From Hericium rajendrae (lineage: Eukaryota; Basidiomycota; Agaricomycetes; Russulales; Hericiaceae): DNA of 64,000 nt. The stretch spans positions 1,674,001-1,738,000 of the forward strand of contig CM065890.1 of the NCBI GenBank assembly GCA_033439255.1, given 5' to 3'. The position numbers and the translations under genes were made by a program. Under the pieces are notes generated by a model that saw only the letters and a list, made by a program, of their open reading frames with translations, did no database searches and had not been told where the DNA came from. Shown one piece after another: positions 1-64,000 of this stretch. How positions within the stretch are numbered: position 1 is the stretch's first letter; the number at the start of each line of letters is the position of its first letter.

Positions 1-859
1 TGGTGCTCGGCTGCAGTCATACTGATCGGTGATCTAGTGCACTAACTGCGCAGCGGCCTGCAAGCGGTGCGACGAGGCTCGCCCCTGCGAGCGCTGCCAG
101 AAATACGGAATCGCTGAGTCATGCGTTGATGGTGTGCGGAAGGAGAGGAAGAAGGGTATCAAGCGCGGGCCGTACAAACGGAAGAATAAGTCTGTTTCGA
201 CGGAGACCGCTCCTTACAATGGTATGTTTCGCACGCACCTGTCATCTAGCATCGGACGACCTCACCTGTTGGCAGGATATCCGCCCAGCGGCGAGGGTCA
301 ATGGCCACCCCCCGGCGAACACGCGAATGGAGGTGTCCCCAATGGACATCCCACCATGCCGCCCCAGTTCATCCCTGCCCCGGAGGGCTACTACCCCTAC
401 TACTACCCTCCTCCGCCTGGCTACGCCCAGCCGCCGCCGCCCCATGAGCACGGCGACGGCTCTCCAAACGGCCAGCCTCCGCCACCTCACCATCCCTACT
501 ATCCGCTCCATCCGGCTTACCCTCCTATCCCCGTGTATCCTCCTGGCTCATACGTCCCCATGCCCGGCCAAGCGCCCCCGGGCCAGGCGCAATCCGGAGA
601 GGGTGCCGAGGGAAAGCACGGCTTGCCTGGTGGAGCGGGCGCTGAGGCAGGCGCCGGCGAGGCGAAGAAGAAGAAACGCGGCCGAGCAAGCGAGGATGGC
701 GGAAAGGCGAAGAAGGCGAAGCGGCCCGCTGTCCATGCGGGCACCAGCACCGACGCAGACGGCGGGGACTGCTCGTCCGATGACAGTCCCGTCGTGAGCT
801 CGGCGCCGCTCAATGGCAACGGGACAGGGCCGCACCCGCCCGTCATCGCAGCTGCTTGA
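1..859 (+). CDS. Zn2Cys6 transcription factor, 3' part
   Basis: Probable nuclear DNA-binding regulator; the 5' part lies outside the window. An exon starts at 38 after an AG at 36-37 and opens with a zinc-cluster pattern C-x2-C-x6-C-x5-C-x2-C-x8-C (cysteines in CTNC, KRC, PCERC and ESC). A very basic stretch follows (KERKKGIKRGPYKRK), as in fungal binuclear zinc proteins. An intron at 222-275 (GTATGT...GGCAG, 54 bases) joins in frame. The second exon encodes a Pro/Tyr/Gly/His-rich region (PPPPGY, PPPPHEHG), a Lys/Arg cluster (KKKKRGRA) that could serve as a nuclear localisation signal, and a Ser/Asp-rich end before TGA at 857-859. No fungal_trans domain is visible; low-complexity tails are common in basidiomycete regulators of this kind. 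The target genes cannot be inferred. Confidence 0.75.
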
Positions 860-1794
860 TACGCGCTGGCAGCTCCATCTGTCCATGCATCATTTCTCCC
901 GTCACCGCCGCCCAACCCCGGGTCCCGTCCAGTGTTGTAGCGGTGTTCTTGGGTATCTTGTGTCTTAGGCCCCTGTGGCCGTGCTTCCTTGCTATCGATT
1001 TCGCTTTCCCATTTCGTTGAACCGTCCGGCCATAGGTCGCCGCCTGCTTGCTATATTTCAAATGTTTCTATGATCGTTTGGACAACGAACGGCCAACCTT
1101 ACGACCTCCATCCATCAGTTCTTTGACCACCACGTGGGACCCCGTGCGTGGCGGTCAAATAAGTGCGGCTGGCGCTTGTTTGGAACGGCTTGCTTGAGTC
1201 TGATATGAATACTACTATGTGCGTTGCGTTGCCTTGTATGTTTTGACATTCTTCTGTTCTGCTTCCGCGGCTCGTGCAGTGCCATACTTACGGCGCTATG
1301 CCTCGTTTGGTCGCCCGTTTTGACCTTGTACAGTTCACTATAGAAATGTTGTACGATGTGTACACCCTATCAAACCTTGCTTGTGTTTCTTCCCGTAGCC
1401 TCGGACTGTATTTCCTGTTTGATCTGGATCCCTCACTCGGATTACGTCCGACCTGTCGCAACTAAAGTTACATTGACAGTTGCAGATGAGCATAAGTATC
1501 TGTATCAGAAGCTTTTGCGTCGCGTGCACAGTGTATTGGAGTAAGACCTTGCCTGAAGTGAATCTACGGCGTAAAATATGATACAGCTTCAGATTTGGCT
1601 TCAACGTCAAGGACGAGGCGGAAGCAAAGAGGCACGTGTTGCGTGGGCAGTTGTTTATTTCAGAGGCTGCAGCCAAACAACGCGGCCGGCAATAAATTTC
1701 GCGCGACGTACGCTTGTGGCTGAAGTTCTCACTGAGCCGCCACCTATCCGTCACTCACTCCTCACTTCCACCTCCCTTCACGACCTCTCCTATC
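860..1794. other. Intergenic region, no gene seen
   Basis: This is the 3' flank of the zinc-cluster gene and the 5' flank of the MAM33-like gene, both on +. Only short unsupported reading frames occur. The last 60 bases before the start codon at 1795 are pyrimidine-rich, as is usual upstream of basidiomycete starts. Confidence 0.6.
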
Positions 1795-2907
1795 ATGTCT
1801 GCTGCCTTCCGTTCGCTTCGCCAGATCGCCGCAACGTCGAGCAGGTCGCTCGCCATGCGCTCGGTCGTGTCCTCTCGCGCGCGCGCCTTCCCGCGCTCGC
1901 GGCGCGCTCAGCCGTGCCAGCGATGCGGGCGTTCTCCGTGTCGGCCAGCAGATTCGGTCAGAGTGCGCGCTGAATCTTCATGTTGGCTGTTGACTGACGT
2001 GTGATGTCGTGGTTTGCAGCGGACCAGGCGTTGTCGGCACAGCTGGCGCAGGAGCTGGAGTACGAAAAGGGGTCCGCACAGCCGGAGGACCCTGCATTCT
2101 TGAAGGAGTTCAAGGACCAGTGCGCCTGGGAAGTGAGTGCTGTGCTGGCCCGCACCTTCCGTCAATTTGCTCAGCCCCTTTTCTCGCTCGTCATAGATTG
2201 CGGACGTGGAAGGCAATGACGAGGTCATCTTCACCCGCAAATTCGGCAAGGAGAAGTAAGTCCATGTGTGACCACGTCTGAGTTTTCTGCTTACGACCGA
2301 CTTCGTAGCATTCGGTTGATCTTCTCCATTGCCGACATCCAAAATCCAGAGGAGTCTGCGTTCCCTGACTCTGCAGAGGAAGGCACCGAAGGTGCAGAAG
2401 AGGAGGAGCCGTCCTACCCCCTCCGCGTCTCTTTCACGATCACCAAGGCAAGTCTTCTTCCAGTCCTGCTTTAGTTTCGTCTCCTAAATAACCCTGCTCG
2501 CTTCGTGTCGCGATGACGTCATCGTACCTAGGACGGCGCGTCGGGTGCTCTCACCATTGACGCGACGGCCCAGGAGGGCACGTTCGTGCTCGACAATATC
2601 TCATACTACCGCGACAGCAAGATCGCGAGCGAGCTTACCGCCGACGCGGATTGGAAGCGTCGCGGGCTGTACATCGGGCCCTCATTCGACACGCTTGACA
2701 TCGCGCTGCAGGATGAGTTCGAGAAGTTCCTCCAGGAGCGCGGCATCAACGAGAGCCTGGCTCTCTTCATCCCCGAGTACGCCGAGTACAAGGAACAAAA
2801 GGTGTGTCTTGGTTCTGTGATGTTTGTATGATTGGGTTCTCAATGCATTCGGTGTTTAGGAGTACACTAGGTGGTTGGAGGGTGTCAAGACCTTCATCGA
2901 TGCTTAA
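1795..2907 (+). CDS. MAM33: Mitochondrial p32/MAM33 family protein
   Basis: Acidic mitochondrial matrix protein of the p32 (C1QBP/MAM33) family, which forms trimers and supports mitochondrial ribosome function. Six exons: 1795-1962, 2020-2132, 2197-2255, 2309-2447, 2532-2801, 2860-2907. Exon 1 encodes an Arg/Ser-rich presequence. The mature part reads DQALSAQLAQELEYEKG, then an acidic loop (EEGTEGAEEEEPSYP) and the family ending LEGVKTFIDA. The intron at 2448-2531 has a GC donor (AAG|GCAAGT) and keeps the frame (TITK|DGASGALTI). Oddity: the summed exons are one base short. The ATG at 1795 opens one frame, but the presequence end (MRAFSVSASRFGQ) and all later exons are in another. The switch falls near a CG-dinucleotide run at about 1877-1887. 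Either one base is missing there, or translation starts at the ATG at 1923. Confidence 0.85.
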
Positions 2908-4579
2908 GTGTCGGACATCTGGTTTGCGTATCCTCCTATGCTGTCTAATACACTTATCTATACGACCTCATGTCTAATACATTGCACCTCCCCACTTATC
3001 TGCTGTCGCTTTTCGGCGAATACGAGATGACTTTACCGTCTACGGTCAACTGGCACTGATGTAAGCTGGGTGGTGACTGACCGCAAGAACAGGGGCAAAT
3101 CCAGAATCATGAAAAAGATCTGCATTCATTTAAATAACGAAACGTAAGTAGACTTGCTATCGTCACGTTCTTGCCTGGCAAGTTCAGAGGGTCGGAGACT
3201 GAAAGGCATACCGACGAACACAAGGCGAACATGCAGGTTCGTAGAAGAACGACTACCTTCGTTACCGAGGTCAGCAAAGAAGCTGTAAAGCTTGCTTTCG
3301 AAGCTTCAAGCTCAAACTTCAAGCTCGCAAAAGAAGCATGTGAGGCCTTACGGAGATTCGACATATGCCCCACACACTACAGTGATTCGGAGTACGAAGG
3401 GACTGCACGGTTCGTAGTCTTTCGTGTGTTCACCGTTCTGGAGATTGCGATTGGCTCTCCGGGATGTTGGTCCCAATTGCAAACAACACAAATATCCGCG
3501 TTCGAACATCATTTTTTGCGGGAACGTCGAAATGTCTTGGAGGGCTTGGCTTGAGTCTTGGATAACAAATCAGCGTACAGTACGTGGCGCTCGAGACCTC
3601 CGAATCCCCCACAGCCTAGAGAATTCTCAGTAAACTTGAATAAAGTCATGAATGTTCTATGCACAATCAAGTCTACGCGCAATAAGTCGCCTACGGTGTC
3701 GTTGGCTCTCGTACGCTGGAGACTGGGGACTGTTTATTACGGACAAGCTCGGAAGACTGTCGATAACGTTGTCCGACATTGTCCGAAATAGTCGACCGCT
3801 GTTGGCATCATTTTGATCTACGAGCCGGGGCGAGTCGGTGCAGCGGTCTGCTTCACTTCGATTCGGGTCGAGGCTCGTCGCACTCGGCACTGATATCTGA
3901 CGACCAGGTGCATCGTCAGCAGTAGGCAAGGATTGCCTTTTTATAGGTTTCTTATCGTCCTTAGTCAAAGGCCGCTGTGCTTTGACCAAAGAGGCTTTGC
4001 AACATACGTTCCTATCTCTAACAGCGTCAGCAACTGACTCAACATACTGACTGACCCTCAGATTCTTCTGTTAGGTAGCGCTGTCTTGCTCAACTAGTTT
4101 GGGTTGTTCCAGAGAGTTCGCGGCGCTCCGTGATGCCGATTATGACGCACAGATTATGGATCTGCCGCTCGTATGCCGCGGTGCCTCGTCCGGATGGCCT
4201 CGGCTGCGGCTCGGGATGAATCTACAACGTTCCACGGACACGTACGGCTCGTCGTGTCGACGTTGTCCCGTCGGCGTGCGTAAGGCATGCTGCACGGCCT
4301 AACAGCATCTGGCTGACCTGGATTCCGGGGTAATAGCGCTGTTCCCATGGCCTTCCTCGCTGGTGCCAGCCCATATAAGAAGACGCGCGCGATGGCTGTT
4401 TCTGGATCCCCCAAGTCGAAGAGTAGTCTCCGCTCTTGCAACGCCTTTCTGTGTGCAGTCCCCTTCAGTCACACCTCCGCCTGCTCTTGCTCGCTCTCCT
4501 CTCCAATCAACCTCTAAGAATACCCTGCAAATCTCTCCATCGCCTTCCTCTTCCCCGAGCTCTAGCACCTGTAATTGCA
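2908..4579. other. Intergenic region, no convincing gene
   Basis: This 1.7 kb stretch separates two + strand genes. A 127-codon open frame at 3171-3554 shows no recognisable domain, good start context or intron pattern and is not called. The 3' half is the probable promoter of the next gene. Confidence 0.5.
4373..4379 (+). promoter_or_regulatory. TATA-like element
   Basis: ATATAAG lies about 205 bases upstream of the ATG at 4580. It is followed by a CCAAT-like motif (CTCCAATCA, about 4500) and a strong pyrimidine tract reaching almost to the start codon, a common layout of fungal promoters. The transcription start is not known. Confidence 0.35.
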
Positions 4580-5342
4580 ATGGCCGCCACCCTCCCCTCC
4601 GCGTCCCACTTCCACGCCCCACAATCCCGCCACTTCCTTGGCCACCCGTCTTCGTTTGGCCACGACGGCTTTTCGAGCTCTCACAATCACCATTACGGCC
4701 CCACGGACGCCCACAATGGCCGGCATCACCAACAGCCGCAGCACGGTTTTGAAGCCTTCGCGCATCACCACGCTAGCTCTCATTCTCCTGCCGCAACCAC
4801 CAGCTCGTGGCGCACTCATGCACCTGCATCGCCTGCGAAGGAGCCGGGTCTCCAAGTACCTGCGCCTAAGTCCCGCGGCGTTAGCAAGTCGCCGGCGCTC
4901 TATACCCACGCGCGGTCTTCTTCCTCCTCTTTGGACATGACGTCGAGCTGGAGAACCCGATCCAGTCCGGACTCGTCCGTGTCTGCCTCCCCTGTGAAGA
5001 AGGCAGCGCAAATCGCATCAGCCGTCCCCACTCTGAGCATCGGTACGTTCCCGCCCTCCGCTGTCAGTGCCCCGAACGCGCACTGACAGCTCTGCCGCAG
5101 ATCCTCCCAAGCCTGCGTCCCTCGTTTACTCCATTGAGGATCTGCTCCGCCTCGCGTCGTCGCCGCACGTCGGCATCAACCTGGATGCGCAGATCCGGCT
5201 CGAGGAGCACGTCGCGCATGAGGTCTGGCGGCGCGGGCGCTCGGGGCACACTGGCGCTGCGCCTCGCCCTCCGAGGAAGAGCGGAGACAACAGGACGCGG
5301 TCGCCGCGCAACAGTTCTGTCACGGATTCAGACAGCAACTGA
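4580..5342 (+). CDS. Small His/Ser-rich protein with eIF4E-binding-type motif
   Basis: Predicted 234-residue protein from two exons (4580-5042 and 5101-5342), joined by a phase-1 GTACGT...CGCAG intron. Residues 1-150 are low complexity, rich in His, Ser, Ala and Pro (HHQQPQHGFEAFAHHH), with two copies of a SSWRT motif. The only ordered-looking part begins in exon 2: residues 164-170 read YSIEDLL, which fits the Y-x4-L-hydrophobic consensus used by eIF4G, 4E-BPs and 4E-T to dock on cap-binding eIF4E. An amphipathic stretch (RLASSPHVGINLDAQIRLEE) follows. The tail is basic and Ser-rich. The family is not recognised with certainty. A role as a translational repressor is inferred from one short motif in otherwise disordered sequence. 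The ATG was chosen because it is the first after the pyrimidine-rich leader. Confidence 0.65.
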
Positions 5343-5773
5343 GGAATGCGTAGAATGTGGCGGCGCGGCGTGAACGCCGGAGGATGTTTGGCTTGCACTT
5401 GGACACTATTTAGAATTTAATTTGACGAAAGCACACCACGACTTAGATCTGTACTATACGCACTTTTCCGGCTCATTGTACGAATAGCCAGTAATACCAA
5501 ATCATAATGACATTCGCACAAGAACGACGGACTCGATATCCTGGAAAATTTTGAATTTTTCGTATTTTGCGAGCGTGCGCCACCGCAAGTAAGCGCCGAC
5601 CGAAAGTTTGGCTGAGCGTGGGAAGGTCCGATTGAGAGAGCGACGTGGTCAGCGCGCCTTGGTCCATTCCACTCGCCGTTTCCACCAAAAATTGCCTCCA
5701 ACCTCTCGCTTACTCGTTCTCTCCCTCGACCACTGACCTATATCGTATTTATTATATAGGCTAATCACACACC
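5343..5773. other. Intergenic region, promoter of the RRM gene
   Basis: 431 bases with no gene. An AT-rich segment (ATCGTATTTATTATATAGG) lies within 40 bases of the next ATG and may be part of a core promoter or leader. Confidence 0.5.
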
Positions 5774-8391
5774 ATGGATGTCGACATGAAGACAAAGGAG
5801 GAGGTAGACGACAAGCTGCGCGTCGAGAAGGAAAAAGAGCGCGACTTTGACCGCGAGCGGGAGCGCGATAGGGAGCGCGATAGGGAGAGGGATGTTAGGG
5901 AGAGGCGCGACAGTGGTCGCGACAGGGACCGTGATAGGGAGCGGGACCGCGACCGGCGCGATTCTGGTGCGTTGTGCCACCGTTGTCTCGTAGCGCCAGC
6001 GCTGACCGATTTGCCCCTTAGTCCGCAGCAGGAGGGGCGGCGGCGACCACTGGGAGCCTGAAGACGCCCGCCGCAACGGAGACGTACGTCTTCGCATGCA
6101 TGTGCCCGCCAGCTTCTCTCACGAGCTGACCTGCCCCCTTCTTTTTATGTAACAGAGACGCCGCCGCTCACGCTCGCGTTCGCGCTCTCCTCGCCGCCGC
6201 TCGGCGTCCCCGCGGCGCCGCTCTCGGCGCTCACGCTCGCGCAGCCCCACGCGTTCACGGTCGAACAGCCGTTCGCGCTCGCCACGCGACCGCAAGCCGG
6301 CGGAGGCGTTCCCGCGCTCGCTCGGCGGGCCCATGAACGCGCCGCACGAGGAGGCGGTCGAGTTCTCCAAGATCAGCAAGCGTGAAAACCGGGTCTACGT
6401 CGGCAACCTCAGCTACGACGTCAAGTACAGAGACCTGATGGAATTCATGAGGGGAGGTGGGTGGGGGTCTCAGATTAGCTGTTATTGGTCGTGTTTCTTG
6501 CGCCCTGAGGAGGAGCCGGGGCCGGAGTGTGAGGCCGGGAACGAGGTGCAGAGCCGCAGTGGAGACGAGGCGAGGACAGAGGTAGGGAGGCATACGCGCG
6601 GTCCGCATGCGTCCATGGCGTGGCAAGCTCCGTTTTCGTCATCGTCGTTGATGACAACGTCGATCGTCGCTCCGTTATCGGCTGGCGCTGGGGGCTGTCA
6701 GAGGTGGTAAAGGCGGTTCCTGAGCTCGAGCGGGCAGGCAGTGGGGCATTTTGCATTTTCTTTTCGGTTTTGCGGTCGGAGGGAAAGTTGTGAGGACGGT
6801 TTATTGATGGGAGTTTTCTTTTGGGATTGTTAGCTGGTGAGGTCCTGTTCGCCGAAGTTCTTATCACTCCGACTGGCATTTCGAAAGGCTGCGGGTATGT
6901 CGTCATTGTCCACAAGATGTTTTATGATTATTGACCCCTGATCTCTGCAGTATCGTCGAGTACGCCTCTCCTGAGGATGCGCAACGTGCCGTACGCGAGC
7001 TCTCCGAGCAGCCGCTGTTGGGCCGTCCAGTTTTCATCCGTGAGGTGCGCGCGTTCCAGTCCCCCATGTCAAATGACACCAACACTCTCATCTAGGACCG
7101 CGAGAATGAATCTCGTTTCGGCGCAACCCCCGTGCCTGGCAAGATTGGCATGGCTATGGCAGGCCAGGGTCTTCACGCCGCCCCACCTCCCCGGCCCGCC
7201 TATCACAACAGCTTTGGCTCCGCCTCAGGTGGACAAAATCCAGGAAACCAGCTTTACGTCGGCAATGTGTGTTTAGACGTTTTTGAGTTTCTTTTTGCGC
7301 GTGCTAATCATCTGGCCAGCTACCGTACCAAGCGGGCTGGCAGGATCTCAAGGACCTCTTCAGGTCAGCTGGGAACATCATCCGTGCGGATATCAACATT
7401 GGTGCCGACGGTCGGCCCAAAGGCAGCGGAACGGTCATCTTCGAGACTGCCAAGGATGCCCAGCAGGCAATCAGTGCGTTCGATGGCGTCTTGTAGTGTG
7501 GAGTCGGTACTAATACCTTCGTTAGGCATGTACCACGGGTTTGATTGGTACGGCCGAACTCTCGAAGTTCGCGAGGTGCGTCATGTGCCATGTGTGCTTA
7601 TGAAGAGACATTTTATCGTGCTCGTAGGATCGCTATGCCGGCCTTTCTGGCCCTAGCTATCGTGGTGGCCTCCGTGGCGGTCTTCGTGGCGGTTTCCGTG
7701 GCGGCCTGCGCGGCTTTGGTGGGCGCGGTGGTGGTTTCCGCGGAGGATATGGCGGCGCCGCAGGCGGTCGCGACTTCTCGAACCAGGACCTGTACGCCGA
7801 CTACTCCGGCCCTGACCAGCAGGCCGGTGGCATGCGCATCGATAGCTTTGGTGGCGCTGGCCCTGGATTCGGCGGTGGTGCGGCTGCTGGATTTGGTGGC
7901 CCTGGGTATGAGCCCGAGCCGAGTCAGCAGATTATGGTGCGAAACGTAAGTGATTTCAAACCTTATGATTCGGCGGATCGTTCATGCCTCTATTCGTAGC
8001 TGCCATGGTCGACTGCGAACGAGGATCTGGTCGAGCTGTTTGAGACGACTGGTCAGGTTGAGTTGGCAGAAATTCTGTTCGACGGGACCAGGTCGAAGGG
8101 TGCTGGTGTTGTACAATTTGCTCAGGTAGCGGAAGCCGAGACAGCGATTGGTATGTGTTCTATCTGATCTTGTGTCCCGTGCCTTTGCTTATCATAATAT
8201 GCAATGCAGCCAAATTCCAGCAATACATGTATGGCGGCAGACCTCTTGGTGAGCTTGGTTTTTCATCCAGTCGATCCCAGGTCACTGACTTTCCGTCACC
8301 AGATGTCCGCTTCAACGACCGCTGGCATACATTCACGCCGACGGCAGCCAAGGGCGGCCAGGCGGTCCCCATGCAGGCGGAGGCCGTGTAA
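5774..8391 (+). CDS. Gbp2/Hrb1-like RNA-binding protein with three RRMs
   Basis: Predicted 560-residue SR/RGG-type nuclear RNA-binding protein, resembling yeast Gbp2/Hrb1, which coat spliced mRNA and escort it to export. Twelve exons: 5774-5966, 6022-6083, 6156-6456, 6834-6894, 6951-7044, 7096-7266, 7320-7473, 7526-7575, 7628-7945, 8000-8150, 8210-8248, 8303-8391; the sum is an exact multiple of three. An Arg-Asp/Arg-Glu repeat N-terminus (DRERERDRERD) precedes an RS domain (RSRSRSRSPRRR). RRM1 has RNP2 VYVGNL and RNP1 SKGCGIVEY. RRM2 has LYVGNL and PKGSGTVIF. A Gly/Arg/Phe-rich linker follows (GGLRGGFRGG). RRM3 has IMVRNL and SKGAGVVQF. The third intron is 377 bases, against about 50-72 for the others. 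The start is the first ATG (ACCATGGAT context). Confidence 0.93.
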
Positions 8392-8844
8392 CCTGCTTTC
8401 ACATTCCGACCCTTTTTGTTTCGTCTACGTCCTCTATCTCCTGCTAATGCCACGCGTTGCGCCTTGTGCAACATTACAAAAATAAATACGTGCTTGCGAT
8501 TCGTGTACAGTATTTGCGCTGTTTTTTGATGTGTCTATAGCTGCTTGCAATTATCAGGGGCGGTGCTTGCCATTTTTCTTGACTTATATTCTGGTGGTTA
8601 CTGGCGAGAATAAGCCCTCGAGTCCTATGCAATGCCAGAATTTGGTGCGTCCTCTGGAGACTGATGGTCGATCTACGTCCAAGGCCATGCATGACAAGGG
8701 ACAACAGGAGATCCACGGCGCATGAGCATTCTCTTCTGAAATCCACTAATTTACAATGTAAGGTATCAACAGTCTACGCAAAAATTGCCGAAGAACAAAT
8801 GAGACGATCGCATTATCTGTGAAGGAAGAGAGCTTGGACCAAAT
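8392..8844. other. Convergent intergenic region
   Basis: 453 bases between the stop of the RRM gene (+) and the stop of the membrane-protein gene (-). It holds two 3' flanks. AAATAAATA at about 8480 could act as a polyadenylation signal for the + gene. No gene is seen. Confidence 0.5.
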
Positions 8845-11800
8845 TCAGGCCGTCGCTCCACTGTTCAGTTCCTCAATTCCACCACTGACTCGCCCTCGCC
8901 CCCAACCGGACGACGTCGGACGCGGTGTTCCATGTTGCACATCTTCATTGTGCACGCTCTCCGCTGACTGACCGATGCGATCACGTATGCGGAGCTGGTC
9001 CATGACGGCACGTAGGCTGGCGCGACAAGCTTCCGTCCATCGCGTGCAACTGACTACGGCCCGTTCAAACCACCTGTCCAACCCTAGCGTAACGCACCAC
9101 AGGACGAGCAGCAAGAGGCCGAACGATACCACGCCGATCGTGATTCGTGTTCCTAGACTGGTATTTTGGAAGCACAGCAGCAAAAATGCGAGCAGGAACG
9201 TGATCATCCTGAAAGCGCGATGTGAATACTGTCACAGGCCAGGCCGCGGCGAGAGACACTCACGCCCACATGAGCAACGCATATGGAAGACTATAGACGA
9301 TCGTCATAGGCTCGCAAAAAGCCAGGAACGTGATCATCCTGAAAGCGAATACTGGGTCAGGCCACGGCGAGATACACTCACGCCCACCTGAACAAGGCGT
9401 ATGGAAGACTGTAGACGATCGTCATAGGCTCGAAGCCGAATACTGATCGACTGTGATACGACAGATGGGCCTCCTGCGTGACAATGAGTTTCCATTCTAA
9501 CGTCAGATCTACATAGTCTACGCACCGCTTCACTCGAGTCCGCACGCGTCTTGGGCCGATTCTGTCGAATGAGGAGCAAGGCAACAATTATACCGACGAT
9601 GCTGATCATGGTCGACACGTAGGTGATGACCTGTATCGCAGAAAAAGAAGGGTTGCCGTCCTGGGGAGTGACACTTGGGACGGCGAGGAATGCCATGTCT
9701 GCAGCTAGTAAAATAGCTGCCTTCGCGGTAGATGAGAAGAGAATAAGCAAAAGATCGCGAGTCACGCACGTATGCGATGAATTCTGACCATTGCGTTTGC
9801 AAGCTGGTCACGAACTCTTTCCAGTGGGTAGGGTACAAAACATCCTCGACCCAAAATCGTTCGATGTCCGACAACATAGCATCCGGAGCCCAGAACAGCA
9901 AAGGCGAGAGGATGGTCACAAGAGCTGTGCGCCGATTCTCCTTGCCGGGCATGCTCTTGTATGCCTGCAATCGAGCGTCTCTCTCACCATAACGATTAAC
10001 GAGCCGCGAGTGACCTGCCAAGAACACTCAGTTTGTGAAGGCTGGCTTGCTGTTGTACTGACAGAAAATTTGGTTCAGCGTTGCTATTGGGCGTGTCAAC
10101 CAGATGTATTGGGTCGTAACGGGGTTGTCCGATAGAACTCACCCGCACAAAATAACGCATGTCCTTTTCTGTACTGTCCGGGTTCGTCTACTGAAGATCA
10201 TAGATAGTATTGAGTTATAGCTGTTTGCAAAAGTGTTGGCGCGACGCGCGCCGCGTCGAAAGTGTCCACACGCGGCCCGTTGAGAGAAATTCTTGTATAG
10301 CCAGAACCACGTAGCGTAGACACATAAAAACAACGGATTCGTGATCAGAGATTTATTTTAGTTCTCCTGAGACTCTTTTCGGAACGTTTGGACTCCACAA
10401 TGAATTTCGGGCCTTGGAGAGGAAAATGTGGCATATCTCGAGGAATAAAATAGCTATTGGCAAACGGCAACCGCGACATGTTGACTGACATCTTCATCTA
10501 CCATCTTATGAGGTTTCGCGATTTTAGAAGGCTTCCGTGTTGTGTTATGGGTCGGGATATGCAAACCCGGCCCATTACAGTGAAGCGCCCGCGGCGTCAT
10601 TGCCATTTTGGGAATGCAAACTTTGGGTGGTCTTGCAACATAAGCTCACTGTGACACCACCAGGCCTCCTAAAATCACGAAATCTCGCAAGATGGTATAT
10701 GCGGATCTCAGTCAACGTATCGCTGTTGCCGTTTGTCAATAGCTATTTTATTCCTCGAGATATGCCACATTTTCCTCTCCAGGGCCCGAAATTCATTGTG
10801 GAGTCCAAACGTTCCGAAAAGAGTCTCAGGAGAACTAAAATAAATCTCTGATCACGAATCCGTTGTTTTTATGTGTCTACGCTACGTGGTTCTGGCTATA
10901 CAAGAATTTCTCTCAACGGGCCGCGTGTGGACACTTTCGACGCGGCGCGCGTCGCGCCAACACTTTTGCAAACAGCAATAATATCCTTTGCTCTCACCGC
11001 TGGTGATTGGCATACAATCCAAATTGTTCACCACGGTCAGCATGTGATCGAGTGTATCCAAATCGAAATGTGCCCGAGCTGTTGACTTCGGGGAGGTCAA
11101 AATATCTGAAGGGTTTCGGGTTGAGCACTTCAATTTCGTGCAGAACGTAAGTATTGTGCCCTCACTCGTGATGCTAGCACTTATGGTGCCCTTTAAATCT
11201 GAAATCATGATTTTTCCGAGTAATGAGCCCCCAAAGTACCGGCAATGAATCCTGAGAAAGTCGAGTTAGAAAAGAAAAGTCGCCTTTATATAGCGTGCTA
11301 TACCAAAACTGCTCCTCGAGCGTGAGACCTACACATTTGGATCATCAATGGCTGCCGATGATGATATCAAAGAGACTTACCAATCGATGTTGAAGTTGCC
11401 ACTCTCTGCGCCCCATACACTGGGAACCAATCACTTGGAATATCCTCAAGCCAAAATATGATGTGCGCGGGATGATCCAAATAATAATAACCCCATGAAG
11501 AACGCGAAGCTTCGTCAACGTTGTGTCCTATTACAAGCGAAGCTCCAGGCCTCTGTCTAGGTTGCATTTTCGCTATAACATCGATATAGGAGATGACTTC
11601 CTCCACTTCTTCTCGCAGAGTTGGATCATACATGTAAGCATCGGTAAGAATATTCTGCTCGTACCGACACAATCAGTCTCATATTCTCGAACAAGTGTGG
11701 ACCATCAACTCACTCGCTTTTCATCGATAAATAATAATGGGCCCTCAGGGTGGTAGTAGTAATCCCACACTCCGCACTCTCCGCGTAGGGAGCTAAGTAT

Positions 11801-12447
11801 CTCATTTAGCACGACAATGCAGACCAAGTATCACAGATCATACTCAAAATCAATTGTCACGGCAGGAATACTAGTAATGGCCTTCTCTGTAGGGCTGGAC
11901 AAATAAAGTCATAAGTAAACCAAACTTTGTCTTTCGAGAAAAATATTTCCAACCTCTTAAGCTCTTTTTCGTATCGGAGAAGGGACGGATAGATAGGTCT
12001 CACCACACGGCCCAGAAGAAGGTTAGACGTTTTTGGCATTACATCCTGGCTACTTTGCGACGGTGAGGCCTTCGAAGCATCCATGGCACCGAATGGGTGG
12101 GAAAGACGGTCGTTAGAGATGATCGGCACCTGGGATGTCGAGCTGGAGGAGGATACCAATGGTGCGGAAGTCGCAGGCAAGTTAGGAAGGCTGGAAGACC
12201 GCAGGAAGGAGCTTGGCATCATCACAACATTCGACCTCTCACAAAAGGCGGGGGAAGCAGGAGGTGAGAAAGAAAGGCTATTCTGCGGTCTTTTGGGCTT
12301 GAATACATAAGATCTGAAGTGCGAGAATTTACGGCGCAGAAGCATCAGAAACGCAAGCCATAGTCGATATAGTCCCCAAGCAGATCGACGTTTCGTCGAC
12401 TGAAGCCTGTTAAGCAGCTCGAGTAAAAAGCGTAGCAATGGATGCAT
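8845..12447 (-). CDS. Multi-span membrane protein of an uncharacterised Agaricomycete family
   Basis: The fragments match the layout of a protein family common in mushroom genomes whose function is unknown. From the N-terminus: a Ser-rich region (12447-11860); WDYYYHPEGPLLFIDEKR (about 11775-11720), resembling a WW-like segment; DPTLREEVEEVISYIDV, YYYLDHPAHIIFWLED and DWFPVYG (11672-11380); LDTLDHMLTVVNNLD (about 11070-11020); then RYGERDARLQ, LSPLLFWAPDAML and DVLYPTHWKEF (10014-9770). At least three hydrophobic spans follow (FLAVPSV region; VITYVSTMISIVGIIVALLL; FLLAFLLLCF and VVSFGLLLLVLWCV). The stop is at 8845-8847. Introns are short except between about 10985 and 10015, where a palindrome sits. 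An exon near 9.2-9.4 kb is tandemly duplicated in frame. Exact exons between 10.0 and 11.1 kb, and the true start, are not settled. Function is not proposed. Confidence 0.6.
9193..9432. repeat. Tandem duplication of an exon-intron unit
   Basis: Two head-to-tail copies (about 9193-9322 and 9323-9432). Both contain AGGAACGTGATCATCCTGAAAG and TAGACGATCGTCATAGGCTCG, the latter preceded by GGAAGACT. The second lacks about 20 bases within the intron part. On the - strand each unit holds a splice acceptor, the start of an exon (ATG ATC ACG TTC CTG), the peptide EPMTIVYSLPYAL and a GTGAGTGT donor. Reading through both copies keeps the frame. Confidence 0.85.
10220..10976. repeat. 757-base palindrome (two 313-base inverted arms)
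   Basis: The left arm (10220-10532) and right arm (10664-10976) are reverse complements around a 131-base centre. The outer 240 bases of each arm are almost identical (one difference seen, GGGCCTTGG against GGGCCCTGG), whereas the inner 73 bases are only about three-quarters identical. Outer ends read GCTGTTTGCAAAAGTG. No clear target-site duplication is seen (flanks GAGTTATA and AATAATAT). It lies in the body of the membrane-protein gene, probably inside one intron. It could be a fold-back transposable element or a local inverted duplication. Confidence 0.9.
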
Positions 12448-14243
12448 GGGATCGAGACGAAGATATACTGTTGATTGAGACTATATTCAAGTCTCGAAAA
12501 GGAGGCCCTGTCGAACCGCCCCGTGATGGACATATCTCATTTAAGGCTGGCGCTGAACTCAAGTTACGTTAGGATGAGCGCTTTAAGAGTAAGTTAACTT
12601 GCTGATCGGAAGTTTGGGATGGATAGGATGAGCATGGTGGCATAACAAACAGACTCTTGTGGTCCGCTGGCCTGCCGCAGAGGCATCATATGGAGAGGCT
12701 TGACTGAAGGTCTTGTCAAAGGTTGGAACATGTTTGCAGCAGCGCTGCGTGAAAGCAGAGCGCCTCTTAAAATGTCTCGGCAAATGCCGGAAGGGACGAC
12801 GCTTTGGACGACTCGACACAACAAACTTTTCCTCTACCACGATGTACAGTGCAGCAGATCCAAAGCCGCGAAGCTCATCCCATACAGACGACTATTCTAG
12901 TCGTTCTCTTTACGAGCGGGCTAAGGTCTGAGTATCACAAGCCCTCTCGACAGGCTCTCACAGGGCCCGACTTTAACAAGTCGAGCAACACACCAGACAA
13001 GCACCTCTCCTTTGTCATATCCGGAGAAACCAATGCCATTGCCTTCGCGGTTGTGGTAGAGGGGGAGGATCATGAGGAGAGGTTTGAGATGTGTTGCAGG
13101 GTTCGGGCGGTATGTACTGTATCTCCTTCATTCCTCCGTCGACCCAAGCAGACCATCCTCTGCCTGGGTCAACCCTATCGCACCAACCGCCTTCGGGCGG
13201 GCAGATTGCTGGCCCATCTGCAGAAATCCCGAACGCTAGGTGTTTATTCACGATCGTGATCACATCCAAGCAGTCTGCTGCTAGAGGCGCGCAGAGGCCT
13301 GTATACATTGCAGGGCCCCTATGTCGGCTTCGCCCCTCGTCATGTCCTGGTTCTCCGCGAGGACCAGCGACCTCGTTTGTCTCGTGACCTTGCTCTCGAC
13401 TCTCGAGTCCCGCCCGCCGCGTTGTGGACCGCCCGCCGGGGTGGGTATGCCTGTGCGCGCGCCAGGCCTTCGCTCATCGGTACAGCAGCCGTTCAATGCA
13501 ACGCGCTGGCATTGTGTCCGCGAAGCCCACTTGTGCACTTGTGCGTCCCATCGGTGTACTCGTGGCCGACTGGAACGTCGTAAACTTTCGTCGAGTTGAT
13601 TGCCATCCTCGGTCTGGACGCCTTACAGTTTCGGGATTCGGTGTATGAGGGGTTGCGGAGGAGTCTGGAGACGCACCGCCCTTGAGTGCAATTTGCGGCT
13701 CACGCTTTCGTGTTCCTTCGGGGCATGGACGTGAAACTCGATTCAGACTACTCTGGGTCTGCTGCTTTGCTACATCATAATTTTTTCCACCCCCATCCTC
13801 TTCGTGAGGGTAATTGATGTTCGTATGACATGGATTGTATAGATCATGTACCTGTCAGATAGCTGTTGTGGATGTATATATCGCTTCTGATCCTATGTGG
13901 ACTGTTTGCATTCTCGATCAAATGCACAGTGACGTACGACCCTGCTTTGAAGAATATTCCTCATGCACAGGACCCGTATCGCGTTGACTCCTGTCTATTC
14001 GTATTCAAGACCGTTAACATCGATACTGTGACGAGCATTACAGCCAACTCACTCTAATTCAGCAGAGTCCATCGTTCGTCGATCTTATCGAGACGCCGAC
14101 TTGACCTACTTGGACCTACTTGAACCCTATTCGAAACCTTTCATCTGCCTGTCAGGCCGTCGTTTGCTGTCGTCGTACGTTCGTTTCCCTTTCGTCCCTA
14201 AGGTCCCACTGTCCACTCATTATGAATGCTTTTGAAGGCCACG
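12448..14243. other. Intergenic region, no recognised gene
   Basis: 1.8 kb between the start of the membrane-protein gene (-) and the F-box copy (+), so it should hold two divergent promoters. Several 90-150 codon open frames between 12.8 and 13.6 kb overlap on both strands in GC-rich sequence and show no domain, so none is called. Confidence 0.45.
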
Positions 14244-15921
14244 ATGGATCCGCAAATAGGGAACATGGCTCCCCGACTGAGCACTGACGAATGCAACGCC
14301 GCCCAGCAGGCCATTGACGCAGAAATCGAAGAAGTCCGGCCTCCCCCTTCATCAGAATCGGCCCGCATGTTGCGCGCACGACGCAATGCATATGCTCTGA
14401 TCAACGCTTGGTTTCCCGCGGAGCTCATGGATAGCAATATTCTATGAGATCGCGATCACCTCGCGATACACGCCATTCTTCTCCGATAAAGGCTTTGGGG
14501 GTTACAACTTCAGCCGCGAGTGGGTGGTTGTTAGCCACGTCTGTCAGGCCTGGCGCACGATTGCCCTCGGCACGCCCCGGCTCTGGGAGGCAATCTCGTT
14601 GAGCAATCCAGATGTGACTGCCCTCATGCTGCAGCGCAGTGGCACGTCGCCAATATCGATCGACTACCGCTCGTGGTCGAACGCGGATGAGCCTATCGGC
14701 ACACTCCCCGTCGCCCTGTCCCATGTCAACCGGGCGTTCGAGATCTCTCTGATCATGCCCTCGAGAGAGTTGCGGAAGTTAATCTCCAAATATCTGACGG
14801 AGCCAATGCCATTTCTGAAGCGGTTGGAGCTCTGGACCAGCGATCCATCGACGGAAGGCCCGCCATGTTTCCTTCCTCCGGGAGGTCTCGAAGGGGCGAC
14901 CACCCTCCACCGCCTTGTCCTTTCTCACGTTGGCTTCCCACCGCACACCGTTCTTCCAAGCACGCTCAGAGAATTAATCCTCTATCACCTCCCAGAGAAG
15001 CTCACCGTGTCGCAGACGATAGATCTTCTAGAGCCGCTAGAGAACCTGCGCGTTTTGCTCATCGAGGGCGCTCTGCGTCCATCCGCGCCAGATCCCACCC
15101 GACCACCCGACCACCGCCGTCTATCCCCGCGCACGGGTCTCAGCAACCTGCACCTCAGCGCGCCCGCACGCCAGCGGGACGACTTCATGATTCGCTTTCC
15201 GATCACGTTCGAGACGCAGACGACGCTTATATCATACCCAGAGACACTCGACGACCTCCGTTTCGGGGCGCCGCTGCGGTCCGTGTACGGCGCACCGGGC
15301 CTGCTGCGCGGTCTGTCCGTCACCATCTCTGACGGGATCAACATCGAGGCGTACATCACTTCGGACTTCCGCATGCTGCACCCGGAGATGTGCTTTTGCG
15401 TGTCCGTGGAGCCGCCGGAGGACAGCAATTTGCCGCGGGACGAGACGCTTCGCGACTTCTGCGAGAAGATGCCGCTGGACAGCGTCGAGCGGCTGTCTGT
15501 AGAGTCTACCAGCGACGATATGGAACTCGGAGAAGTCACTGCCCACCTCCTGGCTTCTCATCTTCCTGCTGTTCGCTTCCTGACCGTGCAGAGGGAGGCC
15601 GTGAAATACATGCTTCGGGCGATGCACCCACAGGCAGACGGAAGCGGTCCCGCCTTCCCCTCTCTCCGGACTTTGAGGGTGTATGACGGACGTGGTTCCC
15701 ACGAGATAGAAAAGCAGCTATTGAGCTCGATCGCCGATTGCCTGGTCGCCAGGAAAGCATCGGGCAAGGCTGTTGATTTGGAGGAACTCAATCTTGACGA
15801 TAACATAGCCCCGGCGGAACGTTTGCGGGATCCAGAGGACCTGAAGAGCTGGGAACTCCCTCGTGAGATGCTTAACTTTCGTCTTCCCCCAGAGTTTGCA
15901 GCGACGTCGGAATCTGTGTGA
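14244..15921 (+). pseudogene. F-box-like gene, family 1 copy 1, single frameshift
   Basis: F-box proteins recruit targets to SCF ubiquitin ligases; this group is expanded in Agaricomycetes. The start MDPQIGNMAPRLSTDECNA matches the other copies. The F-box-like core reads RARRNAYALINAWFPAELM and, about 50 residues later, SHVCQAWRTIALGTPRLWE. A long leucine-rich region follows (LEPLENLRVLLIEG, LPSTLRELILYHLPE) and repeats the same order of motifs as the copies at 22.9, 33.0 and 35.8 kb. In the other copies ELM is followed by VAIFYE; here one extra A near 14431 turns this into a different frame ending at a stop at 14445-14447. The remaining 465 codons (to TGA at 15919-15921) are open. This is the least damaged member, so a sequencing error is possible. 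Confidence 0.75.
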
Positions 15922-16225
15922 GAAGATAATAGAATGTATTTGCACCGCAGGTGACCTAACTTTGGTAGAACTCTCATTAATTTAACCTCATTCGAACGCA
16001 TACTTCTGTAATTGATAATTTCAGCTAAAGTTGCACATAATGGCACCAGACTGACCATCCACATCATGGCGATGTCAATGTATTAGATGTTAAATCCGCA
16101 ACGTCTTCCTTACTACACATCTATACTACACACCACCACCTCCACCCCGATAGATACACCCGCTACCTCTATCGCGCCTTCGCCCGCTCCAGGCTCGCAC
16201 CCACTCGGGGCCGCCGCCGATACGC

Positions 16226-16341
16226 CAGTTGGATGGCCAGCAAAATACAGAGTAGCGTCCAGTTGGATGGACAGGCTCACTCACCGGCGATGCTCAGTTG
16301 GATGGGCACGCTCTCGCCAGAGCATCAGTCCAGTTGGATGG
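16226..16341. repeat. Four regularly spaced CAGTTGGATGG units
   Basis: The 11-mer CAGTTGGATGG occurs exactly at 16226, 16260, 16295 and 16331 (spacing 34, 35, 36), with unrelated bases between. The last unit ends 20 bases from the stop codon of the cystathionine gamma-synthase gene (-), so the units (CCATCCAACTG in the sense direction) fall in its probable 3' untranslated region. Confidence 0.9.
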
Positions 16342-16360
16342 ACCTGCTTCTCCCATCGGC

Positions 16361-18474
16361 CTACGCCGCTCCCGCGCGATGCGCGTCCTCCGCGACCCGC
16401 AGCGCGCTCGCAAACGCGGCCACGAGCGCGTCCTTCTCCTCGAGGCCGACGCTGATCCGCACCAGGTTCGTGGGGACACCGTACCGCGCGGCCCAGTCCA
16501 GCTCCGCGTAGTGCGCGATGATGGTGTATGGACACGCGAGCGTGAAGTTCGTGCCGAGGCTCGGGCCCTTGAAGCACGGCAGCGCGTCGAAGAAGGCGTG
16601 CGCCGCGCCCGCGGAGACGAAGTCGAGCGAGAATAGGCCGCCGTAGCCGCCGTGCCGCTCGCCCGTGACGCGGCATGCATCGTAGTTCTCCGGGGTCTGC
16701 CACTTTGGGTAGAAGATCTGCGTTACGACGGGCGAGGGCAACTGCATCGTGGCGTGGAGGAAGTCGCAGACAGCCTCCGCGTTGGCGTCGATAACCGCGA
16801 CGCGTCGGATGAAGTCGCGCGAGTTGCGCTCCATGAAGATGGCGTCTTCTTCGAAGTACGTGTCCTCATATGTCCTGGATAGATGGGCCTTTAGGGTCGC
16901 ATAGTGCTTGCGTGCAGGGTTCAAAGCCAGACTGAATGGACGTTAGTTCGATGCAGCCACAACAAATGCTGACCAGACTGACCTTCCACCCATCACATTC
17001 GAGTCGCCGCTAAAGACTTTGGTCAAGCTCGTGACGACGATGTCCGCATAAGGAAGCACTTCCACGTTCACGAAGTTGCCAATGGTATCGTCAATCACGA
17101 TGAGGAAGTCGTGCTTGTCTGCCAGCTGTCGCAATCGCGGCAAATTCGCAGAACGGAGCAATGGATTCGAAGGAAACTCCGTGAAGAGTGCAAGGATGGG
17201 TGGAGAGGCCGGGTCTATGGCCTGCTGTTCTTCCAGAAGCGCTTCTAGTTCATCTATGGTCGTGTCTAAGCCATGGCCGAAAAAGTGACATCCAGGACCC
17301 CATTTTTCTAAGATCTTCACGGTATCGGCGTAAGGGAATCTGAAAAAGCTGTGAGAACAGGCCACGACCAGCCTGCGTTAAGGACTCACCCAAAGCAAAC
17401 ACTCTTCTTTTCTCCTAGTGCTCCCAAGGCCAGCTGATGGGCAGCCCAAATGGCAGCCATGCCAGTTTGGTAGAGGAAGACATCGTCTTCAGTAACTGCT
17501 GCACCACGAATGCTGCCAGCGACGCTTGCTTCCTTTCCGATAGCAACATCCCTGAGACCTGCGATACGGCGCCGCAGCGCGATCTTCGCATGAGCAGCGT
17601 CACAGCGGTTGAGATTGCGGCCATATCGCTCCTCAAGATAGACCGCGTGGTCCTTCTCGAAGCTCTCACTAAGCTCCCCGTCGCTGCTATTAGGCTTCAG
17701 AGCCTCGTCGCAGCTATTCGTCAAGGGTATTGGACACCGTTTCGGCTTTGCTGCATAATGCTTGTTGGTTGTCTTCGAGGGCATCCGCGCATGCCGCAAT
17801 AACTCTGGCGAGGGTGTCTGCTTAACCTCGGGTTGGCGCTGCAGGATATTGAGGCAGTACTCCGCGAGACGACTGGACACGCCCATTCCGGTGTGCTGCC
17901 AGAACTGCTTGGCGAAGGGGAAGTGCTGCTCCGGGAAGAGAACGACGTGCACGGGAGCGGCGTTGCTATCATTGGGAAGGAGAAGCGGAGAGACGCGGGC
18001 GGGGATGTTGCGCGCGGCTAGGAAGGCACGGCAGGCCTCGGCGCTCCGTGCGGATGGGAGGAGAAGGGCACGCTCCGAAGGCGTGCCCAATTTTTGCTCG
18101 CAGATCTTCGCTAGCTAGAGAACAGACTTGGCTCAGTAATCTCAACATACGACGAGAAAACAAAAGGAATCAGCTATGGACCAGGCATCGTGCACGGTGT
18201 CTGGTTAAGATCACCGGGATGCGACCCAATAAGGCTGAAGTCGCGGCATGCCTCGAGACAGCTCGTGTGGACTCCACAACCAGAAAAAGACACGCACTTT
18301 TTGAATGGAGAGATGAATGAAGAATCGTGGATAGCCCGTCTGCATGAGGTCGACGACTCGTTTCGCTCCCTCCTCATAGTCAACGTTGTCGACCCACGTA
18401 GGGAGTGACACCGAGATGGCATGTTCAGTATATGGCGGCACCGGATTTCCGAGGGGGTTCTGTGGGGTGACCAT
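16361..18474 (-). CDS. STR2: Cystathionine gamma-synthase (PLP enzyme)
   Basis: Pyridoxal-phosphate enzyme of the Cys/Met metabolism family. In fungi it joins an activated homoserine ester with cysteine to give cystathionine (trans-sulfuration). Four exons: 18474-18298, 18114-17390, 17339-16983, 16931-16361; 609 codons. The long fungal-type N-terminus starts [20 protein letters not shown] and includes GYPRFFIH. The PLP domain shows [29 protein letters not shown], the cofactor aspartate in IVIDDTIGN and the Schiff-base lysine in [11 protein letters not shown]. The C-terminal domain has [17 protein letters not shown]. Length and motif order fit the STR2/met-7 type rather than cystathionine beta- or gamma-lyases, which lack the long N-terminus. 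It is convergent with the F-box copy at 14.2 kb. Start: the ATG directly before TPQNPLG. Confidence 0.92.
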
Positions 18475-19082
18475 AGTTCGAGCGGCACGCGATGGCAGCA
18501 GATCCCTGCTTCAAATGGGTTGTTGGGTAGTAAGTTTGAAACGTTGCCTTCCTTCCTTCCGACTTCGAGACGTCTAGACCAGTCTTCTGTCAAATTTTTA
18601 AGACACGTGAGCTCGTCAGTTGAGAGATATTATGGGCAGCATACATCAACACAGTGATGAATGGAGATTGAAGCACAGCACGGCTGCGACGTGGTGGTGG
18701 TTTGGAGAGAGCACACCACTGGGGAACCGTGTGCGACTCGGCCGATCCGCATCGGCCGCGGGGGTTACATATGTTTATCTTATCTTATCAAACCCTAACT
18801 CTACTAGGGAAGCGCCGACTGCGTCGGCATGAACCTTGCTTGTCTTGACGAAAATAATCGTTACAAAGTGGCTTTCCTCATGCTAGGTAGTTCTTATGGG
18901 TGCTAAATAATATTGCAAACTTCGGACACGGTATACCTATGGTATTGAAGCTTTTTACTGGGTGACGGAATGCTGGACAGGTAAGGTGTGCAAGTACCTA
19001 TCTCATACGTATGTCGAAGGACACCGCGCGCCCCTGCGCATTCCCCAACGGCAAATCGACCACGGGCTGATAAAAAAAGGGT
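18475..19082. other. Gene-free, repeat-containing region
   Basis: The promoter side of the cystathionine gamma-synthase gene, followed by the first arm of an inverted repeat (from 18804). No gene is seen. Confidence 0.5.
18804..18950 (+). repeat. Inverted repeat x, outer left arm
   Basis: It pairs with 21290-21428 in reverse orientation. The first 49 bases (CTAGGGAAGCGCCGACTGCG onward) differ at one position; the rest (TACAAAGTGG...AGGGTGCTA) is clearly related but diverged. A 33-base piece about 76% similar to its start also occurs at 39743-39775. Confidence 0.8.
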
Positions 19083-19530
19083 GAGGTTCTAAATCGTAAA
19101 CTTGCAACAGGTTGCTCGGTGCTGGTGAGCACCTCGTTTGCACAAGCTATAAACTCGCAGACCAGCGGATCTCAAACGAACAACAGGAGCAGCATGGGCG
19201 TCGACTTCATTACCATGCTGTTACCAGCAAACCCCAGCACATGGAGTCGCTGACCATGTCGGACACGCTCGTGCCGCCCGCGCAGCGGGCTCCTCATCGC
19301 CGCCGGCTGCATGCGCATGCCGAGCAGAACTACTTCTCGCCCCCTAACTTGCGCATGCCCTCGCTCTGCTTCAGCCCCGTTTTCACTGTGGAGCTGCAAC
19401 AGTATGGCTTGCCGCAGACGCCAAGGGCTATGATGCTAATCTGTATTGTCGCCAATGTTGGAGACCGAGAAAAGATGCTGGACGCTGCAGACGCGGGTCT
19501 GGAGGGCGCACCTCGAGACCCTGTCGGAGA
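19083..19530 (+). repeat. Inverted repeat A, left copy
   Basis: Diverged (about 70% by eye) inverted relative of 20545-20977. Shared marks include GGTTCTAAAT, TCGCTGACC and the CACTGTGGA(G/A)CT(G/A)CA core. In the - direction both give a peptide with PYCCSSTVK. It looks like a decayed duplicated gene fragment of unknown identity. Confidence 0.65.
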
Positions 19531-19794
19531 TCCTCCCATGCGTGTTCCGCCTATGCCATGTTCGACTTGGGGAGCTTGAACGCGAGCGTAGGGGGGCGAT
19601 GAGGTCAGATTCAGCCAGATTGCTAAGAGAATGCAGAACGCACATAGTGCGCGGTCTGCGGTCTGAGACTTGATGACAACTTGTGAGGTTGCTGCCTACA
19701 TAGGCACACTTGCTGAAGGAGCTGTCAGTCTACTCTCACCAGCTGGTTTGTGGGGTGCTGAATATATGTGCTACAGCACTTTTACTGTGCCGTG

Positions 19795-20070
19795 TGTTAC
19801 CTTGCTTGTCAAGGTCTCTCGCACCCCCGTAATTATTAGCGCCCCGACTCACATCGTCAACAAGGACAAACAAAGGCTCGGCGCCTCGAGCAACGCACTC
19901 ACTCTTCTGATGTACCGGAATTCTTTTTCTCATAGCTAGGGATTGTCTTTAATGCTTCTGATACGACTTATTTACCTTTCCTTGTTCTAGAATTAGACGG
20001 GCAAGAAGTTGAAACTTGAGGCCTTGAGGAGTCAAACATTGTGACTAGTCACAGCACCAGTGACGTGAGT
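19795..20070 (+). repeat. Long terminal inverted repeat, left
   Basis: It pairs with 22352-22638. The outer part TGTTACCTTGCTTGTCAAGG and CTCGCACCCCCGTAATTATT is nearly identical in both; the inner part (GTGACTAGTCACAGCACC) is diverged. Together they bound a 2.84 kb segment. No transposase was recognised inside and no target-site duplication is evident. Confidence 0.8.
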
Positions 20071-20544
20071 CACGCCATCCCATTTCTCGACAGTTCGGCT
20101 CGCACTATAGTATTAACGTGCAAGAACAGGCCTGCAAGAATTCGGCCACACTACTGGTGTCTTTAGATTCTAGCGGAGGATTGCAGGTCCTCTAGCACAT
20201 TCTCTGGTGGGTGTTGCCGGCCCTGCAAATTCGAAGACCTGATCCTCGACTCGAAGACAACTTGAGCGCGAGTCAAATGCAACGAGCGCATACAATTCAC
20301 CAACACGCAAGGCACAGTCAACGGTGCCACAATGCATGTCTTCAAACCCCCACTAACCAACTGATGAGTTTGGGAGGAGGTGACTAATGGTTCCCATTCC
20401 TATGTCGGCAGCAACCTCGCGAGTCACCGGTTCAAAGCCAAGCAGATCGCAGACCATGCGTTAATTTCATTGCGCCCAGGACCTCTACATTCGCGTTTAA
20501 GCTCCCTTGGTGCAACATTGCATAAACGGAACATGCGCAGGACG

Positions 20545-20977
20545 GTCTCCGGCACGGTCTCGATGTTGCTTTCCAGACCCACGTCTACAGTTTGCAGCGC
20601 TTTTTCTCGGCCTCCGACGTCGACGACGACCTGGACGACAGAGTCAGCGTCATGGCCATCGGCATCTACGGCAACCCGTATTGCTGTAGTTCCACAGTGA
20701 AAAGGGGCTGGGGTAGGGTAACAGTGTGCACGAGCCTGAGTGCGAGAAGTAGTCGCTGCTCAGCGAGCGCAATGCGGCCAGCCGTGGCACGAGGGCATCC
20801 GACAGGGTCAGCGAGCCGTCGTGCTTGGGCGTGCAGGCGAGCATGTGATGACACTCCGGAGGCTCCTGCTAGTCCTGCTGTTCACTCGAGATCCACGTGT
20901 CTGGAGATCACGGCTTGCGCAAGCGAGGCATTCCCAAGCACCACGTGGGCAGCCGCGAGCTTGCAATTTAGAACCCT
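20545..20977 (-). repeat. Inverted repeat A, right copy
   Basis: Reverse-orientation partner of 19083-19530. The + direction reads GIYGNPYCCSSTVK in one frame; the - direction reads KLAAAHVVLGNASLAQAV. Neither is assigned to a family. Confidence 0.65.
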
Positions 20978-21289
20978 ATGCTTGTTTTTCTCAGCCTGTG
21001 GTTGACTTGAAGACAAAGGACAGCAGTTGGGGAACCCCACGCGGGCACGCAGTACGCAGTGTTCGAGCTCGCCATGCATATGACACAGCTACTTATGCAC
21101 CTTACCTGTCCAGCATTCTGTCAATCCAGTAAGTAGCTTCAATAGATAGATGTAATAAACTGTGCGTACCTCTAGGGATTTGATGGTGTAAAATGCACGC
21201 AAATTATAGTACTGTTGGGACCAATTTTCTGAGATGTCGACTCCGTGCGTATCATGAGATTAATTTTATTTGGACTTATTTGTAACAAG

Positions 21290-21428
21290 ACCGCAGACAT
21301 ACCATACCCGAACTTCTCAAGTCTCTAGCACCCTTAAAAATCACCTGGCATGAAGGAGGACACTTTGTACCAGTTTGGCTTCGTCAAGACAAGCAAGGTT
21401 TATGCCGACGCAGTCGGCGCTTCCCTAG
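21290..21428 (-). repeat. Inverted repeat x, right arm
   Basis: Reverse complement partner of 18804-18950 (ends GCAGTCGGCGCTTCCCTAG). Confidence 0.8.
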
Positions 21429-21763
21429 TTCTCAATAGCATGCCCAAATTCTTGCACGTTGATGCGAGTGATAAGCTTAGGATCAGCCGTGGGCGCGATC
21501 GTATGTCCGTTCGCAAGCGATGGCGTGACAGATGTCACCGGCGACTCGAGCTGCGAATCGCGTGATGACAACGTCGAAATTGGAGCTGACGACGGCGCGG
21601 ACGTAAATACATTGTCGTTGCTAAACGAGGATGTCATCCTAGGCGCAGGCGGCGGGGGAACGGAAGGCGGGGGCGTAGGAAGCGGCAATCTCGCCGTCGA
21701 GAGGCCGTTGACGGTGCGGTAGGTCATACTGCGCCCTGGGATGGGTCGTATTGGCAGGGGCAC
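21425..21763 (-). other. Pro/Ser-rich open frame, unassigned
   Basis: A 112-codon open frame rich in Pro, Ser and Thr (LPLPTPPPSVPPPPAPR). It starts in repeat x and has no supported splice partners, so it is recorded only because it is the longest frame in this gene-poor stretch. It may be a decayed exon. Confidence 0.2.
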
Positions 21764-21916
21764 AGGGGATACGTCGTGCGCGGATGGGGCAGATGTGAGC
21801 TGTGCCTGAAGGTCGCGAACAGCAAGCTCCTACTTGGTCTTCTCCTTCTGGATCGCATCCTTCTCATCCTTGATGCAGACTGTCGAGAAATGAGGGTTTA
21901 TGGTTTCTAGAAGTGT

Positions 21917-21970
21917 CTCAACCGTCTCAACCATCTCAACCATCTCAACCGTCTCAACCGTCTCAACCGT
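21917..21970 (+). repeat. Minisatellite (CTCAACCGT)6
   Basis: Six 9-base units, CTCAACCGT or CTCAACCAT, head to tail. Confidence 0.9.
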
Positions 21971-22002
21971 CCCGAAATGCTTAAGTAAGCCATTCAATTG
22001 TG

Positions 22003-22030
22003 GACAGTTGGGACGGTTGGGACGGTCGGT
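22003..22030 (+). repeat. G-rich 9-base units TTGGGACGG
   Basis: ACAGTTGGGACGGTTGGGAC and flanks. This is close to the reverse complement of the CTCAACCGT array 40 bases upstream, so the two can pair as a hairpin. Confidence 0.8.
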
Positions 22031-22090
22031 CTGTCCAACCCTAACCCAAACTCAATATCTCACATCCCTCGAAAATCATCAATATACCCG

Positions 22091-22148
22091 CCAACCCAAC
22101 CAATGCAACCGCCAACCCAACCTCCAACCCAACCGCCAACCCAACCCA
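22091..22148 (+). repeat. C/A-rich minisatellite (CCAACCCAAC units)
   Basis: Imperfect repeats of CCAACCCAACC with CGC or CT interruptions. Confidence 0.85.
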
Positions 22149-22233
22149 TCCCAACCCCAACCGGCGTGAGCGCAGAAAGGGACTGCGTGGTGGACAACTC
22201 GAAGAGGTGTCCGAATAAGGCAACTGTCCAGAC

Positions 22234-22300
22234 TGTCCCGCGGCGGGACGGTCGGCTTGGACAGGTTGGACGGTTGGGACGGTTGGGACGGTCTCAGGCG
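22234..22300 (+). repeat. G-rich array GGACGGTTG
   Basis: Several TTGGGACGG-like units (GGACGGTTGGGACGGTTGGG), the same unit as at 22003-22030. The runs of three G are compatible with a G-quadruplex. Confidence 0.85.
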
Positions 22301-22351
22301 TGGGAACGTCGAGACACTTCCGGAAACCGTAAACTCTGCGAGAAATGGGCG

Positions 22352-22638
22352 GGTGTGATTCAAGTCACAGGTGCTGTGACTAGTCGCAGTCAGCTCTTCA
22401 AGTTGTAACTTCTTCCCGTCTAATTCTAAGACAAAGAAGGGCAATAGATCATATCAGAAGCATAAAAAGCGATTGTCAACGATGAGAAAAAGGGTTCCGG
22501 TACATGATTAGAGTGCTAGACAAAGAGTAGATAGGTGTGCTGCTCGAGGTGCCGAGCCTTTGTTTGTCACTGTTGACGATGTAAGTTACGGCGCTAATAA
22601 TTACGGGGGTGCGAGAGACCTTGACAAGCAAGGTAACA
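22352..22638 (-). repeat. Long terminal inverted repeat, right
   Basis: Partner of 19795-20070; ends CAAGCAAGGTAACA on the + strand. Confidence 0.8.
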
Positions 22639-22898
22639 GACGATCCTGAGATACGAAGTGTTGTGTCTCGTCTACTCTGCCTCTGGGAGACTACCTAACT
22701 CCCAAGATTCAGCGATTCGCCTCCGTCCAAACATCTTATCGGGTGACAGTACATGGTAACATTCGATCGAACCCGAATACAGCGGGACTGGTGGAGATTT
22801 CTGGGATGTAGAGATGCCGAGAGCACCCGGGTCACACTTCCACCGATAGAGTTTTACACATCAATGGACTGGGAAGAAACCTTTCATTTTCGATATTT

Positions 22899-24575
22899 CT
22901 ACCTGCTACGGTCTTTCGTCTTTAGAACTGGCTTCACATCAGAGGGAGGCACAGTGAGAGAAATCGGATAGCCGTCCCAAGTCCTTAAGCTCTCCAGATT
23001 CCGCAGACGTTCCGGTGAGACTCTCCAACCGTTAACCACTAGCTCCTCCACATCGGCAGCCTTGCCTGATCTCCTCCTCGCAATCAGACAATCAGCGATC
23101 GCATACACAAGCCCCTTTTCTATCGTTCTCGAACCACGTGGTTCGCCCACCGTCAAAAGGCTGAGAGACGGGAAGGCAGGACCACCTCCATCTCTCCGCG
23201 GGCATATGGCCGGAAGCATGTGCTTCACGCATTTATTGTCCACTTTTAGCGTGCGGATACGGAGAAGATGAGGAGCGAGGAGCTGAACATTGGCTCGTAC
23301 GAATTCCGCATTGTCTTGGACGGATTCAACAACCAACGTCTCGACGCTGTTCAGCGGGATATTGGCGCACAAGTCGCGCAACGTCTCCTGCCACGGGAAG
23401 AAATCTCTCCGCATCACCGTCACATTGATGCACGTCGACGGGTGTATGTGGAAGGATGCATCCACATAGGTGTTTATGCAGACCCTCTGTGTGTGAGAGA
23501 TGGATAAGGCCACGCAGCAGGCCCCGTGCACTGTACACCGATCTGAGCAGCTTTCCAAAACGAAAATCCTCGAGCGTCTCCGGATGGCATGCAAGCGTCA
23601 TTTGTGTCTCAGATGTGGTCTGGAATCGACTCATGAACTCGTTCCGCTCGCGAGCTGGTGCATTGAGGTGGAAACGGGCGAGGCTCGTGCGCGGCGACAG
23701 GCAACGAGGGTTGCGCAGTAACCGGGGATCTGGCGCGCTTGCACGCAAAGCGCCTACGACACGCAGATAGCGCAGGGCCTCCAGAGGCGCCAGAAGAATC
23801 ACCATTTGCGACGTGGTGAACCTCTCCGGGAGGTTATCCAGTATTAATTCCGTGAGTGTCGTAGGGAGAACCGACTGGGGTGAGAAGCCGACCATCCGTA
23901 GATCGAGGCGCCTGAGGACATTCGCCCCTTCAAGGCAACCAGGAGGAGGAGACAGGGCACGCCGTCTGTCGTTACGTTCTGAGTAGAGAGCTTTAGCTGC
24001 TTCAAGAACGGCATCGGCTTCGCCAGGTGTCCCAAGACTACACCCCGTAGCCCCGATGGGTACATGACCAAATCGATCTCGCGCGCACGGTCGGCATGAG
24101 ACAAGGCTTGGACGATAGGCAGTGTTTCACTGATCGATTCGCGTGGGATCCGCGAGTGGTAGGAAATCAATATCGGTGATGGCATGCTGCGTTGCAGCAT
24201 GAAGGCAGTTATGTTTGAGTTGAACAACGAAACTGCCTCCCAGAGGTGTGAGGTACAGATAGCAATGTTATGCCAAACTTGACAAACGTAGCTAAAGGTA
24301 AATCTTTGTCCGAAGTCGTAGCATTTGATGCGTTTCCTAGCATATGGCCTATCCCGAAAGGTGATGACGATCTCGTAGAATATTGCCACCATCAGCTCCG
24401 TTGGGAACCACGCATTGATCAGGGCATATGCGTTGCGTCGTGCACGCAACTCGCGATGGCATTCTGTCGATGACCCAGGCGGGATCTGCTCCATTTCCGT
24501 ATCGATGATCTGCTGGGCGGCAGTGCATTCGTCAACGCTTAGCCGGGTGGAATTTGACAGTGTCAATGAATCCAT
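22899..24575 (-). pseudogene. F-box-like gene, family 1 copy 2, at least two frameshifts
   Basis: Starts MDSLTLSNSTRLSVDECTAAQ, then RARRNAYALINAWFPTELMVAIFYE and SYVCQVWHNIAICTSHLWE. Leucine-rich segments follow (LTELILDNLPERFTTSQM; IPLNSVETLVVE; CLIARRRSGKAADVEELVV). It aligns throughout with the copy at 14.2 kb. One base is missing in the CTCCTCCTCCT run near 23950 and a second frame change lies near 23503. Each is followed by clean homology in another frame, so the damage is recent compared with the divergence from the other copies. Its 3' end is only about 260 bases from the right terminal inverted repeat. Confidence 0.8.
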
Positions 24576-24967
24576 GGTAGCCTTCAAACCATCTATAATG
24601 AGTCGACTATTGGACCTTCTGGATCAATGAGAGAGAGACGAACATACAGGATTGACAGCTGGAGTACTCTGAGACAAGACCTATACTTTGAAGTATCTGA
24701 AACAGAAGGAGCTACACGTATCGTGAGTATCATATCGAACGTCATATGCGGGTTAGTCACCTACCCTCAGTCCGAGCACATACAAGTCTGAAGGAAAGCA
24801 GCTGGCGAGCGTTCATGGAAGGTCACTATACCTGCGGATTCCGGCTTCCGGGCCGATGACCGTGGATGACCACAGGAGACGCCCTGTCATTGCTTCGCAA
24901 ACAATGACATCTTCAGTCATTATCCAAATGTAACGCCGAAACGAACTCATCGTAAAATAACAACCTT
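24576..24967. other. Short intergenic region
   Basis: About 390 bases between the start of F-box copy 2 and the stop of the CNH-domain gene. No gene is seen. Confidence 0.5.
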
Positions 24968-26750
24968 TTATCGCGATCTGGTGTCATAACCCTCAACAGG
25001 CGGCGGAACGTCCACCTCCTCAGGTGGTCCGTCGTCCTCGCTCTCTTCAGCCTCTGCCTGAACAGTGCCTCCAGCCTTTGCACCAAGGACCTCTTCAGCA
25101 TCTTCAACAATAGGAGCTCCAGCCACTGCCTCAACAGCACCCTCAGCATCTGCCTCAACAGGATCCTCAGCATCTGCACCGCCAGCACATCCATCCTCTA
25201 CCTCGACAGCATCCGATTGAAGAGCGCCCTCATTCGCTGCCTCAACAGCCTCCTCACCCTCCGCCCCAAACGTCTCAAAACTAGGCAGCTCCACTGTCTC
25301 TCTAGTATCCGGCTTCGCCGTCCGCCCCAACAGGCGCACCTTCTTCAGACGCAGCTTCTCCGACTGCGCGCGCGACGGCACAAGGAACCCGCCCGCGCTC
25401 ACCGCGAGCCGCCGCCGCTCAGCCGCGAGGAGCACCGCGGGGTCCGTGGTCTCGTCGACGGGCAGCGGCGGCGCCGCGACGACCTGCGCGAGCTGCTGCG
25501 TGTCGACGTTGTGCACCTCGATCGTCTGGTTCGGCAGCAGCGTCGTGACGTACGGCCAGTCCAGACCTGCCCTCACACGCATCAGCACCACTTCACTTCC
25601 GCGAAAGGGAAAGGGGGACGCACAGACGGAAAGCGGGTGCGCGGGCCACTCGAGCGTGCCGCGCACGGGGTCCGCGTCGCCCGTGACGAACAGCCCCATC
25701 GTGCCCACGCCGTTGTACGAGAGGATGAGGAACTCGTTCGGCGCGATGATCACGATGTGCGGGCGCACGGGCGGCCCGCCGGGCACCTGCGTGATCGGCA
25801 TCACGGGCGTCTTGACCGCCGCGTCGAGGTTCACGACCGCGTAGTACTCGCGGTCCGCGACGCACACGCGCCGCCCGCTGCGCTTTGCGAGGAAGCCGCC
25901 GCCGGGGAGGGGCACTTCCTGTGAGCGTGTGAGCGGCGTGAGGGAGGGAGAGGGGGAAGGAATACCTTATGGAAGAATGGGCGGTCGAGGAAGCTGTAGA
26001 GCGTGATGCTGCTGCGCTTCACGATGCAGAACTCGATCGGCTCGACGGGCGTGTCGGGCAGTGGCGGTGGCGGGCGAAGGACGTGCTCGTTATCAACCGC
26101 GAGCGCCTGCACGTTGCGGATCGGCTTGAACGGGAGCGGGTCCAGCGACGGTAGGCTGAAGAAATATACTTGGTGGTCTGCTCATCGGTCTCACGTAAGA
26201 CTTTGGATGAGGGAATGGAGGGGGAGTATGTACCGCAGAGGACGAAAACGACGGAGATGCTCTGCACGAGGACGATCTCGTCGACCGACTTCCCGCCCGG
26301 GAAGCGCCGCGCGGAGAGGAGCGCGTAGGATTCTGGCTGTACACGTATTTCAGTGTGTTGCAACCGATCAGACATTCGCCAGAGCATACGCACCTCGTCG
26401 GGGCCATTGGCCTGCAGCGCAAAGCGCAGAAGCCGCCCGTCGGTGCAGCCGACGTATATCTCAGAACCTGGGGAATCGTCAGCTAGACGGTCCACCAAAC
26501 GCGTTGGTCACGACTTAGAGGTGTCGCGATGGTCGGAGGACGCACGTACCTAAGGCCTGTGCACATCGCACCTCCACGCTGCTCGGCACACCGGGCGGTC
26601 TATTCAAATCCTCGTCTATCTCTCCGACCATGAATACACACGTCAGAGTGCGTCAATTGGGACAAACGCACCGTCTTCGATGACGCTCGCGATCAGCGGC
26701 TGGACTTGGTACGGCGGCACGTCCAGCGGGTTCGTCGGCACGGAGGTCAT
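24968..26750 (-). CDS. N-terminal (CNH) half of a Vps39/Vps3-type sorting protein
   Basis: The family (Vam6/Vps39, Vps3, TGFBRAP1) gives HOPS/CORVET tethering subunits at endosome and vacuole membranes. The ATG at 26750 opens MTSVPTNPLDVPPYQVQPLI. CNH/beta-propeller-like blocks follow: SEIYVGCTDGRLLRFAL, VDEIVLVQSISVVFVLCG, LPFKPIRNVQALAVD, VKRSSITLYSF, CVADREYYAVVN, FLILSYNGVGTMGLFVTGD and PYVTTLLPNQTIEVHN, ending GGFLVPSRAQSEKLRLKKVRLLGR. An intact member would now continue into alpha-helical Vps39 domains. Instead the last 110 residues are a repetitive acidic tail (EADAEGAVEAVAG, EESEDDGPPEEVDVPPP) before the stop. About six short introns are present. The missing half lies 5' of the perilipin gene (29.7-32.7 kb). 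Confidence 0.8.
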
Positions 26751-27381
26751 CGTGACCGTCAGGTTATGGCCTGCTCTAGCTTTCAAAGACAATTGCAATG
26801 ATGAGACAAGACATGCCAGTGTGCCGAAGGGTGCTCACCCAGAGACCTAAGTACAGTAGTGAGTGGCGATCCTGGCAAACCGGTCCCCACAATTAGCGCT
26901 CGTCTGTGCAGAGCGTGCGAAAGTCATGGCGCTTGCGATTTGTTTCCGATGAGCGCTTAGTGGGCATATGCGAACTCGTCTTCGCAACATACGATCATAC
27001 AGAACAAGTCGACATCCATTCAACATTACTACGCCCACGGACACAGAAAACCGAGTTTATGCAGGACTAAAGTGGAGTACACGGCCGATATCGTTTTGTG
27101 ACCGTAGAAACATGCTAGACCGGAAGACGAACGACAATTACACATGGTGGTGACGTAAAATGAACAGAGAAAGAGCTGAGGGTGACAGACATGAAATGTA
27201 TGCGGCTGTAATGTATGAATGCAGCAGTCGAAAGACTCTATGAAGAAAAATCATACAGAGTTGGGGAAGGATCTAACAGAGAAAAGAACGTTACAGTTGA
27301 CATGAGGGAGGGACCATGAATCGATCGTCTATACCGGAACTCCAGACTACAGAAATCAGAAGAAAAGACATGTCGGCGGGC
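26751..27381. other. Intergenic region
   Basis: 631 bases between two - strand genes: promoter side of the CNH half and 3' flank of the perilipin gene. No gene is seen. Confidence 0.5.
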
Positions 27382-28572
27382 TCAGTGCGCACTGCCGTTT
27401 CCGTTGACGACCGCTGCATTTTCTTTTTCAGCTTCCTTCTTGCCCGCGGCGGTGACGGCCTTGATCGTCTCCTGCACGCGCGCGCTTGCAGCTTCGAGCA
27501 CAGGCTTGACACGCTCCTGGACAGTCGTTCCCAGCTTGCTAACCTTGTCATTAAGAGGAAGATCGGATTTAAGGACTTCAGTGAGATCGGTGATGGTACT
27601 GGAAATACCCTCTTGCACGGGCTTGAAGGAGGACTGGAGGTGGGCGGGGAGAGCAGCAGTGGAGGACTGTTTCACCACTGATCAGTCCGGTGACGGCACA
27701 AGGATGAGGACACGGAAACCTACCTGAATCTTTTGCAGTTCTTGCACCATGACGTCGCTCAGGGAGTGCGCCCTCGCCTGCGCGGCAACAATAGATGAGG
27801 ACGCGAGTTCAGCGATGTGGTGCGCAGTCTCGGTCGCACGTTGCCTAACCGCAGCACACGTCAATATGGGAGTGGAGTCAAAACGTAATCGGGTCTTACA
27901 CAAGGGCGTTCTGACTTTGCAGTTGGTTGAGCTGGTCGTTCGAAAAGACATACAGCGTGTCCTTCAGGTCCTTGGAGAGCGCCAAGGCGCGCTGGTACTG
28001 GAACTTCGCGTCGCCGTTGACACTGGGAGTAGAGGGCGCCGAGCCCTCCTCGTTCTTATGCAGTCGGGCCACAGTGACCTCGAAATAATCCACGAGGGGA
28101 GCGAATCGCTGAGAGAAAAGTCAGTTAAATTCATTACATAAACGGGGCATGTTGTACACACCTGGTCAATGCCCTGAACCATGGTATATGCGGGCGTGCG
28201 GACACGGTCGTCAATCGTCTTGTTGGCGACATCCTTTGCATGGTCACTGCGTGACTTGAGATCATGTATAATCTCGTCGGTGGGGGTCTTGAACGGGTAA
28301 GGGTAACGAGACTCGACGGCGTCGACGGCCATGTTCGCTAAACCGTCAGCGCGCTCAATGAGAGGGGCGAGGCGGGTAGCGATAGGCTGGGTATAGCCGA
28401 GGGCGGTAGCAGACAGGGCCTGGCCAGTGGTGTAGGCCGAGCGGGTGTATGCGTTGGAAGAGAGGGAGTTGTGCACGGCGGCGAGAGAGTCATTGATGAG
28501 GGGAATGGAGGCCACACGGTTGAGGACGGTGAGCTCGGGGGCGGCGGGGGTGGTCTGCGTCTCGGTGGACAT
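27382..28572 (-). CDS. Perilipin-like lipid-droplet protein
   Basis: Resembles fungal perilipin homologues (such as Metarhizium MPL1), which coat lipid droplets and protect stored triglyceride. The start reads MSTETQTTPAAPELTVLNRV, then ASIPLINDSLAAVH, YTTGQALSATALG, RLAPLIERADGLANMAVDAV and ESRYPYPFKTPTDEI; the last matches the family's conserved 'YP-x-x-F/K' block after the first helices. Later parts are amphipathic helix-rich (SSSIVAAQARAHSLSDVMVQ; FKPVQEGISSTITDLTEVL), ending with a Lys/Glu-rich tail. Four exons are separated by short introns near 28110-28163, 27846-27900 and 27679-27725. The gene lies between the two halves of the Vps39/Vps3-type gene, on the same strand. The start is the first ATG of the conserved N-terminus. 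Confidence 0.82.
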
Positions 28573-29722
28573 GGCGGGCAGCGAGAAAGGGAGTGGATGT
28601 GGTGGAGAGAGATAAGAAATGGCGACTAATTGCGGGCTGGACGCGTTTGGTTTTGAGCGTCGGGGCGGAATCGCATGTGATTTCCTCTTTGGTTCGTGCT
28701 CACGTGTTCTGATGCTCATATCGAGATTTCCCCGCCTCGAGGCTTCGCGTCCCTTACTTCATTTCTCGTGCCGTAATTTGATTTTATGCTCCATCTTCTA
28801 GCAGCGTCTAGCCACATCAAGCACGACGAGGATGTGCTCATCGCCAAGACGCGCGCACAGACACTGCATAGGGGCCTGTCGCGATGTCGAAGCCAAGCCC
28901 ATTCAAACAGCCGTTATGGTCCTCCATTCAGCCTGGGCGCAGTACTCCACCCCCTGGACCCGATCTGTTTCCGCTAAGTACTTAGTACTGCGTCGAGAGA
29001 CACGTTCGAGATAAGATCCCCGCCGAGAGCGCGGACCCGGGCTGTGTCCCGCGCCGACCTTAACCTCTTACTGAGGTTCGAACGTGGCGTCAGCAGACGG
29101 CGGAATGAGCTCAAGAGGAGACGAGTCAGCTCGAGTGAGCTAGCGTTGAGCCTGAGCGGTGCCATTGCAAGCTAGATGCTTCACACAGCCTCAACTGCGA
29201 ATTAGCTTTGCACCCCGAGGGTGGTAGGCACAGCGCGGCGACGTCGTCGAAGGCAGAACCAGCAGCCTCATTCCGTGGATCTGCCTTCAGAAGTTCTGTC
29301 AGCTGGCCGTATCCTTGAGACCGAGAAGCTATGATAGACTTTGACGTGGGAGCGAATCCCAGGCGCGCGATGAGATAATGAGATCCACGCGAAGAAACGG
29401 CCTGGAACGTCATAGGCGCAGGTGTCCACCGCATGAGACCAGCGACGGATGCCAGCCGCCGAAGCTCAGCTGCAGCGAGGTGCGTGGAGGCTTACCCAGA
29501 TGGCCTGCAACACAGTGCAACGGAGCGCTGAGATGCCTTTAAATGGGTCCTTCTCGCAGTCGGACACGGAGATCCTGAGACGCATGCGCCATCGCCAGAC
29601 CTATTCCACGGCGAGCAGGCACCGGTGAAACCAATGTGAAATCCTCAAAGAGATCCGCAACGTCGATTGGAAGATAAGCAAGCAAGCAACAGAGAATCCA
29701 AAGCATGGGCTCAACACGAGCA
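28573..29722. other. Intergenic region with probable rearrangement breakpoint
   Basis: 1.15 kb between the perilipin start and the stop of the C-terminal Vps39 half. No gene is recognised; the open frames here (such as 29126-29434 -) show no domain. Confidence 0.5.
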
Positions 29723-32679
29723 TCACGACAACCCGTCCTCCTCATCGTCCCGTGGATCCGTCACGCTCGACCCATACGACATCGCGAAGCCCCGCCCGGG
29801 TGTATCCACGCCCTCCTTCTCCTCCGCGCTCGGTATTGCGATCTCCGTCACGCCCGGCCCTACCTGGTCCCGCAGCGCCGCCTTCTCATCCACCTCTGAC
29901 CCCTCCGAATCCGGCAACGCCTCCTCCAGCACCGCACCATACTCGCGCAGTACCGTATGTGCGCCGTCCGATATCTGTGAACGCATGAGTGAGTGCACGG
30001 AGCAGGAGAGGGGCGACGCACGGCGAGATTCTGTCCCATGCTGATGCCCTTGACGATGAGGCCCTCGTGCTTCGCGTGCAACGCCGCAGCGAACGCGCGA
30101 GGAACGCGGACAGCGTCGGGAGCGGCCAGTCCGGCGGAACGAGCTCGAGCACCTAAGTCAAGGTACGGGTCAGCACCCATTTTCCAGCAGAAACCGCGCA
30201 ATAGATAACAGGCCGATCGTACGGTGCACGGCTGCGCCTGTGTGGGGAGATGGGCGCAAGCTGGGTACTACAGTATATGGTGCCAAAAATACGACAAACA
30301 ATACGCCCCACAGCGCAGCCGGATGCGGGGGCAGAGGCTAGACGTTGCGGAGCGGCTGCGCACGACTGAAGATGGCGGAAGACGGAAGATACACAACACC
30401 GCGGAAGCATCTCAGATCCTCCCCGATCACGATCGCGCCATCTGGCGACGTGCCCAGCACCGATGACCACGCAAAACCAGCGATAGGCTACGCACCTCGA
30501 CCACGTCAAAGTTCGCCGCCTGCGAGTCCAGCAGGTTCGACGTTGCGCTGGCCGCAGCCGCAGGCGGCAGCGCCGACGGTGCGGGCACGTCCGCACCCAT
30601 GTATATCTCGAGCAGCATCTTCAACAGGCGGCGCGTCTCACGCGCATCCGGCGCCGGCGCGCCCTTGCTCGCCCACGCCGCGAGCCCGTGCTTATCCGCG
30701 AGCAGTTGCACGGCGCGCGGCGGGAGGACCGCGCCGCGCGTCGTGCAGTATGCCTCCGCGGACGCGTGATCGCGCAGCGAGAGCGCGAGCATCGAGAGTG
30801 CCGCGCGGTCGTTGCCGAGCTATTATCCGACAGATCAGCGGGAGCAAGAGGGGGAGAGCGGGGCGGACGGACTTTGCCCTCGACGATCGCGACCTCCGGC
30901 GTAAGGATGCGCGCGTAGGGGTCGAGTCGTGCGCGGACGGACGCGGCGTCGTATAGAGGAGAGCTTTGCAAGAACAGCGCAGCTTGCAGGCGTGCACGTT
31001 TTGCTGGTGAGTCGGGGGTTGTCGATGCGAAGTATGAGAGGAAGGGCTGGGGGGAAATGCTCGAGGTATAGGACGCGGCTAGATGGAGGTCAGCGGGCGT
31101 GGCACATGTTATGCGTAGACGAACAGACCCTTTGCACGCCATAGTTTTGAGATGGGCTCGTCCTGCAGATATGAGAGTATTAGGTCGATGTATGCGAGCG
31201 CAAGCTCTGTGTGTAATGATCGGTCCTGGATTGCAGGACGAAGGCATCAGTTTCAAAGACACTTGGACCCAAGTCAGAATACGCACTGTACTCCGTTTTT
31301 GCAAAACCAAGTGTTCGAGGAACTGCATACCCGCTTCTGGGTTGGCCTCGCGGATCTGCTGCAGCATGGCTGCATCGTCTTCAACTCTCTGTCCACGCTT
31401 TGTCGATCCTTGCGATGTCAAGAGCTACACGTCAGGTCAGTACACGCACTGAGCGAAGGCGGGGAAGCACAAACCTTCAACGCACGCTCGGTGTCTTTCT
31501 TCGTGAGCCAGATACCCCATTGCAAGTGAGCTGCCGATCGCGCCGTTCGGTGAGCAGCGCGAACATGTCGCCGAGTGGGTCCGGGATGTCGGTGTCCGTC
31601 CACACGCCCTCGGCGAGTCTGCGATACAGCGCGTAAGCACACGATGACCCATGACTAGCAAACCACCGCGCGCACTTTGACCATACATCAAGCAGCTTCG
31701 CGTCGTCGCCACGCCGCTGGTAGAGTTTGCACAGTGCGTTGTACTGCCCAGTCGTCTCGAAAACGGGTTCAAGCTCCTCGAGGACGAGGTCGGGCGACTC
31801 CTCGAGCAGCGCATACAGGTCCGTCGTCTTCTCCGCGCGCGCGAACAGCTTCGCCAGCACGGTATCCACGATCTACCTCGTACACGAGCATGAGCATCCC
31901 TCCCTCGCACCAGCAACGCTACTCACCATGTGGACCGCATGCGGCGCGCCGTCCCCGCGAACGCGCCGCCACTTGCGCAGGAACACGTCGAGCATGTCGA
32001 CTGCGGCGAGGTTGAGGATGCGGCGCAGCTCGGCGGTCGGTGGCGCCGAGCGCGTGTCGGGCGCGAGGTGCGGCGAGTAGTTCCTGACTAGGTTCGCCAC
32101 AACTGGAAATCAGCCCGGGACGGCGCGTGAGGAACGGCGCAAAGCACGGAAGGCGAAGAAAGGTGGAGGGGGAAGGGGCGGACAAGGGTGGAGGACGTAC
32201 TGATGTCGTCGATGGAGTCGTACGGCGGCATGTACTCCGCGACGCCGGCGAAGATGTCGAGCTCATCGTCGGGCGCGAGCAGCGCGCCGCGGAGATCGGG
32301 AAAGTAGGAGATGAGCATGCGCGGGTCGAGGTTACCCTCGAAGAGGTTGTATCCGGCATCCTCGAAGCGCGTCTCGGAGAGGAGCTGAAAGCCAATACGC
32401 TGGTAGACATACTGCAACTCTTCGGCCTGAATATGGAGGAAATGTGTCAGAAGATGGAGAAGCGTGGGGCGAGGCACGCACCTCGTCCGGGTCTACTGTA
32501 AGTTTGCTCTGGAGTTTCTTGCGCTGCTGATCAGCGAGCTCAACCACATCGTCTATTCTGTGGCTCTCTAGATATGATTCCGCTTGAGAGATGGTGGTTG
32601 CGGGTAGAAGTGAGTTTACTGAGTTGGAACTGAGGATGAGGACATTTGAATGTGGAAACGTGGACCGGCGGATGGCCAT
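29723..32679 (-). CDS. C-terminal half of a Vps39/Vps3-type sorting protein
   Basis: Starts MAIRRSTFPHSNVLILSSN, the first in-frame ATG; the frame is open without an ATG back to a stop at 32854-32856. It continues with SVNSLLPATTISQAESYLES and ELADQQRKKL, the point where an intact Vps39-type protein passes from propeller to helical repeats. Then EELQYVYQRIGFQLLSETRF, FEGNLDPRMLISYFPDLRG, LFARAEKTTDLYALLEESPD, FETTGQYNALCKLYQRRGDD (Vps39 domain 1) and LELVPPDWPLPTLSAFLARS with GISMGQNLA (Vps39 domain 2), and an acidic tail ending EEDGLS. Several 50-60 base introns are present. The CNH domain expected at the N-terminus is absent here and is found at 24968-26750. Both halves could come from one ancestral gene whose order is now reversed, or be remnants of two copies. 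Confidence 0.78.
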
Positions 32680-33031
32680 GCTGGAGACAAAACGACCAAT
32701 ACTTGATAATCCTACCTGCTCTTCGGTGTAGATTTGAACGAAGAGCAACGCGATGGTTAATGCAGACGGGGGATGGTGCTTGTTCTGAGATTCGCGTCCT
32801 CCAGCCTCCCGCCCACTCGCCAGGCTCAGCCGGCCCGGGGCAGCCGCTTCTCCTCAGCAATCGACTCGCGATCGCTAGGGGTGTCATGGTCAACGTTCAA
32901 CACGTTTGACCAGAACACAACAGTCAAGTATCATATATCACACCTCAGCGTCTTTCACAGGTTATCTTTGTACGTTGCCTTCTCCATGCTACTGTTCCGT
33001 GGTTCCATTGCAGACTCAATTTCAGTTCACT
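32680..33031. other. Divergent intergenic region
   Basis: 352 bases between the C-terminal Vps39 half (-) and F-box copy 3 (+). The - strand frame of the Vps39 half stays open upstream to 32853 without an ATG, so part of this may be former coding sequence. Confidence 0.45.
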
Positions 33032-34671
33032 ATGGACCCACAGATACTGTCCCATTCCCGACTGAGCCTTCACGAATGCTTTACTGTCCAGCAGGACATC
33101 GATGCAGAAATCGAAAGGATCCCACCCGAATCATCTTCCGAATCGGTTCGCATATTACATGCACGACGCAATGCGTACGCTATGATCAACGTGTGGCTCC
33201 CACCAGAGCTCATGGCGGCAATATTCTACGAGCTCGTCGTCGACTTACGGTGGATGTTTCACTTCAAAAAGCACTTTCAGACTTACGGCTTTGGCCAACA
33301 ATATATTGCCATTAGCCACGTTTGTCGAGTCTGGCGCACGATCGCTATCAGTACCCCCCGCCTATGGGCAGAGATTTCGATGGTCAACGCAGACGTAACT
33401 GCCGTCATGCTGCACCGCAGCAAGGCATCACCAATATCCATTTTCTGCCACTCACAACTAGACCAGCCCATTAGCACAGTCCCACTCGCCCTGGCGCATG
33501 CTGACCGTGCATTTAAAATCGATTTGTCCCTGCTTTCAGAGCGGATGCAGGACCTAATCTCCAAATATCTGACGAAGCCGATGCCGTTCTTAAAGCGATT
33601 GGGGCTCTTCGCCGAATTCCTATCGACGGCCCGTCCTGCATGTTTCCTTCTTCCGGGCTGTTTGGAAGGGGCGAATGACCTCGGCCACCTTGATCTCTTG
33701 CGAGTCGGCCTCTCTCCTGGCTCCGTTCTTCCTGCGACACTCACGGTGTTGGCCCTCATGTACCCCTCAGAGAGGCTCACTGTGTCGGAGATGATACGTC
33801 TTCTGGAGCCTCTGGAGAATCTATGTGATCTGTGCATCATAGACGCCCTTCTTTCAGATGCTCCCGATTCCACCAAACCATCCACCCTTCGTCGTCTCTC
33901 GCCCCGCGCGCATCTCGTCCGACTCCACCTCAGTGCACCGGTCCGCGAGCGGGACGATTTCATGAGCCGATTCCCGATCATGCCCAAGACGCCGATGTCG
34001 CTTTCATGTGATGTGGAGACGCTCGACGATCTTCATTTGGAGTAGGTGCTCAAGCCGGTGCACGGTGCGCGGCACCGACTGCGCGCTCTGTCCCTCTCTT
34101 TCTTATTAGGCAGGGCCTGCATAAAGGGATATTCCAGTGCATCCTTCCCAATGATGCACTCGCATAAATGCTTCAGCGTGTGGGTGGGACTGCACAGCGT
34201 CTTCCCGTGGCACGAGACGCTCTGCGACCTGTGCACCACTATGCCGCTGGATAGCGTTGAGACGCTGTTTGTCGAATCCACGCATGACTTAGGAGAAAGC
34301 ATTGCGCCGCTCCTCGGAGCCCATCTTCGCGGTGTCCGAACGCTGAGGCTGATGAACAAGGCCGTGAAGTATGTGCTTCGGGATATGCACCCACAAGCAG
34401 AGGGGATCAGCCCCGCCTTCCCGCATCTCAAGGCGCTGGCCGCGTTTGCTACAAGAGATACGACGCCAGTGCGAGATACGACTCCAGTGCGATAGATTCG
34501 CACCTGTTGGGCCCCGTCGCCGATTGCCTGATTACCAGGAAAGGATCAGGCATGGCTGCTGTTGTAGATGAGCTGGAGATTAACGGCGAGGTAATCCCAT
34601 CGAAATATCTGGAGAATCTGGAGGGCCTCAAGAGCTGGAAGCACCCTTCTAGTGTCCATGGTACGGTCTAA
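33032..34671 (+). pseudogene. F-box-like gene, family 1 copy 3, stop plus frameshift
   Basis: Starts MDPQILSHSRLSLHECFTVQ, with RRNAYAMINVWLPPELMAAIFYEL and SHVCRVWRTIAISTPRLWAE as the F-box-like core, then the same leucine-rich order as copy 1 (LTVLALMYPSERLTVSEM; MPLDSVETLFVES; YVLRDMHPQAEG). A TAG at 34043-34045 interrupts the frame, after which the same frame continues with full homology. Near 34450-34490 a 17-base tandem duplication (GAGATACGAC...CCAGTGC twice) shifts the frame; the conserved end (CLITRKGSG, VVDELEI) continues to TAA at 34669-34671 in another frame. Copy 1 has GSHEIEKQLLSSIADCLVA at this place, without the duplication. Confidence 0.8.
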
Positions 34672-35798
34672 TACGCAAGGCCATTAGCTCGAGCGGCGTA
34701 CAGCTGCCGTGCTGCAGTGAGTAGAGCTGGCAATCCATTTCGCAGTTGTAGTCGAACGTCATGTCTTGTCAAAGCGGCCTTCCTCCCTTCATTTCTGTTC
34801 CGGGCTGCACGATGCCATATCGACTTAGCTATACAGAACAAATTGTTGTCTCATACACAATACCTAGCTTTCCGCCATTGGATATCGAAAACAGGTCACC
34901 GGGTGCGAAAATTCGCATTCTGTACACTTCGGAGCCTTGAGGTCGTCGACCCGGCGGCCTTTGCCGGCAGCTCTCAATCTCATCTCGCCGCATCCTCCTG
35001 GAAGGAAGGAAGGAAGGAAGGAAGTTTATTCCGCAGCGGTCCCAATGAGGAACATAGCGGTGGCGCGTACTACGTAGTCAGGCACAGGACTACGCTACGC
35101 ACACTCAAATCATGTAACTACTCCGATCACTACCCAGGATGATGCATCGAGGCCGAGAGAGGCCAAGACAGACAGTATGTACAGTGCAGAACTAAGCAGA
35201 CGAAGAAAACAGACCTGGGAAAAAACCCACACTGGGAAAACCTAGTCGGCAAAACCGCAGTTGTGGGAAAACCAGGCAAAAATATCATCACTGGGCAATG
35301 TCTTGTAGAGACACGAAATGAGCGCGAACGGAAATCAGCATTGCCGACAAGAGGGAGGATGGAGTCCATGTAAAGGCGAAGCTCCTCGAGCAATTTGCCG
35401 TGCAGTGCAAAATCGAAGTCGGAGAGTAAAGATACCACGGCGAGATCCTTCTCGATGTGGACGAACTCGCAAGCGACAGCAACAGCGAGCAGATCCCAGC
35501 AGTGTTTGACACCACGCAGGCCTGGAGAGCGAAGCAGTCCGAAGTACTGCAACATCACACATTCAATGGTAGTAAGTCGTCCAACCCAATGATCGGCTAC
35601 ATAGAGTTTTCAGAGTTGATTGACCTGGCAGATCTACATCAGGCGTAAGGAGTCGACAAGCCGTAGATGCTGAAGGACGTGCAGCCTGCCTCGAACCTAC
35701 AGCCGTGATCGATCAGGATCGATCCCATCTGTTGTACGTTCGTTTCTCCAGCCTCGAAGGTCCAATTGTCGACTTATTATGGATTGTCAAAGACCTCC
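34672..35798. other. Intergenic region with microsatellites
   Basis: 1.1 kb with no recognised gene. It contains a GGAA microsatellite at 35000-35024 and, at about 35212-35280, irregular repeats of TGGGAAAA(A)CC. A 142-codon - strand frame (35130-35558) has no recognised domain. Confidence 0.5.
35000..35024 (+). repeat. (GGAA)n microsatellite
   Basis: About six uninterrupted GGAA units. Confidence 0.95.
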
Positions 35799-37434
35799 AT
35801 GGACTCTCATCTCTCATATACAGTCCAATTCATCCCGGTTTAGCATTGACGAATGTCTTGCTTCTCAGGAAGCTATCGACGTGGAAATTGAAGCAATTTC
35901 CACCTTTATCATCCCCAGAATTAACCCGTCAGTCAAGAGCGCATCGCAATGCCTATGCTCCGATCAACGCCTGGTTCCCCACCGAGCTCATGGTGGCGAT
36001 ATTCTACGACGTCGTGCTCGACTCCCGATACTCACCTTTGCTTCGTGGGGGCTTCGGGGGCTTCAACTTCTACCAGAATTGGATTGTCATTAGCCACGTT
36101 TGCCGGATCTGGCGCACGATTGCCATCGCCACGCCCCGCCTCTGGGAAGGAATCTCGTTGATCAACCAAGACGTGACTGCCGTCATGCTGCAGCGCAGTG
36201 GCACGTCGCCAATATTGATCGACTACAATGCGTGGTCGGACACAGAGCCGCCCGTCAGCACCCTCGCGACCGCCCTATCGCACGCCAACCGCGCACTCGA
36301 AATCGATTTGTACATGCCTCCAATGGGGCTCCAGAATTTACTTGATGAATACCTGACGAAGCCGATGCCATTCTTGAGGGAGTTGACGATTAGGATCAGC
36401 GACGAGCCGGCGGACGTCACGCCGTGCTTCCCCCCTCAGGCTGTCTTGAAGCGGCGCACGCTCTTGATCGCCTGACTCTCGCGACCATTTGCTTCTCGCC
36501 CCAGAGTCATGTTCCCATAACGCTTACGGAATTGTCTCTTGAAGGGTCCCCGGAAAGGTTCACCGTGCCGTAGATGATAGATTTCCTGGAGCCGCTGGAG
36601 AACCTGCGTGTTTTGCTCATCGAGCGCGCTCTGCGTGCAGATGCGCTAGGCTCTACCAGACCGCCCGTCACTCGTCTCCTGCCGCGCGCGAGTCTCCGCA
36701 AACTGTGCCTCTCGGCACCGATGCGCCAGGAGAGTGAGTTCATGAATCTATTCCCTATCACGTCGGCGACGAAGACGACGCTCCTCTGTCATCCAAGGGC
36801 ATTCGATGACGTCGGTCTGGGATCGTTGCTCCATCATGCGTACGGTGCACCGGGTCTCTTGCATGCCCTGTGCATGAACGTCTCTTTCTCTGGAAAACTC
36901 AGCATGGAGGCCTATACTACCCGCATGTCGCGCTCGGAGAAGATGCTTTGAAGTGTCTGTAGCACCGCCGCCGGAGGACAGTCACAAATTCCTGCCGCAC
37001 GAGCTGCGCGACTTCTGCAACAAGATGCCGCTCGACAGCGTCGAGACGCTGCTCGTCGAATACAGGAGTGATGACGAGAAACTGGGAGAAGACATCGCTC
37101 GGGTTCTCGCCTCTCGCCTTCCCAGCATCCGCTCCCTGGCAGTGCCGGAGAAAACCTGAAGTACGTACTTCAGGTCATGCATCCGCAGCCAAGCGGCAGC
37201 GGTCCTGGCTTCCCGTTGCTTCGTGAATTGGAGGTGTATGACGAACATAGTTCCAGCGAAGTGCTGCAACAGTTGTTGATTTCACTTGCTGATTGCCTGG
37301 TGGCCAGGAAAGAATCGGGCAAGACTGTTGTTATGGAAGAGCTGGAATTCGCTCATCAGATAATTCCACCAGATTATCTCCGGGATCCGGAGAAGCTAAG
37401 GAACTGGAACATCTCTCCGATAAAGTCGCACTAG
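35799..37434 (+). pseudogene. F-box-like gene, family 1 copy 4, heavily frameshifted
   Basis: The remnant keeps MDSHLS at 35799, FSIDECLASQEAIDVEIE, then RNAYAPINAWFPTELMVAIFYDVV and SHVCRIWRTIAIATPRLWEG, LEPLENLRVLLIER, MPLDSVETLLVEY, YVLQVMHPQPSGSGP and CLVARKESGKTVVMEELEF. These blocks lie in order but in changing frames, with roughly five frame changes by eye, which makes this the most decayed of the four family 1 copies. Protein similarity is highest to copies 1 and 3. It lies 1.1 kb downstream of copy 3 on the same strand, consistent with tandem duplication. Confidence 0.8.
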
Positions 37435-37596
37435 ATCAAGCCCTACGGACACTTGACTTGTACTCCAGTCGTGGTACGGCAGCGGACACTCCTTTTCTTC
37501 GGTACTGAATGTTTCTTCCGCGAATCATGTGTCATTTCTCTCTCTCTTTCGTTTGTGTTATATTGCACATACGTATTATATACCCTGAATTGTCCG

Positions 37597-39697
37597 CTAT
37601 ATGTACAGATTTAACTCTTGCTCGAAGGATATCTTCTTCGCTGCCTCACCCAGGTATCGGTCGTGGTTAAACGCGCCGTACATGTTGATGGTTCGCCACC
37701 CGGTATATTTCAGCACCGTCAGGGCACGTTCTGTACGGTGATATCCCACCAGTGACTGTATTCCCCGACCGCGTGCCGCATGAACACGCGCTCGGAGAAG
37801 ATCGCGCCATCCAGCTTGAGATCGCATAGGTGCGGCATATGTGCGATCGTGGCATCGATGGCCCACTCGTCATCTGTCTCGCGCGTGAGGGCGAGCTTCT
37901 CGAGGCGAGCATCTCGAGTGCGAGCATTCCGAGCGACTGGCTGGCTGCCACGAGCCATGTTCTGAGGCCTGCGTTTGTCAGGCCCGTGATGGAGGACAAG
38001 GTTGCAGTCTGCAGCGACATTGAGGATGATGTGAGGCGTAGCAGTTCGTGGTCCAGTATAGGGCCATCTTGTAAGTGCAATACCTCCAACTGGCATGAAA
38101 TAGGCCGCGACGCGTTGATAGTGGTGGTATCCTGCAATCCCATTGGGCCGTTTGAGAGAAGGAGCATCAGACAGCGCTGAGGCTAAAGACAGCTCACCAA
38201 GCTGACGATATGCCTGCAGGAAATTCACATTATGATAAGTGCCTACTTTCACACCACTGCGGAAAACCCCTTACCCTGTATTCCCGAGCCCATAAATGGC
38301 CAGAGACTTGAGCTGTGGCCAGTGCGATATACATTCGAGGATATCAGCCATATTCAATTTATGTGAGATCCTTCGCAACCCTTGAGAGGCGGCGGAGAAC
38401 TAATCGTAAAGCTCTGAATCGCGCTACAGTTGCAAAGTGCGCGTTTCAGACTGTCGGCATGGTCGACATGCAAGTCTGACACGGTCAAATCAACGACAAG
38501 CGACGCAGTCTGCAATATCTGCACGAACGCGCGCGAAATCTGCTCGTATGAGGTTGCAGAGTCGTGTCTGATGAAATGATACGGCGAGAGATGCCGGATG
38601 GCCTGCCCACGATACGGGTGATTTTCGAGAGCGTGGGCCAAAGCCCGTGCGTCCTGGGGCCTATATGCGGCGCTAAGTAGCGAAAACTCTTCGTACAGTA
38701 ACATCATGGCTCGACTCTATGCGCGGCACACGAGTGCTAGCGATATGACCGTGGTTCGCCAAGACGTCGCAAACCAGTCGTCACCATGGACCACGTCGCG
38801 GAATATCACGTCGAGAATCTCTGGCGGGGGTTGCTTGATTGGAGGGTGAATGGAGGATGGTGGGAGAATGCGCGCGCCGAACGCAGTGATTCCTGTGGCC
38901 GCCGGATAAGCACAGACGATGCCAGAGGCGGGTTTGAGGTGGCCGCGGAAGGATTTGCTGCATGTGAGGAAAAACATTACCAATGTGCATTGATCCGGAA
39001 CTGGTGGCCGCTCGGTATGCGAATATAAGGTGCGGAAGATGGGGCTGTCGAAGTGGACGTTTGGACGGAAGCAGATGTCTATCCCGTGCCACATATCATT
39101 GCTCTTGTCGGCAATTTCGTAGACCAAGTGCACAGAGGCTTCTCACTCGGCTGATTGGGTGGTTGATTACCGTCATTGGACGAGCCACTGGGTGACGATG
39201 GCTTGGTGGACGGATTGTCGTTCACTGCGCATACGTTCTGTTGATCATCCACCGAAACGGTCAGTGAGTTTGAGATGAAAGACATAACAAAATAGTCATT
39301 TACCAGGTTTTCATGCTCCTGTACATTTGCCTTGCAGACCACGACCACTCTTATCCCGGAGAAATATCTCTGTGACCCAGCATCGAACACCGCATATATG
39401 CTGAATCCATTGAAGTCGTAGCCTGGGATTGGGCCAAAATATCGATGTTCATATATTGTACATCCTGATAGCAGCAGGGCGGATCTCGCGTCCAGTGCTA
39501 GTCATGAGGCATGGCTGGCTACGACGAACGTCAGCTGTAATCCCGCTAGTGATAACGAAACACTGCAAGGCGTACTCAGGGAATGGGGTGCGTGTTGGGT
39601 TGGGAGCCAACGGGCGTCCTGGTGGATCATTGTTATATAGCATCGTCAGCACTGATGTGGAGCTGGATGGCAGTGAACGCCCACTGATCACTGGCAC
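37597..39697 (-). pseudogene. F-box-like gene, family 2 copy A, broken
   Basis: A second F-box-type family, not obviously related to family 1 outside the F-box. Blocks in order: TRTPFPEYA, YAVFDAGSQRYFSGIRVVVV, LVYEIADKSNDMWHGIDICF, FFLTCSKSFRGHLKPASGIV, the F-box-like QPPPEILDVIFRDVV with ISLALVCRA, GQAIRHLSPYHF, an LRR-like stretch (SDLHVDHADSLKRALCNCSA), LALTRETDDEWAIDATIAHM, and the end YTGWRTINMYGAFNHDRYLG to LYI-stop. Compared with copy B it carries one extra base after MTSTGRE, a deletion before the final block, and a frame change before LALTRET. At least three disruptions make it a likely pseudogene. Confidence 0.75.
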
Positions 39698-39958
39698 TGG
39701 GCGTACTTAATCTGCTGACGGCCCGCCAGTTCAAGCGCTTGTCGAAGCACCGGCTGTGTCGGCAAAGATCTTGCTGGCAGAATGGCTTGGGTTCAATCAA
39801 CAAAGAGCTTTTGATTCTACAATAAAAGGTAAGTAGCAGTAAAGCAGAATGGCACCCACCTCGCCAAGTCCCTACTTGCGTCGTCCCGTATCAGACGCCC
39901 CACCAGATATATCACTAGAGCATATGCATTGCCTGCCAAAATCCACCCTCAACATCCG

Positions 39959-42001
39959 TTATATATACAGCTGAATATCATGCTCCCGGGCTATCTTCTT
40001 GGTCTGCTCGGCCAGGTCGTGGTCGTGATTAAAGGCACCCCACATATTGATGTGCCGCCACCCAGTGTACTTCAATACCGTCAGAAAATGTGCGCTGAAC
40101 ATGCCCGCGGGCACATTCGTGACGGTGATTTGGTTCATCCAGAAAATGCGTGCGTTCATCTCGCGCATCTTCTCCCGGCGCATGAAAACCAGCTCTGAAA
40201 AGATCACGTCATCGAGACTGAGTGTGTACAGATGTGGCATCTTGGCTATCGCCGAGTCGATCGCCCATTCTTCGTCTTCCGTTTCGCGGGTGAGGGCGGT
40301 TTCTTCAGTGCGAGGCTCCTGAGCGACTGGCCGGCCGACTCGAGCCATTTCCTGAGGCCCGCATTTGTGAGGCCCGAGATGGAGGACAGCGTCACATCCT
40401 CCAGCAACACAAAGGACGAGAGTCGTAGTAGCTCGTAGTCCATCACACGGCCGTCTTGCAGGTGCATTTTTTTCACTTGGATCGGGCTGAGCCGTCCCTC
40501 GTCGACGGTGCTGTCCTACAACCGATGCATAAGTAAAGACCCAAAGAACGTGGTATCGAAGCCCGGAACTCACGGAACTGAGAGGTTCGCTGCAGGAACA
40601 AATATTGTATTGGGTGTTGGTCGTTATAACGCAGTGACAAATTACTTACCCAGTCTCGCTCAACCCGAATATCATCAGACTCCTAAGCTGAGGCCAATGC
40701 GATACACATTCAATGAGATCGGCCATGCTGAGTCTGCGAGAATACCCTTCCCAGCCATCGAACGGAGGTGGCTGATTTGTCGAGAAGTGCCGCATCGCGG
40801 TGCATTCGCAAAGCGCGCGCTTCAGGCCGTCGAAGTGCTTGGTATGTACGTCCATCACGACTAAATCAGTGACCAGCGTCGCTGTCTGCAAAATCTCCAG
40901 GAATGCGCTAGACTTCTGCTCATACGAGAATGCAGGACTGTCCCTGCCGAAGTGATACGGCGAGAGACGCCGGATGGCCTGTCCATGATAAGGTCGCTTT
41001 TCAGCACTTGAGCCAATGCCATAATGTTCGGTGGTGTCTTTCCGGCGCTGCCCTGCGAAAAATCCTCGTACAGCAGCGCCAGGGCTGGACTCCATGCACG
41101 GCACACGAGTGCTAGCGAAATGAGCATGCCCCGCCAAGGCGCGTAATACAGGTTATTATCGAGCGTGGCGCGAAAAATGAGGCCAAGGATCTCGGATGGG
41201 GGCTGTTTGAATGGTAGACGGGTGGATGGCGGCGGAAGAACGCGTGCACCAAAGGCAGTGATTCCTACGCACGCCGGATACGCACAGACGATGCCCGATG
41301 ATGGTTTGAGAAAGCCGCGGAAGGACTTGCTGCAGCTCAGGAAAAGCATCACCGATGTGGATCCATCTGGAGCCGGCGGCGATATCGGATGGCGCTCGAT
41401 GTGCGAGTACAAGATGCGGAAGTTGGGATCGTCAAATCGAGCATATGGACGAAAGGCGATATTGACCCTGTCCCAAGTAGCGTTGCTGCTGTCGAAGATC
41501 TCGTAGACCAGGGTACACAAAGGCTTCTCAGTCGGCTCCGTGTCTGGCTGATCGCTCTCACTGTACGATGCGTTGTTCGGGAGAGGTTCGATGACTGTTG
41601 TGGAGCTTGCTGGACGTACGTTCTGTGAGCGTCCATCGGAACGGTCAGTCGTTTTGCAATGAAAAACACGATACATCACCTACCACTTCCTCATGCTCAT
41701 GTATCCCCGCCTTGCAAACTATGACCACTCGTACTCCGGAGAAATACTGCTGCGACCCAGCATCGAACACCGCATATATACTGAAATCATTGAAGTTGTA
41801 GCCTGGGATCGGTCCAACATATCGATGTCCAAATACTGTGCATCCTGATGGCAGTGCGGCTGCCTCGAGTCCAGTGCTAGTCATCGCGCGTGGCCAGCTG
41901 CAATGGAAGTCAGCCGTAATTCTGTGACGAGACATTGTCAAAACATACTCAGAGAATGGGGAGCGCGTTGGATGGAAAAAAGCGGCGTCCTGATAGGACA
42001 T
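39959..42001 (-). pseudogene. F-box-like gene, family 2 copy B, mildly damaged
   Basis: Starts MSYQDAAFFHPTRSPFS, then after an intron MTSTGLEAAALPSGCTVFGH, IPGYNFNDFSIYAVFDAGSQ and YFSGVRVVIVCKAG. Next TLVYEIFDSSNATWDRVNI, FLSCSKSFRGFLKPSSGIVC, the F-box-like PPSEILGLIFRAT with ISLALVCRAWSPALALLYED, GQAIRRLSPYHFG, VHTKHFDGLKRALCECTAM, LIECVSHWPQLRSLMIFGLS and ISGLTNAGLRKWLESAGQ, ending YTGWRHINMWGAFNHDHDLA to LYI-stop. Relative to copy A one base is missing before the PYHGQAIRR block, and a frame change precedes ALTRETEDEEWAID, at the same place where copy A also changes frame. It is either a pseudogene or a gene with an unrecognised mini-intron there. Confidence 0.7.
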
Positions 42002-42592
42002 TGTTATATACCGTCGTCAACGATATATCATTGACGCTGAGGCGCTGAACAGTGTATCTCAATCAGTGCGCCGAGCCACGTTGATGGCCTGGGAGGACCG
42101 GTGACTGATCACAATTGCCCTTCCAATGGATTGCGAAGTCGAGAGGCTTTGTACTGGCGTTGTTTCTAAGATGCATGAATGAAGTTCAATATATGACTGC
42201 ATGGTATAAGAGTTCACAGCATCAGATTCAGAATAGTGATCAGAGTCGAATCTGAAGCGGTTCAGCGTCTGACGGTCGTCGAGGATGGCCGCTGGCGGTG
42301 GCGAGCGTGAGAATAACATCCCCCTCAGTGCCGCGCCAAACCGACGTCCTCCCTTTGTCACCGACCACCACCATAGATATCGTCGCTGCCAGACTCTCGA
42401 GTCTCAACCCACCGAATTGTATATTTCATGCGCCCATTCTGTTTCTGTGATGTAACACTCACTTTCGCGATAGAAGTCTACCGGTTCCAGCGCATTCCGT
42501 ACACCTGAGTCGCCCATATTAGAAAGCGAGACGGGCCCCGGCGAGCCTGCTCCTAGTCTTGTTTGCGTCTGACCTGCTCCCGCGCGAGCTTA
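42002..42592. other. Divergent intergenic region
   Basis: 591 bases between F-box copy B (-) and the TFIIE-alpha gene (+); it presumably holds both promoters. No gene is seen. Confidence 0.5.
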
Positions 42593-44486
42593 ATGATCAC
42601 CGAGGACGATAAAGCCGCACTCCGCCTTCTTGTGCAGCATGTTACCCGTGCTTTCTATGAGCCCAAGTTCATTGTCGTCATGGACCAGATGGCCCGGCAT
42701 CAAGTGTAAGTGTCTCCCTTTTCTGGATCGGGGCATACGAGGAGGGGCTATAGATGGCCGGGAGGGTGTGCCAGACGGCTTTTACGCTTATATGCGGTTT
42801 CTGTTCTGGATCTTGACCGTGTCGCACACAGGCTGAAGGACGACGACCTCGCCGGACGAATGGGTCTGCAGTTGAAGGAGCTGAATAAGCTCATGGCCGT
42901 GCTCGAGAAAGACAGGCTAATACAAGTGTATGTGCCTAAGTTCTCGGTGAAGCGAATTTTTACCAATACGAATGTCTGGCAGACACCGTCAGAACGAGCT
43001 CAAGGAGGGCGCGCAGCGCTCCGTGGGTAGACAGTACTTCTACGTCGATTTCCAGCATTTCTGCAATGTCGTCAAGTGGCGCCTGGCCGAGATGCGGCGG
43101 ATCATCGACTCGGGGCTCCGTAACGTGAGTATCGCGCACGTTACAAACCATGATAGTATCTTATTGCCCCTCAGGAGCTTGACAACAAGGGCTACGTTTG
43201 CCCGCAATGCGGCAAGGCATTCTCGCCACTCGAAGTGGATAAGCTTATCGACTTCATGCGTGGAGTATTCATATGCGACGTCTGCCACGGCGAGCTCGTG
43301 GACAACGAAAATGCGGAGAACGTGAGGGGCAGCCAGGACCGGATGCAGCGGTTCAATTACCAGATGCGCTTCATCCGCGAGGGCCTGCGCAGGAGCGAAG
43401 AAATGGTACTCCCCGCGTAAGTAAACTTGCAGTTCGCTCTGTACTGCCATTCACCGATTGCTCCTTAGATTCGATGTGGTGCAATTCATCCACAGGAACT
43501 TCGCGCTCGAGGCTGCGAAACGGGAGGGCGCCGAGCCAGGCCAGGGCCTGAAAGTCGCTGGCATGCACGGCGAGAAGAGATTGGACGAGGGCGTCGGCAT
43601 CGTGCTCACGACAGACAAGGACGAAGAGACACTCCGCCGCGAGCGCGACGCCGAGGCGGCGGCAAAGCGCCAGCAAAACGTGATGCCGACCTGGCATTTG
43701 AAGAGCACGATCACGGGCGACCTCACTGCGCTGGGGCTGAAGTCCCAGCCCGTGCCGAGCGGCTCGCAGGTTGGAGCCGTGCAGGCGGGTGCGTTCGACG
43801 AGAGCTTGAAGGGCTTGGGCGTCGTGGGTCCTTCCATGTCGTCGACGAGGCTGAACGTGCACCAAGAACAGAGCGTCGATATGGCGGTCGAGGATGTGAA
43901 GCCGCGTGTTGGGGATGGGCATGAGCCCGACTGTGAGTACCACCGACACGGTATTGGTCCTGTCACCGCATAATCACACCTTCCATTTGACAGATTACGA
44001 TGAGTATTACGCATCGCTGGCAGCCTCGGCCACACCATCAGCACGACTCACCCCGTCTGGGGACTTTGCATATGGCGCCGAGGACTTCGAGGAGGAGCGG
44101 AAACCAAATATCGAGTATCTTGATACGCTGAACGAATATAGAAAACGCTCGCGGTCGCACGAGGAAGAAGGCTACGTCGAGCGGAAGATCGCGAAGATGG
44201 ACGGAATAGAGGGTGCGATCGGTGCCACAGAGGCCTTCGTGCCAGGGGAATCTGTCAGTGTAGCGTTTGAATCAAACAGGGTCACTGCCAGTGTCATTCC
44301 TGCGGCCGAAGATCCCATGATACTTGGTGCGCATACAGTCTTCCCTGTGATGTGCGTTGCTGACAGATTTTTCTGAACAGTCAATGGCCAACCGATACCG
44401 TTCTCACAAATTACCGAGGAGCATCAGGAGCTGATGACGCCCGAGGAGTACACTGCATATTTCGATGTGTACCAGGCACAGTCGTA
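42593..44486 (+). CDS. TFA1: TFIIE alpha subunit
   Basis: General transcription factor IIE large subunit, which recruits TFIIH to the RNA polymerase II pre-initiation complex. Seven exons: 42593-42705, 42832-42927, 42983-43124, 43175-43416, 43469-43932, 43994-44336, 44381-44486; 501 codons, exact frame. The winged-helix domain: LLVQHVTRAFYEPKFIVVMD, DDLAGRMGLQLKELNKLMAVL. Then the conserved YFYVDFQHFCNVVKWRLAEM and the zinc ribbon YVCPQCGKAFSPLEVDKLID...FICDVCHGELV (CxxC x about 24 CxxC). The acidic/Ser-rich C-terminal half includes YDEYYASLA and ends ITEEHQELMTPEEYTAYFDV. The length fits fungal TFA1 proteins. It is single copy, undamaged and lies at the edge of the F-box block. Confidence 0.94.
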
Positions 44487-44853
44487 GGCGGGCACCCCTC
44501 CCCGCAATGAAGGCTTATATTGCAGCGGTACCGCAACGTTGTCACGATAGGATCTGGGGAGATGATGGCTTGATTGAGCAGTGTTCGGCGGTACAATTAT
44601 ATGTATCGTTACAATAGACAACAACAAAATAATGCGTATAATGTCCGAGGAGCGATGTGTTGGATATTCGGTTCGATACGAGCATCAGGCGTCAGGCTGT
44701 GCCGGCGGTGCATGTCAAGAAAATCTTGTCCTCTTCTTGGGTCTTCTTGTCGGTGATAAACGGCAGCCAGAATGGCGCATGAAGATCTGCTGCGCAGTAC
44801 GTCAATCGGATGCTGAAGGCATAGCAGGAACATGCGCACCGTCATGGAACGCG
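44487..44853. other. Convergent intergenic region
   Basis: 367 bases between the TFIIE-alpha stop (+) and the PIG-L stop (-). It holds two 3' flanks; no gene is seen. Confidence 0.5.
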
Positions 44854-45873
44854 TCAGACGTCGGCGGGAATCTCCACCCACTCGTTCACCCACATGTAGC
44901 GCGAGAACAGCACGTAGAGCCACCTGTACCACACCAGCTGGCTGCGGTGCTGGAGCATCGCGTGCACCGCTGTCAGATACTGCCGCATCCCCGCCACGAA
45001 GACCGGCATGCCGGGCAGCCGTGTTGCGTATGGGCAGTTGTATGCGTTCGAGCGCGCGTCACAGTGCGAGAGGACGCCGTCGAGCTTGGCGAGAAGCGGC
45101 GCGGTGGGTCCGATGTACTTCGCGGGGGTAGGCACGGAGGTCAGCGCGTAGGCAGTGCGCAGCGGCTCTTCTCGCGAGAGATTGGAGAGCAGATACGAGA
45201 CGCCGTAGTATAGGGATACGTGGTTCGGATGCGATGAGACGCCATGCTTATCGAAGGTTAAGATCTGCGAGGCAAGGTCACATACGGTTGGGAATTTGTC
45301 GCATACAATGGGACAACTATTTACCGTGGTGATGTGATTTTCGAGGACGAATGGCCGTACTATGTCTGCTATGAGGCTGGTGTTCCACTTTTCGGTGAAG
45401 TTGTCCTGCAGCCCACTATATGCGCCGAATTAACAGGTTTATTGCGACCACAGTATACACACGACTTACTCAACATCTAGCACCCAACGTTGCTTTTCAC
45501 CGATTCCAAGCACGTCGAGACTTCTCTCAAACTCGATTCGACGGGTATCTCCTAAGCTGTCCGCGTTCCCGACAGAGAGGCAGAGCGAAAAGACCTCCGC
45601 TTTGGATAGGGGAGACGCATCCTGACCGTGTCGTTTGGATGAATCATGACTATTCTGACGCGTAAAAGGGACCAGAGATGTTATAGTCGGTCCAAAAAAC
45701 ATGCATTCGTCGTCGGGGTGTGCTGTAAGTAGTAGAATTCTAGGAGCCCTCTGTATGCTTTTATGTCTGAGGATGACACTGACGTCCTTGCACCACGGCG
45801 AAGTGAAAAGTAAGGAGATCAATGGCAGCAGAAAGAAGCCGAAAGTTACGCGATTTGCATACGTCGGGGCCAT
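44854..45873 (-). CDS. GPI12: PIG-L-type N-acetylglucosaminyl-phosphatidylinositol deacetylase
   Basis: Zinc-dependent deacetylase of the PIG-L/GPI12 family, which acts on GlcNAc-PI at the ER in the second step of GPI-anchor synthesis. Three exons: 45873-45470, 45415-45325, 45264-44854; 301 codons. The N-terminal hydrophobic segment VTFGFFLLPLISLLF would anchor it in the ER membrane. The metal/catalytic motif is LLTAHPDDECMFFGPTI. Then FSLCLSVGNADSLGDTRRIE, ERSLDVLGI, VRPFVLENHIT, ILTFDKHGVSSHPNH (second conserved His motif, H-x-x-H-x-x-H-like) and VSLYYGV. A 20-odd residue insertion (RQNSHDSSKRHGQDASPLSK) between the first two motifs is unusual; it keeps the frame and could be an unspliced mini-intron. 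The ATG at 45873 precedes the hydrophobic segment. Confidence 0.9.
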
Positions 45874-46288
45874 CGTTGTAGGCTTTCGAGGAAACTTGAA
45901 GACAAGAGGCAAGTGCAGGAGGGGAAGCTGGTCAAGTCGTAAAAACTCGGAACCCGGCGAGCGCTAACTTTCCGACGCGACGCGTTTTCGCCGTCACGTT
46001 CTACCGAACCGGCCAATTTACGATATATTCAACAAAAACAAGAATAGAAGTCGTTTCAGATGAGACATATTAGAGTCTATAGTAGATGTGGGAAATAAAT
46101 AGTAATAATTCCGTGACCGGGGCCAAATCTAGAGTCTAGAGCTATTTGATACACTGCTGGGGAGAATCGATAGCATGTATAAGTCCCTATAACAGAAAGT
46201 TAGCAAGATCTGACCCGTGCTCAGAACTATTTCAAGGCAGAAAGAAATCTAAGTATTAGGTGAAACTTCTAGAGGGGGTTTTTGGTAA
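45874..46288. other. Intergenic region
   Basis: 415 bases, AT-richer than the flanking genes. Upstream side of the PIG-L gene and 3' flank of the zinc-cluster gene (both -). No gene is seen. Confidence 0.5.
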
Positions 46289-49087
46289 TTATCCATCGAA
46301 CGGACAAGGGTTGGGCCAGATTTCACCTGTCATGCTGTACGAATAGCCGGAGCTTGGACCCGCCAGCGACGTCTCTGCTTCCTGGAATCCGGCAAAGCTG
46401 TAGTCACCGAAAGATCCATCAGAGGCGGAGTTGTTGTAAACGGCATCGGGCGCAGCGGACGTAAACGCAGATCCGTCAGGGAGGGAGAAGAACTGAACAT
46501 GTGGGTGCGGAGCAGGATAGACAGACGCATATGATCCATTAGATGTGTCGCCGTGTTCCCAGGACTGGCCATTGAGATGGGAGCTTGGAATGAACGTCGC
46601 TGCCGTATCGCCTTCCTGGGATGAAGGAATGAAAGAAGCGTCCGTCGCCTGATCATCCCCATAGGTCTGCTGAAGCTGGAAGTGGTAGAAGGACCCTGCA
46701 GGGTATGGTGCTGCATCCATTTGGACAGCCACATGCCTGAATTCGACCTGCTCTCGAAGGAAGTCCGACAAAGTCTGTGCCATGACGACGGCGCCTTCCC
46801 AAGACTCGCCTATTTCTCCCAAGAACTTGACACACTTCTCGGCATGATCGACAGATGTGCGGTACGCGGTTGGTGCGGCCCTAGACTTCGACATAGTCTG
46901 AATGGCCGAAAGAACGAAGATTGTTCCAGCACAGGCGAGAATCTGAACGACAGCCATTGGGACGTATCGGAGTGTGTACAGCTCTCGCCAGACCCGGACC
47001 AGCGATAGGATAGCGACGGCGCTCTTTTGACAGATCTGAAGAATATATTTCAGTTAAGATTAAGGGGCATGATAGTGCAAACTCGTTACCTTCAGGTGCT
47101 CGTCCTGGAGAAGATTGTCGGAGGATACGCAGAATGGTCGATGCAAGATGACAGTCAGGCAGTGATACGACATCTGTACCATGAGGCGATGTGGCAATGC
47201 TTTGCTCGAAGTAGTAGACTTCAGTTCGACGTCTTCCGGCAGATCCTGCTTCCATTTGGCGAGCTGCAGACTAAAAGGGTTTGTTCATCAGCTTAGAAAT
47301 ATGATCTTCGTTGTGACACACGCACTCCATTTTGCTCAATATGTTGTCGGTCGCCTCAGGGCTCAGCTGAGTGCGGGACAATTTATTTCTGAGAACCGAT
47401 CAGTCTCACTTGCATCATTTACTAAAAGAAAATCAAAACTCACACCACGCCGATGACGTGCCGCCCGATCTGCGCGAGCTGGCACATCGCCACGAAGGTA
47501 TCTGCCAGAGATCCCGAGTTGGCGTTGCGATAGGCTGTCTCATGGTAAGCCGGAAGCATGTCGAACGAAGCCGGAGCATGGAAGTCGTAGCCAGGGGCAC
47601 GATCTCCAGGAGCAGGAAGACAAAACTCTCGACCGACGTAAAGGGACCAAAAGATGTCCTAGAGAACGTGTGAAAAGCAATGGAAGAGCTAATGCTATCG
47701 CTACGTACCAAAATTGTCATATTCCAATACAGCCAGTTGCGGTCGCGCATCTCGCTCTCTGACAGCTTCCCTTTCTCCACGCAATCCGAGCAGTCAACAT
47801 CCAAGCCGACTGATCTCGTGGTAAGTGGCATTTGTTTATCGGCGCAAAATGGAAACTCACGGGCTTGCGACATCCGAGCGCTGATGCCTGTCCGACATCG
47901 TCAGCAAAGCGGATCAACGTAAAGGTATACTAGGAAACCGACCAAAATACATGTAGCCCAATTGGTGATCTCCTTGGGTTGAATGAAACGTTGCAATAAA
48001 TGACAGCGCCATCACCGCACTCAACTTTGGTCGGGAACATTCTTCCTCGAAGTATCGCTTGGCTTCGGCGGCAAAGACCCTTCTTGTCGTAATATGCTTC
48101 AACGCCGGGTCGTTGGAGAAGGCCAGGGCCAAGGAGATTACTGCATTATGGAGCATCGGGGAATAATGAGAGGTACGCGGTGCCTCAGAATGCGAAACAC
48201 TGAGGACTTTATACATATCCCGCAGAAAGAACACTGCGATTACGTCCGAGCGCCAAGACGTGAAGAATCTCAAAAAGAGATCTAGAGTTCTGAAAAGGCT
48301 AAGATTTTTCTGGGACTTGCGTTGAACATTATGCGTACTTATCGTGCTCTGCCCGAGATAGACGGGTGTTCTTCGGAAGGTAACGAGCCCAGTCGAAGGT
48401 AGAAGGCGTCTCACCATCCAGACGCAATGGCATAGGAATCATTTCGTCCTGGCTGTCCATGGAGCTCATCCTGCTGTGAGGCGCCCTTCGTAATCTGAAG
48501 AATGATGTCGGGCCGTATAACTGAATATCGTCGTTCTCCAGCTTCGGAAGAATTAGTCGAGATCTCTGCACTGCAAAGGAGAACGCACGTGCAAAAGCTC
48601 CGTCGGCGCACAAAGACGCTCCATATCAGAGACTTCTTCCGCCTTCACGATATTGACGCTGAATGTAGGCGGCACTGACTCAAAGCTATGGGCCGATTGC
48701 GTTGGCGACTGCGTTGCCACGGAAGAAGGCGCCGGGCTTCCATAGGATAGGCCATCCAGACCGGAGGCTCTAATGTATGACTCGAGTGCCTTGACTCGCT
48801 TCTCGAGCGTCTCAACATAGTGCGGGGAAAGAGGTTTCTTATCTTCTGCCGAGTCTCTGGAGCACTACGCGAGATTCAGTAAATGAAGACTGAGTAGGCA
48901 TGGCCTGCACTCACGTCCTTTCCCGCACTCATGCAGGGAGCACAAGTGGGCATATTACTGTCGCATTTGATCTTCCTGTTTGCACAAAGACAGGTTCAGC
49001 AAGACTGGAAGGGTAAATGCAGGTAAAGCCTTCCCTCCTTCGACAATAATTGCACGCCCTTTGCGTGTACGTTCCACGCCGAGACAT
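46289..49087 (-). CDS. Zn2Cys6 transcription factor with fungal_trans domain
   Basis: Fungal-specific regulator. The DNA-binding domain is split by the first intron: exon 1 (49087-49035) gives MSRRGTYTQRACNYCRRR and exon 2 (from 48975) KIKCDSNMPTCAPCMSAGKD, together the C6 zinc cluster. A linker follows (YVETLEKRVKALESYI, a coiled-coil-like dimerisation helix). The middle region has FRLRRAPHSRMSSMDSQDE and DWARYLPKNTRLSRAEHDKY. The fungal_trans domain has LLDLFLRFFTSW, HSEAPRTSHYSPMLHNAVIS, HSTQGDHQLGYMYFG, LGLDVDCSDC and RDRNWLYWNMTI. The C-terminal tail is Ser/Gly/Tyr-rich. The 3' end reads GEIWPNPCPFDG. Oddity: the intron at 48976-49034 begins GGAAGG instead of GTAAGG, so the canonical donor is missing in the DNA-binding domain. 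At least six further introns. Confidence 0.85.
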
Positions 49088-50288
49088 TGTGTAGGTCAGA
49101 TCACAGAGGCTGGTCAACCGAAGAGAAGGAAAGACTGAATGATTCTCGAGAAAGAGCTCTTGACTTTAGACCGAACTGACCACCCTGTATTTATACGCGA
49201 CGACCTGATGTTCTTGTCCAGCAAAAGGCCAAGCGGAGCTGAGCACATGCTTTCGGGACAAGCCGTCAATGCGTCAAGAGAATCACTTATCGATTATACG
49301 GTGAAACATTGACGCTGTGGCTGTTCTGCCCTCGGGATAAGAACGGGACGCTGGAGAACTTGGAAGTTGATCAAAACGACGTATGCTCAATAAATTGCGT
49401 ACGCTCAATGAAATATTATGACACACCGTTCGGGGTCCCTTTTGTATAGTTGCTGATTTCGTCGCTTTGCTAGACAACCAATACCACGTGATGATATACT
49501 GCTAGGGGATCTCGCGAGATTTTCTCCTCGGAGGATGCTGGACAGTTGGCTCGGTCTATGCCGAGCTGAGTGCAAGGCCGCGGAGCATTCTGTATGAGGC
49601 ACCCACGTCATCAATAGTTCGCCCTGGACCCAAGTGTTTCGAATCTTGACATACCTGCATGGAAGCAAACGGGCACTTCCAATGGCAAAAGAGTCACGAC
49701 TCCGTCACCATGTGCAGAACGCACCGAAGGCATGTCGCGAGGGAGGGAACGCCGGATCAGATGACGAAGACAAGGTAGTCCTCATAGGGATGGACAGGTC
49801 AAAATGCTGGCTTCCAATTGCCCTTCTTCTGACTTGACTTCGCCAAGCAAGCTGTGTATCAGGGACCGACGACTCCAGGATTCAGGAAGTAAGCAGAAAT
49901 TATGGTTTCTAATTCGAGGCATAACTTGGCGCAAGTGAGATCTCGTAGACTGTTTTAGTGCCGTACAAGAAACCACAACGAGACGGGACAACTACCTGAT
50001 GCCGATCATTTGCGATCGTGGCAAAAAAAAAAGCGCCGCATAGCATAAGGCAAATCCGCTCTGTCTCAGTAGTGACTCGCGAAGTAAAGTCACGCGGCAC
50101 TCACTACAACCAGGGATATACCAAGGAAGGGTTATAACATATCCGTGACTCCACATATTGATACGCCTAGGCGACCTCCAGGAGTTAGCAGCAGTCTGGC
50201 AGAGAATGGATCTAACTTACCATCTGGGTGTGAGAAGACCATTGCCCAGTTTGTTAATTTGTGCGCATTGATATAACCAGTTTCGCGT
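49088..50288. other. Intergenic region, no gene seen
   Basis: 1.2 kb between two - strand genes. Short frames on both strands lack recognisable domains. A run of ten A occurs near 50022-50031. Confidence 0.5.
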
Positions 50289-52419
50289 TTAGAAGGTGGT
50301 GCGGTTGAAGTCGGCGTTCGGATAGTGTCCTTGGAGTTGCTCGACGGCCCACCAGGCAGGAGTGCCGTAGGTGACATGGCTGCTGAGACCTTTGGGCATG
50401 CCCGAGTGGAGAACAGCGAGCATACGACCATCGCCAGTGAAGATGAGCGAGCCAGAGTCGCCCTTTGCGGAAAAGTTGCCGGACGTCTGACTATAGTTGT
50501 AAACGGCCACTTCGATAGACTCTTTACCAAACTTGTCGCAAAGATACGCCTCCAGTCCGGAATAGCGTCCCACCGTAAAGTCGGTCGTATTGCCATCCTT
50601 CCCGACGATGTAAACGGGATCGCCATTGTCGTCGTAACAGTCGGGCGTAGCTAGGAGCTCGCGCTTAACAACACCCTGGATCCTGAGCAGGCCATTGGAG
50701 GGGAACTTGATCCCGGACGGATTGGTGTGATTAGGCCAGAACATATTCTTGAGTTCGTGCGAAGTAAATTTGTTTCCTGAAGGTTATTTTTTATGAGGCG
50801 AGATATATCTTCATGGGAGAGATGAGACAAAAACGCACCAAGTTGGACGACGTTGCCCTGGAAGAGATCCTTGAACTTCTGCGGGTCAAGCTCGACCGTG
50901 CCAATGTCCCGAGTGTAATGGCGATCGTCGACGTCGATGGAGACGCTGGGTGCCCAGTCAACGAAGCCGATGTTTCGACGCGCAATGTCGTTCCATTGAG
51001 TATTGACCTCCTTGAAGAACGCCTGAAGCCTGCGGTTGTCCCTGTTCACCTTGTCTAACTGACCTTTCTTAATCCGCAAGGCTTCCTCGTCCTCCTCCGC
51101 CTGCTCCTCGTCCTCGCTCTTCTCCTTGGCCTCCAGTCGTGCAATCTCCTCAGCCAAGCGGACGGCCTCAGCCACGTTCCCAGTGACCAAGGCTCTGATC
51201 TCGTCGGTGGAGCGCTGGAATCGACGGAATCCGCAGACTCGAACGAATTGGCGAGGTGCGCCACTGCCCATGAACTGGTAGTCCACGGTCGTATCCTGGC
51301 GGAGGACGTGCTTGCTGCTAACGGCGAGGACCCTGGCACTAGGCTCGCTATTCTTGGTCTTGTTCTCGTGGAAGAAGAAGGAGACGGTACCCTGAGCGTC
51401 CGCCTCCTCCCTCTCCTTCGTAGCGATCGGCATTCCCAGCACGGCTGTGAAGGGGCGACGGACGTAGTGGGTTGGGTTGGTTTCGTCGGCGACGCGCATA
51501 AGGGCCGGACCCAACAGCTTCTCCACGGAGCCCTCGTACCATTCGACAACAGCACCCTCGACCTTATGCTCCTTCAGAATATGGAGAATGTCGGGCGAAG
51601 CGTCACGGGCGTTCTCGGCGCTGGTGGTGTTGGGATGCGTGGCAATCCAGATGACAATCGGGCCTAGAGTCTTCTCCCCGTCCTCGTTGCGGGTAGAGAA
51701 GCGAGCTGTCTTGAGGGCAGAGTACTTAATGCCGCGTTTCTTGAATAAGGCAACCATCATCGGAGCAACGATATGCCAGACCGCGTTGAGCGGCGTTTCG
51801 AAGACTCCTTCGGCGGTCTTGACAGGGAGCTCAGACCACTTGGTGGTCCCAGGAGGAGGAACCGGGAAGGGATTCGACTCGAGATCGGAGCGGTAAAGAA
51901 GCTCAGGAGGGTCCATAGAGATACCATTCCAGTAATGAACCCTCTCGAAACCGGAGATAAGGTATGGGGCGACAACCGTAGCATCCGAAGCGATGCTAAG
52001 CTGAGAGAAGAGTGTCGAAACATCGCTCAAGGCGGGGGAGGTAGGGGTTTTGAGAGCTTCCTGTTGGGCCCAGAGGCTTTGACATTCCAACATAAATAAC
52101 GTCAACCCTAAACACAAAGTGGTAAGTGGGATAAATGCGGAAAGAAACTGAGAAACTCGCCTCCTAAAAGTCCGGGGTTTGCCCTCGTAGTCTTGATCGT
52201 CTGTTTGACGGACTCGAAAGCGCCTACAAGGGGGGGGGACGATAAGTGAGGGATAGACGTGCACAATGACTAAGGGACTCACTATCGCCCAGGAAGCCAG
52301 CCTTGGTCAAGTAGTCGTCGTCAAGTTGGATAACTTCTACAGAAAACGGCCAACGCTCGCAAGTGGAGAACAGACAAGATGAAAGACTGGCAGCACCCAC
52401 TCTTCTCATCTTCGTCCAT
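50289..52419 (-). CDS. GDSG serine-protease-like protein of an uncharacterised Agaricomycete family
   Basis: Resembles hypothetical proteins widespread in mushrooms. The N-terminal part includes VIQLDDDYLTKAGF and YWNGISMDPPELLYRSDLES. Then ETPLNAVWHIVAPMMVALF, GPIVIWIATHPNTTSAENA, ILHILKEHKVEGAVVEWYEG and NPTHYVRRPFTAVLGMPIAT. A trypsin-like (PA clan) pattern follows: His in VLAVSSKHVLR, an Asp-rich block FVDWAPSVSIDVDDRHYTRD, and the nucleophile motif GNFSAKGDSGSLIFTGDGRM. A charged coiled-coil (EEIARLEAKEKSEDEEQAEE) is inserted between them. The intron at 50777-50838 (GTGCGT...TTCAG) joins NVVQLG to NKFTSHELKNMF. The stop is at 50289-50291. Introns near the 5' end, and so the ATG at 52419, are less certain. 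Catalytic activity is inferred only from motif spacing; substrates are unknown. Confidence 0.7.
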
Positions 52420-52917
52420 GTTAGATATGTATGTTCACGCTAGTGGCAAGAGAGTGCAGGAAAATTCGTAGATGGGGATGAGACGCAAAGTGGTTTGGGG
52501 ATGACGATCGATGAGGAAACACGAAGAGGCTCCTCTCAACGGAACATCCCTACTATATCCCTACTTCTTCCCTTCGTATGTGACGACGTGCCAGAAGTAC
52601 TAACCAGATGTTCAATCAAATTTGAGAGATTTTGAAAGCATACGAGTGAGCCCGAAGCAGAATGTCAAAGTGCTCGGGCATGGCAGGCCGAGATGGTGTA
52701 CTACAGGAAGAGTGCGAAGCCGTGGTCTCGAGAGCGGGTACAAATCTAAGTACGTTAGATTGAGAGCCGCGCGTCCGCGGCACCGGCAAGTCGCCGGCAA
52801 TCAAACGCGTCAATTCCGACGCCACTACCGCGCTTCTATAAGATCTATATCATGCCGTAGCTTGCAGTACCCAATTCATACGCATCCAACGGTCAAGCAC
52901 CACCAGAGAACTACATC
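52420..52917. other. Divergent intergenic region
   Basis: 498 bases between the GDSG protein (-) and the aldehyde dehydrogenase (+). It contains a TATA-like element close to the latter. Confidence 0.5.
52837..52843 (+). promoter_or_regulatory. TATA-like element of the aldehyde dehydrogenase gene
   Basis: TATAAGA within TTCTATAAGATCTATAT, 75-81 bases upstream of the ATG at 52918; spacing fits a TATA box with a short leader. Confidence 0.45.
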
Positions 52918-55268
52918 ATGGCCATTCCTGCATATATCGAGACCCCGGTGGACCAAATTCCACAGGTTTGTCTCGCCTTGTCAATCAAGCTGTCAGACTC
53001 ACTCCAGCTCACATGCTTTCAACAGATCCGGGAGAATCTGGGGAAAGCTTTCAAGTCGGGCAAGACCAAGACCATCCAGTTTCGCAAAGAGCAGCTGCTT
53101 CGCCTAGCCTACCTTATCAAGGACAACACGCCAGCGATCCAGGAGGCCCTTGCACGCGACCTTGGCAGGAACTACGTCGAAACCAGCGTGTGCGTCTGTG
53201 TTCATTCGCGCGTCTCTTGCGTCGTCGTCTCATGTGTGATTTATACTTCACAGTCTGGAGCTTGGAAACAGTCTTGGAGATGCAAAGACTGCGTACGACA
53301 ATGTCTCGAAGTGGGCGAAGCCAGACGCCGTCCCGTGGCAGTTGAACTGGTTCGCTATGGGACCGAAGGTCAGGAAGGAGCCTAAGGGTGTCGTGCTCAT
53401 CATCTTCCCCTTCAACTACCCGGTCTGGCTTTCTCTCGGGCCGCTGGTGCGCATATACAATTTCTGGTCGCACTTGGCTGCGACGTTGCTGACTTGAGCC
53501 GACTCGTAGGCTGGCGCTATTGCGGCTGGATGCGCGGTCGCGCTGAAACCGTCCGAGTTGACTCCTGCTTACAGCGCCCTGATTGCAGAACTCATGCCCA
53601 AGTATCTCGACCCTGAGTTGTACACAGTAGTCAACGGCGCCATCCCACAGTCCACAAAGGTAATGTCGCTCCTTGGCCTGCTGCCTTTAGAGCTTCAGGA
53701 ACTTAGAGCATTTTTTATTTATCTAGCTTTTGGAACTTCCTTGGGACCACAGTAAGTGGGATAACAATTAAATGGATGTACTTGATGCCGTAACTTTTCT
53801 CAGTCTTGTACACGGGAGGTGGCCGCGTTGCCCGCATTGTCTTGACGGCTGCTGCTAAGACGCTGACTCCCGTCAGCACTGAGGTCCGTCCTAGCCTTGC
53901 TTGATTTTTTCGTTTGCATACGAGCTGTGTCCTTCAGCTTGGCGGGAAATCCCCTGCTGTCATTGATTCAAATTGCAACCTCAAGGTAACGGCAAAGAGA
54001 CTCATGTGGGGCAAGACGGCAAACGCGGGCCAAGTAAGTGTCGATCCTTCAGCCACAGAACATTCCTCACGAAATATTGAAATATTTTAGACTTGCGTTG
54101 CGCCAGACTATGTCCTCGTCGAGAAGTCTTTTGCCCCTGCACTTGTCCAGGCTTGCAAGGACGCGTGCGTGTTCTTAGCTGCCTAGACGACCTTCGATCT
54201 TCTCGCTGATCTGTCGTGTCCTTCAGACTCAAAGAGTTCTACCCGGATGGCGCGGAGAAGTCTGATTCGTTCTCGCACATGATCTCGACTGGTCATTTTG
54301 ACCGCGTGAAAGGCCTGATTGACAATACGAAGGGCGAGATCGTATATGGCGGTGGCGCGAATAAGGACACGCTCTTCATCGAGCCGACGCTGGTCCTCGG
54401 CGTAGATGCCAACGATTCGTTGATGAGCGAGTATGTATTGAAGCAGCACCTTTTGGATGGGCTGACCGACAAACCGTTTTCAGGGAGCTTTTTAGTCCTG
54501 TACTGCCCATCGTGCTGGTCAAAGATGTGGACGAAGCGATTGATTTCATTACCGCTCGGTAGGTAAACTACTTTCTTTGTCGGAGCCGGGCTAATGTGTC
54601 TATCTGTGCATAGTGACCACCCTCTGGCATTATACGTCTTCTCCAAGTCCTCTGCATTCAAGGCCAAAGGTAAATGGTACCTTGCATGGCCGTCCCCCGC
54701 TAATGATGTCGTCCTGAAAGTCCTTGACAACACGCAAAGTGGCGCGGCATTGGTGAACGACGTTCTCATACATGCGGCCGGTACGTTCTGGTCCTTATCG
54801 CAGGTATCTCACATCACTCATCTGCCCTCTGAAAAGTCGAGGGCTTTCCCTTCGGTGGCATTGGTCCAAGCGGATGTAGGCTTCTTCATTCTCATCCTGC
54901 ATTCGTCTCTCACATCAAAAACAGCCGGAGCCCATAAGGGCAAATTCGGCTTCGACATGTTCACGCACCTCAGACCGACGCTGGACAGCCCCAGCTGGGT
55001 CGAGATGCTCATGACCTTCCGCTATCCTCCCTACACGGTACGTCATCCCCGTCCCGAGCAAGCGCGCATATATCTGAATTGCCTCCAGGCAGCAAAGGCC
55101 CGCAATATCGAGCGCATGCTGGCACCCAGTCTGCCGGCGCGCCCATCGGGCCTCCCGCTCGTCGGCGGAGGCAAGACAGCAAACAGGTGGGGCGTCTGGT
55201 TGCTTATTGCCGCCGCTGCTGCTGGTGTTGGACTGATCCAAGCGCGGCGTAGTTCCTGGTCCCGTTAG
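52918..55268 (+). CDS. HFD1: Fatty aldehyde dehydrogenase, C-terminally membrane anchored
   Basis: NAD-dependent class-3-type aldehyde dehydrogenase, which oxidises long-chain fatty aldehydes (as yeast Hfd1 or human ALDH3A2 do in sphingolipid breakdown). About a dozen exons, starting [15 protein letters not shown]. Motifs in order: [35 protein letters not shown] (Rossmann entry), [46 protein letters not shown], general-base Glu in STE|LGGKSP (split by an intron near 53882), active-site Cys in [53 protein letters not shown] and [15 protein letters not shown]. The C-terminus [20 protein letters not shown] is a single hydrophobic anchor followed by basic residues, as in membrane-bound family members. 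Several introns are only 45-60 bases. No damage is seen. A Helitron gene starts 182 bases after the stop. Confidence 0.93.
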
Positions 55269-55387
55269 GGAACAGGTCTTGTCGGTGCGTTTTTGCCCGT
55301 AAAAGGAAATTTGGATTCTCGGGAGTTCCCGAAATGTGGCTGAAGTTGTACTCGTTACCTCCTTACCAATAAGTCGACGTCTCTTTT

Positions 55388-55435
55388 GTTCATCGTAATA
55401 ACGTTCTTCAAGTTCATCGTAATAACGTTTTTCAA
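55388..55435 (+). repeat. 24-base tandem direct repeat
   Basis: GTTCATCGTAATAACGTT plus TTTCAA/CTTCAA, two copies starting at 55388 and 55412. It lies 16 bases before the Helitron start codon, in its presumed promoter. Confidence 0.95.
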
Positions 55436-55450
55436 GTCTGGCAGTCTTTC

Positions 55451-58400
55451 ATGGATAGTCGTAAAAGACAACTGTCTCCGGGGCAGGAGAATTCCCTCAA
55501 ACGACGAAAGCGGGTGACAGTGGAGGAAGTCCCTGACGAGGATGTGATTGGAAGTTTCCCTGTTCGCACTACGCTAGGTTGGTCTGTTTTCTTTTCCATT
55601 CCAGTTGTATTGTGGGTTCATTTAGGTTGATATAGGTTCTAGAAGTGAAGACCAAGAAGTGAATGCCAACGACAGTGTTGGTAATGCGTGGATGCGGACA
55701 GGCGGTGAGGATGTAATGTCTTTTTTTCCTGCTGGTTTGTATTGACTTAGTATATAGGCATTTTGAGCAGTTCGATGGATTTGCCTACGGCAAGGGAATG
55801 CGATAATGGTGAGTTGATATTGAAGTTTTGTTGGCCGGAGATTTCATATTTCAGTAGGAGCAGAGGAGGGATGTATGGATGTGGATACTGCCGAGCTTGC
55901 GACACGCCTGCCTATGTGTCCGTCGTCGATGGCTGTTGAAGGTAAGTTTGTAACGAGTTTCTTTCTTGGTGTGATGATGACATACGTTTTGTAAAGGTGC
56001 CACGACAAGCGATCGAGATGGTCGTAGTTTTGCGCCGGTGGTTGGTGGTATGTGTTATTATCGCTGTGTGTTGTTGATGCACAACTGATCTTTTGTGGAT
56101 GATTCTCCCTTGTCTTTTTGTTGTGGCGTTCATTTATTGGCTATTTACTGTGGACGTCTGTGATGGTCATGCGGTCTTGTGGTCATTTTGGACGTATGGT
56201 CTATTATTCGAATGGGTCTCATGTCTTCGGTCGTAAATGTAGTGGGCAATGTGTTTGCCCTTGTAAGAGATGAATTGGTGGAATTGATGGGATTTTCGGC
56301 GAGTGATAGGATTGTCCGGTCATCATTGTTATTCCAGTGGTATTCTTTTAAAGGTAGTTATATTGAAGGTGAAAATCTGCATCCTGACTCTATTCTCGTG
56401 ATGTCAAATAGTTTGCATCTTCTTTTGAGCAGTATATGTAATGTGACTCGCCCTCAGCTCGTGAATATAGCTGTTGCTCATGGCGTGATATTGCCCGCAA
56501 CGTGGACAAAGCGAGCTATAGTCTCGTTCCTTACGACTGACCATACATGCACGGCTGGATGCTTACATTCGCGGTTTGTGTTTTCACCTCGTGCTTATGA
56601 GTCTCGGAGAGTTGTTTCATATAAGTCAAAGAAACGACGGTGTCTTGATACAGAAACTGGAAGGAATATGGATATTGGATATGAGATTGATGATGGACTG
56701 TTTCCGATGATATGTGAGCAAAAGACTAAGCATGAAATAATCCGAGAATATCAAGAGTATTTTGCAGACGAAAAGTGGAAAATAAAGGCATGTGCAGTTT
56801 GCGGGCAAGGAAAACCGGCTAGAGAAATAAAGCGTCAAAAAATTGATGGGTTTCCGCTGAGGTTGTTACGGAACGACCATATCCCGTCGGTGGTCTGGCC
56901 TGTAAGTTATGATTTCAGAATGTATGACAGAGCATTTTTGTATGCGCCCGGGATGGAGTATACAAATACATTGGGAGATCTTGATGTATGTAAAAGTTGT
57001 TGGCAGTACCTGGAGCGGAAGGAACAACCGCCGGACTCGATTGCGAATTTTCAATATTATGCTCACGAACGGTTGCCGGATGATGTTCGGAATGCTTTTG
57101 AGAAAGCTACTGTGCATGAACTACAGTTAGTATCGGCGTGTAGAGCGACGCAAATTTCTTACGTGTATTCGCGGGAACGAGCTGGAAATGCAGTCCGGCA
57201 GAGGTTCTCTCGAGGAAACGTGGCAATTATTCCACAGGATGTTGCGGCGGTACAGCGATTATTACCGCCTTCGCCAGAGGAGTTACAGCATTGTATATGT
57301 GTTTTGTTTGTTGGGTCTAATAGTCGCCCTACGTTAGATGATATTCGGAAGATAGGACCCGTATTAGTGTCAAAAAATCGAGTGCGGAAAATGCTTAATT
57401 TCTTGATTGAAAATAATTCTTTTTATGGTTCTGAAGGCATTACTTTCAGTGAGAACAATTTAGAAAATTTAATGGCAGACGTTGTTGATTCAGACACCTA
57501 CTTAAGTAAAGCGGTTGAAATATGTTACGTAGAGCGTGAGGAAGTTGCTGTGGAGGCTGCGTCGTCGGGTTATGTGGATCGTCTTTTAGATGATATGAAT
57601 ATTCCTGACGGTGAAAGTCTGCTTGACATTGTGGGGTTCCCTGGTTCTACTGAAGGTGTAGTGGGGCATGAATCTATGAAACTGAAGGCTCTTCAGTGGT
57701 GCTCGGAGAATAAACCGTGGATGAAGGTTCGAGGCGGAACACGTTTGTTTCCGGATAGAGATCCACGGATGCTCACCTTTGTATTCCCACATCTGGACCC
57801 TTTTGGTTTGGGTAGTTTTAACCATCCTTTACGTGTTGGCAAACAACGGATTTCGTTTGAGAGACAACTGCGTAACATGCTCATGCGCCATGAATCAATT
57901 TTTGCTGCTGATCCTAATTTTCCGTATGTTGGATGGAACATTGTGCAAAAGCATGAAGCGTCCAGTCATATTAATTTTCGGGTGTCAAATAGTCAGTATG
58001 CAGAATTGTGTCGAGATCTGAGCGATCAGAGTAGTATAATAGAACAGCTGAGCGAGAAATACCAACGGGATCCGTTGTCGCGACCGAGTAACCGCGAAGA
58101 AAAACGTGCCCTCGCCCTGTTGGAAAAGATGAAAGCTGTTTCAAAAGAATTGCGAGGTTCTAATGGCCATAAGCTTAAGATGAGAAATGAAATTAGGGCA
58201 ATGTTGAAGACACACGGATGCCCAGCGCTGTTTATTACTTTGAATCCGGCAGATGTTCATAATAAACTTGTTCATTTATTAGCAGGTGGGGACGCGGAAG
58301 AGTTTAGGAGCATGAGTGCGTACGAGAGAGCGAAGGAGGTTTCCATGAATCCTAAAGCTGCTGCGCTTTTCTTTGACTCAATGATTAAAGCATTTATAAA

Positions 58401-61400
58401 AATAATCTTACGTCATGGTGACAAGCGGCCGGGCTTGTTTGGGTACTCTAAAGCATATTATGGTACTGTTGAGGCGCAAGGGCGAGGTACATTGCATTGT
58501 CATATGCTAATTTGGATTCGAGGGAGTTTATCTCCGCAAAAGCTGAGGGATCGCATGGCGAATGATGCCGCGTTTAAAGCGTCTATGTTTGCCTGGGTGG
58601 AATCTATTATTAAATGTGAATTACCAGGGATGACTGAAACTATACCTGCTTCGTTGCGAGCTTATATACGAAAGCCTGCGAGGGCGGAGACGGGCGATGT
58701 TCGTACGACGGATGCTCCTGTGTTAGCGAAAGACATGTCAGAGGAGGATATTGCCCTTTTCGAGCATAATTTTCGAGAGTTTGTTACGGCTATGGCGGTG
58801 GAATGTAACTGGCATGAGCATAGGGATACGTGTTGGAAGCATTTGAAACCTGGGGAGGCACGAGATGATGCGCATTGTCGAATGCGAGTTCGTGGAGAAA
58901 CGAGAACTATGACTGAACTAGACCCAGAAACATTTAGTATATTGTTGCGGCGATTACACCCATGGATCAATAATTATAATGACCTTATTTTGTTCCTCAT
59001 GAAGTGTAATATGGATATAAAGTTGATAGGATCTGGGGAAGCGGCGAAGGCCCTTGTTTATTATGTAACAGATTATATTACGAAGGCGTCCTTGCCGACT
59101 CACCTAGCACTTGCAGCCTTGTGTTATGCCATCCGATCTAATAATGCCAAATTTGCGAATTCGAGCGACATCTCGCAGACTGCGGTCAATCGTAGTCTTA
59201 TAACGAAGGTTGTCAATGCTATGATGGGCAAATTGGAGATATCTCACCAACAGGTGATGAGCTATTTGATAGGTGGTGGCGGTCATTATACGAGCGACGT
59301 GTTTAGATCTTTGTATTTTGGAGAACTCGATCGCTTTATGAGAGCTGCGGAGAATCAGGAATCTGTGGAGAATAAGGAACGCGAGGAACATCGAGAAGAA
59401 ACCTACCATTATGAAGAGTCTGACGAATCAGCATCTCTTGTTGACCCAGTAGCATTGTTAGACAATCAAGAAGAACTGGACGGGATTATGAATGAAGAGA
59501 TAGAACAGGTCGTGAATTCGAGTTTAATGCCTGGTGGAGATTGTCAGCAAACATCGCGTGTGGATGACGGATGTCTTACAGTGAAGAGGACAAGAGAAGG
59601 GCTTACAGGATCGAGCCTTTTGCTGGATTATCGGTACCGACCGAGTGATGAGCATTATAACTCCTTATCCGTATGGGATTATGTTTCCGAGACTGAAAAG
59701 AAGACTATCCAATCTGAAAATCGGCGAAATGAGCAGTTCAAAAGACATGGAAATAAAAGTAGCAACCAGGAGCATGCTAATCGGTTTCATTTTTCGGACG
59801 AGCGACATCCTCAGTTTCGGACCCATGTAGTGTTTCCGAGAAGGAGTCTAGTGACTCCAGTCTATTTAGGACCTGCTATCCCTCGGGGTGATCGAAGTGA
59901 AGAGGAACGTGAAAGTTGGTGTCGGGTGATGATGATATTATTGAAACCTTGGAGGACAATTGAAGAATTGAAAACGTCGAGAGAAAATTGGAGAACGGCG
60001 TTTGAGAATACTTGTTTTTCGATGCGTGTGAAGGAGATTATGGAGAATATAATGGCAGAAAATGAGTGTAAAGATGCTCGTTCGGACTTTGAACAAGCGC
60101 GAAGGCGAGGTGAAGTCGACGGACTTCTAGAAGGTGTAGATACATTAAATGTTTCTTCAAATTTAGATGAAATAGGAGAAGAGATGATACTTGGAGAGGA
60201 TATTGATAATTTTTTGATTTATCCGCGATCAGAAGAAGTTGAACAGGATGCCGAGACTCGTCTTGCTGAAACTGTTGATGGGATGGCACGAGTCAAACTC
60301 CAGCAATCTATAGACACGTTACAGCGAGCGGGTCTGTTTTCATCAAAGAGAACTGGGATTTACTATCCATCAACGGCTACAGATAGATATGTTATATCTA
60401 GTAGTCAAGTTAATCTGCAACGAAAAATTATGAGAGAGCATAAATGTAATAGGAGACCTAAGACTCGTGTCGCTACCTATGGCGATGATTGTGGGCCGTC
60501 CAATAAAGCTAACGCAAATATCGGACCTGTCACGTCGATTGGACAAATAAATCCAATTGAAAATGATTCAGTGACGGTTGAGGGTGCCGGTGCCGGTAGT
60601 AGGATTGTTGAACTTGATCCTAAGAAAATAGTGGACTTAGTTCTAGAAGATATGACCGTTAATGGTAACGACGAACAAGAAATGGCTGTACGTTTGGTCG
60701 CAAATCATTTTATAAATAATGTTCAGGAACCGTTATTAATGTACATTGCGGGTGTTGGCGGTACTGGAAAGAGTCACGTGATTAAAACGATAGTAGAGAT
60801 GTTTAGAAGAATGGACGCGGCGTCGCAATTACTGCTTAGCGCTCCTACTGGAATTGCTGCTGTTCTTATCCAGGGATATACAATTCACGCGCTGACTTTC
60901 CTACCTAAAGGCAAGAATAGAGGGAGGTCAGAAGATCTCATGAACGTATGGAGAGACGTGAGATACTTGATAATAGATGAAGTATCTATGGTTTCGGCAT
61001 TATTCCTGAGTCAACTTTCTAACAGAATAGCGGAGGCTAAGAGTTGGCAGGCGGGATCGTCGGATCTTCCGTTTGGTGGCGTAAATGTGATTTTTACAGG
61101 AGATTTCGGACAATTGAGGCCCGTGCAGTCTAAATGCTTATTCTCTCATGAATTAGTTTCAGCTATCGATCGGAATCAAGCACAGACCTTCCATGGACAA
61201 TCCGCGTTATGTGGAGCCTTTTTGTGGAGACAAGTGAATACGGTCGTTGAATTGAAGAAAAATTGCCGTCAAGCAGATGATAAGGAATTCGCTGATTTAG
61301 TTTCAAGGATACGGGAAGGGAAAGGAACAAATGACAGGGACGTTACTCCGGGGTCTGTATCTGACTATGAGATGTTAACGAGAAGATTGATGAATGTTTT

Positions 61401-62184
61401 GCAGGACCGTGATTCAGGAAGCTTAGACAAGTTTCACGACGCACCTGTCATTGTTGCGGACAAAAGACTTCGAGACGCTATCAATTTTAAACGAGCGTAT
61501 ACACACGCAAGAGAATGTGGACGATCTGTTATAGTCTGTAATTCCATCGACCGTTCAAGGAGAAAAGAGCTTACTGGATCATTGGCTTCGAAAGTTCGTT
61601 CTCTTCGTTCCACGCTGACAAGAGACGCGCTAGGACACCTCCCATTGTTCGTAGGAATGCCAGTGATGTTGTCAGAGAATGTAGATATTTCACATGGAGT
61701 CGTTAATGGGGCCGAAGGGGTCATAGAGCAGGTAGTAGAAGGTAAGCAAACAGATGGATCCGTGGTGGCCGAGTGTGCGTACGTAAGAGTTCCGGGGTCC
61801 GGCCATAAGTTCGAAGGCTTGGATCAGGATGTAGTCCCGATCTTCCCTGTGGATACACACTTTAAATACCAACGTGCTGAAGGGCTTCGATTCAATATTA
61901 TTCGACGTCAGTTGCCTTTGCTTCCTGCATATGCATTTACTGACTATAAGAGCCAAGGTCGCTCATTGCAGAAAGCAATCGTCGATCTAGCAGGATGTCG
62001 CTCATTACAGAGTTTGTATGTTATGCTTTCAAGAGTAAAGACATTAGATGGACTAGCTATATTGAGGTGGTTTCCTCCGGCGAAAATCTCACAGCCTTTG
62101 TCTCACGAATTCAGAAGTGAGTTTCAACGTCTGCATAAGCTAGCTATTGAAACTCATAGGAAGTTTCATGAGCGAGATGGATGA
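55451..62184 (+). mobile_element. Helitron, autonomous-looking core (Rep-helicase)
   Basis: A rolling-circle DNA transposon, identified by its Rep-helicase gene. The coordinates give the gene only. The left end must lie between 55269 and 55450, because the aldehyde dehydrogenase stops at 55268. The right end is somewhere after 62184 and was not fixed: a TTAGGC/GCCTAA hairpin near 62457-62474 and a GGGCTGGCCC palindrome near 62517 are candidates, but no clear hairpin followed by CTRR was settled on. The element's bases are visibly AT-richer than the neighbouring genes. Confidence 0.85.
55451..62184 (+). CDS. Helitron Rep-helicase (HUH endonuclease plus Pif1-like helicase)
   Basis: Nicks and unwinds DNA for rolling-circle transposition. 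Six exons: 55451-55577, 55636-55680, 55758-55808, 55855-55941, 55997-56047, 56243-62184. All five introns are phase 1, and the sum is an exact 2,100 codons. The first exons give a basic start (MDSRKRQLSPGQENSLKRRK) and short acidic/Ser-rich pieces. The giant last exon holds the Helitron_like_N region (ALFITLNPADVHNKL), the HUH motif GTLHCHMLIW (about residue 870), the paired-tyrosine motif LVYYVTDYITK (about 1058), Walker A GVGGTGKSH (about 1623), Walker B LIIDEVSM (about 1696), TGDFGQLRPVQ (about 1738) and the Pif1-type end FTDYKSQGRSLQ with YVMLSRVKTLDGL. No stop or frameshift was seen, so it may be functional. An alternative is to read the 56179 ATG as the start; the spliced model is favoured because all splice phases agree. 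Confidence 0.88.
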
Positions 62185-63409
62185 GGGCTAGTTCTCGTTG
62201 TCTGAATGATGCTGTTTATATGTTTTTCGGTAGATAGTCAAAGTAATTCATACTGATTATTGCCGCACGAATTTAATGACCTTCAGCCCTTTTGCGGAGA
62301 CTAATGTAAACTGATTCAACCGCGGGTAATATATAGGCCCGAGATAAACCTGGGCTTGCGGCTTTTGCTTGGTGTGGCCGTGGTACAAGTGAGATTTGTA
62401 AATGATGTGGCACTACCCTTGTTACTGATGACCGTTGCAACCTTCGACAGCAGCGCTTAGGCTAAATGCCTAACGGCCATGCCAGTAGGTGCGCGTGTAA
62501 TCAGATGAGGACGGTTTGGGCTGGCCCAGCGCGGACCGCGTCCTGGTGAGTAACGGGTGTGGCGGTGTGGCGCGTGAGGACGTTAGGTTTGAGACTGAGG
62601 CTACTATACATGCCCGTTAGATCGCCGAAGTCATAGAGGGGTAGGAATATGCAATAGGTGCTGTACGATGAAGGGCACATACAAGTAGCTTATAACTTTG
62701 CGAGCTGCTTGGCGTCTTAAAATATAAGCCTATTAGACTTGACAAGGATGTTCGGTGGACTTTAGATTGGCAGACGTGGTATGGATGGCAAACCCTTAGG
62801 ATATAAAGTTATCAAAAGCGCTGTTGAGAAGATGCGGGACTCATAGAGATCCTGGCCTTTCTCGTTTGTCGTGATTTCTCTGTTCTACCCTTCGAGCGTT
62901 TGTATGTTCGTATATATGATGTCTAGAAACAAACGGAAATTATGCTTCTTGACCATGATGTGCCAGTGAAAATTCAACGCGAACTTAGAGCTAGTCATGT
63001 TTAAAGGAAGAAGAATCACCAGACGCAGCTGTGTATAGATAGGAAGGAAGTGAGACTTCAGATTTAAAGTGAAAGGATCTGCCAACCTGACTTGAAATAA
63101 GACTTCAGAAATGTCTGATCGAGGACGCGGTTGATGTGTGAGCTATTTGACGTGGTACGCGCGATGGGTGGTAGCGGCGATGCGGCGGGTTAGTGTGTAC
63201 AGTGCCCGGGGTTGTTCTTACGATGAATAGAGATTTTTCACAACTGACCGACTCGGATTTGGACTCGACTCGGACTCGACTGGTGCAGTACCAAGTCTAA
63301 CTAGGATGCAAGCGTTAGTGGCTGGGGGTGGCAGGGTGAAGCAATCAATGGAGCGTAGGGTTCGACTGTCTAGGGTCGAGTCGGAGGTCTGTCTCTGATA
63401 TTGCATGCA

Positions 63410-63454
63410 TGGCGGAGACGCTATGTCAGAGTCCGAGGGCAATGGTTCGATTCC
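63410..63454 (+). promoter_or_regulatory. Possible Pol III A-box/B-box pair
   Basis: TGGCGGAGACGC at 63410 resembles an A box (TGGCnnAGtnGG). GGTTCGATTCC at 63444-63454 is a perfect B box. TTTT at 63464-63467 could terminate. The 34-base spacing is shorter than in a tRNA and no cloverleaf could be folded, so this would be a tRNA-derived relic (SINE-like) or chance. Confidence 0.3.
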
Positions 63455-63680
63455 CGTGGTAACCTTTTGTATATTATAATATCTTTCCGATTTGTGCGTC
63501 TAAATCTAGGATCCTGTGTCAAGGTTCTGCCAAACCTTTACCCAAAGTCCTGTTAGTTCTTTGCCTGTCATCGCTGGTTTGGTCATAAGCGAATTACTTA
63601 GGATTAAAAGAAATTTTAATCTGGGCAATAGTTTGCGTGCGCGAATTGTTTGAACTTTTTCTGTTAACCGGTTCATCCTC

Positions 63681-63764
63681 GATGAGCCGCTTCGGATGAG
63701 CCGCTCCGGATGAGCCGCTCAGGATGAGCCGCTTCGGCTGAGCCGCTCGGGATGAGCCCGAGCA
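63681..63764 (+). repeat. 14-base tandem repeat, six units
   Basis: GATGAGCCGCTTCG-type units at 63681, 63695, 63709, 63723, 63737 and 63751, with one to three differences per unit. Confidence 0.9.
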
Positions 63765-64000
63765 TGTTTTTGTGGACACGGTATGCCTCAATGTCGAGCC
63801 CGTTACTTTTTTCGCTTGCATCCACGTCAGTAATCCTGAAATGCACAACGCGGTTGTTTAGGGGCCATTGCCTTCTACTCACGTCCGTCGAGCGCCTTTA
63901 AGTGAGCAACTGATTCTTCCTTTCGCGGGCCGCAGGTCTTCTGCTTACGACTGTCGCGTGCCCTTAGCATGATATTTTGAGCTTGTGTTCTATGTTACGT

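Follow-up and report, generated by a model that had tools for sequence, protein, structure and literature searches.

In Hericium rajendrae, a Vps3-type gene appears to be present as two separate genes whose order is swapped around a perilipin gene, and quite possibly a single Vps3 gene was here opened by circular permutation and retained as two genes whose products meet in CORVET. The window analysed is a stretch of 64,000 nt (GCA_033439255.1, CM065890.1, 1,674,001-1,738,000, forward strand). Read 5' to 3' along the minus strand, the block consists of the helical (C-terminal) half (gene model of 10 exons, 32679-29723), the perilipin gene (28572-27400, with the start codon placed by eye and an approximate 3' end), and the CNH beta-propeller (N-terminal) half (gene model of 7 exons, 26750-24968). 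The initial annotation had placed the halves on one strand in swapped order around perilipin, which the gene models and Pfam matches bear out; its layout of CNH, perilipin, and helical parts stands, with two additions that it had not recorded, namely that the helical frame is broken twice and that F-box-like genes flank the block on both sides. The left-hand junction (24575-24967) lies between the point where the CNH half ends and the point where a related minus-strand F-box-like gene starts, and the right-hand junction (32680-33032) is an upstream region common to the helical half, on the minus strand, and an F-box-like gene on the plus strand. Exon ends were picked to suit GT-AG and the expected frame, and the frame choices and the presumed exact complementarity of the halves are based partly on what is typical of the family.

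Vps3 is a CORVET subunit involved in early endosome fusion, and in the Vps39/Vps3 family the CNH and Vps39 domains are normally found in one protein; here they are not joined in one polypeptide but encoded by separate genes in swapped order. The N-terminal CNH beta-propeller of the family is present, as the CNH half (475 aa in 7 exons, with an intact frame in the gene model) matches Pfam CNH (PF00780, E=1.5e-14), and its best match in the PDB is yeast Vps3 (8qx8_E, E=2.5e-10, residues 35-305 aligned to 139-399). Among the two sequences listed in that search, Vps3 was at the top and Vps39 was absent. The CNH half closes with an acidic tail (24968-25290, minus strand, start approximate) containing a 24-base tandem repeat (25126-25177), and this tail is putatively the former linker, a reading based partly on typical features of the family. 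The C-terminal Vps39 domain 1 is also present, with PF10366 above its cut-off of 22 bits only when the helical half is read through its frame breaks with X (26.4 bits, E=9.1e-6, residues 202-269); the first unbroken piece alone scores 21.7 bits, just below the cut-off. A clathrin-repeat match (PF00637, E=4.1e-4) is under its cut-off, Vps39_2 was not listed in Pfam at E up to 1, and searches of the PDB with the whole helical half and two of its pieces gave chance-level matches, with no solved Vps3. The nine introns of the helical half are all GT-AG in a model that was fitted to GT-AG, and eight of them are 47-98 nt long and one is 343 nt. We infer that this half, too, is a part of Vps3.

The perilipin open frame between the halves matches PF03036 (E=1.1e-6, 28.4 bits, below the curated cut-off of 33), and it is the sole perilipin match listed in the genome, where its score is likewise under 33 bits. 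No second match was found for the intergenic stretch between the helical and perilipin genes, and therefore the gene order is not explained by a repeat.

Under the proposed circular permutation, one Vps3 gene would have been divided between the CNH beta-propeller and the helical solenoid, and the helical-perilipin-CNH block would be a permuted form of an ordinary CNH-helical-perilipin stretch. A DNA circle with Vps3 and perilipin may have opened inside Vps3 and entered a cluster of F-box-like genes. Transcription of the helical half would then have come from the region common to it and the F-box-like gene, a putative promoter, and the CNH half would have retained its own start and would end in the acidic linker. 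Both halves are probably expressed and translated, with the helical half predicted to anchor in CORVET via its C-terminal end and the propeller predicted to join non-covalently, in trans. Insertion of a circular copy would yield the swapped order in one step, and the block order fits such a permutation, given an assumed ancestral order of CNH-helical-perilipin. No circle junction was identified. The breakpoints have little or no similarity (five pairs of ends): the longest common word within ~130 bases of the ends is 7 bases (shuffle P=0.54), and the wider flanks of ~400 bases have a common 10-base word (P=0.11), a pattern that lends a circle little weight because the absence of similarity would be expected otherwise too. 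The 7-base word, which the two outer ends share, was weighed as a possible target-site duplication and rejected on the same probability. For the role of mover, a Helitron-type open frame (56164-62181) was considered, and no tie to the block was found; a bacterial promoter and terminator scan was disregarded as inapplicable to a fungus.

In the genome-wide protein searches, no other copy of either half was among the matches listed, except for one 47-residue fragment of the helical half located 11 kb to the left of the window. These searches, which address the check for an intact homologue elsewhere proposed in the initial annotation, used queries covering 609 of the 712 helical residues (1-314 and a further 295 after them) and 313 of the 475 CNH residues; the C-terminal 103 residues of the helical half, the N-terminal 49 of the CNH half, and the acidic tail lay outside the queries, and these searches score the best candidates only. 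Family searches run exon by exon missed the window's own halves (the Vps39_1 search missed the helical half and the CNH search the CNH half), and other genes may therefore have been missed too. A separate Vps39_1 match (PF10366) is present on contig C5, where four open frames gave no Pfam family, and this locus was therefore dropped as a control for gene order. The CORVET partner Vps8 is present as a 915-aa open frame. Scans of the prokaryote and viral contig collections with part of the helical half, and of the viral collection with part of the CNH half, found no relative.

The two halves are similar in third-position GC (0.779 and 0.764), and both are higher than the comparison genes in frame, i.e., Vps8 (0.584), glucan synthase (0.684), and an F-box-like gene (0.612), a comparison from which the left F-box-like gene was left out because it had been read out of frame; helical exon 1 alone has a value of 0.561.

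A whole-genome search and blastn comparisons revealed a segmental copy of the region comprising helical exon 1, the right-hand junction, and the F-box-like gene (32491-34856, plus strand), with 73% identity over 32491-32850 and 78% over 32938-34856. The two sides of the junction recur, inverted and diverged, outside the window at C13:1661529-1661649 and 1662955-1663304, ~1.3 kb apart with a transposase piece in the gap, and the 47-residue fragment is part of this old copy, which is inverted and comprises the F-box gene together with the 5' end of the helical gene. In the junction flank, 15 of 159 sites differ between copy and source (gaps excluded), in addition to 9 indels; as the right junction recurs in a copy that has diverged to this extent, the split predates the copy. 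The exon-1 part of the alignment, where the helical frame is open, contains seven further indels, and most of the indels may thus have accumulated in the segmental copy. Substitutions in the copied exon 1 numbered 3/54, 5/55, and 8/52 by codon position, too few for a conclusion about selection, which was dropped.

The initial annotation had suggested tandem duplication followed by reciprocal loss, and we regard such an origin, in which Vps3 and perilipin were duplicated together and complementary losses left halves that function likewise, as possible but less likely. Duplication has been active at this locus, as seen in the F-box-like genes to either side of the block and in the segmental copy of the right junction, and duplication followed by degeneration has been proposed as an origin of gene fissions in Drosophila (PMC4249797). 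However, this origin requires a duplication plus two or more losses, and no convincing remnant lies beside the genes: in four neighbouring stretches, candidate remnants of the CNH half, the helical half, and perilipin did not score clearly above 10 simple shuffles each. A perilipin candidate at 33190-33471 reached 28.5 bits vs a shuffle maximum of 27.7 and lies inside F-box-like coding sequence, and a CNH candidate at 27037-27099 reached 18.9 bits vs a shuffle maximum of 18.9.

We also doubt that the split gene is dying, with the helical half a recent pseudogene and CORVET either lacking Vps3, using Vps39, or served by an intact allele in the other nucleus. In this assembly the frames are not intact in both pieces: the CNH half is unbroken, and the helical half is broken twice, at 31526-31531 in exon 4 and at 30081-30083 in exon 9 (both minus strand), where an intron cannot fit. 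These two breaks fall within 2.1 kb and exceed the background in conserved genes, where 2 of 44 match pairs, spanning 26.4 kb, show a break (P of two or more ~0.012, in a comparison set up after the breaks were seen). The background rate is a lower bound, since the audit, which took in 61 of 64 match rows, overlooks breaks near exon ends; the rows left out were HSP70 C1:4759529 and TCP1 C1:1063134 (singles without a neighbour) and TCP1 C1:696088 (nested). The background breaks occur in one glucan synthase gene and one chaperonin subunit gene, both on contig C7, the former read in the sequence against the expected protein motif and the latter taken from match coordinates alone. Such breaks in these genes suggest that the helical breaks may likewise be assembly errors. 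Further points against a dying gene are that the three unbroken pieces of the helical half contain zero in-frame stops, that a consistent GT-AG model, fitted as such, accommodates nine introns, that third-position GC in the helical half matches that of the intact CNH half, and that Vps8 has been retained. At 5% neutral change since the segmental copy arose, the helical frames should have gained ~3 stops, against none observed (P 0.05); the corresponding P is 0.18 at 2.5% and 0.49 at 1%. The lack of stops in these frames and the small number of indels hint at constraint on the helical half since the copy arose.

A misjoin that separated halves contiguous in the real genome is very improbable: small errors do seem to be present in the assembly, and no independent copy of the left-hand junction was found to support it, but both sides of the right-hand junction exist a second time in diverged form, which makes a misjoin at that point unlikely, contig C13 is 2.05 Mb long, and the F-box-like repeats near the joins are only ~64-78% alike. 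Of the further explanations in the initial annotation, local rearrangement of a single gene gains support from the lack of another listed copy and the similar third-position GC, and a contig misjoin loses ground at the right junction.

It is conceivable, with somewhat less confidence, that the propeller and solenoid from separate genes rebuild the CORVET subunit in trans as a two-piece Vps3 after the circle opened within the gene. It is also a possibility that the freed propeller has acquired a separate role. If true, this would be a split subunit of a tethering complex, with circular insertion giving a functional gene fission rather than a wreck. No report of a split Vps3 was found in the literature on CORVET and gene fission or on Vps3/CORVET in Basidiomycota, with the broader literature represented by its top-ranked items. 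In one study of yeast (PMC11187117), Vps3 is anchored to the core by a C-terminal helix, a Rab site is predicted on the solenoid, and the propeller is the flexible end; a split at that place would therefore tell whether the propeller needs a tether. If both halves work, the locus would serve as a natural test of which Vps3 parts need covalent joining, and it would imply that circular insertion, a known breaker of genes, can make a lasting gene fission.

Precedents for individual steps exist in other systems. In wine yeasts, a five-gene segment was inserted as circular permutations, some of which split a gene, at breakpoints with little or no similarity (PMC3053389). The Hericium block, if permuted as proposed, would resemble Zygosaccharomyces bailii region B, a small permuted gene block with some forms carrying a gene in two; region B differs in occurring as eight forms in 28 strains, and that account, in the part used, makes no claim for the function of the pieces (PMC3053389). 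A fungus-wide inventory of gene fusions and fissions also exists (PMC2557144). The insect ATRX fission is similar in that the domains of one ancestral protein are on two genes; it differs in that duplication with partial degeneration was suggested, and the relevant section mentions no swapped order around a third gene (PMC4249797). Split-Doa10 of Kluyveromyces is likewise a nuclear gene in two, split in a loop between parts, and its products associate into an active enzyme; unlike the present case, Doa10 is a membrane protein and the K. lactis frames are in their original order, 508 bp apart and unpermuted (PMC3464245). Among tethering subunits, the two halves are like Vps3/TGFBRAP1, since the CNH half matches the yeast propeller region and the helical half has Vps39_1. 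Vps39_2 was not among the Pfam matches listed for the helical half, in keeping with the description of Vps3 as being without the C-terminal extension of Vps39 (PMC11187117). Unlike yeast Vps3 (PDB 8qx8 chain E), which is one chain of 1011 residues, the Hericium protein is encoded by two genes in swapped order.

The Vps3-type gene at this locus is present as two halves in swapped order around a perilipin gene. The initial annotation had proposed that, 5' to 3' on one strand, the helical half comes first, then the perilipin gene and then the half bearing the CNH domain, and our gene models (exon ends picked for GT-AG and the expected frame) bear this out. The helical half (32679-29723, minus) has 10 exons, and the CNH half (26750-24968, minus) has 7 exons, separated by introns of 47-82 nt, and an unbroken frame of 475 residues ending in a long acidic C-terminal tail. 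Both Pfam scores of the perilipin gene between them, also on the minus strand, are under the curated cut-off. One helical intron (30153-30495, minus) is 343 nt long; the other 14 introns of both genes, eight of them in the helical half, are 47-98 nt. The split and the swapped order are real as assembled (46.8 Mb in 19 contigs, with a gene structure that looks basidiomycete; the window is C13:1674001-1738000), with independent support for one junction, the right-hand one.

The CNH half matches the Pfam CNH domain (E=1.5e-14); among solved structures, yeast Vps3 (8qx8_E) is its best match (E=2.5e-10), with residues 35-305 aligned to 139-399. The helical half scores 26.4 bits against Vps39 domain 1 (cut-off 22) when its frame breaks are read through with X, and its first unbroken piece scores 21.7 bits. 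A sequence search of solved structures returned no Vps3 match for it, and it is named Vps3 because it is the sole partner found for the CNH half. Whole-genome protein searches with three queries (helical residues 1-314, the following 295 helical residues and 313 CNH residues) listed no further copy of either half, save one fragment of helical exon 1; the intact homologue that the initial annotation had suggested seeking is thus not among the matches. A family search listed three other CNH places, on contigs C4 and C5; two of these share their locus with a RhoGEF or PH domain, and no Pfam family came up at the third. The CNH and Vps39_1 family searches passed over the window's own halves and so can miss small-exon genes. 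The two halves are alike in third-position GC (0.779 and 0.764) and exceed Vps8 (0.584), a glucan synthase (0.684) and the right-hand F-box-like gene (0.612), as expected if they originated from one gene; helical exon 1 by itself is lower, at 0.561.

Related F-box-like genes, with weak Pfam scores under the cut-off, adjoin the block of halves and perilipin gene at both ends. They are part of a cluster of diverged genes on both sides of the block; across the 104 kb examined, seven places match besides the query gene itself. The cluster members are window 14.2-15.3k (+), 23.6-24.6k (-), 33.0-34.0k (+) and 35.8-36.8k (+), and contig C13 (CM065890.1) 1652852-1653874, 1654329-1654642, 1658323-1659320 and 1660533-1661553 (-). 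The main evidence comes from the right-hand junction. Window 32491-34856 spans helical exon 1, the region upstream of it and the F-box-like gene, and an inverted copy of this segment lies outside the window, 11 kb to its left, at C13:1663304-1659738; the junction part of the copy (F-box/helical exon 1) is C13:1661529-1663304. In this copy ~1.3 kb separates the two junction sides, and a piece of a DDE_3-type transposase sits in the gap. Identity to the source is 73% at the exon-1 end (389 columns) and 78% in the F-box part; without gaps, 15/159 sites differ in the flank and 16/161 in the exon. It is unlikely that assembly error joined the same neighbours twice in diverged form. The misjoin that the initial annotation had allowed for is therefore improbable at the right-hand junction, to which such support is confined. 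Very probably, then, the helical half was already next to the F-box-like gene, with no CNH part upstream, by the time the copy arose. By eye, an acceptor-like pyrimidine-rich stretch (32680-32715, minus) is also kept in the copy; its terminal CAG sits one base upstream of the helical start codon, and the stretch could be what remains of an intron through which the gene opened.

Two shifts break the helical frame, at 31531/31526 and at 30083/30081, which the initial annotation had not reported. We audited HSP70, glucan synthase and chaperonin families in the same assembly (17 gene places, 8787 profile positions), where 2 of 44 adjacent match pairs shift frame without intron room: a beta-1,3-glucan synthase (C7:1451947-1451953, also read in sequence) and a chaperonin subunit gene (C7:1921327-1921331, coordinates alone). 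In genes this conserved, assembly error is the easiest reading of such breaks, and these two are probably residual errors of that kind. At the audit rate ~0.16 breaks are expected in the helical half and two or more have a probability of ~0.012, rising to 0.04 for a doubled true background; the helical breaks may be assembly errors or may mark the onset of decay.

Drift at half the flank divergence (~5%) since copying predicts about three in-frame stops in the helical half, and its three unbroken pieces contain none (P=0.05; P=0.18 at 2.5%, P=0.49 at 1%). The F-box-like part differs from its source at 312/1635 sites, more than the flank, and the true neutral figure may therefore exceed 5%. The copied flank has nine indels in 159 aligned sites, versus two frame breaks in 2139 helical coding bases. 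The exon-1 part of the copy alignment adds seven more indels, and the helical half keeps an open frame there, so it may chiefly be the copy that accumulated them. In exon 1, the counts by codon position are too low to be informative. Overall, these counts favour, without proving, retention of the helical half by selection after the split.

As described for yeast CORVET in PMC11187117, Vps3 is anchored on Vps11 via a C-terminal helix, is without the C-terminal extension of Vps39, has a solenoid predicted to bind the Rab5 protein, and has a flexible N-terminal propeller. The helical half would retain both the anchoring helix and the predicted Rab-binding site, and the propeller would have to associate with it non-covalently. 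The last propeller strand may be encoded at the start of the helical gene, and would then supply a docking edge. The other CORVET-specific subunit, Vps8, is present as a 915-residue open frame, suggesting that the complex is probably in use. The two genes may together encode a functional subunit in two pieces, or the subunit gene may be decaying.

The block has the order CNH-helical-perilipin in circularly permuted form. Assuming that relatives hold this ancestral order, a DNA circle with Vps3 and perilipin, opened inside Vps3, would give the permuted order in one step. Tandem duplication with complementary loss would reach an identical end state, but requires several losses, and no convincing remnants were found beside the genes. 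Elsewhere in the window, a single open frame of 2006 residues (56164-62181, plus), 23.5 kb from the helical half, has Helitron_like_N and PIF1 helicase domains and resembles a Helitron Rep/helicase gene; nothing links it to the block. The circle route resembles the wine-yeast case as recounted in PMC3053389, where a segment of five genes integrated in several circularly permuted forms, some of which split a gene, at breakpoints with little or no similarity; likewise, the block's ends share no repeat clearly above chance (P=0.54 for a 7-base word, and P=0.11 for one of 10 bases when wider flanks are compared). Fungal gene fission itself is not rare, with 1,680 fusion and fission events across 12 proteomes given in PMC2557144; what sets this locus apart is its unusual permuted arrangement.
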